Shown here: piece by piece, positions 1 through 64,000 of the stretch
Layout: each line of letters begins with the position of its first letter
Position numbering within the stretch: the stretch's first letter is position 1
Assembly (NCBI GenBank): GCA_019925095.2
Contig: CM034401.1
Location: 8,591,838 to 8,655,837 of the forward strand
From: Dendrolimus kikuchii
Taxonomy: Eukaryota > Arthropoda > Insecta > Lepidoptera > Lasiocampidae
Direction of reading: 5' to 3'
DNA length: 64,000 nucleotides
Translations under genes and position numbers: made by a program
The notes under the pieces: model-generated
What the model saw: only the letters and a program-made list of their open reading frames with translations
Told to the model about the DNA's origin: nothing
Databases searched by the model: none

Positions 1-1068
1 CCTGACAACTTAATCTAATCTATAATGTTGTTAAGCAAATAAATAAATTGATTAACTGATTAATTCTAACCTGAAACTTCAAATTTTTATTATGAATACA
101 AATAGGAAAAATATAGATAGAAATAAGATATGGTGTTGAAAGTCCTCGTACCGGAATAGATGACCAATATACACAGATTGTAAGACAATACTTTTCAAAT
201 AATATCAAACAGCTCCAAAGATTATCGGAGGGACTGTAATAAAACATAATAAAAAAACGTTGCTCATAGATACCTAACTGAAAATAAAACTGGCTCAGCA
301 AAACCCCAGCATTAAAGACTCTGCTATAAACTACATAAATTAATTTTATAAGTAGCCGACCATTAAGGCTAAAGATATCAATATAAGCCCTTAACATGAC
401 TGTATAGGTCTCATACTAACTAAATTACATGACGTCGCATCGACAGGTCGCTTAGCAACCGCGCAGACGCCTCGGTAAACCGAGATTAATCCGTGGCACC
501 GTAAAGACAAATTTAATTAGGCTGCCTGTCCTCTCAGCGAATAATATAACATGATATTAACTATAAGCCAAATTTTCTATTATATATTATTTGTTACATA
601 CCAGGCTAATCATTTTTGGGAAATTCGTTAAAACTTTATGAAATTTATATCTAAATTAGAAGGGTTAAAAATCTTAACTAGGTGTGTTGTTGGGGTGTTT
701 CTTGTCTTTTTTCTTCAGTGCAAGTAACAAATTATGAAGTGATGTAAATAGAGTAGCTGATTTAATTCCTGTCTCTTTTAAATAGGACGGTATAGGAGTA
801 AAATTACGTAAATAGATAAATAAACATCGTGATTCTCAGTATATGATTATTATTAAATAGTAACAGAATTAAATATATTTTTATATAATTATAATTAATT
901 TTTAATTCGTAGCAAAGTGTACGATAACGCTACAAGTTACGTTTTATGGGTACCTCAATCATACCATCCTGTTTGTATTATGAAGATTTTAAACAGTTAC
1001 ATGTATGACTCAAAAATGTTTCTTCGACAATACTCGGTTTGAATGATAACTTGAATTTGTAAATATTC
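1..1068. other. AT-rich stretch, nothing recognised
   Basis: No splice-flanked exon, RNA gene or repeat seen. A 125-codon hydrophobic reading frame on the minus strand (20-397) has no recognisable domain and is of a length expected by chance in sequence of this size and AT content. Confidence 0.5.
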
Positions 1069-1459
1069 TGTGAAACTTCTTTAGAATCGTTGTGATTTGG
1101 AAATCGATGAATTGAAAAGGTGACAATAAAAAGAGATAAACACATAAAATTGAAACTTATTTAATTTCAAATAAAACACATTTCTCTTTACCCGCTAGTA
1201 TTAATTTTCGATTTAAATAAAACTTAAAAGATTTCAAATAAATTTTAGCTCTATATGTATACGCATTGAATTTTGAACTTTATGATAGTGACTTAATAGT
1301 GTTATTTAAAATGAATTTTTTGAATTACAATATGTTGCCCGATGTAGGCTAAAGGAATTATACTTATATAAAAGTTAGAAAATAATTATCCGTGAGTATA
1401 TTCTGTGAAGTTTCACTTCTACTGCGTGTGAACTGCACGCACAGACACATAATTTTTTT
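1069..1459 (+). repeat. Dispersed repeat, GTGAAACTTCT family, copy A
   Basis: Starts with tgtgaaacttctttagaatc and ends with gaagtttcacttctactgcg followed by a (CA)-rich tail, so the two ends are near inverted repeats. Related copies in the same orientation lie at 22685-22790, 44836-45210 and 45215-45330. The middle (about 1150-1320) has diverged most. It has no coding capacity. The class (MITE or Helitron-like) is not decided. Confidence 0.65.
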
Positions 1460-1884
1460 AACGTAATCAGTTTTCCCTCTCATATACGTACATTGTGTAG
1501 TAGGTTTTTATGTATGTAAATGGTTTGGAATACGTTCTGCGATAATTTGATAAAAGAGCACGGGTTACAAAAAGTCACCCTTGCATGTAAAATTTAAGAC
1601 AAAATTGCTGTTTTTTATTAACTTAAAGTTTTCTTTGAGATCCGTTCAGTGGCTTCAGAGGCTATGTGGAACAACTTATTCATAGACTAGTTAAGATACA
1701 AATTGACTAATAGACAAAACATCTATAAATGGTTAATTATTACTAGGTATCGTAAGAATAGCAATACATTTAAATTTTGGTGTTTATGTTGACATCACTG
1801 CGAGAAACTTCTGCTTTATTGATAGAGAAAGAATACCGAGCCTTTATTTCATAATTAAAAATTCTTCAGCCCTCAAGATTGTAA
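1460..1884. other. Nothing recognised
   Basis: AT-rich sequence without a supported gene or repeat. Confidence 0.5.
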
Positions 1885-1888
1885 ATAC

Positions 1889-2379
1889 TGTTACGAGTTG
1901 CAGGACTCTAATTAAAATAATGCCGTTGGAATTACTATAGAATTTATTAGAACTATACAAACATGTATAACACAGGTACAAATATAACTGAACACAATCA
2001 GTTCAAACGTAATGCGCGATTCAATGACATGCGCAAAGACCGTCACTATATAGATTATCGAAAGTATACACGTCTTGTCTTCTTAGTGGTTATCGATTAA
2101 CTGCCGATCTCTCCATCGGGCCATTGCTTTATACTGCACCGATACATTACGGCTGCCAACCCGCGTAGATTGGATTTCTAAGAATCAATTCGACACACCT
2201 ATCTAATGACTGCCATAAAAGATGACAATACAGAATGGACTGTTTTTCTAATTACAAATTTTAAACGCAAAGTAAACAAAACAAGACAGTCATAAATAGT
2301 TTCAATGTTATTAGCTCAAACGCCGGCAGGTAGTAAATGTGCTTTGTCTATAGGTATGCAGGTGGCCCAAATTGTAACA
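1889..2379 (+). mobile_element. Solo LTR, copy 1
   Basis: A 491-bp unit that begins TGTTAC and ends GTAACA (TG...CA termini). It is flanked by a 4-bp direct repeat, atac, at 1885-1888 and 2380-2383. A diverged copy in the same orientation lies at 9806-10272 and shares long blocks such as agaatttattagaactatac and gggccattgctttatactg. No primer-binding site or internal coding region follows. Each copy has its own flanking duplication, or nearly so, which fits two independent solo LTRs better than the two ends of one element. Gypsy versus Bel/Pao is not decided. Confidence 0.65.
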
Positions 2380-2549
2380 ATACAATCGTAACGGAATAAT
2401 CACTAACGTCATAATTGCATCACAATGACTTCTTTTCTATAGAAAGGCATACAAAAGCAACTATTATGATGCTATTATGACACGAGTGATAGTCCATTCC
2501 GATACAACTCTAATCTCAAACTTGGGATCCTGAACGATTGCTACTCTCT

Positions 2550-2745
2550 CTTTTATTTCAACTGCTCCCAATAATTTGGAGTCTGCACAATATGTCCTTT
2601 CCTCCCATACTCCTCTACTCTCTCATAACTCCTCTGTTATACTACAAATCATAATGTCATCCGTCACATAATCCATCCATCTCTTTTTTGGCCTTTGCAT
2701 TTGTACTCGTCAATCTTCGACATCATCATCCTGTTCATTTGCAAC
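2550..2745 (-). pseudogene. Non-LTR retrotransposon ORF2 C-terminal fragment
   Basis: Read on the minus strand, the frame contains RPKKRWMDYVTDDIMIC followed by a region resembling DREEW...YCADP. This is the end of the reverse-transcriptase ORF of RTE-like insect LINEs. Two in-frame stops are present and both ends are missing, so it is a dead fragment. The family assignment is from memory of the motif. Confidence 0.65.
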
Positions 2746-2901
2746 GACTGCGACATAAATATACAACTAATGTTGTACATATACATATGCCTCTACTACA
2801 CGTGAGACAATGTTACTGACTGTGTCACACAGGTGTAGCCAAGGATTCAATGCGTTATTTCAAATGTGACATCGTTAATGTCGTTAAACATTGACACACA
2901 C

Positions 2902-2923
2902 ATATATATATATATATATATAA
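2902..2923. repeat. (TA)n microsatellite
   Basis: Uninterrupted alternating AT, about 22 bp. Confidence 0.9.
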
Positions 2924-3460
2924 TACTAATGTAGCTCATTGTTAAAGCGTTATTTTCTGACGTTCTTGGTAAGTCCCATTTGGACATAGTCATTGACACT
3001 AACACTATTGCAGGTGGACCGGGGAATGTATTGCACATTAAGATAGGTGATTATGCAACACAACTATGATAGACTCGACCAAATTATACAGTTCTAGCCG
3101 CGGCGTAATAAAAATATATAATTTTCAGGTGAATTGTCAAAACTAATGAAATACCTATCAACTTAACTGAGACGTAATAGAACTTGGCTATTGTTACCGT
3201 GGCCAAATGGAAATTTTATATCATAATAAAAATGTTACTGTACACTCAGCATAACAATGTAAAGAAGAATTTTTTATTATGTACGACATTTTAATATTAA
3301 GAAAAATACTCTGTAATGCTTATTATGTAATGTTGTAGATATAAAAATGCTTGGGTTTTTATTCCCTAATCGACGTAATTTAATTAATGTAAATTATCAA
3401 GGACATTTTCGTTCAAACAAGTGTATTAAAATACTCTGTCTTTATGTATGGATGGGTGTA
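2924..3460. other. Nothing recognised
   Basis: AT-rich, stops in all frames, no repeat recognised. Confidence 0.5.
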
Positions 3461-3502
3461 GGTGCGTGCGCGAGTGCATGCACGCGCGTGCGCGTGTCTG
3501 TA
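3461..3502. repeat. Alternating purine-pyrimidine GC tract
   Basis: About 42 bp of mainly alternating GT/GC steps (ggtgcgtgcgcgagtgcatg followed by cacgcgcgtgcgcgtgtctg). The pattern is compatible with Z-DNA formation and stands out in the AT-rich surroundings. Confidence 0.7.
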
Positions 3503-3579
3503 CATTGAAAATTTCAACATTCAAGTTCATGTATGCTCGCCATCCGCAGTCTTTTGTTATTTCACGACTTTACTAAGCC

Positions 3580-3658
3580 GTTAGGTGTATATATACTTAC
3601 ACGCATATATACTACACTTCCTTGTCAAATTTCTTCTATATATACATATACACCTAAC
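3580..3658. repeat. Short inverted repeat, possible MITE remnant
   Basis: gttaggtgtatatata at 3580-3595 pairs with tatacatatacacctaac at 3641-3658 across a loop of about 45 nt. No clear target duplication. Confidence 0.5.
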
Positions 3659-4229
3659 AGTTTTTCAGAAAAATGAATGTGACATACAAAGACAAATAGG
3701 AAGACTTGAATAGACAAAACATGCTCAAAAAATTGCGAAGATGATTACATACACTCAAAAACATCAGTATAAATGTTGCTTAAGAAACGATCTCAAAAGG
3801 GCTAGTCCGTGGCTATAATTTTATTATAGTTGAAGCAGATAACTTCCCCTTAGCTAGTGCTGTTGTTGACACAGTTTGTGCGGAGTAAAGCGATCTGATA
3901 ATTATATTTTATAGTTGCTCCTCCGAGTATTTCTTTTAAGATTTTTATGGTTTAACTCGGTCGTTAAACTTGTGTTCTTTTATAGCATTCAGAGCCCAAA
4001 GGTAAAAGGAATACTTGTGATAAGACTTTACTGCCAGTATTTCTTTAAATTTCACTTAAGGCACTCCAACTTGCCACCAATAGTATTACGTACTATAACT
4101 ATAGATACTTAGTATCTGTAGCAGTTTCAGGGAAAGATAGGCATACAATATATTTTGTAGGTTTAGTTCGTAGTTTTGATAACATTTTATTGTTCACCTA
4201 AATCAAAAATAGAAAATAATTCAATGGTT
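3659..4229. other. Nothing recognised
   Basis: AT-rich sequence without a supported gene or repeat. Confidence 0.5.
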
Positions 4230-4345
4230 TTTTAAGGAAAAAATCATGGTCACTAAGACACCCGCATCTCGGTCCAATGACAATATTGTGTTCGAATCCT
4301 TATTAAAGCATCACCTGTATATACCAAATTTTGGTTTTGGAAAAT
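4230..4345 (+). repeat. tRNA-like SINE head, degraded
   Basis: Contains ctcggtccaatgac and gtgttcgaatcc, the latter matching the pol III B box GGTTCGANTCC. The context resembles tRNA-derived SINE heads elsewhere in the window. No clean tail or target duplication. Confidence 0.35.
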
Positions 4346-4559
4346 AAATTAATTGAATTTATTCTATGCAAATGCATAAATAAATATTAATAAATGTGAC
4401 ATACAATATCTTACTCTTGTATTCACTATCTAATTTAATATCGTCTCTAATATAATATCTATAATATTATAAAATTCTAAATATGTCATGTCTATACATT
4501 AAAGTTATTAAAAAAAACTACTGGAATAGACTATATAAAAGGTGGAAAATATGCATGAT

Positions 4560-5100
4560 GATGAGCATGATGTGATGCAATTTTTTTTAGATTTCTTGTC
4601 TGTTTGTCGTTTTGTCATTTTGTTTGTTTGTTGGGGATTCACGTAAAAAACTACTGGGCCAATTTCAATGCGTTTTTCGCTGATAGACAGCTAATTCTTA
4701 GACTTAACTCTGCGCTACTATTTATTCCGGGAAGCTAGCGGAATTTTGTCTAGGAATTATTTAAAATGGCTAGATTAAAAAAAACGATTTCTAATTTGAT
4801 TTTTTACTGATTAATAGCAAATTTAAAGTAAAAAAGTTTGATTTTTTATTCCGGAAATCCCGCGGGAATTTGTCCGGGCGCAGTTTGAAGTTGTTCGGGT
4901 GTATAAAAATTAACTTATTCCGACACAGTCCCCACTAAAACGATAGCTTACATTCTTTTTTCAAGTGCTGCGATATTTTATGTCCCGGGAATCCCGCGAG
5001 AACTTCAAGTCAAGCGTGGACGAAGTCACGGATATATCCTAGCAAGTCTATATAAATGTGCCTATCTCTAATACAAATAATTCATTATATCTATCTGTAT
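4560..5100 (+). repeat. LINE 3'-tail type repeat
   Basis: Contains blocks typical of insect non-LTR 3' regions: tactgggccaatttcaatgc, attccggaaatcccgcggga, tcccgcgagaac and gtggacgaagtcacgg. A related stretch in the opposite direction lies at 23270-23540. It has no coding capacity. The exact family is not determined. Confidence 0.6.
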
Positions 5101-5546
5101 TGTTATACAAGAGTAAAATTATGGTTTAGTTTAAAAAGTGTAAAGTACTGCGTGTGTAAAAGTGTAAAGTATTTGTATGAATGATATGTTTCGCTCTTTG
5201 CTTTAATAGTTATCGTTGAATATTTGAATTATAGAAGAGAGTTTTTTTAAATTAATATCAAAAATTAAATTAATGAAAAAGTAATTGTATCGAAACGAAT
5301 AACATCGTATCTTTTAGAATACATTGTAGATTGACAGAAAAAGTTAGTTGTTTTTGGGGGTTAAAATAACTATTTTCTATCATTTTAATTTTCAAGATGA
5401 CAAACACGTTACTAAAACAAAGAAGCGTGTTCAAAAGATAGAAACAATATTACGATTCATCGAAACAGCCAATGACTGGATCCATGTATGTTTTATTACA
5501 ACATATTTTATTATACGACGTTTTAAATATTAAAGGTGGTTAAAAC
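5101..5546. other. Nothing recognised
   Basis: AT-rich sequence with no supported gene. Confidence 0.5.
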
Positions 5547-5595
5547 AATTAAATATGGCTACTTTGAAGTTATTTCAAAGTTGCCATATTTAATT
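5547..5595. repeat. Hairpin with 22-bp arms
   Basis: aattaaatatggctactttg... pairs with its reverse complement across a 5-nt loop, with one mismatch. A short stem like this may be a MITE relic. There is no evidence of a microRNA. Confidence 0.6.
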
Positions 5596-7194
5596 TTTTC
5601 GCAAAGATCGTTTCTGATCGAACTTCGACGAAATGTTCATAATACAATCGACAAGTTGCTTGCTCGTTCACGTGGGAACTCGTTAAACACGAAAAAATTC
5701 GATCATCGCATAGCTTGTTAAAAGTTTTACTGGGAGAGAGATAGAAAAAAAAACTTTTAATGACCAGATGGATAAGCAGCTATCAAAAAGATATTTTATG
5801 CTAAACGCTCACTTTGTATGCGAAAATAAAATACATATTTATGTTTACAAAAAATAGTGTCTCTCGACACATTGTCGTGAATTAATTAATTACATAATTG
5901 TATGTACATATGACACATTTAAAATAAATTCTAAGACCTATTAGGCACAATATCAGAAATATTGTAATATTTACCCGATATTTGACCCTCAGTTTCTATC
6001 AAATACAAATTTGGATGAATCAATCAATATAAATGTAAAGTTGAATCATTCAATTTATTTGAATACTGTCGTGTTCTTTCAGTTCTGTAACTACTTTTAA
6101 ACCAAATTCATTCAATTTGGTTTATCAGTTTAATATTAGCATTATATAAGATAACAAAGTGTCCTCAGTTGACAGTGAACTAAAAAATATAACGAGCGTT
6201 AAAGCACCTTGCAATGCATCTGTCTATGATTTGAAAATAAATACCAAATCGTAAGTGTTCCGGTAGAAGAGTTAGGCCTACGAAATACTGGGCTAACCCC
6301 ACATCCATCCTCGCACGCAGAATTGCGGAAGTCGTCCGCTTGCAGAAGAGGAAGAAGAAGTCCAAATCCTGCAGAGACAAAGTACTGCATACAGCTAATG
6401 GAACATATAACTGACAAGTTACAGGCGGATTCCAGCTGTATCCACAGCAGAGTATATTACAGAAAATTGCTTTACATTTATTTTATCAGGGATCAAATTG
6501 CTTAGACTACTAGAAGATATAGCCCTTTAATTATATTGTTAGACAGTAAAAATATTACCCAATAATTCCCTAATCAAAGTTCTATAAGAAAGTCTAGTGA
6601 GCTTTCGCCCGTCATTATTTATAACAAAGGTGTGATGAGCTTATAACAAACAGTAGGTATAACTAAACAATAGTTATTCGTGTGTTGCCCTCCTAATGTC
6701 CATTGGCATCAAGATTCAAGACGCCAGCCACCGTCATATGTGGCCACCTGTTGTACGCGCTTCGAATCACAATGAAGGTTTTTGGACAGATATCTAAGTT
6801 AGACTGCTATAAAAAAAGTAACAAAGGTACGTAAGGTACTAACTTTGTAGGCTCAAAGAATAATAAAGTTGCACGTCCTCCATTCTTCACGCGGTATGTC
6901 ACATACCTTGCAAATGGTGTTGTCAAGATTAATCTAAAGTTATATATTTTTTCTGTATGTGAGTAGTTCTCAAAAAAGTACGAAAAACCTGTCTATAATT
7001 AGTATGTCTATTAAACATGTCATTAATAGTATTATATTATAGAATTAGTACTTTTTAAGTACTTTACTTTATTTTTTTATTCACTTTGAGATAAAGAGTA
7101 ACAGTTGTCGAAGTATCCTGAAAATAATAATAATAATCGGCAGACAAACACATATAGTATATATTCAAGCTAAGCTAGGTAACGCTTGTGTTAT
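5596..7194. other. Nothing firmly recognised
   Basis: Several short overlapping reading frames near 6180-6505 occur on both strands. None has a recognisable domain or splice signals, and I treat them as chance. Confidence 0.45.
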
Positions 7195-7359
7195 GGGTAT
7201 ATAAAGGAACACTCTGAGCCTGATCACAGACTCTCAGACAAAAGTAAATAAGGGAAAACTCATTTTACGAAATTTACCATGCCAGGAATCGAACTCGGAG
7301 CCTCTGGGTTTTAGTGAGGTCGGCCGGCAAAGCCTTAGCCCGCTGAACTACAGAGACCG
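7195..7359 (-). repeat. tRNA-derived SINE
   Basis: The minus strand starts ggtctctgtagttcagcggg (A-box-like) and continues to ccgagttcgattcctggcat (B box). The body runs on to a region like aaatgagttttcccttattt. The same SINE type appears at 22230-22400 (+) and 53112-53330 (-). Confidence 0.65.
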
Positions 7360-7433
7360 TCGAAAATCATTCCCTTACCATGTCCCACACTCAATATTAT
7401 AATAATAATACACCATCAAATCATCTTCATATA

Positions 7434-7493
7434 CACGCTCACACACACACACACACGAACACACACACACACACACAGACACACACACGCACA
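7434..7493. repeat. (CA)n microsatellite
   Basis: About 60 bp of CA repeats with a few interruptions (gaac, agac, acgc). Confidence 0.9.
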
Positions 7494-8027
7494 TAAAGTT
7501 TAATTATTTTTATATTTGTAGGTCATTTTCCGCATTTTCGTAACAAATATTTTTAAAACTCTGACAGCCTTTGCTGTCTAGAAGCAATGCAGTTTGTTAC
7601 TAATGATCTCTTAGATCGTATAAGATTAAACTTATAGATAGACGCACATTATATTATTTTATTTACATATTTAATAATAATCAATAAAATAAAAAATAAC
7701 GGCTATAAGCTTATATACGCCAGCGATGTGATGCATGCTATCGCGTCTGCACAATCATGAAGATTTAGATTCTTAGTGCTTATGGGTTTTGGTGGATACT
7801 GCTATAGAGAATATACTCTACGTACGTGTCTACAGATCGCACAGCGGAGACCACGAGATTACTAGGCTCACTCAATACCTTAGTAAGGAGGCGGACGCCG
7901 AGTAACATAAGTATAACAACATAAATAACATCAATAATTTTGTTGACTTGTCCACTGTAGCTTCTAGGTATTTGACTTGACTCAAACACTTAATTTTGAT
8001 TCATACATACATACCTTAGCACAAGTG
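7494..8027. other. Nothing recognised
   Basis: AT-rich, no supported gene or repeat. Confidence 0.45.
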
Positions 8028-8165
8028 GCGACCAAAAAGCTGGGTATACTCGCAAAGGCGAGATAGTACTTCACGTCGGAACAACTGCAGAACTTATGCC
8101 AAGCACAAGTTCAGTTATGCATGGAGTACTGTTTCTCATCTTTGAGACGACTCAGCCAAATACGA
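8028..8165 (+). pseudogene. Non-LTR retrotransposon RT C-terminal fragment (Jockey-like)
   Basis: The plus frame starting at 8028 reads ATKKLGILAKAR, a stop, then YFTSEQLQN and QAQVQLCMEYC. This matches the KLG..xxARRYFT...YKAQVRPxMEYC block found near the end of the reverse-transcriptase domain in Jockey- and CR1-like LINEs. One stop codon and loss of similarity after 8140 show decay. Assignment is by motif memory. Confidence 0.6.
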
Positions 8166-8319
8166 TGGATCTTCACTTGCTGTGATATTGACATACATAC
8201 AACGTTTACTTCAGCTACTTACAATAATCTCTTATACACATGTTTATTATAAGTGCTTTTGCATGACCATTCTTTAAAAATTGCTAATAGTTACCAGGTG
8301 CTAAAGCACGTAATATAAT

Positions 8320-8348
8320 ATAAACATTAGCGCAGCTTAATAGTTGGC
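8320..8348 (+). repeat. tRNA-derived SINE, head part split by a LINE
   Basis: attagcgcagcttaatagtt continues, once the inserted LINE and one target copy are removed, at 9523. It is the 5' part of the SINE whose B box and body lie downstream. Confidence 0.6.
8334..8348 (+). repeat. 15-bp target-site duplication, left copy
   Basis: agcttaatagttggc, identical to 9508-9522. The first a may belong to the LINE tail, giving 14-15 bp. Confidence 0.9.
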
Positions 8349-9507
8349 CGCCTGGTGACCAAAAATGCTGCGCTACTACGTCAAGCGCAGCGAATATTGG
8401 CCGTCAGAGCAATAAGAGGATACCGTACGGTGTCCTTCGAAGTGGCCACACTACTCGCCGGATCCCCCCCATTGGGACCTGGAAGCCAGGGTCCTAGCGT
8501 CGTTGTATACGTGGCGCAAAGAGGCCCTGGCCAGGGGCACCAGACCCGTGCCTCGCGAGATCGAGGCGTGCAGGTCGGAGCTCCACCAGGTTGCCGTGGG
8601 GGTCTGGGAAGGGCGCCTAAGGTGCCCCAGCGCGGGCCCCGCCACCATCCAGGCGGTGAGGCCCGTCCTGCAAGAATGGTTTGGACGAAGTCACGGCACC
8701 CTGACGTTCAGGCTGACACAGGTTCTCACGGGGCATGGTTGCTTCGGGGTGCCACGATTGTGATACGGGCGACGAGGACACGGCGCTGCACACACTCCAG
8801 GAGTGTCCATCCTGGACGGGGCAGCGCCGGGAGCTCGTCGCCCATACCGGATCTGACACCTCGCTCCCGGCCGTGGTACGTACTATGGGCGGGAGCCGCA
8901 CCGGATGGGACGCCGTCTCCTCCTTCTGCGAGCAAGTTATGTTTGCGAAGGAGGAGGCGGAGCGGGAGCGTGAGCGGACCTCCTTGTTCCGCTCCCGCCA
9001 AAGGAGGACGCGCCGGCGGCGGAGGTCGGATATCGACCTTCGGCCGCCGTAAGCGGGTGGCGCGGGTGGAACCCCTTGGGGTATAGGGGTTCTCACTCAC
9101 CCACCCGCACATGCCGTCGAGATGAGAGCGCGAGTGTTCCGCGCGCGTTCATCTCTCTTCCCGTGGGGCGCGTTACAGACCGCCCCACGCCTGGAAGACA
9201 CCGGGTGAGAAGTTTCCCCGGCATTGGAAGAGGCCTAATGAGTGAGGCCCACGCCTGCCAGGGCACGCGGAGTTGGGAATCCCGCTATCCCGTAGCCCTG
9301 GCATAAGGCGCAGGACGGAACACCCAGGGGTTTTAGTGGGTATCCCTAACTGGGGAGTGGCAATAGCGTGGCACCAGTTCTGACTGAGCACGCTAGTGCT
9401 ACCCCCGCTCTGGCGCATCCAACACTCACGGGTCACGAATTATCCCCCTAGGCTTCTGTGTCTTTCGCGGCTTAGTCCTCAAACGAATTTCTCCTGGCTA
9501 AAAAAAA
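8349..9507 (+). mobile_element. 5'-truncated R1-clade LINE insertion
   Basis: A GC-rich block of 1159 bp, sharply unlike its AT-rich flanks, lies between identical 15-bp direct repeats and ends in a run of eight A. It holds the C-terminal end of an R1-type ORF2 (8355-9052), then about 450 bp of 3' UTR. R1 elements usually sit in 28S rDNA, but this copy lies in a SINE, as expected for one of the non-rDNA members of the clade or for an off-target insertion. The perfect target duplication suggests a fairly recent insertion, yet the ORF already has two frame disruptions. Confidence 0.85.
8355..9052 (+). pseudogene. R1-clade ORF2 C-terminus, frameshifted
   Basis: This is the end of the reverse transcriptase/ORF2 protein of a non-LTR retrotransposon. 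Three plus frames join to give a familiar R1-type order. First comes LRQAQRILAVRAIRGYRTVS (about 8370-8440). A frame change at the C run near 8466 leads to SLYTWRKEALARGTRPVP and on to TFRLTQVLTGHGCFG (to about 8750). After a small deletion and a second frame change come CHDCDTGDEDTALHTLQECP (a Cys-Cys-His-Cys zinc knuckle) and an Arg-rich tail, ending at the stop at 9050-9052. The N-terminal endonuclease and the RT palm are missing because of 5' truncation. It cannot encode an active protein. Short reading frames on the other strand here are shadows. Confidence 0.85.
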
Positions 9508-9522
9508 AGCTTAATAGTTGGC
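9508..9522 (+). repeat. 15-bp target-site duplication, right copy
   Basis: agcttaatagttggc, identical to 8334-8348. Confidence 0.9.
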
Positions 9523-9800
9523 GCATTTGTGTCCCAGATTAAAAAGCGTGAGTTCGAACCTTACCCGGAAAGCATGCGCCACTTATGAAGTTTTTTGACC
9601 AAATATGCATATTGTTATATTTATCACGGGCTAACGGTGAAAACATGTGATGAAACCTACACATCGAAATAACCGATGTGTCAAACCCATCAATCCAATC
9701 CGCCTTAGACATGCGTGGCAGATATACAGTCCATTTTCCTATAAACAAGAAGCCCGAGCCCATCTGTGGGATGTTTAGGGGTGTGATTGTTGTAATAATA
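9523..9800 (+). repeat. tRNA-derived SINE, B box and body
   Basis: Continues the head at 8320-8348. It shows a B-box-like gagttcgaacc near 9550, then ggaaagcatgcgcc, aacggtgaaaacatgtgatg and gaagcccgagcccatctgtg. These blocks follow the order of a common lepidopteran SINE (related copies at 26622-26898 and 55980-56200, both minus). Confidence 0.7.
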
Positions 9801-9805
9801 TGTAT

Positions 9806-10272
9806 TGTTACGAGTCACGAGACTCGAATTGAATTGCCGATAGAATTACCATAGAGTTTATTAGAACTATACAAACAACTATAATACAGGTACAAATATA
9901 ACCGAACACAACAAGTCCAAACGGAATGCAGAAGGTCGCAATGCGGTAAAACGCGCAAAGTCCGTCACTTATTAGATTCCTGATTATAGTACACACGTCT
10001 CGCTTCGCTCGTGGTTCTCGCTCGAGTAACTCCTCCCTCAATCGGGCCATTGCTTTATACTGAATGAATTTCCTAGAATCACCTTGTACTTTAAATCCGT
10101 AACACCTGGCTAATGATTACAATGCAAAAATAGGCCCTATGCCAATAAGTAAACAAAAGAAGACAACCATAAAAGAATTTCAATGTTATTAGTTCAAATG
10201 CCGATGGGTAATAAATGTGCTTTGTTTCATATGCAGGTGGATTTTGTGTTTGTCGGGACCTGAGTTGTGACA
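9806..10272 (+). mobile_element. Solo LTR, copy 2
   Basis: A 467-bp unit beginning TGTTAC and ending GTGACA, related over its length to 1889-2379. The flanking 4-mers are gtat and atat (3 of 4 match), a decayed target duplication. The shared blocks keep the same order as in copy 1, with clear divergence. No internal region is present. Confidence 0.6.
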
Positions 10273-10967
10273 ATATTATTATTTATTCATTTCTAGTGTA
10301 AAAAATGAGCGCCATTTTTTTCATCTTCAAGATGACCTTTACCTTTTTAGGATTCTCAATATTTTTTTACGTACACCCTTACAAAATTTTGTTTGGCTAG
10401 TGTAGATTCTGTTTATATACATTGTACAGTGTAGGCCATGTTCAGGAGGTGGCAAACAATGTTATGTTATATGAAATACAGTGTTATTTAGAGTTGTTTA
10501 CCCTCTTCAATGTTATGGGTTTTTACATAAGTACTTTTTTCATTGTTTTAGGGTTACTTGCCAAATTGTAAATAACAGGAGCGTTATAGTTGAATCATGT
10601 TCGTCCCTTCGTCACAGCTATTTTAGTTGGAGTCTGGTTTTGAAAATAAATGTATACATAATTATATATGTCTACCTAAATATAATAAAAAAATAATCTC
10701 AAGAAAATAAATTATTGTATATTTCCCAAATAAATAAATATTATATGAGCTGAACAATTTTGCAATGTTTTTTTGTAAAATAAAGTAAAGGTTTAAGTGA
10801 TAAAAAATCCAGAGTACCTGCATTAGCATTTTGGGCACTGGTTTTGAAAATTGACGAAATATTTTTCAAATTGATATATAAAATAGTTCATAAGTTATGC
10901 CTCCACTAAATTTTAAGTATATAAGATATAATTCAAGATAATAGAAGTTATAAATAGTTTAAAAAAT
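10273..10967. other. Nothing recognised
   Basis: AT-rich sequence without a supported gene or repeat. Confidence 0.5.
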
Positions 10968-11100
10968 GATAGATAGATAGATAACATTTTATTCCACACA
11001 AAAAAACTAAATTTATAATTCAAGGCAATACATTATGCGGCCATATCGCTTAAAGCGATCTTTTCCAAGCAACCTAAGTTACAGAAATTTATAAACTAAT
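10968..11100 (-). repeat. Jockey-like LINE 3' UTR tail
   Basis: Starts with (GATA)n and taacattttattccacac, then gcggccatatcgcttaaagc and gatcttttccaagcaacc. On the minus strand this reads as a 3' UTR ending in AATAAA-like sequence and a TATC tail. Copies: 31765-31880, 39480-39600 and 63025-63125 (minus), 14364-14430 and 50900-51020 (plus). Confidence 0.7.
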
Positions 11101-12000
11101 TTGGCGATTTAGGTGGTGCGAGAAAAAGGGGTAATAATAGATACATAAATACTTAAGCTAATTTAAAAATTCAATAACCACACATACGTAGTCATATATA
11201 TATATTTTTTAATTGGTAGTACCGTTTCCATAGAGTTCCGTACATACATGTAAACCACTATTTATAATACAAAACTGCAATAGCAGTAAAAATGATGTGT
11301 TTACGAATTCTCAAAACAAAGTACATAATAATGTCTGCTTCAAAATGAACAACATTAATATTATCAAAATAAACATAAGGCAAGCTTATTTGAAACTAAT
11401 GTAAAATCTCATAATTATTACTAATAAACAATTGTGAAAATCACTTTGCTTTGATATTTGTTTGTTGCTTCTTAAATGACTTTAATAACAAATCGTTTAT
11501 CACAGATTTTACTGTATATATATACATATATTACGTTACGGGGGTGAACATAAAATACTTTGATTGTTTAAAGATAAAATACGTCTTATGATCATAATTA
11601 TTATTAAATAAATTTAGAAAATTTAAAGCCTCTGAAATCTCAAGATACCAAAAACATTCTCACATTTACGCGATTGAAGTTGTATGCTAAATTCTAATAA
11701 ATAATAAAATACGTTTCAAAACCGCAAACGGCTTGTATACTTAACAGCACTCTCAGATCTCACTCCCTTTTGAACGACTCAAAGCTTTTTAGATAATAAA
11801 ATGTACAAGTACATTATTTTACTTAAAGAAAAAGCTTCATTCAAAGAACGAAACGTAAACAATGTTATCAAAGGAGTGCACGTCTTAGTCAATTAAACAA
11901 CCTGATGATTTATTTAAAAAAACGGAGATCCTTTATCTGCCACCTTGCGTTATCTTATTGCGTGTTTCCCAAATAATTAATGCAATATAGGGCATCGATT
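11101..12000. other. Upstream flank of candidate promoter
   Basis: AT-rich. A stretch at 11190-11250 resembles the common repeat with gtaccgtttccatagagttc. No gene seen. Confidence 0.4.
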
Positions 12001-12268
12001 GTGAGTTGACGGGCGGGCGAGGGTGTGAAGTAAGAGCGCGGGGGTGCGCGCGACGCACGCACGCCATTGGCTGTCAAGGCTGCGTGAGTGCGTACCTCCC
12101 CTCTTACGTGCTACCTCCACCCGTAAAACGCTTAGTCGCTCGTGAATATTTGCACGGTGAGGACGTGTCGCTCATTGTCGTGATTATCGACGAGTTCGCG
12201 CTAACCAACCGAAAGATTTTTTGAAATTTATTAAGTTCCTTAATACGGTTAATTATTTATCTGTCCAT
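12001..12268 (+). promoter_or_regulatory. CpG-rich promoter and 5' UTR candidate
   Basis: A non-repetitive block rich in CG dinucleotides (12005-12200) stands out from the AT-rich flanks. It contains an inverted CCAAT box (attgg, about 12065). No ATG occurs from 12001 to the ATG at 12269, as expected for a 5' leader. The exon that follows ends in a consensus splice donor. The transcription start is not placed. Confidence 0.5.
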
Positions 12269-12328
12269 ATGGTTCATCTCGTAGATATATTACGTTCAGC
12301 GAAAGTTGAATATCCGCCGCCTATTATT
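12269..12328 (+). CDS. Candidate first coding exon (20 codons)
   Basis: The first ATG downstream of the CpG-rich block opens a frame reading MVHLVDILRS, then AKVEYPPPII. It stops exactly at a codon boundary before a perfect donor, GTAAGT (12329-12334). Read through without splicing, it ends five codons later. The product is not recognised. Because the exon ends in phase 0 and the Bruno exon at 28972 starts in phase 0 on the same strand, it could be an alternative first exon of that gene, giving a form that lacks the first part of RRM1. It could equally begin another gene, or splice to a near acceptor at 12408. The exon call rests on the signals, not on homology. Confidence 0.5.
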
Positions 12329-12408
12329 GTAAGTAAACATGAATAAAATATTCTGCAATTATTAATTTTGTCTTACTTTATTTTACTTTTGTTGTTTGCT
12401 TTTTACAG

Positions 12409-12414
12409 ATTGCG
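12409..12414 (+). other. Possible 6-nt microexon or second exon start
   Basis: A strong acceptor (gttgtttgctttttacag, AG at 12407-12408) lies 80 nt after the donor at 12329. It is followed by attgcg and then gtgaga, a usable donor. Either a two-codon phase-0 microexon (Ile-Ala) or the start of a short exon whose frame ends at a stop within about 12 codons fits. It could be chance. Confidence 0.25.
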
Positions 12415-13005
12415 GTGAGATATTTATTACTTTTAGTCATTTAAAGGAATATTTGTAAAGAATTTGAAATTCAGTCAGTGTTAAGTTTGTATAAATAAAT
12501 TATTCACCTGACATGCGGAATTTACTACTATACACTAATTATTATTTATTATATACTACTTATTGAATATTTATTGGTACTTTAACTATTTATGACATCA
12601 CACCTAAAAATAAGTAAAATACGGTCTTGTAATATTTCTTTGAAAATATTATTTGCTTTTATGTACGTATGTTATTTTTGTTTAATACATCGTATTAAAA
12701 AGTTATGTTTTCATTTGTGTTTTATTTTCGCCTTTTCCTAACTTATTTTCCTTGTTTTTTATTAAGAATTATAATAATTATTAAGAAAAAATCTACATTT
12801 TTCCCTGTAAATTGCCAAACATCCCCCCTCCCCCTCTCCCCTCTAATACATGAGCGAACATTTATGCGAAATTTCTTTTGCTAGATTTGTTAGTAGTGAT
12901 AAGCTTTTGAATTTGCTTACTCTATTACCACTAGTAAATAATCGTAATAGTCAATTTTATTTCTTTCTCATTCTATAAACAGCATAATCTTCGATTGTAA
13001 TAGTG
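12415..13005. other. Nothing recognised
   Basis: AT-rich, with one C-run (near 12825-12840). No gene or repeat recognised. Confidence 0.45.
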
Positions 13006-13066
13006 TTAGTCAGGATATTTTTTAATATAATAAGACTAATCTTAGAACATCAATGCTTGAAGATAG
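13006..13066 (+). repeat. 61-bp direct repeat, left copy
   Basis: Begins ttagtcaggatatttttta and ends gcttgaagatag. It matches 14085-14145 at 58 of 61 positions by my count. Confidence 0.9.
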
Positions 13067-13628
13067 GGTAAATTTGCATAAACGCGGAACCTGAAAATTA
13101 TGCGTTTTTTGTATTTAAAGACTATAAATATGGTTTGCTATGGTGTAATAAGGACACTAAAATTATCGGAAACCCGTCATTTAGGTAAAAAATTAAAAAA
13201 GAATACAATTAATTACGTTAAAAACCTGCATCATATAAATAAAAATAATGTTCAATTTTAGCGTCACGACTCACCTAGTTGTGATAAAAACACAATTACT
13301 TATTTAATTTCGGGATTAATCTGCATATGTAACATATATGACATGACCAAAATAATTAATAATTATAAAATCAACTATTACGGCATTGCTAACAAACCAC
13401 CATATTTTGTAATTGGTAGGTGAAACCTCAGATTAATAATATTAAGAGACAAAGTTTTTACTTCACTTTGCTACTTGTTAGGCAAAAACACTAAATCCAT
13501 ACAGCATGAATATCAATATTATTCAATCAATCTGAAGATCATTGAATGACATGAAAGTATGGAATTTTAGATTTTTCACATTATTGTAACTAAGATAATT
13601 ATGCAATACCAATGTAAGCAGAACAAAG

Positions 13629-13943
13629 TATAGGTGTAATGGGTGGTCGAAGGTGTAACCAGTGACAAGGACAGTGGGTTAGGTTAGGTTATCTTTAGAC
13701 CAAAGCCCACGAGCCGAGCGAGCGAAGCGACCGTGCCGCGGTAGCGGCCGGCGAGTGGCAGAACCAACTGGTTTCCATTTATTTGTTGATAATTTTGATA
13801 AAAGTTAAAGTCGGTTCTGCCACTCACCGGCCGCTGCCGCGGCACGCTCGCTTCGCTCGCTCGGCTCGTGGGCTTTGGTCTAAAGATAACCTAACCTAAC
13901 CCACTGTCCTTGCCATATCCTTCGAACACCCCTTACACCTATA
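13629..13943. mobile_element. CpG-rich fold-back element
   Basis: Two arms, about 13629-13765 and 13812-13943, are reverse complements with few mismatches around a 46-nt AT-rich loop. The termini read tataggtgtaa and ttacacctata. Inside the arms are ggttaggttaggtta, then ccgagcgagcgaagcg and gcggccgg, making the stem far richer in CpG than the surroundings. It has no coding capacity. The structure fits a fold-back MITE. A TA target is possible but ambiguous because the ends are palindromic. Confidence 0.85.
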
Positions 13944-14084
13944 TATTGTTTGTCTAACATTAATATTGCATGTTGTCGTTAATTATATATACAAACTACA
14001 AAAATATAATAATGATCTTAATCACAAGAATGAGAACAATCTAAAATTCCGGATTTTTATGTCAAAAGTGTCAGTTTGATTGAA

Positions 14085-14145
14085 TTAGTCAGGATATTTT
14101 TTAACATAATAAGACTAATCTTAGAATATGAATGCTTGAAGATAG
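14085..14145 (+). repeat. 61-bp direct repeat, right copy
   Basis: Second copy of 13006-13066 with three substitutions. The two flank the fold-back element at some distance. Confidence 0.9.
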
Positions 14146-14363
14146 TAACATATATGAAGTTTTATACAATTGTTCTTCCACAACAATAAATAAACATAGC
14201 CATTCGCTTAAAGCTCTGATAAGTTTAATAAAAAAAAACATAATATTAAATTACCTTTTATCAGTAAAATATATGTCATGAATATGTATATATCTATTTA
14301 TCTTAACAAATAATATATATTTTAAAAATCTATAAACATCGCCATAGAACATCTTATAAGTTA

Positions 14364-14430
14364 GGCTACCTAGAAGAGCTTGCTCTAAGCGATAAAGCCG
14401 CTTTTTGTTCTGCCTAAAAACACTGTATTA
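14364..14430 (+). repeat. Jockey-like LINE 3' UTR fragment
   Basis: ggctacctagaagagcttgc followed by tctaagcgataaagccgc matches, in plus orientation, the gcgatc/ggcggcc block of the other tails in the window. Confidence 0.55.
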
Positions 14431-14877
14431 ATGTCTTGCGTCTGTTATTTTGGTAAGTGGTTGAGAGAATATAGTGTTATATCTATGTGTCTAAAATTTT
14501 TACGATGAATGTAGTCACAATGAAAGTTATATAAATATTTAATCATACAACATAAAAAAATATCGGAAATGTCAATCGAATATATTATAGCAGTGTTCTA
14601 CTTGCATCCATAATTATACGTACATATCTACCTAATGTCGCCAAAATTTCCTAGCGCTGATTCAGGTTTCATTCCAACTTTCAATTCAAAGACTTGCTTG
14701 CTGATTCTACGTCTTTTAATATGAGACTTAATTAGTGACGTCAAACCAGTATATGGGTCTGAGCCTTTTGAGATTCCGGTTGTGCTTTGGTGGTATATTG
14801 ATGATTGAAGATGAATTATGAACAGATTATGTAGATACATATGTTTATTGCACGACTACTATTACTGGTATTAAAAA
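14431..14877. other. Nothing recognised
   Basis: AT-rich sequence with no supported gene. Confidence 0.45.
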
Positions 14878-14889
14878 TTAATAGAATAA

Positions 14890-15130
14890 TATAGTGCGCG
14901 CGCGTTGACGTGTGAGGAACGATCGAGTCTTGATTGCAAGTGACTTGTGATGTGTGAGACTGGCCGATGCGTCGCGCCGCCCCCCGCCGCTGCTGCTGGT
15001 CCAGTTGCTGGCTGCAGCTATAACACCAACATTATTAATATGAAAAAATAGTGTTGCAATTGTCCATGGGTCGCCATGGTGACGGTATGCACTGCCATCA
15101 AATGTACCTCTTGCCCAGAAGTAAATATAA
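14890..15130. other. Non-repetitive GC-rich island
   Basis: Contains gcgcgcgcgttgacgtgtga and cgcgccgccccccgccgctg in AT-rich surroundings. It has no recognisable protein on either strand and does not look like any repeat in the window. It may be an untranslated first exon or a regulatory element. Confidence 0.3.
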
Positions 15131-16225
15131 AACAGCGAATATAGTAAGTTCACTTAAATTAAATTTTATGATGCTCGATTTATTCATCTTCATTTGAGTA
15201 AATTCGTATCCTTAAATTGACAAAACTAGCTGATCTTCCGTAATAAAATGTAGGTATTCTATACATATACATTCGAATTATATAAAATATGCATACCTAT
15301 GCATTAAATTTCATGACAATGGTTTAATTCTCAAAGCTCTCATAAATAACAAGCAACCATTGAAATAAAGTCATTTTCAAATTTATGTATTAGTTTTAGC
15401 GTTAAAAGTTGTAGGTATAATCCTACCCGTTAATTCTGATAAAGTAATTAACCTAAAATAATTTAGGTGCTTTCAATCTTACCGTATTTTATTATACCTA
15501 AGAGCCTTACGGCAATTGGGATGGCATTCACAGAAGCCCTGATTACACCCTTTTATTGGTTTTGATTACAGTATATTTATTTTATTAGAGATTTTTATAA
15601 GGAAAACATTTTTCTTTTCAATAATGTTTCTTATTCAGCGAATGATCTCCTAGAATTCGTTTCTTAGTTTTGGTCGCTGATTACTAAAAGAAACGTTTGG
15701 GTGTTTTTGTTGTAGAGCTCCTGGCGTCTTTACTCAAATTGCTTTTCTGGGGCACAGTTTTTATTTTATTGTTAAGGATATATTTGTTGGGTAAATCGAC
15801 TTTCTGAAATATTATAATAGGTTCCGTTTTATTGCGATGAAGCTTTCTGTTATGTTTATAGGAATATTGCTATGACGTACTTTCTAACGTAAATTGTTAT
15901 GACACTTAACTGTATTACTAAAAACATCTCTTATAACATATATAATTTAAAAAAAACTATTTCTTAGTGTTACTCTATCTAATTCTAAAACAATTTGAAG
16001 TTATTTTTCTTTATGTCTGAATAAAACAGATTTGTAATTATTTAGATATTCTTTTAAATGTAAATTACTAACACATAAAAAATCTTATATATATAGCACA
16101 AAAAATAAGTTTTATAGGTTGATATGCGCATTTGGGAGATTCCTTGCAAAAATAGACTACAAGTAGTTATACTATAAATTACGTGGGAATATGAACTGAA
16201 AATTTAATGTATATATGATATAAGT
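15131..16225. other. Nothing recognised
   Basis: AT-rich, no gene or repeat recognised. Confidence 0.5.
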
Positions 16226-16392
16226 GTAAAATCACTTACTCGAAAAAATGGTGGATGGATTCTGTGAAGATTTGTTATACGGTAGAAGAGGTATGCCATA
16301 AGAAAGTATGATGAGAAGTGACATAGGTACTGTGTCGAACTTCAAAAATATTAGGAGAGGTGAATAACTGGCGTGAAGTTATGTATGTATGT
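16226..16392 (+). repeat. LINE tail fragment, RTE-like, plus orientation
   Basis: Ends aactggcgtgaagttatgta and a (TATG)n tail, the reverse complement of the start of the three minus-strand RTE-like insertions at 16551, 36730 and 37999. Upstream sequence is too decayed for a firm reading frame. Confidence 0.6.
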
Positions 16393-16537
16393 AGGTGAAT
16401 AAAAAGAAAGTACGAACCAGCGCGAGCAAGTAAATGCAAATTAATAGAATTTTAATATGATATATCAACATTATAAAAATATAAAGCCTAAAACTAAACT
16501 AAAACCTAAAACTACGCCTTTTTGCTACAAATAAACT

Positions 16538-16550
16538 CATTAAAATCGTA
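16538..16550 (+). repeat. 13-bp target-site duplication, left
   Basis: cattaaaatcgta, repeated at 16769-16781. Confidence 0.85.
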
Positions 16551-16768
16551 CATACATACATACATAACTTCACGCCAGTTCCCTTGCGGGGTAGGCACGA
16601 ACAACAGAGCGCCATTTAGGTTTATTCTTACACACCTCACTTGCTTCTTTGACATTCATAACTTTTGTCATGCACGCTCGTCTGTTCTTAAGGCTCCTGA
16701 CATCACCTTCTGCTAATACACGATCAATTTGATCATGGAAGGTGTGTCGTGGCCTTCCACGACTTCTG
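16551..16768 (-). mobile_element. 5'-truncated RTE-like LINE insertion 1
   Basis: About 218 bp between 13-bp direct repeats. The minus strand encodes the end of an ORF2-like protein (GRPRHTF-type block, ...RRACM...) and finishes with aactggcgtgaagttatg and a (TATG)n tail. Closely related insertions lie at 36730-37010 and 37999-38548. Confidence 0.85.
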
Positions 16769-16781
16769 CATTAAAATCGTA
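16769..16781 (+). repeat. 13-bp target-site duplication, right
   Basis: cattaaaatcgta, identical to 16538-16550. Confidence 0.85.
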
Positions 16782-17471
16782 AATATTCCTAAGTCCCAAG
16801 TATGCAGTGTTTTCGTTCTATTGACAATTATAGACATATGTGCTTCTCACTCACTTTAAAATAATTTAATCTACCTTTTAAATTATTATCTTGTAACTCT
16901 TTGTTTTCGAATACTTAACTTACTAAAATTGTTACACACTCACGTCGTAGTTCTTAAGTCACTGGAAGGAATTAACACCTAAGAGGCAGGCTTGGCCTAG
17001 TTTAGATGTTAGTACCCATACAGTCTTAATTTTAAGACAACATGTAAATTTAATTTTGGTTTCAATCAAAATCTTATTATTATATATTATTGTCAATTAT
17101 CGGCTATTGCATCTCTATCAGAGATACGTGCATATATAGTATGTATGTGCGTACGTATGTATCTATCTAGTAAAGTATTTGTATAGATATGCAGTCTTCT
17201 AAAATTCGCATATTGCCAAATATTATTTCATTCGAGTTTATGTGAGAATTGGAGGAGAGTAGCAAGCTATATAGCTACACATGTCTTATCTGCCGTAAAC
17301 GTTTCTAGTTTGGCCATAGGCACGAGCGGCTTTATAATCAGAGGTCTAATGGATGTAGTCCGTATCGCTACAACCGAAATCGGTTTAGATAAATATAATT
17401 AAGAATGAATAAAATTAATTTCTTTTATCTTAAATAAGTATTCATGTATTAAATATTTATTAATTATTAAT
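16782..17471. other. Nothing recognised
   Basis: AT-rich, no gene or repeat recognised. Confidence 0.5.
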
Positions 17472-17511
17472 ATTTAAATAATTAGATAAGTACTTATCTA
17501 ATTATTTAAAT
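17472..17511. repeat. Perfect 40-bp palindrome
   Basis: atttaaataattagataagt followed by its exact reverse complement, no loop. Confidence 0.95.
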
Positions 17512-17889
17512 CTAAACTACATATATCAACAGCGCTTTGTAATTTATATGAAAACGTATCTTGGAAAATAAAATTCAGTACGTTATCAAATGGTTGGTGG
17601 TAACAATTGGTATCATTTATTCATGGTAGCCCCATTAACTTCAATATTTAAGGTATATCGACCTATTTTTATTATTTTAACAAGAAAATTGGTATGGCTT
17701 TTATTTTAATGAATATCTATTCAAACTTTTGTTATGGGCTCCAGTAATAACGTTATGATTACCTACCTGCAATTTCAATATCATTATAAACCTATTTATG
17801 AGCATACTAATATAATATAAATGTAAAAATAAGTTAATTTGTTACCATCATTTCCCATCTGCTTTATTCCTGCCACGGGTGTGGTGGTG

Positions 17890-18084
17890 CGGCTTCATCT
17901 GAGATAAAGTTGAAGGTATTATCCGTTTCGCGCAATACGATATGACGTTAAATATTGAGTTAACATATGTACATGTACAGTTATACACTAATGTGGCTAT
18001 GTGTTAACGATGTTATTTTTTAGCGCTTTAAATAAGACGCATTCAGCCTCAGCTTAAATCTTCAACACTAACCCAGATGAAGCC
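17890..18084. repeat. Inverted repeat, about 26-bp arms
   Basis: cggcttcatctgagataaag... (17890-17915) pairs with cttcaacactaacccagatg... (18060-18084). The block ggcttcatctg(g/a)gat is common in lepidopteran repeats. The arms may be two opposed copies of one repeat or the ends of a small MITE. Confidence 0.55.
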
Positions 18085-18559
18085 CTAGCATTTGGAAGAT
18101 ATAGTTCTGTAGCGCAAAAACCGAGACTTTGTGCATAGCTAATTAGAATAGCTCTAACTTATACTAAGTTGTATAAAAATAATATTTAAAAAAAACCAAG
18201 TGAAATCAAGGCAGTGTTTTAAGTAAAATTGGGTTAGTGCCTAGCAATTCATGCACAACGAAGAGTTAGTAGAGGTGAAGAACTTAAACTATTTTCGTAA
18301 TTTGTCCACGAAACAAAAAAAAGTTTCATCAAAAATACTCCATATCCACTATATCCACTCTAAAGCTACTAAACAAATATTGTTCAAAACGATTATCGTT
18401 GAAAGTATTTGTAACGTGTACCATTTCAATTCTTGCCGAATTTTCCACTTTATAATTGAAAAGATATGGGTGGGACACAATTTTGACGTCTTTGGGAACT
18501 AAAATCTTGCTATCTATTAACTTCATTATAAAAGTCATTAGAAAAATATGTTATTTTTT
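18085..18559. other. Nothing recognised
   Basis: Short overlapping reading frames on both strands (18251-18538) have no domain or splice signals. Confidence 0.45.
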
Positions 18560-18815
18560 AAGATCTGACTAACGCTAGCCTATACAACTATGTAAATGAA
18601 TTTTTTTTGACACTTCAACATATATGGCTGGCAAGGTGGTCTTTATTTTTGTTATGATTTTGTAGAAATAAGCAGACCTCCTTTTCTGTTAATTTTATCA
18701 ATATAGACTCAGTAGCCTCTGAGAAAAATGTCTGTGACAAACAGACGGACAGCCAGATATGGCGATTACAAAAAGGTTCCGTTCTTACTAAAATGGCTAC
18801 GGAATCCTAAATAAC
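18560..18815 (+). repeat. Dispersed repeat with GGTTCCGT...GGCTACGGAATCC end
   Basis: Contains aaacagacggacagccagat, aaaaaggttccgttctta and atggctacggaatcctaaat, a very common end of insect non-LTR/SINE-like repeats. No coding capacity. Confidence 0.6.
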
Positions 18816-19160
18816 AATCTGAATCTTAAGCTAGACTACGCTCACTCTTTGTATCGGGTCTGTAAATTAGTGTAGTGTAAAATACCTCTAAAGTTCATAT
18901 TTAGAGAAAAGTAGACTCCGGCAATTGTATCTTACTAACTTCCTCTATGAAAAGAATCTTCAACTTTTTGATGTTGATATTTCAACATCAAGATTGTTTT
19001 CTTAATTAAGAATTAATTCTAACCAAAATCATTTGAGAACTTGTGTATCCACTTTGTGAGCTTTTTAAAGGTAAATACGCCGACTGTATTAAATTAATGG
19101 GTGGGTCTTTAATGAATGATTCATATTTTTAGTTCACCAAAATTTAAACAAAACATATAT

Positions 19161-19405
19161 TTGCCAGGTGGTAGGGCATTTGCCCGACTGGATGGCTACC
19201 ACCCCTGGTCTAAAGCATGTCGCCATAACAATCTTGAGTTGTGTTCCGGCATTAGTGATCAGGTTCCAGTCTCCCTTAAGAGAGCAGCAGCGCATTTGTA
19301 GCACCTTTGGTGTTGCAAATGTCTATAGGCGATGGTAACCGCTTTCCATCAAGTGGGCCGTCTGCCTGTCTGCTGAGCTCCTGCAATAAAAAAATAAAAA
19401 AATAG
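19161..19405 (-). repeat. SINE-like repeat B, short form, A-tailed
   Basis: In this direction the unit begins ttgccaggtggtagggcat and ends gctcctgcaataaaaaaat, an A-rich tail, so the retrotransposed strand has its 3' end to the right here. I list strand minus relative to the copies at 32399 and 46146. The gccaggtggtagggcattt start resembles a tRNA A box, and aggttccagtctccc resembles a B box, but their spacing (near 95 bp) is too long for a tRNA. Other copies: 32399, 40730, 41405, 43971, 46146, 59377. Confidence 0.8.
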
Positions 19406-19815
19406 TTTATAAAAAATCTTAAATATACGTTGCCATAAGCAATACCAGACAGTCATCTATTACGTATACCAAAAAAAATATGTCTAAGCCATTTTAGCAA
19501 AAACTGAAACTTTATGAAATCGTCACGATCGCCCATCCGTATATCTTTGTATCAGAAACAATCTATACAAGTAAATTAATATATAGTTATAGTATAATAA
19601 TAATAATATGTAATGTTGCCCTTGCCTTCTATGGTATTTTTGGGGCCCATGCAGGTAGTGGCGAGTCACCGTCTGCCCATTTTTCCATGTGCCGAACATT
19701 GCGACGGGCAGACGCCATAGTCCCCATATTCCCAGACCTCTAGTACCACTAGCAGTTCACCCCAATAGCCCGGTACTTTTTGTCTTCATTTCCCACAATA
19801 GTCCTACAGTGGCCG
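19406..19815. other. Partly repeat-like, GC-richer from 19610
   Basis: 19610-19815 (tgcccttgcc, ggtagtggcgagtcaccgtc, ccggggcttgtcc) looks like part of a longer repeat continuing into the next feature. No protein recognised. Confidence 0.4.
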
Positions 19816-19995
19816 GGGCTTGTCCTTGGGTGCATTATTATATGGTGTAGACAGGGATAATCGCCGGTCAGTGTCACGCCACATTTACATTAAATTTGTC
19901 AAGGGGCCTCTACGTGTTGGCCTTCCCATGGCCCCACGCAAGCCCTCCAAAAGTCCGGGCCATTTTTATGGCCCGTGATCTATAAAGACATACAT
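19816..19995 (-). repeat. Dispersed repeat, inverted copy of 53368-53548
   Basis: Shares, in reverse orientation, ataatcgccggtcagtgtca, gccacatttacattaaat and a gggccatttttatggccc block with 53368-53548. Family not named. Confidence 0.75.
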
Positions 19996-20277
19996 TATAA
20001 TATGTAATAATGAATTCCAGAATAAAATGAAGATTAGGGATGGCCGCCATGCATGTAACTGATGGTTGAATTTTTTTCAGTATACATAGTCGTGTCGGGT
20101 ACCTTAGATGCTGAAAAATCATAAAAATATTCCTCACTTTTAAATATTTTAATGTTCTTTTTTATTTAAACCAATATATTGGTATGTATAATATTTATAA
20201 CTATTTATCTAAAAATAATTATCTTTTCGCCTAAATCATCTACCACTCTATAATAACAATTGTCGCTGCTATAGTGT

Positions 20278-20365
20278 CCAAAAAAGTGGTGGTTGACCGT
20301 CGTGAAGCAAGTTATACAAGACAATGGGTATTGACAACGTCGAAGATCGTGCAGACTGGTGAATT
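20278..20365 (+). pseudogene. LINE ORF2 C-terminal scrap
   Basis: The plus frame reads PKKWWLTVVKQVIQDN, then after a one-base shift GIDNVEDRADW and a stop. It follows the GRPKKRW...D..V...DRxxW pattern at the end of RTE-like LINE proteins. Weak but ordered similarity. Confidence 0.5.
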
Positions 20366-22229
20366 AATAGAAGAAGCAGATAATAAAAAGAGATGAATAA
20401 TAAGAGCTATGCAGAAATGCTGAAACAGCCTAGTGTGTAGAGAAGCCTTTAGGGCTGTTATCTGACCTTTAACTGGAAGACAATATTTAATTATAAACTT
20501 GATAAATGTTACTTAACTCAGGCGAAGTGGAGTAAACCATTTTTAATTCGTAATTGAATTTCTCAATAAACCAGCTCTATATTTTGGTCATATTTAAATT
20601 GGAACTTTCTCAGTTTATAATCCTACTTGTAATAAAGCAGCAAATTGGGTTCAACTAAGAAATTAAATTATTCTCAAAAAGCTGTTATTTGAGCGCCTTT
20701 TTGGTTAGATCTGGACATAGGGTTGCCATAAGTACGAAATTTATTTATAATAAGTATTTACATAATTTAGATTGAAAAAGTTGAAAGTCAGCTACCTTTT
20801 ACTTTTATCAGAACATAACATCAACGCGTTTATCATTCAATAAATAGTACACCTGCCTCTGTTGCCGCAAAAGGCCAAAAGTGGGGTGCAAACGAAATAA
20901 CTTTTTGTTGATATTTACTAATCAATAATATGTAAAACAAATCATAAATCAACACGATATGATATGCAGCGTGAATTCACGTATTTTTTTCTATAGTTAT
21001 GAGTTAAGAAAAAAATTCACCAAATCACCTCCAAATTATTGAAATAAAACCATATTACTCGTTCAATTTGTATTAAAAAAGAGTATAAAATATCTAAGTC
21101 TTTATTAAAGAGAGATAAATAATTTGGTTTTATTATTTTTTTAAATACTACTTATTGACAATAAAATAATAATGCATCTGAAAAACTGCTGCGTCTATGA
21201 AATCTCCGTTCGAAAAATCTCTACCCAAAAATCCTCAAGGACATTGGCGATGTCATAATTACACACGGACACAAGTACCTTAGTATATACATATGTCACA
21301 CATACACAATGTATATTGATTGAGCAAATAAATAATAAAATATTTACAATTTTCCTAATATCCGAAAGAGCGTAGAAAAATAATTACAATATATCATTAC
21401 TCTCTTGTGTATCCGTGACAGTTTGTTTCATCTTGTTGGCTACGTGTTGCTACTAATAGTAGGTATCGATTATTTGTATTTAAGCGTAAATAAAACCCAT
21501 GAAAATTATTGATTTAGTTCTAAGACTTTATTTAAATGTTAAAAATTCACGTAATTTTTTTTAAATAAACATAATTTTATTAATAAATAGTTAGATAAAG
21601 GGTCAAAATGCGAGAGAAGACTGGTCTGTGGCGGCGTCTAGTCATTTAGCAGTTTTTCAGTCGCGTTTTTTCTGGTAGATTAAAATTCCTAATATACTCT
21701 AACATGGTAAGAGAGAATACTTTTAACATATTATTTGCATTAAAATTATTGACATTTTATGCACAAATGAACTCTTAAACTAACAAGAAAATTGCGGCTC
21801 TTTTCGTTCTTTTTTAATTAAGCCACACCATAAATAGGAATATAAAAGCATCGTGGCTTTTTATATCGCCCTATATCTATTAACAAATGACACTATCCGT
21901 TAATGACATGACAGTTGCAATGACGTGTCGTTTGTAGAACCTTCACGCGAGGCGAGGTGTACTAATAGGTGCTATTTGTAGTAAGATTACAATCTATGTG
22001 AGTTTGTAATCGACGGAAATACCATGTGTTATACTCGAATTAGGTATAAAGTTGTTGTACACGCGACTAGCAGGTTTGGGTCTTTAGAAACTTAGGGTTT
22101 TCTTTCGTTATATATACTTAGTATAAGAGGTCCTGAAAAGTGGGTAATAAAAATTGAATTTAATTGAGATTAAACGTAAAGATAAACCTATTCTAATGTC
22201 TGTGCCGACGTGATTCTGCCTCTCTTGTG
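20366..22229. other. Nothing recognised
   Basis: Long AT-rich stretch. No exon, RNA or repeat that I can support. Confidence 0.5.
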
Positions 22230-22400
22230 ATGCTCCCTGTGATTGAGTGGGCCAAGCCTTTGCCGACCGAGTTCAGTAGAATTTAGAGGGTTTACGTTCG
22301 AATCCTGACATGTTAAATGTAAAACGAACTTTCCCTTGTTTACTATGGTCTGGTTGCCTGGAATTGGCCCCAGAGTTGTTCGTTGTCTTAACATAAGCGT
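22230..22400 (+). repeat. tRNA-derived SINE
   Basis: gattgagtgggccaagcctt (A-box-like) is followed by gtttacgttcgaatcctgac (B box) and cgaactttcccttgtttact. Same type as 7195-7359 and 53112-53330. Confidence 0.65.
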
Positions 22401-22684
22401 AACTGGTTTAGGTTGATGATATACGATGTATGTTTGTACATATTATAAAAATAAATAAATTATCATTTCCAACTTAAATACTACATAAGTAGAATATCTA
22501 AATAAATGTTTCACAAGGAGTGGAGCTGTAGTAACTTGGCTAAGACACTCTAAGACACTGGCTAGGAAGGACCGAATGTATATAAATTTACAATACCTCG
22601 TACCACTTTGATTATTACAGAAATTTCATTCATTCAAAAATTACACCGGCAGACAGTTTTTCTTGATTAATCTTTATATAATTT
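22401..22684. other. Nothing recognised
   Basis: AT-rich, no supported feature. Confidence 0.4.
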
Positions 22685-22790
22685 TTTGTAAGTGAAACTT
22701 CTCGATCTCGAACTCGATGAAACGAAAAAGAAATAAACACATAAATCTATAGGACTAAGCCTGCGAGAGAATGAGACAGAATACATTATA
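22685..22790 (+). repeat. GTGAAACTTCT family, truncated copy
   Basis: gtgaaacttctcgatctcga, actcgatgaaacgaaaaag, then taagcctgcgagagaatgag, as in 44836-45210. Confidence 0.65.
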
Positions 22791-23269
22791 TTTATTAATT
22801 TAAATACTATGGTCATATAGATAGTGTTGGATATGTTTCGAAGTTTTTCGTTAATACTTCAAATTTCGGGTTTTAAAGTTTAAATATATTATAACGATAT
22901 AATATATGAAGTGTGACGTCACGAAATTTAGAATCCCTCCTATCCCTTGTCACACTTTGTTTCAATTCTAATGCCACACGCAACTGCACGAAAACACATT
23001 TTATTTTATAATTATCGTTAGTTTTTAAAATCTGTCACAGTTATAATACATTTATGAGAGCCCAGTTATTACACAGCCATAACATCACTGCATTTTTAAA
23101 ATAAACACCCGCTTAAAACGGAAAATATTTTTTTTAAAGTAGATCCTTCGAAAATGCTACGTATAATACGTATATATTGCACGTACCTTTTAAAAAGATC
23201 GACAATTGTGTGGGCAACACATGTCTACCATTGCCACCTCCGGTAACTGCCGGTAAAAGGACTAACAGG
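22791..23269. other. Nothing recognised
   Basis: AT-rich, no supported feature. Confidence 0.4.
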
Positions 23270-23540
23270 AGAACAACTTGCTCCCGGGATAAAAAATCAC
23301 ACATCTTATTACATAAAATTTACTATAGATCAGTGAAAAAACCACATTGGAGTTCAATATATTTTTTTAATCTGGCCATTTAAAATCATTCCCGCTAGAT
23401 TCCCGGGATAAAAAGTAGCGCAGATTTTAAGTCGAATTTGCTGTCGATCAATAAAAACCGAATGGAAACCGGCCTAATAGTTTTACATGAATGCCGAACA
23501 AACCGACAACCAGACAAGAAATGTAAAAAAATGCGTCGTG
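23270..23540 (-). repeat. LINE 3'-tail type repeat
   Basis: cattcccgctagattcccgg and aaccggcctaatagttttac, with a repeated cccgggataaaaa block at 23283 and 23401. Reverse orientation relative to 4560-5100. Confidence 0.55.
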
Positions 23541-23830
23541 TTTTCTATCATTTTGTCTATACCAGATTTTTTTAAATAACTTTAATGTACAGACACGGCA
23601 TGTTTATAATTTTATAATATTATGAGATTAGTTAATGTTTAACGTCACTAACAATATCGTTGCTCAAATAACGCATTAAAATCTTATCTAACTCTTCGTA
23701 ACGTCTTAATTAATATTAATGCGATAGGTAAAGCATTGCATGCAGATGTAAAAAAAGTAATATACCACTCTTTTTTGCTGTCACCGGTTAAAAAACATTG
23801 TTGTTTTTTTTATTTCAACGTTATGTTAAT

Positions 23831-24042
23831 ATATCGAGCCTGTACCGTTATTTTGTCCAAATGTGGACCTAAATATATTTTTTTGTTACCAAAGGTATTT
23901 AAAACTATTATTTCAGTTTTTGTTAGATTAGACCCGTCTGAATCAAAAACTGGATGTCTTAAAATAAAATACCTTTCGCAACAAAGAAATATACTTAGGT
24001 CCAAATGTCGCTTACGATAAAATGGCGGTAAAGCCTCGATAT
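23831..24042. mobile_element. Palindromic MITE, copy 1
   Basis: A 212-bp unit whose outer 70 bp or so are inverted repeats. It starts atatcgagcctgtaccg and ends ggtaaagcctcgatat, with inner arms sharing (c/g)ttaggtccaaatg and aggtattt. A second copy at 48893-49020 has the same ends. No coding capacity; the overlapping reading frames on both strands are a product of the palindrome. TA-rich flanks fit a TA target. Confidence 0.8.
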
Positions 24043-26490
24043 ATAGATGTGTGTTAAGTAGGACAGTGGACACCGAATTTCGTAGCGAACGATCCGCACG
24101 CGACCGAGATTCAATGCCATGATAATGATGAGATTTAGAATGTTCTATTATAAGCTAAACAGTGAGAAATAAATATTAAAAAAATACACTATGACGTCGA
24201 GCCTCCCCATTGTGTGTAGAACAATAAAGATGGTATCGTTTTATTGCTGTACAGTCCCCAAATTACACGGCGCGAAGGGACAATGGGCCTCGTAAAAATT
24301 TATACGCCTTCACATTGATTAGTTACTGCTCCTTTTTTCATTGACTTGAGGTAAGCTAAGGTCTTCAGGTTTGCAAATAATATTGAATTAGTAAAAGTTG
24401 TAAATAATCCTCGAAACGTGCCATGAATGAAGATCGCCTCCTGTGCATAGTTAGATATAGTTTAACGGAGTAAGTTTGCAGGATTCTTTATGGTCCTTAA
24501 AGAAATCTTCAAACTTACTCTAACTCAATATGAATAAGACCGTTAGTTTGCAAGTTTTTTGTGTTATGTACAATAAATAATTATCTATCTGTCTATTGCG
24601 GCTGACTTTGGGATAGGCTTGTGACATGTGGACGAGAGTAAACATAGAAGTCTATAACTTCAAATATACTTCCTGATAAAATTGAGTAGGAAAGTATATG
24701 AATGTTAAACATGCTATATTATAGTTATTATTAATCATAATATTTTATTTCTTACATAAATCAGCTAGCATGTTTTAATATATAAGTAGATTATATTATT
24801 CATAGATTATATATTAGTATTCGTATTCATACCAACCGTTAAAATGGTGAAATATTAGAATGAAAAAGAAATATGTGGAATTTGATTAGTTTAGCTTATT
24901 CTGTACCAAAGGTATCTAATAATTATAATTATGTTAGGTAATGGTAATACCTAAACTGTGAGTTATTTGCTGCGCCCCGCCCTCTGCAGAGCGCAGTATA
25001 ACTATCCCGCTCTTACGTTCACACTAATACAGTAATACATTACTGAAGAAAATTCAGAGCAAAAATCGGAGCAACTCTTGTTAAAAAGGTACTTGTTTAA
25101 AATACGTCAGTATTCACTGAAACTGCGCTGAAACCAGATTGAAGGAGTCTTGTTACATACACCAACATTAAGCTCATACTTCGGATACTTGTATTAAATT
25201 AGAATAAAGTAAGGCACTGATAGTGTACAGCAAGGGGAGGCAAGTTGAAATAACGTATTGTAACTAATATTTAATGGGTAATCGAAAATATGAATAATCA
25301 ATTCACCCTTAAGTCCAGGAGAAACAATAAACAAACAAACACGCATGTACAAACATGGAGTCACATTCACATTTATATATTAGTGTTTCCAGACGAAGTC
25401 ACTAAACACGTAATATTAGATCTAAAGACAATCAAAAACTGTTAATCAATTTTGAAGTAGTATTTAATCATAATTGGAAAGTCGATAGATATCGTTTTGC
25501 CCATGCCGATTCAATACAGAGATCCGCTTAATGCATTCGCCGATTCCATTACAAACTAATTTTGTATTTGGTGATTCGAATTTTGAATGTATAGGTATGA
25601 TGTAGGCAGGTATTTCATGCATAAAGTCAACCGATTCATTTTGAAACAGCACTGCGCCGTGTTACCACAATCGTCGATGCTCGTGAACTTTGTGGTTGGT
25701 CTGTTTAGCTATGTGGTTGAGGCATGAATAGGTAAAATAGTCATGGCGGCTGTATGAAATTATAGAGTTCAGGTATTATTGGAAAATTTTGCTAGTAATA
25801 ACTGCTTTGATTCCAAATTTACTAATACTGCCAAGGTAATGGGCAGTCAATGATTAAATTTGTAAGCAAGCAAGTAATATTTTAAGTGAAAACTCTTACT
25901 ATAGCATCAAACTGTCATGTTTATTATGGACTTAAATTATGTAGTAACATTTTGTATTTGTCTCTTATGTCCCTGCTCCACCTGCGTTACTCTTATTGAC
26001 TGTGACTAAATAAGACTTACTTATAGCATTAAAAATAGCTCGTGAACGATTAATTACATCAGTGTATATATACAAGTTATATGTCAAAGTTTAATTCAAC
26101 CCTTGGCTAAATTTCCGTTACTTAGTTACAAAGTCTAACATTTTCCCAGATGTAGAAAAGGAATTATATAGGTCCTGGCAGGGTCGCCATGTGGTATGCT
26201 GCGAAGCTTCGTTGGTTGTAGTAGTAAAACCACATTGTATCGACGTGTGATATCTTTATTCTGATTCTTTAAAATATTTACACCCTTATAGTATACTATA
26301 TTAAAGTTACATATACAAATTCTTAATTATCGTGCGACGACCCCTTTCAATTGACATTGTTGTGCATCGATTTCTATTTGAAATAATACCCTATACGAAA
26401 TATATAAAATGTTCTGACACTTACATACTACAGCCTCAAGCCACAATAGCGTTTAGGACCTGAAACTTAAAATTTCAAGGGTATGGGGTA
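24043..26490. other. Mostly nothing recognised
   Basis: Long AT-rich stretch. A small GC-richer spot at 24970-25020 (gcgccccgccctctgcagag) has no recognisable product. No gene supported. Confidence 0.45.
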
Positions 26491-26512
26491 TATATTTCTC
26501 CCTACCGGGATA

Positions 26513-26563
<51 letters not shown>

Positions 26564-26577
26564 AGTAGGGAGAAATT
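26491..26577. repeat. Inverted repeat around (AT)n
   Basis: tttctccctaccgggata at 26494 pairs with atcccagtagggagaaat near 26558-26576, around about 45 bp of AT microsatellite. Confidence 0.8.
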
Positions 26578-26621
26578 ATCATGCTTGTTGTCTTCTTATG
26601 AAGATATCTTACCAGTCGATT

Positions 26622-26898
26622 TAATATAATAACAGCCCATAAACGTCCCACTGCTGGGCTCAGGTCACCCATTATAGGGGGGACGGAGAATACGCTTGTC
26701 CAAGGCAGCTTGGCAGATTTGAGACATCGGTTATCTCGATGTGCAGGTTTCATCACGATGTTTTCCTTCACCGTTAGCATGTGGTAATTGCAACGTTATG
26801 TCAGAAAACGGCCAAGCGGTGCATGCTCTCCGGCTAGGATTCAAACCCGCGCCCTTTGAGTTTGTTACGCGTGCTGTAACCATTATGCTATCGCGGCA
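26622..26898 (-). repeat. tRNA-derived SINE
   Basis: Minus strand: head gccgcgatagcataatggtt (A box), cgggtttgaatcctagccg (B box), then the body with gtgaaggaaaacatcgtgat and cagcagtgggacgtttatg. A well-known lepidopteran SINE layout. Short reading frames here are not genes. Confidence 0.8.
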
Positions 26899-27174
26899 AA
26901 TTTTTGTCAGAAACTTTGCAGATTTGAATATTTGCAAAGTGTTTAGTATATTTTGAGTTTATTTGCCAATTAAAACGTACTTTTAGGGATTTTGTTATGC
27001 TGTTTCATTTCAAAATCTTGCAGGGTTTAAAAAATGTGAGTAGGTAAAGTTCCATTCCTATCCAAACAAAATAACGGGCACAGTTTTAGCTTTAGTTTCT
27101 TAACTCAAAATTATAAACGTAATCAATAAAATTACCTAAATTTATTTAGAAACCTTTACTGTTGACGTCACTTT

Positions 27175-27400
27175 CCCCCCTCCCATGGAAGTTAGTACAA
27201 ACGGCTTTTGATCACAGACCCTCGACCGACGCCGTTCCGCTCACATCAACAAGGTACCGGGGGTCAATTATGCAAACCGTCCGTCACGCTCATTTATTTT
27301 AGAATACATTACCAACTGTGAAATGTGAAATTATCAATTAATGGTGACACAATACACATTGTCGCACACGTTGATTGTTGTATTTTAAATTGGTTTTTGG
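27175..27400. promoter_or_regulatory. Unique moderately GC-rich block, possible conserved noncoding element
   Basis: Non-repetitive, with ccgacgccgttccgctcaca, aggtaccgggggtcaattat and accgtccgtcacgctcattt. No protein seen. It lies 1.6 kb upstream of the Bruno exon. Regulatory role is inference from composition only. Confidence 0.25.
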
Positions 27401-28514
27401 GTTTCATTCGAATAATAATATCATCTCAAAAAGGTTTCTCCTACGATTGAAAAAGAATACTTACTATTGAAGGAATGTCGTTGGTATCTTGGAAGATGGG
27501 GCATCTCTTAGTTTGGGACGCAACGTATACTGATACTTTGGCGGCTTCTTTTTTACAAACACTGCCGTGATTATCGGAATGCTGCTACACACCAGGAAAC
27601 CCTAAAAGTGCCGCAAATATGCATTAATTAGTAATGGATACGTATTTGTTGCTTTCGGGTTGAAACTACGGGACCTATCAAAACCTTTCGATACGATTGA
27701 AAGAAATCTCGAAACAGCTAACAGATTATAGTTAAATGACACACGATTAAAATAGTTGTTTGCCCTATAATCACTAAATAACCAATTGTATCAGATTTCG
27801 GAATAATCTTGTTGGCATATGTACAGTCGTGGTATGAAACTGTTCGCCGCTTTTCAAATTGATTCATTTGACGTTCCGCGAGCACATGTCACCTTTTCAA
27901 ACTATGTCACAGAACAGACTTTACCACAAAAATTATGTTGAACTATTTCACAATAAAGTTTAAAAATCTTTAGATCAAAGTTGTTTCATTTTTAGCACAC
28001 ATGTAAAATCTTTTTATTGATTTTAATATGTTAAGCGTAGTCATTATATCTCCTTTGTTTCTTATTGTTAATCTCAACTGATTTTTGTGAACATTGCAAC
28101 TTTCTTTTTTCACGTTTCTATATTTTGTAAACGTAATATTTATTAAAATCTTGGCAGTATTGTTTTTGGTACTCGTGCAAGCAAAAGTCGACTTTAAAGT
28201 GAAGATTTCATTCTACGACTGTACATATGCATATAATAGTAGTTTTATTTTTAGGTGTTTTATATATTACTTAGATATTTTTATGATTTAACTAAATAAA
28301 ATACAGACATATTAAAAAACCTTACTACAGAACTAAGAAGAAAATCGTCCATTAAAAAATTTGCTCTAATAGCACCTAATTTTGACATAATATGTAAATA
28401 GTATAGATCTATAGACACGTTCCTTACTGTCTTTTTGGCGTTTTATTATATCACGTAAAGCAAACATACTTTTTAATTGATTTAAAATTGTGATCGATGT
28501 ATCTATCTGACTAT
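27401..28514. other. Nothing recognised
   Basis: AT-rich, no supported feature. Confidence 0.45.
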
Positions 28515-28720
28515 CGTCTCCCCGATGCCAATGCAGACACCTCCTACAACGATATTGGTGTCCGGAGGTGGTCGTTTTCGAGTGCCGTGAAAAATCACAG
28601 CCTCGGTTTTCTATAGAGCCACCTCTAGACCGAGTAGCCGGATCCTGCCTACTATTTGTGACACCCTAGCCGTGCTCAGGATGCACGCCTGCCTGTATGT
28701 CCTCCCGAGCGATGCTCAGC
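28515..28720 (-). pseudogene. R1-clade LINE reverse-transcriptase fragment
   Basis: The minus strand reads STARVSQIVGRIRLLGLEVAL, a stop, then KTEAVIFHGTRKRPPPDTN and IVVGGVCIGIGETI. This matches the R1-type segment with conserved RRIRxLGLEVAL-K(T/S)EA. One in-frame stop and both ends missing: a dead internal fragment, not contiguous with the copy at 8349. Confidence 0.8.
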
Positions 28721-28971
28721 GTGTCAAAATTAACTAAACGGATTTGTAGGTCCTGTATGTAATAAAAACTAAGTATGTAAATAGAATTCTCGGCTGTAGA
28801 TAATTATTTAATTTCAATGATTTTTGTGTGAAGTTTCTTAAGTGTCCAGCCTAGAATTTCGAGTCGGTAACCTAACATTTTGGGGTAGGCACGATCACGC
28901 AATTCACCTTCTATATACGCCTATGATTAAAGGTTTAAATAAGATTTTAATGAGCTTTGGTATCTTTCCAG

Positions 28972-29020
28972 ATGAACCGGGCAATACAGGTGAAACCAGC
29001 GGACAGCGAAAATAGAGGAG
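28972..29020 (+). CDS. bru3: Bruno/CELF RNA-binding protein, internal exon of RRM1
   Basis: An acceptor (tatctttccag, AG at 28970-28971) and a donor (GTACGT at 29021) enclose 49 nt encoding MNRAIQVKPADSENRG plus the first base of the next codon. This is the end of the first RNA-recognition motif and start of the linker to RRM2 in Bruno/CELF proteins, which bind GU-rich RNA and control splicing, translation and decay. MNRxIQVKPADSE marks the CELF3-6/bru-3 branch; Bruno-1/CELF1-2 types have MxHPIQMKPADSE. From memory, vertebrate CELF genes have an exon of this size here. The preceding RRM1 exon and the following exon (DRKLFVGML...) are not found in the window, so introns are very long. Symbol given by subfamily match. 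Confidence 0.88.
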
Positions 29021-29235
29021 GTACGTTTTTATTATTATTTACTATAACAATGTTGACGTAGAAGTTACTTAACTGCCGAATTCAGAGTCAGATAATAATC
29101 CTTTATAATAGTGGCGATTGGAAGTATGTATACATTTTTTATACAGGTGACTTAAATATATATGTAAATTTATAGAAAGTATCACATTGTACGGTTTTTG
29201 TGGTAATTGAATCTATTAAAATGAAACCTAACGAA
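29021..29235 (+). other. bru3: Start of long intron after Bruno exon
   Basis: No exon encoding RRM2 is found from here to the end of the window, implying an intron above 34 kb if the gene is intact. Confidence 0.5.
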
Positions 29236-29632
29236 CAGAGGCGGCTCTTGTCCATATAGCGCCCGGGTGCAATCAATACCCTAGCGCCCTCTAGTAGGCG
29301 TGCGGTCAAAATTGAATAATAACAGTTTTATTTTCACCATTGAACAGAAATTCGGGTGCAAGTGCTGGAATTTTAAATGATATCGGGAAGCAATAGACAC
29401 ACGCTTAGAACAAGAACTCTCATATAAACCGTGCTAAAATAGCAACTGGATAGATAATGTTGTATCATTTCCTCTAATGACACATTTTGGTATGTAGAAT
29501 AAAGAGGGATATAGCGACTGCTTAGCAATAGTACTACTGGCGAGTGACTCATGCCTTTTGGAGGTGTCGCGAGCGGCGTTGGGCACCTCTGCGCCCGTGT
29601 GCGGTGCACACCCTGCATTAAAGCCGGCACTG
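29236..29632. mobile_element. hAT-type MITE with 8-bp target duplication
   Basis: A 397-bp unit with ends CAGAGGCGGCTCTTG and (reverse complement of right end) CAGTGCCGGCTTTAA, matching the CAGNGNCGGCT pattern of hAT termini. It is flanked by ctaacgaa (29228-29235) and ctaaccaa (29633-29640), 7 of 8 identical, the length expected for hAT. No transposase is encoded; the reading frames at 29373-29640 are shadows. Confidence 0.8.
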
Positions 29633-29640
29633 CTAACCAA

Positions 29641-30852
29641 TATAATAATAATAATAATTTTTAAAATGTCACATCGCTCAAAAATTTATTGTTATTAAAT
29701 TTCTTTTTATTTTTTCTGAATTGGTCATATTATAACGTACATGTATAATATATGTCAATAAATGAAAGTGAGATAAGAATATCCTGTGACACAGTATAGT
29801 CATATTTAGGAACGACCTATATTTTTACCTATTTGTTCTTCTTCCAAGATTAAATATATTTTAAAATATAATTTTAATATTAAAATATTTATTAACTACT
29901 AAAGGTAGGATTGTATTTTATAATTTAATCTAGTAAAGTTATTTCTTTGAGATAAAATGATTAACTAACATTTTAACCAGTTCTGTTTACAGATTATTTT
30001 ACATTAAATAGTTACAAGTGATAAAATTGACAAAAAAACAGTAATAGTAAATAATATATTAAATACACTGTACACACATCTAGACACATCTACACACGAC
30101 ACTCACCTGTGTTTGTCAGAACACAACAAAAAACACGATACTCTTAGGGTAACTCTTAAAATATATAATAATGTAAATTACTAACCTCATTTATGTGAGA
30201 ATGTAACTAACACCATAACATACAAAGATAAATTAGTATGTGTCAGTTCCGACACAAGACTGTGGTTTACGCCTACGTTAAAAAACATGTGCACGTTCGC
30301 CGAGACAGCGGCCGAATGCGGCCGTATAAAGACGGTTATAAGAAAAGAAAAAACATACAGACAGACAGATTTCGCCAGTATAAAATACACATATAAACAC
30401 GAAACACACTCACAAGCATATTAATTAAAGATTAAAATCATATCAGTAATATCAGAGGACTTGACAGAAATATAACAGTAGTTTTACTGAAACTCATCTT
30501 GAAAAGCAGGCAATGTAGGATAGGTGGACATTAACATGACATATAGATTAACACTAAAATTAATTAACAAAAACGGCTTGACCGATTTAAATATTTTTGT
30601 TTTGTTTTAATTGTTATAATACAGAAATAGTTTAAAAGAAAGTAAAGAACACAATGTTTGAAGTTACAATTGTATTATTTCAATCCTCTTAATGTTTCCA
30701 TACCTGGGGTATTATATGAAAGTCGATTCTTAAGGAATAAACTCCCATAATTCATCAGAAAACAAATTATAGTGTAATAAATAATTTTAAATAAAAATAT
30801 TAAATTTTGTTTTAAAAAGATACGAACTTCAAGACTGTGGATAAAAACTAAC
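29641..30852. other. Nothing recognised
   Basis: AT-rich, with a short (ATA)n at 29641. No gene supported. Confidence 0.45.
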
Positions 30853-30938
30853 TTCAAGGTAACCTTTTGTTGCGATTCGTTTTGCCACTTGTCCGTCGAA
30901 GTTTCACTTCTACTATGCGTCCCAGCATACACTTCGCA
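30853..30938. repeat. Half copy of fold-back element seen at 62080-62356
   Basis: gcgattcgttttgccacttg, tccgtcgaagtttcacttct and ctatgcgtcccagcatacac match the right arm of the element at 62080-62356. Confidence 0.75.
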
Positions 30939-30984
30939 AATTATGATTTGGTTAGGTTAGGTACATTTTAATGAACGCATTTTT

Positions 30985-31190
30985 TATTTAAACATATTTT
31001 ATTTTATCAAACAAAAAAACTGAATTCGATCCGGAACCTGAAAACACATTCATAGTATACTTTAAAATTGTGCCGCCTCTCACTACGTCTAGTCTAAATT
31101 TAGGCCGCTCCTTCAGGCGGCCGTAACGCTTTTTTGTGACAGAAAAATCTTAACACCCCCTGTTTATATAGAAGTTTCACTTTAAAAATA
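30985..31190 (+). repeat. Dispersed repeat module, inverted copy of 61503-61690
   Basis: aacatattttattttatcaa, then tgccgcctctcactacgtct, agtctaaatttaggccgc, cggccgtaacgcttttttgt and agaagtttcacttt. All occur in reverse order on the other strand at 61503-61690. Confidence 0.8.
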
Positions 31191-31554
31191 CAGTTACAAT
31201 TGAAACTATTTATCGAAAACTGAGTGTTATAAAATAAAACATTCAATAGATTCGGAATAAGGTACGAGTTTGACCCTAAAGGTGATGAATCTTATAAAAG
31301 AACTGTCAATCCAGTTATAATTGAGGTTCGGAAATTGAAGTATAATTTATGCATGTCTAACGAAGACTTCCGTCCCTCGATGTTGATGTAGCTGTCAATC
31401 ATTTTGACATTTGGAATATAACGATTGAGTTGAATTATTCAGTTGACTCGACCTGGAATACTATTTTGGAATTCATGGCTGAAGTAACTTTTGTGTTCAT
31501 CGATCCATTACAACTGATTCAATTACAAGAAATTCAGCAAAATCACAATACAAT
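31191..31554. other. Nothing recognised
   Basis: AT-rich, no supported feature. Confidence 0.4.
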
Positions 31555-31705
31555 GAGGCAACCTTATAAGGAATGACTATAAATAGAATACTGAGCTTAG
31601 GTCATCGAAGGCAATGGGTAAGGTTTCCAGAAGGCTAGTTATGTTACCTGGTTGGATCGTCTACCTCTGATCATCCGAAGAGTCAGTAACTCGTTTTCTA
31701 AGATC
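31555..31705 (+). repeat. Hairpin-ended repeat (GAATACTGAGC family)
   Basis: tagaatactgagcttaggtc, aatgggtaaggtttccagaa and gaagagtcagtaactcgttt. Related copies at 52515-52680 (opposite) and 54570-54685 (same orientation). Confidence 0.7.
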
Positions 31706-31764
31706 ACACAATCCGCCATATTTAAAGCATTAATAATAGAGAATCGACAGCGTCATTGATTGAT

Positions 31765-31880
31765 AAATAACTCTTTATTGTACACCAAAGTATAAACAAA
31801 CAGAAGTAGAAAGAAATAAAAGATATTCGGTACAACGGGCGGCCTTATCGCTAAAAGCGATATCTCCCAGATAACCCTTG
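31765..31880 (-). repeat. Jockey-like LINE 3' UTR tail
   Basis: aataactctttattgtacac, cgggcggccttatcgctaaa and gcgatatctcccagataacc. Confidence 0.7.
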
Positions 31881-32398
31881 GCAGGGATTAATAGATTTTC
31901 AGACAGTGACGCAGTCATGATAGGTAATTTAATTATTCGATTGATAAAACAGATATTTTTATTGAGAACAACCAACAAGTCTTACACTAGTACATACATC
32001 TGTTTATATTATTAGACTAAGTTCTTAGTCTAAGTGCAGACTTAATTACAAGTTACCACATCATGCTGGACAACATATAATTATTCGTTAGTACGTCAAA
32101 CAACAACACATAGCAGTTAAAATTTATGTATACCAATAAAATTACAGTGTATCTTTGCGATTTCAAAAAGACTACTGATTTTGAAGTGAAAATGACTATG
32201 TACGACTCCTAATTATTAACTAACGTTTTTAAAATTTTAGTCGGTTAGTCTGTCTGGAAGTTTGTATCAAATAAGATCCAAAACTAGGCTCTTAGGATTT
32301 CAGTAAAACAGGTAAGGAATAAACCAAAAATTTTGTTTCGTATTTCGTATATTTTATCATATTTTCGTTTCGATATCTTACAGGGCTTAAAAGATATA
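31881..32398. other. Nothing recognised
   Basis: AT-rich, no supported feature. Confidence 0.4.
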
Positions 32399-32709
32399 AT
32401 TTTTTATTGCAAGAGATCAGCAGACAGGCAGACGGCCCACTTGATGGAAAGTGGTTACCATCGTCTATGGACATTTGCAACACCAAAGTCGCTACAAATG
32501 TGCCGCTGCTCTCTTAAGGGAAACTGGAACCTGGTCACTAATGCCGGAACACAACTCAAGGTTGTTATGACGACATACTCTAGACCAGGGGTGGTAGCCA
32601 TCCAGTCGGACAAATGCCCTATCACCTGGCTGTGGGTTGTTAAGTCGCCTCTTACGACAGGCCGCCCGGCCGCAGGAAATTGTATTCTTTCTCCGTTCCT
32701 GCACGGATA
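32399..32709 (+). repeat. SINE-like repeat B, long form
   Basis: ttttttattgcaagagatca to cgttcctgcacggata. The transposed strand is probably the minus strand, because its end reads ...tgcaataaaaaa. It carries about 85 bp beyond the short copies (ggttgttaagtcgcctctta, gaaattgtattctttctccg). The reading frames on both strands are not genes. Confidence 0.85.
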
Positions 32710-33462
32710 AAATATGACTCCAAGTCCGAGTCAAAAATATCACTATACAGCCCTAAACTAAATGCAGGTTCATCCCTAAATCAGCGTTGTTCATTGACTT
32801 AAAATCTTCCCTCTAATCTCTTCTGGTTTATTATTATAGAAAACAAGCCAATTTTTATGCGCTACTGAATCTAATTTCTGGGTTGGTTGATCAATAACCC
32901 TCAGCACTTCATTATCTTGCCCTTAAGGCATAGGTCGTGACGTTAACTAAGTAATTAAGTTATTAGGCTTCTGAACTTTGCGTTTTATTACAGTCTTTTG
33001 TTTAAGACCTTTTTGTGTTGATTTAATTAATAATAATGTTTTTATGGTAACCAATCAGCGACTAAAATTGCGGATATTTTTAATCAGGTTTAATGAATTT
33101 TGTTATTGTATGTTTAAAATATTGATATTGTCCTTGTTCTCCTATGATTTTTTTCAGTACTGATGAAATAGTATCATGGATTTATAGGATTTCCAAGAAA
33201 GCAACCTTGATAATTTGTAATTCTTAATAATCATCTAATCTCTAAATCTGTCTCCGTGTAGAAAATATAATTTCAAAGTGCTTACCATAGTTACAATTTA
33301 GTAAAAATCAACAACCACACGTATGTCATGCAATTTTTTTCTACACATTTGCGAGAAAACGGTACAATAGGTAATGAAACAAACATAAATATCAGTCGGA
33401 AAATCGCAATAAGCTTTGACATCTTTATTTTAAAATAGAGCATGTGACATGTGAAAATGGCG
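32710..33462. other. Nothing recognised
   Basis: AT-rich, no supported feature. Confidence 0.4.
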
Positions 33463-33870
33463 TCACATACGCGTGGTGAAAGTTAGAACTACATATTTCG
33501 TCTCATTTTCTTTATAGTATTGAAGTAAGATAAACGTATTGATCAAAAGTGCTTCCAAGGATGTTCGATTATTCAGCTTATTTATTCTCATAACGTGAAA
33601 CTCCTTGGTGGAGTTCTTATTTTTTAACCTATTTTTACTACACGCTATGCAGTAAATAGGTACTCGGGTGAGAGTACATATTTTACGGCACGTTTCATTG
33701 TATGGTGCGTAATTTTTTACTTTCGAACAATGTATACAGGCTTCGTAAATGAATTCTTGGGCAAAGATGTAGAAAAAGTTATTTAAATTATTTTTGCACG
33801 TGACTATCGTTATTATGGCTGTTCTCACTTCCGTGTGGTAATAACTGCCTACTGAATTAATAACTTTCAT
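33463..33870 (-). other. Unassigned 135-codon reading frame
   Basis: The longest uninterrupted frame outside the transposons. It contains CIHCSKVKN, ETCRKICTL and IYCIACSKN, spaced somewhat like a zinc ribbon, but no family is recognised. By my estimate, frames of this length occur about 0.4 times by chance in 64 kb of such AT-rich DNA. Probably spurious. Confidence 0.15.
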
Positions 33871-35369
33871 TCTTATTACGAAAACAGTGGGTACATTTCT
33901 TTTTTTTCAAATTGGACAGTGATAAGGCTTTGTCATTTAAAAAAAAACGAACTTATATATTAAAAAAGTTTTCATGTTATGTGACATTTTTAACTGCTTG
34001 TACTACTAACTGCAATAATATTATCACTCGATAACAAGCAGTAGTGGGCGCTTAGCTTCAATTTTAATAACAATACAGAGAAATCTTTAGGAGTCCTAAT
34101 TGGGGGAGAAAAATGCTTCGTCCAGGATTCAAAGTTATCAAATCAAATAATCAAATGTGCGCAATCAGGAGCTTGCACACTTCCCAATGTTCTTCCTTGT
34201 TTCATATTGATAGATAGATAGGTCCAGTCCCAACAGTTTGTATTTAAGTTTCAGTAATTTCCTTCGGGATTAGACATGTTTTTGATGACCGTCCACCGTG
34301 AATTATTGACCCGAACCCGGGTTAAAGTTATTAGAGAGGCTAAAATTAAATAATAATGGAGATGCGATAGGTTTCCAGGATCTGTTTTGTATTATTAAGT
34401 GAATTTGTCAGCTGTCAGAGTATGGCGTTTACAAAGACAAACCGAATCTATTTTTGGCGGTTTTGTAATGTGATATAGTGAATTTAAATTAAATCATTAT
34501 GTTTCGCTTCTCAAAATTATATACCTATTTAAATTGTTTCTTTAGCATTCCTTTTGTGTTGTGGTGTAAAATTTCTTAGAATGCTTCAATTTGTTAGCTG
34601 AATATTGGTTCTATTTTATCGTGAAATTTTCCTTTAGTAGCTTTATCGTGACATCATAAACACCACTGTAAACTGTTAATTCCGCTACACATTCATTGAC
34701 TAAATTTTCATTGCGTGTTTTAAATATTAACAACATAGTCGTGAACTACAATTCGTTATGTTCGTCGCGGTAATTGAGTGGGAAGTGTCGCTGTTAGCCA
34801 AATTAAATTGTGACCGATACGGATCTAGTATGCGTGTACTACTTTGTTAATGAAGTTTGTTTTACTCGTATTTTAAGTGTTTAACCACATTATTATTAAT
34901 GTTGTTTAGGACGGCTGTTAAAGCGTGTTCAATTTCATTTCTTAAAACACTTATCGGTATGAGTTGTATTATTTCCTTACCAGAGTTTTCCCCGCGGAAG
35001 CGCCCCGGTTCAAACCCTAGTGTGTGCCACTTGTTTAAAGAGCATTAATACAGGTTATATATTATGAATTTTTTGTGTTAGTGCTATTTGCCCCCAGAAT
35101 ATTCACTTCATTTTATATTGCAAACTATCCCATCTTCCGGGATGTATGTATGCCCATTTTTGGTATTAAACCGCATATGTACAACATTCAGCAAAATCGA
35201 TACAGTACTCCAGTCGTTTTTCCATGAAAGTTTAACAGGTAGATAGACCGATTTATAAGTATTATCGCATTTTTTAAAGATGATAACTTTTTATATCTAT
35301 AAATTTGAGAAAAGATTGGTGTCCCAAACAAAATTTCATTCTCTATTTCAACCCGTACTAGTCTTATTT
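33871..35369. other. Nothing firmly recognised
   Basis: AT-rich. 35150-35260 resembles a LINE tail (aaaatcgatacagtactcca, gtcgtttttccatgaaagtt). No gene supported. Confidence 0.45.
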
Positions 35370-35480
35370 TTAACCGACTTCCAAAAGAAAGAGGTTCTCA
35401 ACTTGATTGTTTTTTTTTATTTATGTAGACAATTATGCTGAGATTTATGATTCGATTTACGTGATTCTTTTTTAGTTCGA
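35370..35480 (+). repeat. ACCGACTTCCAAAAG repeat
   Basis: tttttaaccgacttccaaaa and gaggttctcaacttgattg are a very common lepidopteran dispersed repeat. Confidence 0.65.
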
Positions 35481-35639
35481 TGCGGAATAGTTGCCATTTG
35501 GTCCCCTAAAAATATAACATATTATAGTTTGGCCCAGTAGTTTTTGCTATTAAAAGTAGTAGCATGTCAAGTCTGGTTTACCATATTGTATAAATTACGA
35601 AATTGACAATAGCCACGAAAATGACTAAAATTACATTAC

Positions 35640-35880
35640 AAAAAAAATATGCATAGCCTACATTTTAGGATAACCTTTACATAAATCTATCCCAAAAACT
35701 ATATAATTTCCGGGATGAAAACTATCCTATGTCTATCCTAAATATTGAACTTATATAGTATATACCGAATTTCAGCTAAATCGGTCCAATAGTTTTTCCG
35801 TGAAAGCGTAACAGACATACAGACAGACACAGTTACTTTTGCATTTATAATGATGATGATGATGATGATAATAATAATAA
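35640..35880 (+). repeat. LINE 3' tail with (GAT)n/(AAT)n end
   Basis: atttccgggatgaaaactat, ctaaatcggtccaatagttt, cgtgaaagcgtaacagacat, then (atg)n(ata)n. A typical insect non-LTR 3' end followed by a microsatellite. Confidence 0.7.
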
Positions 35881-36365
35881 TAGGTTTAAGCATATGATAC
35901 TACAGTTTTCAAAACTTGGGCAGTAGCTTTATTTTACTTACATAATGACTTTATTAGAATTTTATATATAAACCTTTAGTGAGAAATCATCTAATAATGA
36001 AAACCGCTTAAAAATATTTTGCGTGGTTTAGGAGGAGTTAGCGGATAAAACAGACAAAAATGATTCAATGTAAGGCTACAAAAATATACATAAACCTTGT
36101 CAAACACAATTTTCCATTTTTACCCCTTTCAATAGATTCGGCAAAGCGTTTAGGTCCAAATAGATCCGTAACAGAGGTCCCAAAAGCATAAAGCTTAAGT
36201 CACGATCGTGGCGCATCTGGCATCTACGATAAACGAATTGGCATTACACCGAGCACTAGTAGAGAAAGAAATGAATTTTGCTTAAAATTTGAGGGCAGAT
36301 TAGATAGAGATAATTTCATTTCATGCCAGCTGTGATAGGATTCTCGCTTTAAATCTCTGATTGCT
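35881..36365. other. Nothing recognised
   Basis: AT-rich, no supported feature. Confidence 0.4.
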
Positions 36366-36402
36366 TAGAGAAATACGATAAACAGTTTATCGTATTTCTC
36401 TA
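36366..36402. repeat. Perfect hairpin, 18-bp arms, 1-nt loop
   Basis: tagagaaatacgataaac, a, gtttatcgtatttctcta. Confidence 0.95.
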
Positions 36403-36720
36403 CAGGTGTAAAATCTTTAATATTGATATCATATGTCTGTAGAGAAACTTTAAATAAAATAACTGAAAACTTTATGAATAGCTTTTCTAAGTATTAAATT
36501 ATTATCCAAATTACATGTTTGTCATGTTATAATACTCTAACTCATTACTCGACTTCTATTAGTCTAAGAGACGCGGACTTTATTAGATCTAACGTCATCC
36601 ATCTGATAACCAGATGAGACATAATATATTTTTTTATCAAATTATATTGATTTGTATGTAAACACGCTGTTGATAGCTTGCCAATCGAAAAAGCTATTTT
36701 TAATTAATTTTTTTCACAAC

Positions 36721-37019
36721 ATTCAATTACATACATACATACATAACTTCACGCCAGTTCCCTTGCGGGGTAGGCACGTACAATAGAGCGCCATTTAGGC
36801 TTATTCTTACACACCTCACTTGCTTCTTTGATATTCATAACTCTTGTCATGCACGCTCGTCTGTTCTTAAGGATCCTGACATCACCTTCTGCTAGTACAC
36901 GATCAATTTGATCATGGAAGGTGTGTCGTGGTCTTCCACGACTTCTGCATCCATCCACTTTTGCATTGTATATCTGTTTAGTCATTCTTTCGTCATGCAT
37001 TCTTTCCAATATTCAATTA
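36721..37019 (-). mobile_element. 5'-truncated RTE-like LINE insertion 2
   Basis: Minus strand encodes an ORF2 C-terminus (36749-37009) and ends in aactggcgtgaagttatg plus (TATG)n. It is flanked by attcaatta at 36721-36729 and 37011-37019 (9 bp exact; 12 of 13 if extended). Confidence 0.85.
36749..37009 (-). pseudogene. RTE-like ORF2 C-terminus
   Basis: An open frame of 86 codons: MERMHDERMTKQIY, SRGRPRHTFHDQID, NRRACMTRVMN and RSIVRAYPARELA, ending at its natural stop. This is the region after the reverse-transcriptase domain of a non-LTR retrotransposon. The N-terminal parts are absent by 5' truncation, so it is not a host gene. Confidence 0.85.
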
Positions 37020-37439
37020 TATACAAAAAAATAAGTTCAAAGCTATCTAACGATTTATACAAAGTAAATCACTATAAACTCAAAGAGCAAGTCTAATCTT
37101 TTCATTAAAAAAGGAATATGAAAACACTGAAAACCTTATACAACCTATTCAATAATTATTTTCACAGTTCAAGTGCTGCGATATCAATAGCAATCATACC
37201 CGCACACAAATTTACCCATACATAACATACTAAATATAAATTTATAACCTTTTTAAGTTGAATTTTAACTTAACTATAATGACAAATTAATATTGACTGT
37301 ATTGATGAGTTTGTATACCCGACTATGAAGTTGAATCTTGGATCTCTCTCATATCTAATATTAGTTGTAGGTTAGAAAATTACAGTTCAAGAGTCACGTT
37401 TGGAGCTCTAATTGCTAAGAAGCAAACTACAAAGTAAAA
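37020..37439. other. Nothing recognised
   Basis: AT-rich, no supported feature. Confidence 0.4.
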
Positions 37440-37680
37440 TTCAGGGATCCAGTAATGGCGCCCAACCTTTGGTATCTAACCTTCCCAGTTACGATTACGT
37501 CACTATTCTGGCCGAGTCGGCACCAGGCGCCAGGCTCCTCCGCATAAGCACGCCTATTAAATAGCTGCAAGCAATTAACATCTGGTGCACGTACGTGCCC
37601 CTTTACCCTGTTAACCCCTCCAGCCCCACCATACTACGGTCACAGTATAAAGAAATACGGTATCTTCACGTCTGTGATGT
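37440..37680. promoter_or_regulatory. Unique GC-richer block, possible enhancer
   Basis: Non-repetitive, with taatggcgcccaacctttgg, gagtcggcaccaggcgccag and caattaacatctggtgcacg (homeodomain-like ATTA next to an E box CATCTG). No coding potential. Role inferred only from composition and motif density. Confidence 0.3.
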
Positions 37681-37988
37681 AGACAAAAAGTAATAAGCTT
37701 ATTGAAATTTCTCATGTCATTCTTTTTGTCACGAAATTACATTTAATAAATTATATTTATTTTATTAATTAAAAATTTCATACACGCAAAGCTTGCTATT
37801 ACTTTGTAATAAAAATAGCAATTACATGAAAAAAAATTTATCCATTAATTTTCCAAAAATTTACTATGATATAAACATGTAATGTTAGTCTAAGCTTATG
37901 CTATGCAATATACATATTTAGATAATCACATGCAAATCTGTGTAGTCACAATGGAGATAAAAAAAAGAAAAATAAAGATGGGTATAAA
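37681..37988. other. Nothing recognised
   Basis: AT-rich, no supported feature. Confidence 0.4.
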
Positions 37989-38558
37989 TAAAAATCCATA
38001 CATACATAACTTCACGCCAGTTCCCTTGCGGGGTAGGCACGAACAACAGAGCGCCATTTAGGCTTATTCTTATACTCCTCACTTGCTTCTTTGACATTTA
38101 TAACTCTTGTCATGCACGCTCATCTGTTCTTAAGGCTCCTGACCTCACTTTCTGCTAGTACACGATCAATTTGATTATGGAAGGTGTGTCGTGGCCTTCC
38201 ACGACTTCTGCACCCATCCACTTTTGCATAGTATATCTGTTTAGTGATTCTTTCATCATGCATTCTTTCCAACTGCCCGAACCACCGGAGCATTCCTTTC
38301 CTTACCTTCACCCCGACACTCTCTTTCAGACCAACTCTCTTTCTTACTTCGGTATTACGAATGCGGTCCGCGAGCGTCACTCCGCAGATTTTGCGCAGTG
38401 CTTGCATCTCGACCGCGTTTACTCTACTTTCATGCTCTCTCTTCCATACCCATCTCTCGCTTCCATATGTGAGCGTAGGTACCAGCACCGCGTTGTTTAT
38501 GGCGTGCTGGGCCTTCTGGCTGAGGTTCTTAGCGCCTAGAAGTTTACCTAAAAATCCA
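37989..38558 (-). mobile_element. 5'-truncated RTE-like LINE insertion 3
   Basis: The longest of three related insertions, flanked by taaaaatcca at 37989-37998 and 38549-38558. Minus-strand ORF2 C-terminus, then aactggcgtgaagttatg and (TATG)n. Confidence 0.9.
38030..38548 (-). pseudogene. RTE-like ORF2 C-terminus with one stop
   Basis: The frame runs from 38548: GAKNLSQKAQHAIN, LVPTLTYGSERWVW, NAVEMQALRKICGV, KGMLRWFGQLERM, GCRSRGRPRHTFHNQ. The YGSE.W, RNTEVR and RWFG...RM blocks are typical of RTE-related LINEs. A stop at 38117-38119 (TGA) replaces the Arg (CGA) seen in copy 2, a CpG decay pattern, after which the frame resumes to the natural end. Overlapping plus-strand frames are shadows. 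Confidence 0.85.
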
Positions 38559-39289
38559 GTTAGAAATATATTTTAAAGTATTCAAGAGATTTAGTTTAAA
38601 CTGACGATAGAACTATTTTCGAATAGTCGTGATCATATACACGGGGAAACTTCTAGACAAAAGTCTTTTAAACTTTGATACAACCATTGGTAGTCTACCG
38701 ATAACATACACGCACGATTTATGGTGTATGAAATTTATAAATGTTAAAAGAAAAAGATTTTTAGTAAAAATCGAATGTATTCTTCTGAACAGTAATATAA
38801 TTTGTAATACATATGTAGTACTGACAATTTTCCTTATAACTCTCGACCGACAGAACATTTAGCATAGTTACGGCCAATTTGAGTACAATTTTAACTACTT
38901 TTATTTCCACACTGCGCATACGCTTGCTCATTTTAATCAGAGTTATGAAACTACTGCAGTAATATTTGTATACTGTGCCACGGCCCTGCTAAATGGTTAT
39001 TTAAATTCAAGTAGACTACTAACCGTTATAGTTCCAGCGGGCCAAGTGATTTTGAATACTGTGTTTTCGTTCATTGGAAATAATACACACTTAAGCAACA
39101 TGTGGTTAGAATTGTCTAAGAATTTTCCTATAACAACTGTTAGCATAATTTTATTCGCCGTTTTATTTAGTGCTGATAGTTAACTGATATAAATGCATAA
39201 TTATATCTGTAATTACAACAATCATGTGGATGTATAAAATGAAAAACAAATACATAAAGAGTCTTTGAAAGTTGCACCCGTGACTAAAA
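38559..39289. other. Nothing recognised
   Basis: Overlapping frames on both strands (38613-38862) have no domain. AT-rich, no gene supported. Confidence 0.4.
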
Positions 39290-39475
39290 ATGAAGAGGAA
39301 GAACACCGAGAATATCATGTTATAACGAAGGATAAAAATAATGTTACACTGGAAGATTGATGAATATAAGAGTAAAGGTAGACAGAAAAAAAGATTGAAA
39401 TATTGTGTGAAGGAGGAAGCGATGATTTTGGATACGATAGTTACGCAAAAATAAAGAAGTTAGATAGATAGTTAG
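39290..39475 (+). repeat. LINE tail scrap
   Basis: Plus frame KGRQKKRLKYCVKEEAMI resembles the GRPKKRW.DCVKEDM end of RTE-like proteins. Followed by (GATA)n. Confidence 0.45.
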
Positions 39476-39479
39476 AATA

Positions 39480-39600
39480 AATACTATTTATTTACACCAC
39501 ATACACATACAGTAAATCTCTTACAGTAATTTCATGTAAAGGCATAAGAAATGGGCGATCTTATCACTTTTTAGTGATCTCTTCCACACAACCTCGACTA
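39480..39600 (-). repeat. Jockey-like LINE 3' UTR tail
   Basis: tactatttatttacaccaca, gggcgatcttatcacttttt and gtgatctcttccacacaacc. Confidence 0.65.
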
Positions 39601-40323
39601 TGCTGTAAGTCTCCCACTTCATCAGATACCTTGTGTTTCATTCCATTAAAGAAATGGAGAATCCCTCTTCTTTCCACTTTAGGTAGATGGTGACTCTTGT
39701 AGACCTGTATACGTGGAGAAGAGCGAGCTGGAATGCTCGTGAATAGAATAGAAGATCTTCCGTCGAGGCTATTGTTGTGCCTCGCAGACCTAGGCCCAAC
39801 TATTATTGAAAATCTGTATATATTTTTTATATGTGTCAGAAATGTCTTGGCGTCTTCAATTATTTCATTGCGCCATTTACTGACTTATGAGTGTTCTACT
39901 ATATGTTCCATATCCCTTAATTTTTGGGATAATAGTCCCTTATTATATGATGACAGACATAGAACATGGTGTCGGAATGTTACTCAGGTCTAGTACTGAG
40001 CGCAGCTCGCGCCCACACGGTGTATCATAAATAATTTCTAAGTCTCCTAATATACCTAACAGAGAATCGTTTGACCATTTATTGAGAACATTCTTTGATA
40101 TATGCTGTGCATGCGTAACATATTTCAGCGTGGAAGCAAAATGAAATCATTCGACAAAATGATTGATCGCACAATTCGTTATTTATTGCCGGTTCGGTAA
40201 ATAACTTCAAAGTGATTTTTGATTGATTGCCTTTTACATTTTTGATGGGATCCAAATATATGGGGCACCGTTCAACCCTTGCATACAAGGCTAATCAGAT
40301 CCCTTAGAATTACAATATTAGAA
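39601..40323. other. Nothing recognised
   Basis: No supported gene or repeat. Confidence 0.4.
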
Positions 40324-40362
40324 TAATTATTTTTGTAAGCTATTTGCTTACAAAAATAATTA
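40324..40362. repeat. Hairpin, 17-bp perfect arms
   Basis: taattatttttgtaagc, loop tattt, gcttacaaaaataatta. Confidence 0.95.
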
Positions 40363-40729
40363 CTATAAATAATGTCATTACCCCATAGCCTGGCTCTTAT
40401 TACCCCAACCTTTGGACAATGGGAGTCAAACATACTTTTTTAAATACGATTTTTTTTTGTTATTAATATTGAATTCCGAAATTGGTTGATAAAAGTTAAT
40501 TAATTATTTCAATCAAAACACCAAAAAGTATTTTAAAATGTGGTGTTTTACAAAAGTTATTCAATTTTTCCTTGTGCGGCGCCCGTTCTCCTGTACTCCT
40601 CTACACTAAAGCCCGAACAGCTCCACCAGATCACTGTCACTGGGTAGTGCGCATAGAAAGCTGGCGAATGATTTCTTCTTTCAATGATTCTTATTTTTCT
40701 ACACAGAATTATCCACAACTCCTTTTGTG
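40363..40729. other. Nothing recognised
   Basis: A reading frame at 40572 has no recognisable domain. Confidence 0.4.
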
Positions 40730-40890
40730 GCTTACTGGTCCAAGTGTTGGTCCACCTAATTTAGTGGAATGCTTGCTTTGTATTCCGGCATCAGCGGCCA
40801 GATTCCAGTTCACATTTCGAGGTCTTCAGCATATTGGCAACACCTTCGTTATTGAATATGTCCATAGGTGACGGTAACTACTATCTGTTG
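40730..40890 (-). repeat. SINE-like repeat B, highly diverged
   Basis: ttccggcatcagcggccaga, ttccagttcacatttcgag and tccataggtgacggtaacta align in order with the other copies. Confidence 0.65.
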
Positions 40891-41404
40891 TACACCAACT
40901 ATGAAAAAAGAGCTTTAAAAAGATAATTAAATTAACCAAATTAGACCACATTTATTTAGAAAAATACTCAACTACACGTTATTATTTCCTTCTTGTTTTT
41001 ACAGGATACTTCAACGTAAGTACTTATGATGTCGCGTGTCTCCACTCGATGCCATTCCCAGGCGGATCTCATTTAACCAAAGTGTCGTAAGAAGCGCGTT
41101 GTAAAATTTATGGTCACACTTCAAACTAATGGAAAATGAATGGTTAGTGTTCGAGCGGTTTATAAGAGTTTTATAGTTTTAATGGCTTTAACTAGTATTT
41201 TTTTATTATTTATAGTCCGAAGTATTGAAGTTGAAATGTATTAAAGCAATTCACGCGGCTATGTTTGAATTTTCTAATCTATATTTTGTATAAAATTTTC
41301 GATTTTGTGGATAAGCAACTATCAAAAGTATTGCAACCAATCTGTATTTTGAAAGAAAATTACATAAATATTCCTAACGATATTTTAAGTTTTTTTTATA
41401 TTAT

Positions 41405-41622
41405 TGCATGAGTTGCTGATGGAAAACAGTTACTATCGCCTATGGACATTTGTAACACCAAAGGTGCTCCGTATGTACTGCTGCTCTCTAAAGACGACTG
41501 GAACCTGGCTGTTAAAGCCGAAACACAGCTCAAAAATGCTATGTTAGTATACTCTAGACCAGGGTGGTAGGCATCCAGATAGGCGAATAGTTACCTATGC
41601 TACCACCTAGCAATTTCTAGAG
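41405..41622 (+). repeat. SINE-like repeat B, short form, diverged
   Basis: gaaaacagttactatcgcct, catttgtaacaccaaaggtg and tgctaccacctagcaattt. Ends at the same point as the other short copies. Confidence 0.8.
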
Positions 41623-41982
41623 TACCCATTTCTTATATTATTCATATTATGAGATTTTTTATAAAATTTTATAATTGTGAATATGTTCATTGAAGAAATT
41701 AGGTCATATAATTCTGACATTAAAACCTAGCGTTAAATACTGTACAGGCTAATGCCGCGCGGATATGCTGTGATGGCGCGAGGCGATTATTGTGATCGAG
41801 TAATCAACAGGACTTATAATTTCTTGCAGCATAATCCTTATTAATTTTCGAGTTTTGATTCTATATAGTATAATAAGACTTCATATTCGAAATATACTAT
41901 ACGACTATCTAACTATCTACGTATAGATAAAGGTATTCTACATGTGCGAGTCTGAATCGCACACAGCCCTTTATTGTTTTAA

Positions 41983-42518
41983 GGGCCGATTTTTCAATGA
42001 TCATGTAACAGTGTGTGGAGGTTGATTTTATGTGTGTGGGTGGTGCGGTGCGTTTGTGATGTTACCCCGTTGGATGAGGGTGACGCACTACTGGCGAGAG
42101 CCCATGGCTCCATCGCCGCGGGAGCTAGGCTCAACCACTGGAGGGGAGTACAAAATAAGACGTCTCAATCATCAATCTAATTTAACATTAAACTTAAGAC
42201 TATATATTCAGAAATCTTAACTGCTACGTGAAAATATGTAAAACTTAAACATATTCGTAGAAGCATCTCCGAACGTTTTCTGTTTTCTGTAATAACAGAT
42301 TTTGGCACGTACATGGACTACTCAGTTATAACCTTGCTAATTATGTAGCAATACATTATTCCATGTACGTGACGTAACACAGTGGAATAAATTATAACCT
42401 GACTGAATTTAAAAGTGAAACAATTCAACTGACGTACTCATGCAACTGATATTTCTAATTTTCCCATTTTGTACTTTATTCTATGAATAATTTTATTTGG
42501 TTATTGAAAAATCGGCCC
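41983..42518. mobile_element. TTAA-flanked MITE
   Basis: A 536-bp unit with ends gggccgatttttcaat and attgaaaaatcggccc, perfect inverted repeats over 16 bp. It sits between TTAA at 41979-41982 and TTAA at 42519-42522, the target of piggyBac-type elements. No transposase inside; a short frame at 42032-42220 is unrecognised. Confidence 0.8.
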
Positions 42519-42522
42519 TTAA

Positions 42523-43970
42523 TTGAACATTAAGGTTTTTATACAATGCGTAAGGATCAAACGAAAACGGAGTTGTGGACGGATTGAAACTAGTTAATTC
42601 TCAATAAATAAAGATCTACTCGATTGTGCGGGTAGGGTGGGTGGTGTTTTATTATCGCTGAACTGTGTTGACTGTCACTGCGGGCAACTGTGACCACTAC
42701 AATGATGAATTGGCTTCATGGTATCCAAGTTAAAGGCGATTTCATTTAAACTGTACACTCATACGAAGTAAATGTATAGACGGAGCCCAGGTGAACAAAA
42801 CCGTCAAATGAAGTGAAGCCTTTTTACATACACGTGGTTTGTGTCTGAGCGATTAATAGCTATCCAGTGGAAACTATTCCACCTTTGTCCATACTAATTC
42901 GATTATTTATCACTGAATTCTCGTAACAGTAATCTTTAGCTGGCTTCACGTCGAATCGATATCTTAATAAAAGAAGTAACCACTTGGTTTTCTAAATATA
43001 AGCATACACAATGCGGATTTGTACAAAATGATTTTCATACGACAATCTTAAATCATTTCAAAAAACCCCAACGTAAACTAATCTCTAATTCGCACCGAAT
43101 TACTTATTTACCAGCTCAAGAGAGGCAAAAATAAACATAACTTCAAAACTTAGATAAGATAATCAGTGCTGGATACAAAACTTTCACACTCAACTATAAA
43201 TTTTATATAGTGCCCGAAGATTACGCGAAAATTTTTCTTGAAAAACTTCGGCTCGTAAATATTTTAAAGTAACTTCTAAAAGAAAAGTGACACCCAATGT
43301 TGACGATCTGGCCAAAGTTCCGGATGTGGCCATCGACGAAATAACCTTTTCGAAGAAAACTGTGTAGAGAGTAACTTGAAATACAAAAGTTTCGTATCGT
43401 TGATGTACTGCATCTTCCCTGGAGACTTTTGTTGGCCATTTATCATACTTTTTGCCAGTGGTATTCTTTATTATAGTTTATAGGGTCATCTTAACTTACT
43501 CCAGTGTTTGAGCTACGTTTGTTGAGTAAACAACGTTTTTCACTTGCTCTAGTATAAATAAATATTTTTTACACAAATAAGTAAATTGTTTACTGTATAA
43601 AATACTGTTAATATACAATTACGAGATGTAATATGTGAATAGTAATTGTAAGAGACCTCAGATTAATCTAGAATACAATAAATATGATCGGTTCGAGTTG
43701 GTACAATGCATTTAAAATGAGAAAAAAATTAGGTGGACTAATAAGGACCAGCAGATTCTGTAAATTCAACGTTTAGAAATTTTCTCTCTGTCCGTTCTGA
43801 TCTGATGAACCTGAACATCACGTCAAAACTACTGATCAGATTGCAATGAAACTTGGTACATAGCTTATATCCCGGGCAAAGTTTGCAATACATTTTATTC
43901 TGGTAAATGACGTCGTTTCCGTAGAATAGATGGATAAAGTCAAAAAGGTGGCACTACCCATGTACCCGTA
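42523..43970. other. Nothing recognised
   Basis: No supported gene or repeat. Confidence 0.4.
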
Positions 43971-44238
43971 CCTGTGCAGCAATGGAGAAAGAATACAATT
44001 TCCTGTGGCCGGGTGGCCTGTCGTAATGTCTGGATGGCTACCACCCCTGGTCTAGAGTATGCCGCCATAACAACCTTGAGTTGTGTTCCGGTATTAGTGG
44101 CCAGGTTCCAGTCTCCCTAAAGAGAGCAGCAGCGTATTTATAGCACCTTTGGTGTTGCAAATGTCCATAGGCGATGGTAACCGTTCTCCATCAAGTGGGC
44201 CGTCTGCTTGCCTGCTTAACTCGTGCATAAAAAAAACT
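43971..44238 (-). repeat. SINE-like repeat B, long form
   Basis: Begins cctgtgcagcaatggagaaa and ends actcgtgcataaaaaaaact (A tail). It lacks a short internal stretch next to gtggcctgtcgta present in 32399-32709. Confidence 0.8.
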
Positions 44239-44679
44239 ATTATCCCGTTTTTTTGCCATTGCCGTTGCAATTTACTAACATATACATCTGCGTCATTCCA
44301 GCATCGAATGGAGATTCGTTGGCACGCGCATATTAACTAAAAAACTAATGAATAGTTCATTATAATTTGACCACTGTATTATACTGTGATAACATTTACT
44401 AAGTAGTGGCTAGGTCGTCAGATTAGTATTAAAAAACCAATTCAAATTCCTTTTATAGCCGATTTTCCAATCATCGCATAAAGGTTATTCATAGGATAGA
44501 TAAATAAAAACTGTGTACTTAGTAACAGATATAATTATCCCTAATAGCCGCAAAACGCTATAGGAATAAATCACTCAAATATTCAAATAAAAACAGGTAC
44601 ATTTATGTATAAGCTAGCTAGTTAATGTGAAGCTAGGCGTATAGAACTAGAACACTTTTATAATAAACATGATATCTTC
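44239..44679. other. Nothing recognised
   Basis: No supported gene; agccgattttccaatcatcg at 44457 recalls one end of the TTAA MITE. Confidence 0.35.
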
Positions 44680-44830
44680 TATACTAATATTATAAAGAGG
44701 TAAGGTTTGTGAGTTTGGATGTTCGAGGTAATCTCCGGTACTACTGAACCGATTTTGAAAATTCTTTCACTTGTGGAAAGCTACATTATTCACGAGTAAC
44801 ATAGGCTATATTTTATTATGATTAATATTT
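44680..44830 (+). repeat. Insect LINE/SINE-like repeat
   Basis: tactaatattataaagaggt, actactgaaccgattttgaa, tttcacttgtggaaagctac and aacataggctatattttatt are a common dispersed repeat of insects. Confidence 0.65.
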
Positions 44831-44835
44831 TTATT

Positions 44836-45210
44836 TTTGAAATGAAACATCGTTGTGATTTGAAACTCGATGAAACAAAAAAGCGACAGTAAACAGAAAT
44901 AAAATCATAAATTTATAGGTCTAAGCCTACGAGAGACTGAGATACGAGTTTTACATTGTGCAGCACAAATGAGAGAGTCAATAAGACCGATGATTAAACA
45001 TAGGTCCAATTCGGACCGAAAGAAAACTGATAATAATATTTTTTAGACTAAAACAGTGAAAAATTGAAAGTGCTACTTAAGCAGTTTATTTTTAATTAGA
45101 ATATGTTGACGGATGTGGGCTAAAGGAATTATATTTATATTATTAAAAGCTAGAGAAAAATTATCTGTAGTTTCACTTCTACTCCGTGTGAATTGCACAC
45201 ACACACACAC
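44836..45210 (+). repeat. GTGAAACTTCT family, copy B
   Basis: From gaaatgaaacatcgttgtga through taagcctacgagagactgag and ttgacggatgtgggctaaag to gtagtttcacttctactccg and a (CA)n tail. Best preserved copy. Confidence 0.75.
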
Positions 45211-45214
45211 AATT

Positions 45215-45330
45215 TTTGAAGTGAAACTCCTTTAGAATCGTTGTGATTTGAAACTCGATGAAACGAAAAAGCGACCCTTAAAATAAATCTATATGACTAA
45301 GCCTGCTAGAGAATTAGATAGAATCCCTAT
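45215..45330 (+). repeat. GTGAAACTTCT family, copy C, truncated
   Basis: gaagtgaaactcctttagaa to ctgctagagaattagataga, then cut by the next repeat. It is a tandem neighbour of copy B. Confidence 0.7.
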
Positions 45331-45614
45331 TAATATTATAAATACGAAAGTAACTTTGTCTGTCTGTTTATTATAAATGACCCTCGGTGAAGTTGGCACT
45401 GAAACGCCTGTCAAAAATGTAGTAGCAGTAACGTTCCACGCAAGAATTGCGCACATCCTCGTACCAGGCACTGCGAGTGGTTTCTGCGTTTATGATTTAA
45501 TTAAAGATTACAAAGCTTTATTAAACCTTGATATACGTGCGTGCGCATGTGCGTGGATGCATGTGTATTTCTTAATGACGCGCAGTGAAGTGGGTGCGGG
45601 TCAGCTAGTTTAAG
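45331..45614 (-). repeat. LINE 3'-tail type repeat
   Basis: ttaatattataaatacgaaa and gtaactttgtctgtctgttt at one end and gcgggtcagctagttt at the other, a common layout in reverse orientation. The frames at 45289-45613 lack recognisable domains. Confidence 0.6.
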
Positions 45615-46116
45615 ATAAAGGCATGGGAAAATTTTAATATCCTTTAATGTCCTTTTTAATTAGTGGAAATCAGGGCATAAATAGCAAAGACTTCTTAAAG
45701 ATGTATGTGACGGGAAAACCCATCATTTTCCCGAAAAACGCTTAAGAAAATTTACAGGTTGCGCCATTTTCCTACGAGTTTATCATTCTACCTTTCCCTT
45801 TATTAACATTTGTGGCTCATAGTAACATATATAGCCGGGTCACTGCCTACATCAAGAGAATTTTTTCCTCATAACCAGCAGAAAAGACCGACGGAAGGAC
45901 AAAATGATTGAACCGTAAAAAAGTATTGCAGTGGACCTTGTTAGGGCTGGCATCTGAATTTCAAAATGCTCAGTTTCATAAATAAGTGAATTATCTCCAT
46001 GACGTATGTAGTTTCTGTTTGTATCACTCAATTAGTTGAACAATAATGCAATAGGTATTTGCTTAGTAAAAATCATTTTTTTAATATCTATTTATTATGT
46101 TAGATACTAATTTATG
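45615..46116. other. Nothing recognised
   Basis: No supported gene or repeat. Confidence 0.4.
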
Positions 46117-46145
46117 GTAGCTTACTGGTAACGCACTCGCGTCTT
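46114..46145 (+). repeat. tRNA-like SINE head, split by repeat B
   Basis: tggtagcttactggtaacgc reads as a tRNA A box region. The sequence resumes at 46475. Confidence 0.65.
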
Positions 46146-46467
46146 TTTTTTATTTATTTTTTATTGCAGGAGTTCTGCAGACAAGCAGACAGCCCACTTA
46201 GTGGAAAGTGGTTACCATCGCCTATGGACATTTGCAACAACAAAGGTGCTACAAATGCGCTGCCGCTCTCTTAAAGGAGACTGGAACCTAGTCACTAATA
46301 CCGGAACACAATACAAGATTGTTATGGCGGCATACTCTAGACCAGGGGTGGTCGCCATCTAGTCGAGCAAATACTCTACCACCTGGCTGTGGGTTGTTTA
46401 GTCGCCTCTTACGACAGGCCGCCGGGCCGCAGGAAATTGTATTCTTTCTCCGTTCCTGCACGGATAA
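46146..46467 (+). repeat. SINE-like repeat B, long form, nested in a SINE
   Basis: tatttattttttattgcagg to tctccgttcctgcacggata. Flanked by cgtctt at 46140-46145 and 46475-46480, a short candidate target duplication. Confidence 0.8.
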
Positions 46468-46474
46468 TCTCCCA

Positions 46475-46545
46475 CGTCTTAAGAAGACGTGGGTTCGAAT
46501 CCTGCCTGGAAAGCATGCACCACTTAGAAAAGGGTAGCCGAGTTT
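46475..46545 (+). repeat. tRNA-like SINE head, B box part
   Basis: aagaagacgtgggttcgaat then cctgcctggaaagcatgcac: B box GGTTCGAATCC. With the inserted repeat removed, the A and B boxes are spaced as in a tRNA. Confidence 0.7.
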
Positions 46546-47704
46546 CTAAGAGAAATCTGCTCTCGAAGCGTTTTCTAATTTAACTATGGAGATCGTTTTG
46601 TTACGAAATAAAAATAATTCACCGAAATTTTCAACTTTTTCACAAGTAGGTACTTTCTGGTCTTTTTTTAACCTATTTATCCCTTTATTTCAATAGTAAA
46701 ATTAAAATTTAATACATGGCGACTTTTTAAAACATAACTTATTTTATAGTATGTTAAGAAGAAGTGCTTCAAACAACTGGGGAAAAGGGGTAGTTCTCAT
46801 GGGTTACGGATTTAAGTGTGTACCAATAAAAAAGCGTTATAATACCTAATACACACCTATTTACCAACATGGAAAATGTAATAAGATTTTTTTAGTAACC
46901 TATGACGCTAAAATTTATTCATAAAATTGAGATATGGTTGATATTATGATTTATTTATTAAAAAATAAAATCAACGGCGCATATTACAATAATACAAACT
47001 AACAAAAAAGTACTTAAAATGTAGGGCTAATAACAGGTTTTTCTATAAAGTTAAATTGCGAACAAACGAGCGAACTAAATCTGTGTAAAATGCAATAAAT
47101 ATATACATAAGTTTATAAGTGAAATAAATATGTACTTACACACATACATACATAATGACAGATTACACAGATATCTAAATAAAATATATTGATAGATACA
47201 TGTAAAATACACATAATATACAATAACATTTAAATAAATAACAATATTAACTAAACATATTATTTACGTATATTCTTATTTTTTATATGATGTGGTATCT
47301 GTGCCAATAATTGATTTTACCATTAACCTTTTCAATACAGGCTTAGAATAACGAAACAATAAATTTGGTTTTGTAAGTCTTACCGTTTCGAGTAAGTATG
47401 CTATTGCTGTCATAATTCGTTACGTGAGAAGGTATGTGCAGTAGAAGAGTATTGCGTGTGCGCCGAATCGGCATGTTAAAAACAATTCTAGATAATATAT
47501 CTGGACGATCTACCTTCCCATTTACAATATCATACAGTAGACACGTATCCAACATACTTCGTCTGTTTTCGAGCGTTAATCATATTGAAAATGGTATAAG
47601 TATCTCCATAATAAGAGCTCGACAAAAAATTGTCCTAAAAATTGTTAAAGACTAATTTCTGGGAATAAATCGTTAGTTCTTATATTTTAATATTCTAGAT
47701 TTAT
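46546..47704. other. Nothing recognised
   Basis: AT-rich. Overlapping frames on both strands at 47343-47655 have no domain. Confidence 0.4.
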
Positions 47705-47723
47705 AGGGTAGGGTAGGGTAGGG
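47705..47723 (+). repeat. (TAGGG)n, four units
   Basis: agggtagggtagggtaggg. Not the insect telomere unit TTAGG. Confidence 0.85.
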
Positions 47724-48284
47724 AATTTCTTTGGTACTATGCAAAGATCTCCCACAGGAAACATCACAAAAGTGTAACATGAAATTATGATTGAAAACAC
47801 TGTGTCAAAATTTAGTACAAGAAATATTATTCAATCCCTAGAGAGAAGTAGAAATCTGAAAGTCATACTGAGAAAATAATATCTGTAAATTTGCTTCTAG
47901 TAGCCCTAGTCCCAGTGGGCTCGGCCGCATATTATATCCCAATTATAATTTCATCTGGCGAGGGCTTGTTACTCTCATAAATAGCTTAGCAACGAAAGGT
48001 TTAGAAGCTCGATTCAATTTGGCAGGGTTCTTAATGCTCTTTAAGTACTATAGGTGGGTAAAACGTAAAAGTTTTATTCGAGTGGTCAAAATTCACCAGA
48101 AAACCTGTATAGTTATTTACTGTTGACTTTCAAACTTACACGGGTATTAATGTATTTCTATTATTCGATTACTCGTAATATGATAGGATTTAATTAACTT
48201 CTAACTCTGTGCCGTACTTTTTCAATGTAAATTGTTAAAATATGGAATAGTAGCGTAGTTAGATACATAGATAATCATATTCTT
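47724..48284. other. Nothing recognised
   Basis: No supported gene or repeat. Confidence 0.4.
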
Positions 48285-48585
48285 GCGACGCTGAAAGTGG
48301 TTACCATCCCCTATAGGTGTCTTTAGCATAGGATAAAGAGGATAGAGGGGAAGACAGGAAGATTGGGGTAGAAAGGAATGGGGTATGGGATTAGAATAGA
48401 GAGGTGGGGCAGGGAAGGTTGGGAAGTGGGCCATCGAAACTCCCACTCATCGCACGAAACACGATTAGCTCAAAGCTAACCGGTTTCCGCCGCTATTCTG
48501 TGAGAGCGTGGTATCATACCCATCAAGCCGGGACCAGGAGCTGTAATTAAGATATTGATTCTAGCACGGCTCTACGACGTCAAAA
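48285..48585 (+). repeat. LINE-associated dispersed repeat
   Basis: ctgaaagtggttaccatccc, agtgggccatcgaaactccc, ctattctgtgagagcgtggt and tgattctagcacggctctac follow the order of a common lepidopteran non-LTR 3' region. Confidence 0.6.
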
Positions 48586-48892
48586 TAGAAAAGGTCAAAG
48601 CTTAGTAATTTTAAGGTACTTTTAAAAAGTCTTTTTATTTTAAACCCTGGTCTTATAGTGCTTTGAAAAATAACGTCAGGAAGCTGCTTCCAGTTTTTTT
48701 CTATCTTACATAATCAAAACTATACATAAAACAGTTCCATAAATAAAAATGTTTGCATCATTGCAATATGATTGGACATTTTAAAGAATCAATGTTAAGC
48801 AACAAATCAAATGTAGAACAGACTCTGATAATTGTATTAATTGTTAAGAATAAGTGTAACACCGCAGCTATTTTTGCAAATCTAACCTTTAG

Positions 48893-49020
48893 ATATCGAG
48901 CCTCTATCGCCATGTTATTGTAAGTGACATTTGGACCTAAATATGTTTTTAGACCTAAGTATAGTTTTACAACAAAGTACAAATGTCGTTTACGATATAA
49001 TGGCGGTAATGGCTCGATAT
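48893..49020. mobile_element. Palindromic MITE, copy 2
   Basis: A 128-bp unit with ends atatcgagcctctatcgcca and ggcggtaatggctcgatat, near-perfect inverted repeats. Same family as 23831-24042, with a shorter centre. Confidence 0.8.
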
Positions 49021-49617
49021 GTCATATACAAAAGTGTACAAAAGTAATAATTCGTTATTTTGATTAAAACTTCGTTTTTGGATAAGGAGATAAAGAAGTA
49101 GTAGTAAATTAATGTGAACTATTTTCCAACGCACCAAATAACATACGCTTTTTATCTAATAAAAGTAATTTGATCAGTAAGAAACTGACCGCGTTCGAAG
49201 ATTCCGTCGGAGCTTTGTTTCACAAGCCTTGAGGGCAAAGTAATCAAAAAATTGCTCAAGCGTTCTACAATAGAGCAAACAAGAACATCTTTAGAGGAAA
49301 TATTTTAATTGGATCTTCTTGAAAATATTTTATATCAACGACCTATATTTCTCCTTTGCTATTTTTGCCGTAACTTTAATCAGTTCTACTTTTTTCATTT
49401 AAATATGACTCTAGTTTATATAACGTAACAGAATAAAAAATAAAGACTATATGCTTCAAGGCGGTTGCAACGAGAAAGGCCAATCGTTGTCAGTGTTGCC
49501 ATCTTATATAATAATATTTAATAGGATAATCAATACAAACAATGTAATCACCAATAATAATTGATTACAACATATTTATTTATTTTATACAATCAGTAAT
49601 CTAACTCATTACAATAC
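49021..49617. other. Nothing recognised
   Basis: No supported gene or repeat. Confidence 0.4.
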
Positions 49618-49880
49618 TGGATGCATGGAAGAAGACTGTCAAAACAAATGTATGACAACAGTGTGCTGATAGACCACAGAGTAGTTACCATGAACAAATC
49701 ACAGATGTCTTAAAGAATAGCCAGGTAACAAAGCACGAGTATGTATGAAGAAAGTAATGAAAGTAGATGAAGCAAAAGTTCTATGTTAAGATCGTAGCAA
49801 GGGGAAATCCATGGCCTCGGCCTACCCCTCTAGGAAACAGGCGTTATAATATGTATGTATTTGTGTATGTACAATACTGG
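49618..49880 (+). pseudogene. RTE-like LINE C-terminus, plus, badly decayed
   Basis: Pieces in plus frames follow the order of the insertion at 36721: SKQMYDNSV, HEQITDVLKNSQVTKHE, KKVMKVDEAKV and MASAYPSRKQA, then a (TATG)-rich tail. Several frameshifts and stops. Confidence 0.7.
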
Positions 49881-50899
49881 ACTAATCTAATACTTTGGAC
49901 GTCACGGTCAGCTTCTTTTTCGTAAGAAAAACATTTTGTAAACATCGAGGCCATTCGGAGAAGTTTCATCAAATATCATGACGGTAAATATCTCTGAGAG
50001 ATAACTGAATTATTTATATAGAGCACTGAGTGAACATGCGTTCCTGGACGGACGAATGTACACAATTTAGCACTTATGACCCGTTAATAAATGATAAGTG
50101 TGGATGCGGCGGTATGAGGGAGTCTCACGGAACTTTAAGGGTGTTATCCACTGGCGGAAGTAAGCAATTGTCGTCGACTTTTATTTTACAGGCTTTATGT
50201 TCTTTATTGAGCCTCTTCCTACACCTTATCGACAATTAATTTACCTTATTATCGCAAATAATGTCAAAATTCAACCAATGGTAAGGCAAGTGAATGAATA
50301 GTAAGACACGGAAACGTCGCTATAATAAAAATCCAATCTGCAATTTCAAATCCTAGCAACTATTTCTTATTTAAGTGTCTGTGTATGGTTTCTCTTGCTA
50401 GATGCCCACTGCCCATGTATTGTGTTCAAAAAGCTACAATAATAATTTATATTGGGTGTAGTTAAATTTTGGGATATAGCCAAATATTAGCGATTTTTTT
50501 ATTTTATCAACTGTATAAATAAATGGGTTTTTAACCACAACCTTGTGTGGTTATAAAACTTAGGGTAATTCCACATAGACTATGCAATTTCCAACAAGTT
50601 AATAGCATAACATAGCTCATATAACATATACTACATATTTGCTTTAGCAATGGAAGACTGGTTTACTTTGTGATCCAATGGGGTGGCGATATCCAAGCAA
50701 ATTATGGGTTTTCCTAGAAATAACAATATCCTTTAACCCTACGAATTATTAGTGTAACTCACGCCAACTAACATGAAGAGTAACGGGAAACTAGAAATGC
50801 TCTTTTTCTAGGCGTGAAGATACGGGTGTTGAAATTATGTATAAAAGAAAGTAATATACATTATTAATTAATGAAAGCTATGTGTGTGTATCCTTTAAT
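49881..50899. other. Nothing recognised
   Basis: No supported gene or repeat. Confidence 0.4.
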
Positions 50900-51020
50900 T
50901 TATGTTGCCTGGACGAGATCGCTTTAAGGCCGCCTATTGCATTGCCTATAAAGTATTGTAATTATGGTTTGTTTTTGTAATTATGTATTTTGGTGTGCAA
51001 TAAAGTTTTCTATCTATAAT
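50900..51020 (+). repeat. Jockey-like LINE 3' UTR tail, plus
   Basis: ttgcctggacgagatcgctt, taaggccgcctattgcattg and gtgcaataaagttttctatc: AATAAA and a TCTA-type tail show the 3' end. Confidence 0.75.
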
Positions 51021-52514
51021 TTACTTAATATCACGATTTGGCAACCAAAGGTAGCAGCATTAAAGAAAATGCACAGACATTATTGATTAGAACGTATTAT
51101 TTACTGACCGGTTCCCATATCTTAACCACCGTTCATTAGTCTTACTAACGGTTAAAATTTGACATAAGCTCCTTACAAGACCTAATGCCAAAATTCAACC
51201 AATGGCAGGGTAAACGAATAAATAGCAGGTAATATATAGGAACCGATCGCAAAAGGTAAAACCTTCACTATAAAACCCAGTCACTACATAGGTACTTATT
51301 TATATAATATGTAGATCTACTTCTTGTTTGCTTGCTATCAACTTCCCAGTATTACATTGTTATAAGTTAACCTAAATTATTAATATCATGTCCACCAATT
51401 GATGTAACTCCCTCGGTTATAATATAACACTGTAATATACGACACATCGCAAAATCAATCGTGTTTACAACTCCTGTGGGATGTCTGTTCGCAACATTGT
51501 GACGCCCGTGAGGCAGTAACTCCGATTTATTGAAGCTATTAACATTCAAATAATAATTTCACACTTTATAGTCCAATAAAAGTATTTTAACACCGCTTCT
51601 CGGTTGGTGCATAATTAAATTTTATCTAGTTAAATAATGTTCATACATAAAATTGAGTTTAAAACACCTTAATTCATTAAACAGACAGTAACTACTATTT
51701 TAACAGATTTTATTCAACTGTTTTAGAGTGAAGTTTAATATTCGTACTGCTTTTACTTCGAAAGTTTTATTCTCGAATAAATTTCAGTTATGATTTAGGG
51801 TTTAAGATAAACGCTAGATGTAATAAGAAGCTAGTTGTAATACATAAGTCTATCAGATACTTTAAATTGTATTTTATGATTTTATACTAAATATTTCACT
51901 TCAAGCCAGCTTCTAATCTACGAATTTTTATTTTTTAATACTAACTGAATGTAACAAACTAGAACTATTAGCTAAAGAATCTAGACCTAACAACATGAGA
52001 CCGAGGTCTGACGCATGTAAATATATTATTCCTAAATATAATAACGTGTATGGGACAAGGCGCGAGAAATATATATCACCAATCATTGTAAATGATCTCC
52101 CAGAGGACCTGCTGCAATCGAAGTACAAAAATATCCATAAATCGATCAAATATAGTCTGAAAAGTTACTGATTTGTAAAGCGGACCATCGGGCTCACATG
52201 TGCAGACCTGGGACTAAAACAGAGCCATAGACTAAAATGATGATAACCCCGCTTTTATTATCAAATCAGAACTAAACACTAGAATGATGATTGATTGATT
52301 GATGATTACTTGTCTCTGCTCCTATTTTTGATATAACAATATTGTGTACATGACTCTGATAAACTCATGAGGTTTTTGTGCTACAGTCAAATGTATTTTT
52401 AAAGTATATGAATGTAAGCACACTGCAAAATAAATTAAAATAAAAAAGGATAGAATATATGACTTTCTAATCTGATTTTTTTATTTTACATACTAAGGTC
52501 CATTTATCAAAACG
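51021..52514. other. Nothing recognised
   Basis: No supported gene. Frames at 51367 and 51928 lack domains; 51928-52149 may be repeat-derived. Confidence 0.4.
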
Positions 52515-52680
52515 ACTCATTGACTCTTCAGGTGATCAGAGGTAGTGCCCAACTCGGATAATGGATTAGTATGACGTTCTAGCAAGGAAACGTAGCCAGC
52601 CTTCGGGGCATCTTCCCCACAGAAGACGGTGACCTGCTCAGTATTCTACGTATAGTCTTAAGGGGCTATGGCTAGAATAC
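52515..52680 (-). repeat. Hairpin-ended repeat, opposite copy
   Basis: gactcttcaggtgatcagag, caaggaaacgtagccagcct and agaagacggtgacctgctca, ending in a stem gtattcta...tagaatac (52641-52680). Inverted relative to 54570-54685. Confidence 0.75.
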
Positions 52681-53111
52681 AATATAAGTAAATTACGTTT
52701 TCTTTTATAGTATTAGTTTATAAAGTTATTGTCAGAAATTTTATATTGACCTAAATACATCTATGTATATTTTAGCCTTCTAAGTTCATACTAGAGGAAT
52801 AGAATTCCCTTCGTTGAAAATTGTATTTTATTTAATTTGCGTCCCCATTTCTTAATTTATGTAAACTTTACCTGAATCACATTATCTAGAAGATATCGTT
52901 TTTAGCTATAAAACTGCCCATTGTTCATATGGTTCATACTATGGTTTTGTTATTTTTTTATAATTTTAAGTTATTCTAGTTTTTCTAGTGAATAATAGGG
53001 GTGTGTATATATCTTCTTAAACTTTGTTTTCCAGCAATGTTCTCATGTGTGCTGTAACACTTTGATCTATCTGGTGACAAATAACTATAATACCTACTCG
53101 TCAGACTCGAA
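52681..53111. other. Nothing recognised
   Basis: No supported gene or repeat. Confidence 0.4.
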
Positions 53112-53330
53112 TATTCTATATCCTCAAATTAAGCAAGTTACTATATTTATGGGGAATATAAAAGGGACCATTCCAGCGCCGATCTCAGACATTCAGACCA
53201 TAGTAAATATAGAAAAGTGCGGTTGCGAAATTTATCATGCTAAGAATGAAAACCTGTGGAAGCCTCTGTATTCTAGTGAGCTAGGTCGACAAAGGCTCAA
53301 CCACAGAGGCCGTTTGTGCAAATGATGTAA
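53112..53330 (-). repeat. tRNA-derived SINE, decayed
   Basis: gcctctgtattctagtgagc and gacaaaggctcaaccacaga form the head on the minus strand. The rest matches 22230-22400 loosely in order. Confidence 0.5.
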
Positions 53331-53367
53331 TTTTAAAGCTAAAACCATAGGTTGATAATAATTTAAT

Positions 53368-53548
53368 ACTCATGTATGTCTTGGAAGACCACGGGTCATA
53401 AAAATGACCCGGATTTTTGGAGAGCGTATGTGGGGCCTTGGCAAGGCCAAGACGTGGACGCCCCTTAGAAAAATCTAATCTAAATGTGGCGTGACACTGA
53501 CCGGCGATTATCTCTGTCTACGCCATATAAAAATGCACCCAAATACAT
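53368..53548 (+). repeat. Dispersed repeat, inverted copy of 19816-19995
   Basis: gggtcataaaaatgacccgg (itself a small palindrome), atgtggcgtgacactgaccg and gcgattatctctgtctacgc. Confidence 0.75.
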
Positions 53549-53669
53549 GCCCAAATCAGTGTAGAACTACTAAATTACTTAAACTTTAATTTCCAATCAT
53601 TGTTCTCATGTGTTGTCCGATTCTGTATCTATTCACAAATGAAGCAATTATAAAGCTAAGAACATAGGA

Positions 53670-53765
53670 TGGGATCCCATCGGATACCGGCGTGTCGTTA
53701 AACAATCAATGGGCCGATTAAATCGGGGATGGGTTCGATCCCGGCCTCGCCATTATTACTGGTCG
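53670..53765 (+). repeat. Possible tRNA-like SINE head
   Basis: gatgggttcgatcccggcct contains a good B box. The upstream part has no convincing A box or cloverleaf. Confidence 0.3.
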
Positions 53766-54569
53766 CTTGCGGCCTCACACACGAATTAACTTTGTCATTA
53801 AACTCGCAGTTTGATGTAACGTTATTAAATTTCAACAGTTCTAGCCGGTGCCCTGTTGATTAGTGTGGAAGACTAGTTATGTGAAATATTAGGTGTAGTT
53901 AGTCTTTTTGAAAAAATATATAATAAGTGAGTATGTAAGAGTTGGACTCGCACTTGGAGAGTTCTGTAATAACGTAACTTTTTGTAAAAATAACTCTTTT
54001 TTTTTAAACGAAATTAAAATGTATTAAAATGATGCAAAGGAGCGGTTTTCTTTGATACCCCTTGCGATTAGAAAGAAATAAGAAAGAAAGAAAGACATAT
54101 TTTATTTAGGACAAATACAAAATACAGTATTATCAAACAGTAAAATAACAGAAACAGTATAAGTCCTAAAATTGGACCCAGTCTTAGCATATGCTGACTA
54201 ATTAAGACCAGCGCTGTTCTTCCTTCTGGAACCAGCAGGTGAAGTCACAAAGGACAATACAACACACACAATAATACATAGTGTACAATGCAATTCAATA
54301 ATGATAAAAAACTATAACGTATTTAAACACAACATATCATACGTGTGATCACGTGTGCACAGCAAAACAAAATGAGAAGAGAATAAGTATATAAAATAAA
54401 CAAATTATAATAAAATGAATGTTAATTACTCATTAGTCTTATTTCCTGCATTAGATTGTAATTTTAATGTTGTATCACTAAGATGATGAGAAATCTATAT
54501 TACTACAATAATATAGATATTATAACATATAATCGAATACAATGCAAGAAAACTTAACTTATTTGTATT
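53766..54569. other. Mostly nothing; short GAAA repeat at 54071
   Basis: gaaagaaataagaaagaaag near 54071. 54090-54240 may be another LINE 3' UTR. No gene. Confidence 0.4.
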
Positions 54570-54685
54570 GTATTCTACTCATAGTCCCTTAAGACTATAA
54601 GTAGAATACTGAGCCCAGATCACCGTCTTCTATGGGTAAGGTACCCAGAAGGCTGGTGGCTACGTTTCCTCGCTGAATGTTAATT
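54570..54685 (+). repeat. Hairpin-ended repeat
   Basis: Stem gtattctactcatagtc (54570-54586) with gactataagtagaatac (54593-54609), 16 of 17 paired. Then tgagcccagatcaccgtctt and agaaggctggtggctacgtt. Confidence 0.75.
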
Positions 54686-54889
54686 AAAAATTCAAATAGC
54701 ACTTGTGTCTTGTCTTAGATTAGCCTGTGCAATTTGGTGTACATTCAAAAATTTCTTAAGTTTGACCCTAAAAAGCGAAACTGAACGTACATTTCTCATC
54801 GGTGGAGGACTATTATTCCAATACCTTGATTATGTACCCTAATTTCAAATTACAAGTCCTTACGAGGATTACAAGTAAGTTGTTTTTTT

Positions 54890-54975
54890 ATTGCCTGAAA
54901 CAGGCAAACAGGTAGATGACCCACCTAATGCAAAGTGTATGTATGTAGTCCCCTATAGACGTGTCCTTAATTACA
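54890..54975 (+). repeat. Short dispersed repeat
   Basis: ttattgcctgaaacaggcaa, gtagatgacccacctaatgc and gtcccctatagacgtgtcc, related in plan to the start of repeat B and to 48285. Confidence 0.5.
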
Positions 54976-55979
54976 ATATTTTCTAATATTGACAGAGTGT
55001 TATCAGAAACGTTGAACTACCCATAAGTATATAACTTAAAATCGATCCAGCGCGGGTCAGTCAATGCACAATGTAGTTGTCCATAGACAGAACCAATTTC
55101 CACTGTTGTTTTTATTTTTTTTCACTCTTTTCCGTCTTATAGTATATTGGAATGGGAGCATACTTTTCACAACTGTGAACGAATTACTCCTTAAAAATTA
55201 TTCCTCAGTTACATAAATGTATTTCGGCCTAATATTAAAGTTATTCTAATTTTCACAGTTGTGTAGCGATATATACCTTTATACGAACCCTTTTTGACAT
55301 TTTCCATCCATGTAGATGTAGTATATTTGATGAAAAATAACTTTGTATTAATAGAGAGAGATAGACGATTTTCTAAGGGGTCCTTTGTAGGCAATATGAC
55401 AAACGAACTCTGAAGACATCCATTCTCATTTCAACTGCCATAGGGATGAAATTCTCAAAGTACTTATTCCAGACATCATATTCTTTGCCATTTTCTTTTA
55501 AAGGGTTGCTTAATTAAAATTCTAACTAAACTAATATTTTTCTGTGAAAAAGCTATCAATTTACTTTTAAACTAGTAAGTTTCCAAGAATCTTATCGAAG
55601 GTTATTCATTTTTTTTTTATTGTATTGGTATATAAAAAGAATGCAATTTTTTTAATTTTTGTTTGAATTAAGGCTTACGTAAACAACTGTCTTCTTTTAC
55701 GCCGTTGTTTATTGTTCAGAACAAAGAGCTGTCTTCGCCCCTGCAAACAGAGGTACGAGGCGACATTGACAGATGGGCGTACTTCAACGTACCTTCTAAA
55801 ACTAAGATAATTAAACTACTTACAGCCTACGTACACCGTAATTTAAAAATCTAAAAGGCCAAGGTGACACAAATCACTGCTCTCAGAGATCTTAAAGAAT
55901 AAGTTACTTAATGTTATTTAAATTTAATTTAGGGCTTACTAGTTAGCTTCTACAGTGTATATTTTGCTTCAATATTATC
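54976..55979. other. Nothing recognised
   Basis: No supported gene or repeat. Confidence 0.4.
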
Positions 55980-56200
55980 AGCCCTTAAAAGCCTTACTGC
56001 TTTGCTTGTGTTTATCCGCAACAGTAGTAAGTGCAGATTGCCAGATTTCACACATCGGTCATCTCAATGTTCAGTATTATCTCACGAGATTTATTTTCAC
56101 CATCAGTAAGTAATTATTGAAATAGCATCCATTCGATTACAAATAATTGGGAATAAGACACAGATGCATTAGCCATTAGAGTCATAAGAAGTCTGCTTCA
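55980..56200 (-). repeat. tRNA-derived SINE, highly diverged
   Basis: tgcagattgccagatttcac, acatcggtcatctcaatgtt and agatttattttcaccatcag align in order with 26690-26790. Confidence 0.6.
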
Positions 56201-56566
56201 ATAACCCACAAAATCTATCAGATGACCTATAAAGAAAAGTCTATTAATACATAAATACATCAAAAGAAAGAAAATTAAAGTGTCTATCTGTGATTTCAAA
56301 ATAAATTAACAAATTTACCTGAAATCTAAAGATACAAAGCCTAATCATACATAAATGACTGTTTTTGGAGTTTTGGTCTATGTTGATGTCGGTCTGTTTG
56401 TTTATCTAAGCTTCAAAACGGCTCAACGGATTTTATTGAAAATTTTAACGATTAAAACTGAAATTTCTTATTAAAACGTGTAAAATAAAATGCCGCGCTT
56501 AAAACAGTTTAAACGTATTCTTTTGTCTGTACTAGTCGTGAAAACTTAAGAAAATGCTAATACATA
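56201..56566. other. Nothing recognised
   Basis: Resembles a decayed LINE tail (cttcaaaacggctcaacgga near 56411). No gene. Confidence 0.4.
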
Positions 56567-56596
56567 ATCGACGCCCCCGGGGAATAAAATCGTAAT
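56567..56596 (+). repeat. Terminal inverted repeat, left
   Basis: atcgacgcccccgggg then aataaaatcgtaat. Mismatches to the right TIR at positions 15 and 25. Confidence 0.92.
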
Positions 56597-57194
56597 AAAC
56601 AAAAGTAAATTTTACAGGACGAGCAAAAAACTGTTATTCTGTTTTAGCTCATAACGTAACCGGCCTATATTATCATATGATATACCATTTTATTCAACAT
56701 TTTTTTCTTAATAAGTGGCTATAGAATAAAATAAAATATAATGTATACTTTTGAAGTTATTACGAAAAATATATAATACTGATTTTATATTTAGGTGTAT
56801 CCTAAGTAACGGCATATAATCATTTTATTCTCGTAAAGTTGTAATATAATGAAAACCATAACCGTATATTACGATGTTTTTCTACAGTACTTTCATGAAT
56901 GAACTGTAATTGTAATAAACCAATACTATTTTGTTCTTGTAAAAGTTACCACTGTCTTTTTTCGTATAGCTATATAACAACTTTGTTTTTGTATAAATGC
57001 ATTCAACGTTAACATCGTAATATGCAGTAATGTTTATGAATTTTGATTATAAATTACTGTAACTGTTACTGTTATACCACTACTGGGTACTTGGTGGGTG
57101 CCTTTGTAAACTTTTCACATTATTTATTTTATAGAGTGACTCAGTCAGTACACATAGCGAATATAAATTTAAAAAAATTATAATAAACATAATC

Positions 57195-57200
57195 TTTATT
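57195..57200 (-). terminator. Polyadenylation signal of the transposase gene
   Basis: AATAAA on the minus strand, about 85 bp past the stop codon. Confidence 0.5.
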
Positions 57201-57282
57201 TAGGAAGATCACAATTGTTACAATAGGCATTAATCACTAGAATTTAGATTAGCATCAATCAGTCTTAGTTATAAAAAATCAA

Positions 57283-59227
57283 TCAGTCTGCTTCATTGCT
57301 CTCACTTTCAAAGTCATCCTCACCTAAAACGGCTTCAGAACTATTTGTACTTTTCAACGAATTGTAAAAACTGTGGTAATGGAGATGTATGGCGTTTATC
57401 CTACAAAGGCTCGATAGATCTTCGTGCAGAGCTTTTGAAATTGAAACTGGACCGTCATAGGCTGGCTGTAAGACCACATCAGCGATAGATGAAACTGCTG
57501 CGGTAGAGGCAGATTTTCGTTTTTTAATGTTTTTAGTTGATGTTAATCCTATATTCATTTCACTAAAGTCGTCATCATAATCATACATAAAGTAAACAGA
57601 TTGTGGGTTTGTGGGGGCCACTTTTATTTCTTTGATCTTTGACCAATATATTTCGTTACCTTGTGTATCATTTAACCAATTCTGTCCAGTAATCAATGAT
57701 TTTATGTCATAAAAATCAGTTTGTCTCATTTCCTTGACTTGGTATTTTTCACCGGTTTTTTTAGCATTCATAACTATTTCGTATAATTGATCAAGTGTAT
57801 AAATTTGTTTCTTTTTTATCGCTCGTTCTATGCATGCGTGCATAGAATCACCTTCATTTTGGCTATGGCCAGATTCAAGAAACGATGAATAATCTCTAGC
57901 TTGAACTTATTAGCAGCAAACAGATAAAGAGCAAACACGAATCTATTTTTAATCTGTCCTGTGCAACCATCAGAATAAAATGAAATTTTATTTATTCGTT
58001 TATGATATTGTTCTTCAATGAAATTATAAAGACAGCTACCTACCTCTGTTGATCCTCTTTTAGCAATATGCAAATGCCACATGTAACAGTATCCTTTCTT
58101 GCTTGAAGCATCGAAAACAGTGAAGTTATAAACGGGATACTTCCGTTTATAGTGAAATATCCCTACCTCTGACTGAGGTACGCCTAAAACCTTTTTTAAA
58201 TCAAAAATAGCTAGAGTGGAGTTTGAGTCAAGGTCTTTTCTTTTCTGAATTTTTGATTTCACGAATTCTTTCTTTATTGTATATATGTTTTGTGTATTTA
58301 TCTTTTAATGATTCCTTGTGCTCGTTTTCAGCTTGTTCATAAAGCGTACAAGTGCCACATAAATCTTTCTTAGGATGAAAAAAAGAATAAATAAACTTTG
58401 TATTAAAGATACTCTCATACTGTCTTTTGGTAGCGTCTGTCTGTTCTTTGACCCAATCTGTGTATAAACGGTACATTTTTGAAATATTTAAAGTTTCGCA
58501 TAAATACTTTCTTTTGGAAAATTTTCTGACTTAGTGTGCTTCTTTTGCTGGAAATAATTGAATGTGTGATATGATTATCTCTTCTGTTGGCACTGACATT
58601 TTGCGTGGTCGATTGTTATGTTTACCTCTACAGTCAGTTTTTTCAGAATCACTATTGTACTTTTCTATGGCAGTGTAAACCATTTGTTCGGATATTCGTA
58701 AAGAATTTAGGAAAAACACCTTACATATACGAACTTTATTACCATCTAAAGGCAAATAATAACTTATAGTTTGAGTACGGTTTTTATTTCGAGTAACTTG
58801 AAGTTTTTCACAGATTCTGACATAACGTATTTAGTTATAAATTGCCATTGCAACTTATGGTTATTAAATTTATAAAATGTTTCTAAAATGACATTCCTAC
58901 TATTATATGAAAACGTTTCACCACATTTCAATTTGCATTTACAAGAAGGTACTAACGTTATTTTGCAAGAAACTGTTATTTAGAATGACATCCAATATAA
59001 GCTTGGCCAGAGTTTTTTAAAGTTTTGGATTTATTGGCTATCCATTCTTTTTCATTTCGACATCGCTTACGGGTTAAGTTGTTTGTAGTGTTAAAGAGAG
59101 AGCTATCATCATCATTCGTAGGTTCCATTGAACTGCTTGGCAGTGATCCTGATACTGAAACTGTAGTGAGCGATTCTGATTCAGATGTACCTAATACTTG
59201 AAATGTCGCAGAATCTTCATTCTTCAC
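57283..59227 (-). pseudogene. DDE-like transposase of an uncharacterised insect family
   Basis: Read from 59227 down, successive frames give an ordered protein of about 640 residues. The order is: acidic/Ser-rich start (MKNEDSATFQVLG); a cysteine block (PSCKCKLKCGETFS); a segment PLDGNKVRICKVFFLNSLR; a K/R-rich linker RGKHNNRPRKMS; FHPKKDLCGTC with two more conserved cysteines; then an RNase H-like core. In that core, candidate acidic residues lie in AIFDLKKVL, FYSDGCTGQ and (after a shift) GHSQNEGDS. The C-terminus is acidic. Similar proteins, often annotated as uncharacterised, are dispersed in insect genomes. I see about four one-base losses (near 58985, 58780, 58240 and 57877) and one in-frame stop (58531-58533), so it is not functional. 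It lies inside TIRs. Catalytic assignments are inference. Confidence 0.82.
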
Positions 59228-59376
59228 TAAACCTTATTGCTTTGGGTTTCATCTCTATTTATTTGGGGCGTTAAAGTCTTATATATATTATATTAATAAT
59301 TAATACTGCCATTGTCTACATTGATTGCATAATGTACAAAATCTTCATTATTTTCAATAGGTTTTAGTGTTTCATC

Positions 59377-59595
59377 GTGGCAGACAGGCAGACGGCCCAC
59401 TTGATGGAAAGCGGTTACCATCGCCTATGGACATTTGCAACACCAAAGTTGCTACAAATGCGCTGCTGCTCTTTTAAGGGAGACTGGAACCTGGTGACTA
59501 ATGCCAGAACATAACTCAAGGTTGTTATGGCGACATACTTTAGACCAGGGGTGGTAGCCATCCAGTGGGGCAAATGCCCTACCACCTAGCAAACT
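59377..59595 (+). repeat. SINE-like repeat B, short form, nested in the transposon
   Basis: ggcagacaggcagacggccc to ccctaccacctagcaaac. Ends at the same point as the other short copies but lacks the T-rich (A-tail) side. Confidence 0.85.
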
Positions 59596-60080
59596 TATAA
59601 AAACTTGTCGAAATTCAAGCGCAAAAGACAATAATAACCAATACTGTATTAATTGAAGGAGAATTAAAAATAGTATCGCGTTAATACATGTTTTAAAATT
59701 CATAAAGAATATTGTAATATGTGTTTACGTGAAACAGTATCGAAAATTATGTCAATAATAAAGCAGTAATATACGTTTACCTTTCAAAACTTAGCGAACA
59801 AATTTAGGTAAAGCGTGTTATTGAAAAGAGTTATCAATTTATTTACGTGAATAAAATGGTGTAACGCCTTGCCGATTTATCGAGACATATGTTCGTTCCG
59901 TAATGAACGACTACGATGTTTTTATGGGTTAAATTTGTTACATGACTTCCGGAGAATAAAAATAAAAACTGTTATACTGGACGAGAATTTTACAAAAAAA
60001 ATAATTTAAAAAAATCAGTAGGTGTATATCGACCCACAGATGCCGAAAATACAAAAACATTAAAAAAGTGGTAATAGCAC

Positions 60081-60110
60081 ATTACCATTTTATTCTCCGG
60101 GGGCGTCGAT
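60081..60110 (-). repeat. Terminal inverted repeat, right
   Basis: attaccattttattctccg then ggggcgtcgat, reverse complement of the left TIR at 28 of 30 positions. Confidence 0.92.
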
Positions 60111-61502
60111 ATATCTTTCATTTCGATCTCTTGCAAGGTTCAACGGTCATGAACATAATATAATATGGATAGTAGAAACACAATTAAAATAATTCACATT
60201 CATTCAACTTTATAATATAATTTCCTTATTCATAATAGTTAAACCAGATTTATAGGTTTTACCTACCCGGTGTACCAGGCTCATTAAAAAATATATAAAA
60301 AGTGTTATTCGTGATACTGTTTAGAATGCGATTATAAAAAAATACAATCAATACTACAAAAAAAATGTATGTCTGTGAAAGGCGAAACATGTAACTGTCC
60401 ATATTTCAAACAAATAAATTATTTTGACTTTGAAAACATTTTTTTACGATTATAACGACCCTATATATCATATAAATATTATGAATAGAGAGCGGTACCA
60501 CCATATAAACCTCCTTTTGATCTATTCAAACTTTATTCTGACATATTTAAATTCCCTCTTTAAATTTGACGTTCTCCTTTCGCAGGCAATCAGTCATTGA
60601 TTTTCATGTCATCATCAATAAATTGCATTAAAATCGCTCCGCTTTGTAAATAAAATAACATAAAATATATCGCTCCCGCAATACACCACAAATGTTTATA
60701 ATTTATAAATAACCCTCTCCGCATCCCAGTAATAAAACTACAATTACTCCGTTCGCAATATCTTATAAATGTAAACATATTATAACACAAGTGAACTGAA
60801 GAGAAGTGAAAGTGAGCAGCTGTATTTCATGCCCATTAATCAGGTACGTGCGTGCTCAATCTCACATTCTCATCTAAATTGCCCCACACTTCTTTTTCTA
60901 CAAATTTGACATAGTCCATTTTTATCCTAAACCCATCGCCGCCGCAACAAAGAGGGTAAATGTATACATGCTAACATTTTCTTAATAAATCAATTAGAGG
61001 GTACCAAACACAACAGTGTAATGTCCTCTTACCAACCAAGTTGGCAAGAATGTCTGAAGGGGAGGTGTGGTCCGGTTAGCTATGGTTTTGTTTTCCAACT
61101 TCCATGTTGATTTATTAAGAACTTGACCTATATACTGGTAACACAGGGGAAGATATATTCGAAAAGATAAACTCCTACTGTTGGGAGGAAGTGAGTTTGA
61201 TTATTTGTTACTATACTGTCAAGCAGTTAAACGATTCTTCTAAAAACATAACAGGGATGTTCCTTAATATTTTAAGATGGATACATAATTAAATTAGCTC
61301 GAAAAAATGTTATCTTGCATTAAAATTATTTAATACAGTGTTGATGAAATTCGTTACAGGATTTTCTTAGAGACAGGTTTGGGGCAATTTTTGTATTGCT
61401 CAGCGGAAAATGTTGAAAACCTTAAGATAGAACTTAAAAACAATCTGAACAAGATCTGTTATGTGGTTTGTCAGTTAAGTACAGTTTATTTAATTAGTTA
61501 CT
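60111..61502. other. Nothing recognised
   Basis: AT-rich. No supported gene or repeat. Confidence 0.4.
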
Positions 61503-61690
61503 TTTTGAAGTGAAACTTCTAAATATAAATATATAGACGGGGTCTTAGGATTTTTCTGTCACGAAAAAGCGTTACGGCCGCGTGGAGCAGCGGCATATAT
61601 TTAGACTAGACGTTGTGAGAGGCGGCATAATTTAAGAATATGGAAGCGTTTTTTGGTTTGATAAAATAAAATATGTTTAAATAATTTTGT
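61503..61690 (-). repeat. Dispersed repeat module, inverted copy of 30985-31190
   Basis: tttttgaagtgaaacttcta, ggatttttctgtcacgaaaa, agcgttacggccgcgtggag and ttgataaaataaaatatgtt. Confidence 0.8.
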
Positions 61691-61714
61691 TAGATAAAAT
61701 AAAATATATTTAAA

Positions 61715-61920
61715 CTAGCTGTCCCGACAGACGTTGTTCTGCCCTGAAGAAATAAAATTTAGAACCCAATTGCAGCGCCACCTACCGGGTCCAAATGTAA
61801 GCTATCCTATCTTTCAAGTTGGATCAAACTGCACACGGTGTGCAAATTTGATTAAAATCGGTCAAGTAGTTTAGGAGTCCATCGCGGACAAACAACGTGA
61901 CACGTAATTTATATATATTA
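61715..61920 (+). repeat. LINE 3' tail
   Basis: actagctgtcccgacagacg, aaatttgattaaaatcggtc, agtagtttaggagtccatcg and caacgtgacacgtaatttat are a very common insect non-LTR 3' end. It runs straight into the (TA)n below. Confidence 0.75.

Positions 61921-62010
<90 letters not shown>
61921..62010. repeat. (TA)n microsatellite, about 90 bp
   Basis: Uninterrupted TA repeat after ttatatatattaag; likely grown from the LINE tail. Confidence 0.95.
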
Positions 62011-62015
<5 letters not shown>

Positions 62016-62079
62016 TAATGCATTCATTAAATCTACCTACCCTAACAAAATCATAATTTCCAATAAAGCTGCGAAAAAT

Positions 62080-62356
62080 CGAAATGTATGCTGGGACACA
62101 TAGTAGAAGTGAAATTTCAACGGAGAAGTGGAAAAACGAATCACTATAGACAAGTGGAAAATCGAATCGCAACAAAATTTTAACTTGATGTTTTACGGGT
62201 AGATTGTTAATTTACTTGTCCAATTTGAAAACCTGTCCATAAAATTTCAAGTTCAAATTTTGTTGTCTTTCGTTTTGCCACTTGTCCGTTGCCATTCGTT
62301 TTTCCACTTGTCCGTTGAAGTTTCGCTACTACTATGTGTCCCAGCACACATTTCGA
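62080..62356. mobile_element. Fold-back element with internal 24-bp tandem units
   Basis: Arms 62080-62189 and 62246-62356 are reverse complements with scattered mismatches around a loop of about 56 nt. Each arm holds two tandem units like acggacaagtggaaaaacga. Outer ends: cgaaatgtatgctgggacac and gtgtcccagcacacatttcg. No coding capacity. A half copy is at 30853-30938. Confidence 0.85.
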
Positions 62357-62399
62357 ATTTTATATATTATTAATTAATTACTTTTTTACGGTTTCGTAG

Positions 62400-62760
62400 T
62401 CGATTAACAACAATAATGAAGGTACGTCATCTTGACAGTGTTCAGTTTCGTGCACTGACTCCCACTCGGCCGGTCACTTTCGCTTTAAAACATACGATAT
62501 TTTCCAGCTGACCATCGGGTTGCATGTAAATCACTCAAACGTACCATTTTTCGAGGCGTAAGACGGTAGATATATCAGTCTACATGATTAACTGTCATCG
62601 TTGTGTACGGCGGCAAATTTTCATTAGTCCGTCATTAAGGCAGTGGGTACGAGTGGGCTCTTATCCGGTACGGACCCGTGTCCCGGTTGATTAATTTACG
62701 TATAGCATCCGCAAATAACCAAAAATATATATTATGTATAAGATGCGTTGGGGACACCTT
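62400..62760. promoter_or_regulatory. Unique GC-richer block, possible conserved noncoding element
   Basis: Non-repetitive; contains ttgcatgtaaatcactcaaa (POU-like), catgattaactgtcatcgtt (homeodomain/TGTCA) and cccggttgattaatttacgt. No reading frame or splice signals. Regulatory role inferred from composition and motifs. Confidence 0.3.
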
Positions 62761-63024
62761 TTTGCGGCGTATTTGAATAAAAGCAAAAAGTTCGAAAAGG
62801 GATTATAATTATACAATTCAAATTAATGTAGACTACAATAACATATACTTATCCCACCTAATCTACCCTAAAACCGGAAAAAGCCCGGCTAGTTAGGTAG
62901 GAAGCAAATGTCAAGTCCCGGTCGAAGGAGTAGGCCCAAGAAATCCTGCCTTTAGGTTGTGAAGGATGACATGCGTACCAGTAGTCAATAGGACAAAAAT
63001 AAATACTTAACTTAATATAATATA
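62761..63024. other. Nothing recognised
   Basis: No supported gene or repeat. Confidence 0.4.
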
Positions 63025-63125
63025 CATTATTGTGCATTAAAAAGAATGAAATAACACACAAAAACAGCATACAATGAGGTACAAATGGCGGCCTTCTCAC
63101 TAAGGGATTTTTTCCAGACAACCTT
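63025..63125 (-). repeat. Jockey-like LINE 3' UTR tail
   Basis: ttattgtgcattaaaaagaa, caaatggcggccttctcact and aagggattttttccagacaa; minus orientation. Confidence 0.7.
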
Positions 63126-64000
63126 GGGATGAAGTAAGAAATATGGCACAAAAGCTAAGGGTTGTAGTAGGGTTTTGTTGTACAATTTTCGAAAAATATT
63201 TAAATATACATAGATACCATATTTATATTCTTTATGTATTTTGTTTCAATTTAATCCTGACTTAAAGTGAAACTAATTACTATTAATAAAAAGTGAGCGT
63301 ACAGCAATGCGATGATACATCGAAATTGTTTAGTTGCTGGGTCCAGGCGTGTACTCGTACTCGTAATCGGTAGTTCAACACTACCTTAATGGTATCCTCG
63401 GATGAGAAGGCATCCATGGTGGAATATGAATTCTGATACTCTATCTTCTATGAGTAGCCTATTCAAAAATCTCGGTATGTTGCGTCTTTGGACTTATCTT
63501 TTATTTGAGGGAGGCACTAGCCATTTAGTCAGCTGTAAAGTCGATTATGCGTCTTGATAACTTTTTAGATTGAATAGAATGTCTTTTATTGCACACATAT
63601 TAAAAAGTTAATCAGAACGTGTAATTGTTATGACAATTACAATGGGTAGTCTTAACGCTGATAGTGATTTTTCCGGACGGCCTTTGTATGCTACAACAAT
63701 AAAAAGCTCATGGTTTCAGGACACTATAGTTTTAACACCCCCACGACACAAACAAGTGACTCTTCTTGAGGGTTTACTAGTTACACTACTAGAATTAAAC
63801 GAATAGAATACATTCAATACATCATAATTTACAGATTTATCTTTTGTCTGAAATCGGAGCTTATTAGGGCTCTAATGTCAGTCTATGTGGGCATTAGTCG
63901 ACAGTATGGAATAGTTTCTTTCTAAACGAATTCGCTTAAAACGGTATCTTTGGGAGATTTGTAATCCAAGAGAGTACAATAATAACGAACAACTATGGGA
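63126..64000. other. Nothing firmly recognised
   Basis: 63583-63690 (gaatgtcttttattgcacac, tttttccggacggcc) may be another Jockey-like tail. No gene to the window end. Confidence 0.4.

Follow-up and report, generated by a model that had tools for sequence, protein, structure and literature searches.

The analyzed window, a 64,000-nucleotide stretch of the Dendrolimus kikuchii genome, contains at positions 56569 to 60108 a 3,540-bp element that is very probably a defective cut-and-paste DNA transposon, with a DUF7869 protein as its transposase and the Sola2 group of Sola as its most likely home. In this genome, four families whose ends are exactly placed tie DUF7869 firmly to mobile elements.

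The termini, CGACGCCCCC...GGGGGCGTCG, were set by alignment with other genomic copies. An inverted pair at positions 56567 to 56596 and 60081 to 60110, which matches at 28 of 30 positions and is the longest such pair in the region, is present where the first-pass annotation had placed its 30-bp terminal inverted repeats (TIRs). The pair is real; its 30-bp extent, however, did not hold. Identical 4-mers lie outside the termini in all 12 other copies with two visible ends, so each element end moves inward by 2 bp, to 56569 on the left and 60108 on the right, and the outer AT is target sequence. Trimmed to the element proper, the TIRs match at 26 of 28 positions: the left one, CGACGCCCCCGGGGAATAAAATCGTAAT (28 bp; 56569 to 56596, plus strand), recurs at 13 other places, and the right one (60081 to 60108, minus strand) comes from the inverted-repeat search and the copy comparison. 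The copy alignment that the annotation had proposed for the length of the target site duplication (TSD) thus gave 4 bp, and a 2-bp AT duplication was ruled out. The window copy's own flanks are imperfect, with TAAT on the left (56565 to 56568) and, from the copy comparison, ATAT on the right (60109 to 60112); an extra base inserted in the left flank would account for this mismatch.

The ends recur in the element's own 705-Mb genome. The pattern CGACGCCCCCGNGNAATAA occurred 26 times, compared to 0 for its backwards control; 14 occurrences were of the window type (GGGG in 12, GAGG in 2), and 12 had the sequence of a second family, family A (GTGC). With the left 61 bp as the query, at least 14 places, including the window, were found at 97 to 100% identity, and the right-end query found at least 16, namely, the window, the 13 known copies, a new copy on C23, and a 78% relative on C4. 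Thirteen other left-end copies were retrieved, and the 12 in which the right end was also visible had TSDs of ATAT (seven copies) and ACAT, TTAT, AATT, ATAC, and ATAA (one each). L013 and L034 did not enter the counts, as the retrieved piece showed no complete second end. Identity to the majority sequence was 96.1 to 99.5% for the copies and 98.6% for the window copy. L011, an internally deleted form of 1,427 bp whose matching blocks are 98.5 to 100% identical, was left out of the indel list. The C4 relative (L035, C4:28869500-28878600, CGATGCCCCCCGAGAATAA) stands alone and, having a single end, was also left out; neither a second end nor a match to any of seven DUF7869 proteins was seen in its retrieved piece.

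Between the ends lies a transposase pseudogene on the minus strand (57301 to 59376), which belongs to Pfam DUF7869 and is spread over several frames. The frame shifts between its blocks, one of which also contains a stop. The blocks that match P0067 are 59376-59263, 59245-58961, 58946-58782, 58830-58237, 58223-57879, and 57885-57301, and the three motifs singled out by the first-pass annotation were all located in the pseudogene (all positions on the minus strand). First, CKCKLKCGE (58917 to 58943) is a CxCxxxC motif that may bind zinc in the N-terminal domain; its cysteines are conserved in the homologues (C39 in 223 of 228, C41 in 226 of 230, and C45 in 231 of 232), as is C112 (246 of 247). 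Next comes an HHCC set, with its two histidines in HIQLFPAKEAH (58534 to 58566, with a stop directly after; H165 in 243 of 260 homologues, H175 in 262 of 262) and its two cysteines in CGTC (58348 to 58359; C239 in 269 of 270, C242 in 269 of 271). The first catalytic Asp is in IFDLKKVL (58185 to 58208, Asp at 58202-58200), and the second is in FYSDGCTGQ (57954 to 57980, Asp at 57971-57969); in the numbering of P0003 these are D292, found in 276 of 278 homologues, and D369, found in 270 of 270. The third catalytic motif, GHSQNEGDS (57844 to 57870), has a Glu (57855-57853) and an Asp (57849-57847) that are both near-invariant (E408 in 264 of 266 and D410 in 266 of 266), and the Asp is more likely the catalytic residue. 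The tentative DDE reading stands as to the type of enzyme, the predicted models matching RNase H-type transposases and integrases, but probably not as to the final E.

A dispersed SINE-like repeat of about 211 bp (59380 to 59590) is nested in the element where the coding region has its N-terminal end, directly adjoining the block that matches P0067 residues 140-188, and 12 of the 13 other retrieved window-family copies have it there too. The repeat is abundant: further copies lie in the window near 19373, 32420, 44215, and 46177, and it also occurs elsewhere in several of the retrieved loci. At the other end of the window, a 26-residue stretch on the minus strand (1147 to 1070) shows 73% identity to the N-terminal portion of the Dendrolimus protein P0095, outside the DUF7869 part of that protein, and is perhaps another repeat within that gene model.

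Four window-family copies at four sites (L012, L014, L015, and L017), each with its own matching TSD, have in common a 495-bp deletion (majority length; window-equivalent positions 57794 to 58291, with nothing left inside) that takes out all three catalytic motifs. Several copies also have 1- and 2-base indels of the coding part in common, and no full-length, stop-free window-family copy was among the matches listed in the genome protein search. That four separate sites carry the same loss of the catalytic motifs shows that the window family moved in trans: broken copies kept moving with a transposase from another source.

The search of this genome with DUF7869 proteins gave 85 matches, including some families with open frames. 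The annotation had tied the protein to a mobile element from a single pair of ends, and this tie was borne out in families A, C, and D, each of which is bounded by its own TIRs and 4-bp AT-rich duplications. Family A has four copies of 4.26 to 4.29 kb with the TIR CGACGCCCCCGTGCAATAAGTCGGTAAT, which is like the window-family TIR at 22 of 28 positions; two copies have open frames of 702 and 707 codons, or 507 counted from the first ATG, and the TSDs match in 4 of 4 (ATAT in three, ACAT in one), although one of these lies in an AT repeat and has little weight alone. Family C has two copies of 4.35 kb (TIR CGACACCTGCTAGGAA...) with 670 open codons, 595 from the first ATG, and both TSDs match (ATTT and AATA). 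Family D, of 4.39 kb (TIR CGCGGGCTTCAAGCCAGAGGGGCG...), has 806 codons from an ATG in D_C17 and 567 in D_C14; its TSDs match in 2 of 3 copies (ATAT in both), with one mismatch (TTAT/ATAT), and its fourth copy, D_C11, was excluded from the TSD count, its left end being cut. Protein matches were stop-free in 8 of these 10 copies (2 of 4 in A, 2 of 2 in C, and 4 of 4 in D). Over the four families together, the TIRs are 28 to 32 bp long and match at 25 to 28 of the first 28 positions, and the 4-bp flanks match in 20 of the 22 copies with two ends.

Family B (C8, C6, C38, C26, C23, C32, and C22) was excluded from the end and TSD counts. It is very young, with 98.1 to 99.8% identity between the compared copies, and its frames span 725 to 727 codons, free of stops in four of seven copies. 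It has no clear TIR; a left end, CGCCTGTCCC, is common to three copies, and the others start further in. Six short contigs (C35, C39, C41, C42, C43, and C48) each have a stop-free DUF7869 match of equal score with 606 open codons, perhaps one repeated or unplaced segment.

Protein searches for relatives gave 59, 490, and 185 matches in overlapping sets. Among the matches listed, the named homologues are nearly all "uncharacterized," "unnamed," or "hypothetical," as the annotation had expected, and none has "Sola" in its name. Its insect label proved too narrow, as cnidarians, molluscs, one echinoderm, and one tunicate have relatives too. Four related proteins (P0173, P0213, P0177, and P0189) additionally carry PF02338 (OTU protease) or PF04843; these may be captured domains or faulty gene models. 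A PDB sequence search with a single protein and with a profile gave no match to any solved structure, and the profile confirmed no relative among viral contigs (8 pattern matches) or genome contigs (10). The predicted models have an RNase H-type transposase fold, with Mos1, Metnase, and retroviral integrases as the nearest structures. Foldseek by itself was weak, and the main basis for this fold is VIA-align, a realignment limited to Foldseek's list; piggyBac has one row there, at rank 38, and the absence of other families from that list excludes nothing.

By its TSD, triad, and size, the element likely belongs to the Sola2 group of Sola, and "Sola2-like" is as far as the evidence goes, the comparison being with the published description of Sola2 and not with a Sola2 protein. 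Sola was reportedly first described in 2009. A literature query for a Sola/KDZ transposase gave no match; passages of PMC5199201, PMC10294476, PMC4455052, and PMC6327564 hold background or nothing on Sola, and those of PMC2997013 and PMC11560428 concern Solanaceae only. Sola elements are described as having a DDD transposase and a 4-bp TSD, most being 2 to 9 kb long with TIRs of 11 to 1124 bp (PMC10741241, in part), and Sola2 as having an AWWT TSD, such as ATAT, and an 888-amino-acid transposase (PMC3627910, in part). It is possible, though we think it unlikely, that the DUF7869 lineage is a cut-and-paste superfamily of its own and that its 4-bp AT-rich TSD arose by convergence. The analysis linked no named Sola2 transposase to it by sequence, Pfam files the family solely as DUF7869, and this name was not found in the literature searched, a result that is silent on Repbase and on papers beyond that search; moreover, the TIR starts with CGCGGGC in family D but with CGAC in the window family, A, and C. 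On the other hand, the AWWT TSD and 888-amino-acid transposase of Sola2 (PMC3627910, in part) and the DDD triad of Sola (PMC10741241, in part) fit closely, and a lineage so common in animals would hardly be absent from Repbase. The fuller proposal, of an animal-wide superfamily separate from Sola2 and hidden behind a DUF name, with a three-part transposase (CxCxxxC..C, HHCC, and a DDD/E-bearing RNase H core) and ATAT-like 4-bp TSDs, seems to us somewhat more doubtful again.

Three other readings fare worse than the Sola2-like one. The HHCC set (H-X9-H-X63-C-X2-C) precedes the catalytic core as in integrases, retroviral integrases are among the best structural matches, and Ginger elements have a 4-bp TSD as well, all of which would suit an integrase-derived, Ginger-like transposon. 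We consider this improbable: retroviral integrases have a far narrower HHCC spacing, no integrase family was found among the Pfam hits, even with 23 families at E up to 0.1, Mos1 and Metnase fit about equally well, and the TIRs are 28 to 32 bp here compared to 40 to 270 bp for Ginger (PMC10741241, in part). That an unrelated transposase moves the element, with DUF7869 as a captured passenger, is slightly less credible still. Movement of the window family in trans once its gene broke is clear, but in the two copies examined from each of families A, C, and D the longest frame is DUF7869, the families differ in their TIRs yet have 4-bp AT-rich duplications throughout, and the fold and conserved carboxylates are of the transposase type. 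Finally, a chance TIR or an unrelated MITE flanking the gene, which the annotation had named as its refutation and to which the imperfect TSD of the window copy might point, is refuted by the genomic copies, given the 26-to-0 pattern count, the matching TSDs in every other two-ended copy, the 14 or more left ends of the window type with full-length copies carrying a gene-bearing interior, and the related ends of family A around its own gene.

In the favored reading, the transposase would begin with a Cys-rich domain, followed by an integrase-like HHCC domain and a catalytic domain of RNase H fold (D292, D369, and D410). As the TSDs and predicted fold suggest, this protein would bind the TIRs, then excise the element, and join it to an AT-rich target through cuts staggered by 4 bp, the repair of which would leave the target duplication. 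The window family was already broken before its last spread and was carried in trans, with family A, the related family by TIR, as a possible supplier. Several hundred animal proteins, the named ones mostly "uncharacterized" or "DUF7869 domain-containing," are very probably transposases, so that transposon genes sit behind a neutral label in moth, beetle, mollusc, and cnidarian gene sets. The transposon type itself was already known; what is added is a set of exact ends and a proposed mechanism for DUF7869. Activity is directly testable, since the ends and TSDs are defined and families A, C, and D include native copies with open frames.

Compared with known systems, the following likenesses and differences were apparent. 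First, piggyBac and Kolobok also make 4-bp duplications, of TTAA, whereas TTAA is absent from the 20 matching TSDs here. Second, unlike Tc1/mariner (Mos1 and Metnase), the duplications are 4 bp rather than TA, several lack a terminal TA, the protein is longer, and there is no sequence match to the solved structures. Third, retroviral integrases and Ginger differ in the absence here of an integrase Pfam match, in the wide HHCC spacing, and in the third carboxylate, which is probably Asp. No KDZ (Zisupton, Dileera, and Kyakuja) transposase domain was found among the Pfam hits. Finally, as in the Sola description (PMC10741241, in part), the TSD is 4 bp and all four element sizes and the TIR lengths are within range; for the DDD triad, D292, D369, and D410 are the candidates, with E408 conserved as well. 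The AWWT form of Sola2 (PMC3627910, in part) is a preference here and not a strict rule, being present in 14 of the 20 matching TSDs (12 ATAT, AATT, and ATTT) and absent from six (two ACAT, TTAT, ATAC, ATAA, and AATA), compared to 5.5% of the 4-mers in the window itself. The TIRs are longer than the 12 to 21 bp given for amoebozoan Sola2 elements (PMC3627910 and PMC10741241, in part), but one large transposase, a short TIR, and a probable DDD-like triad are features that these elements have in common with Sola2.
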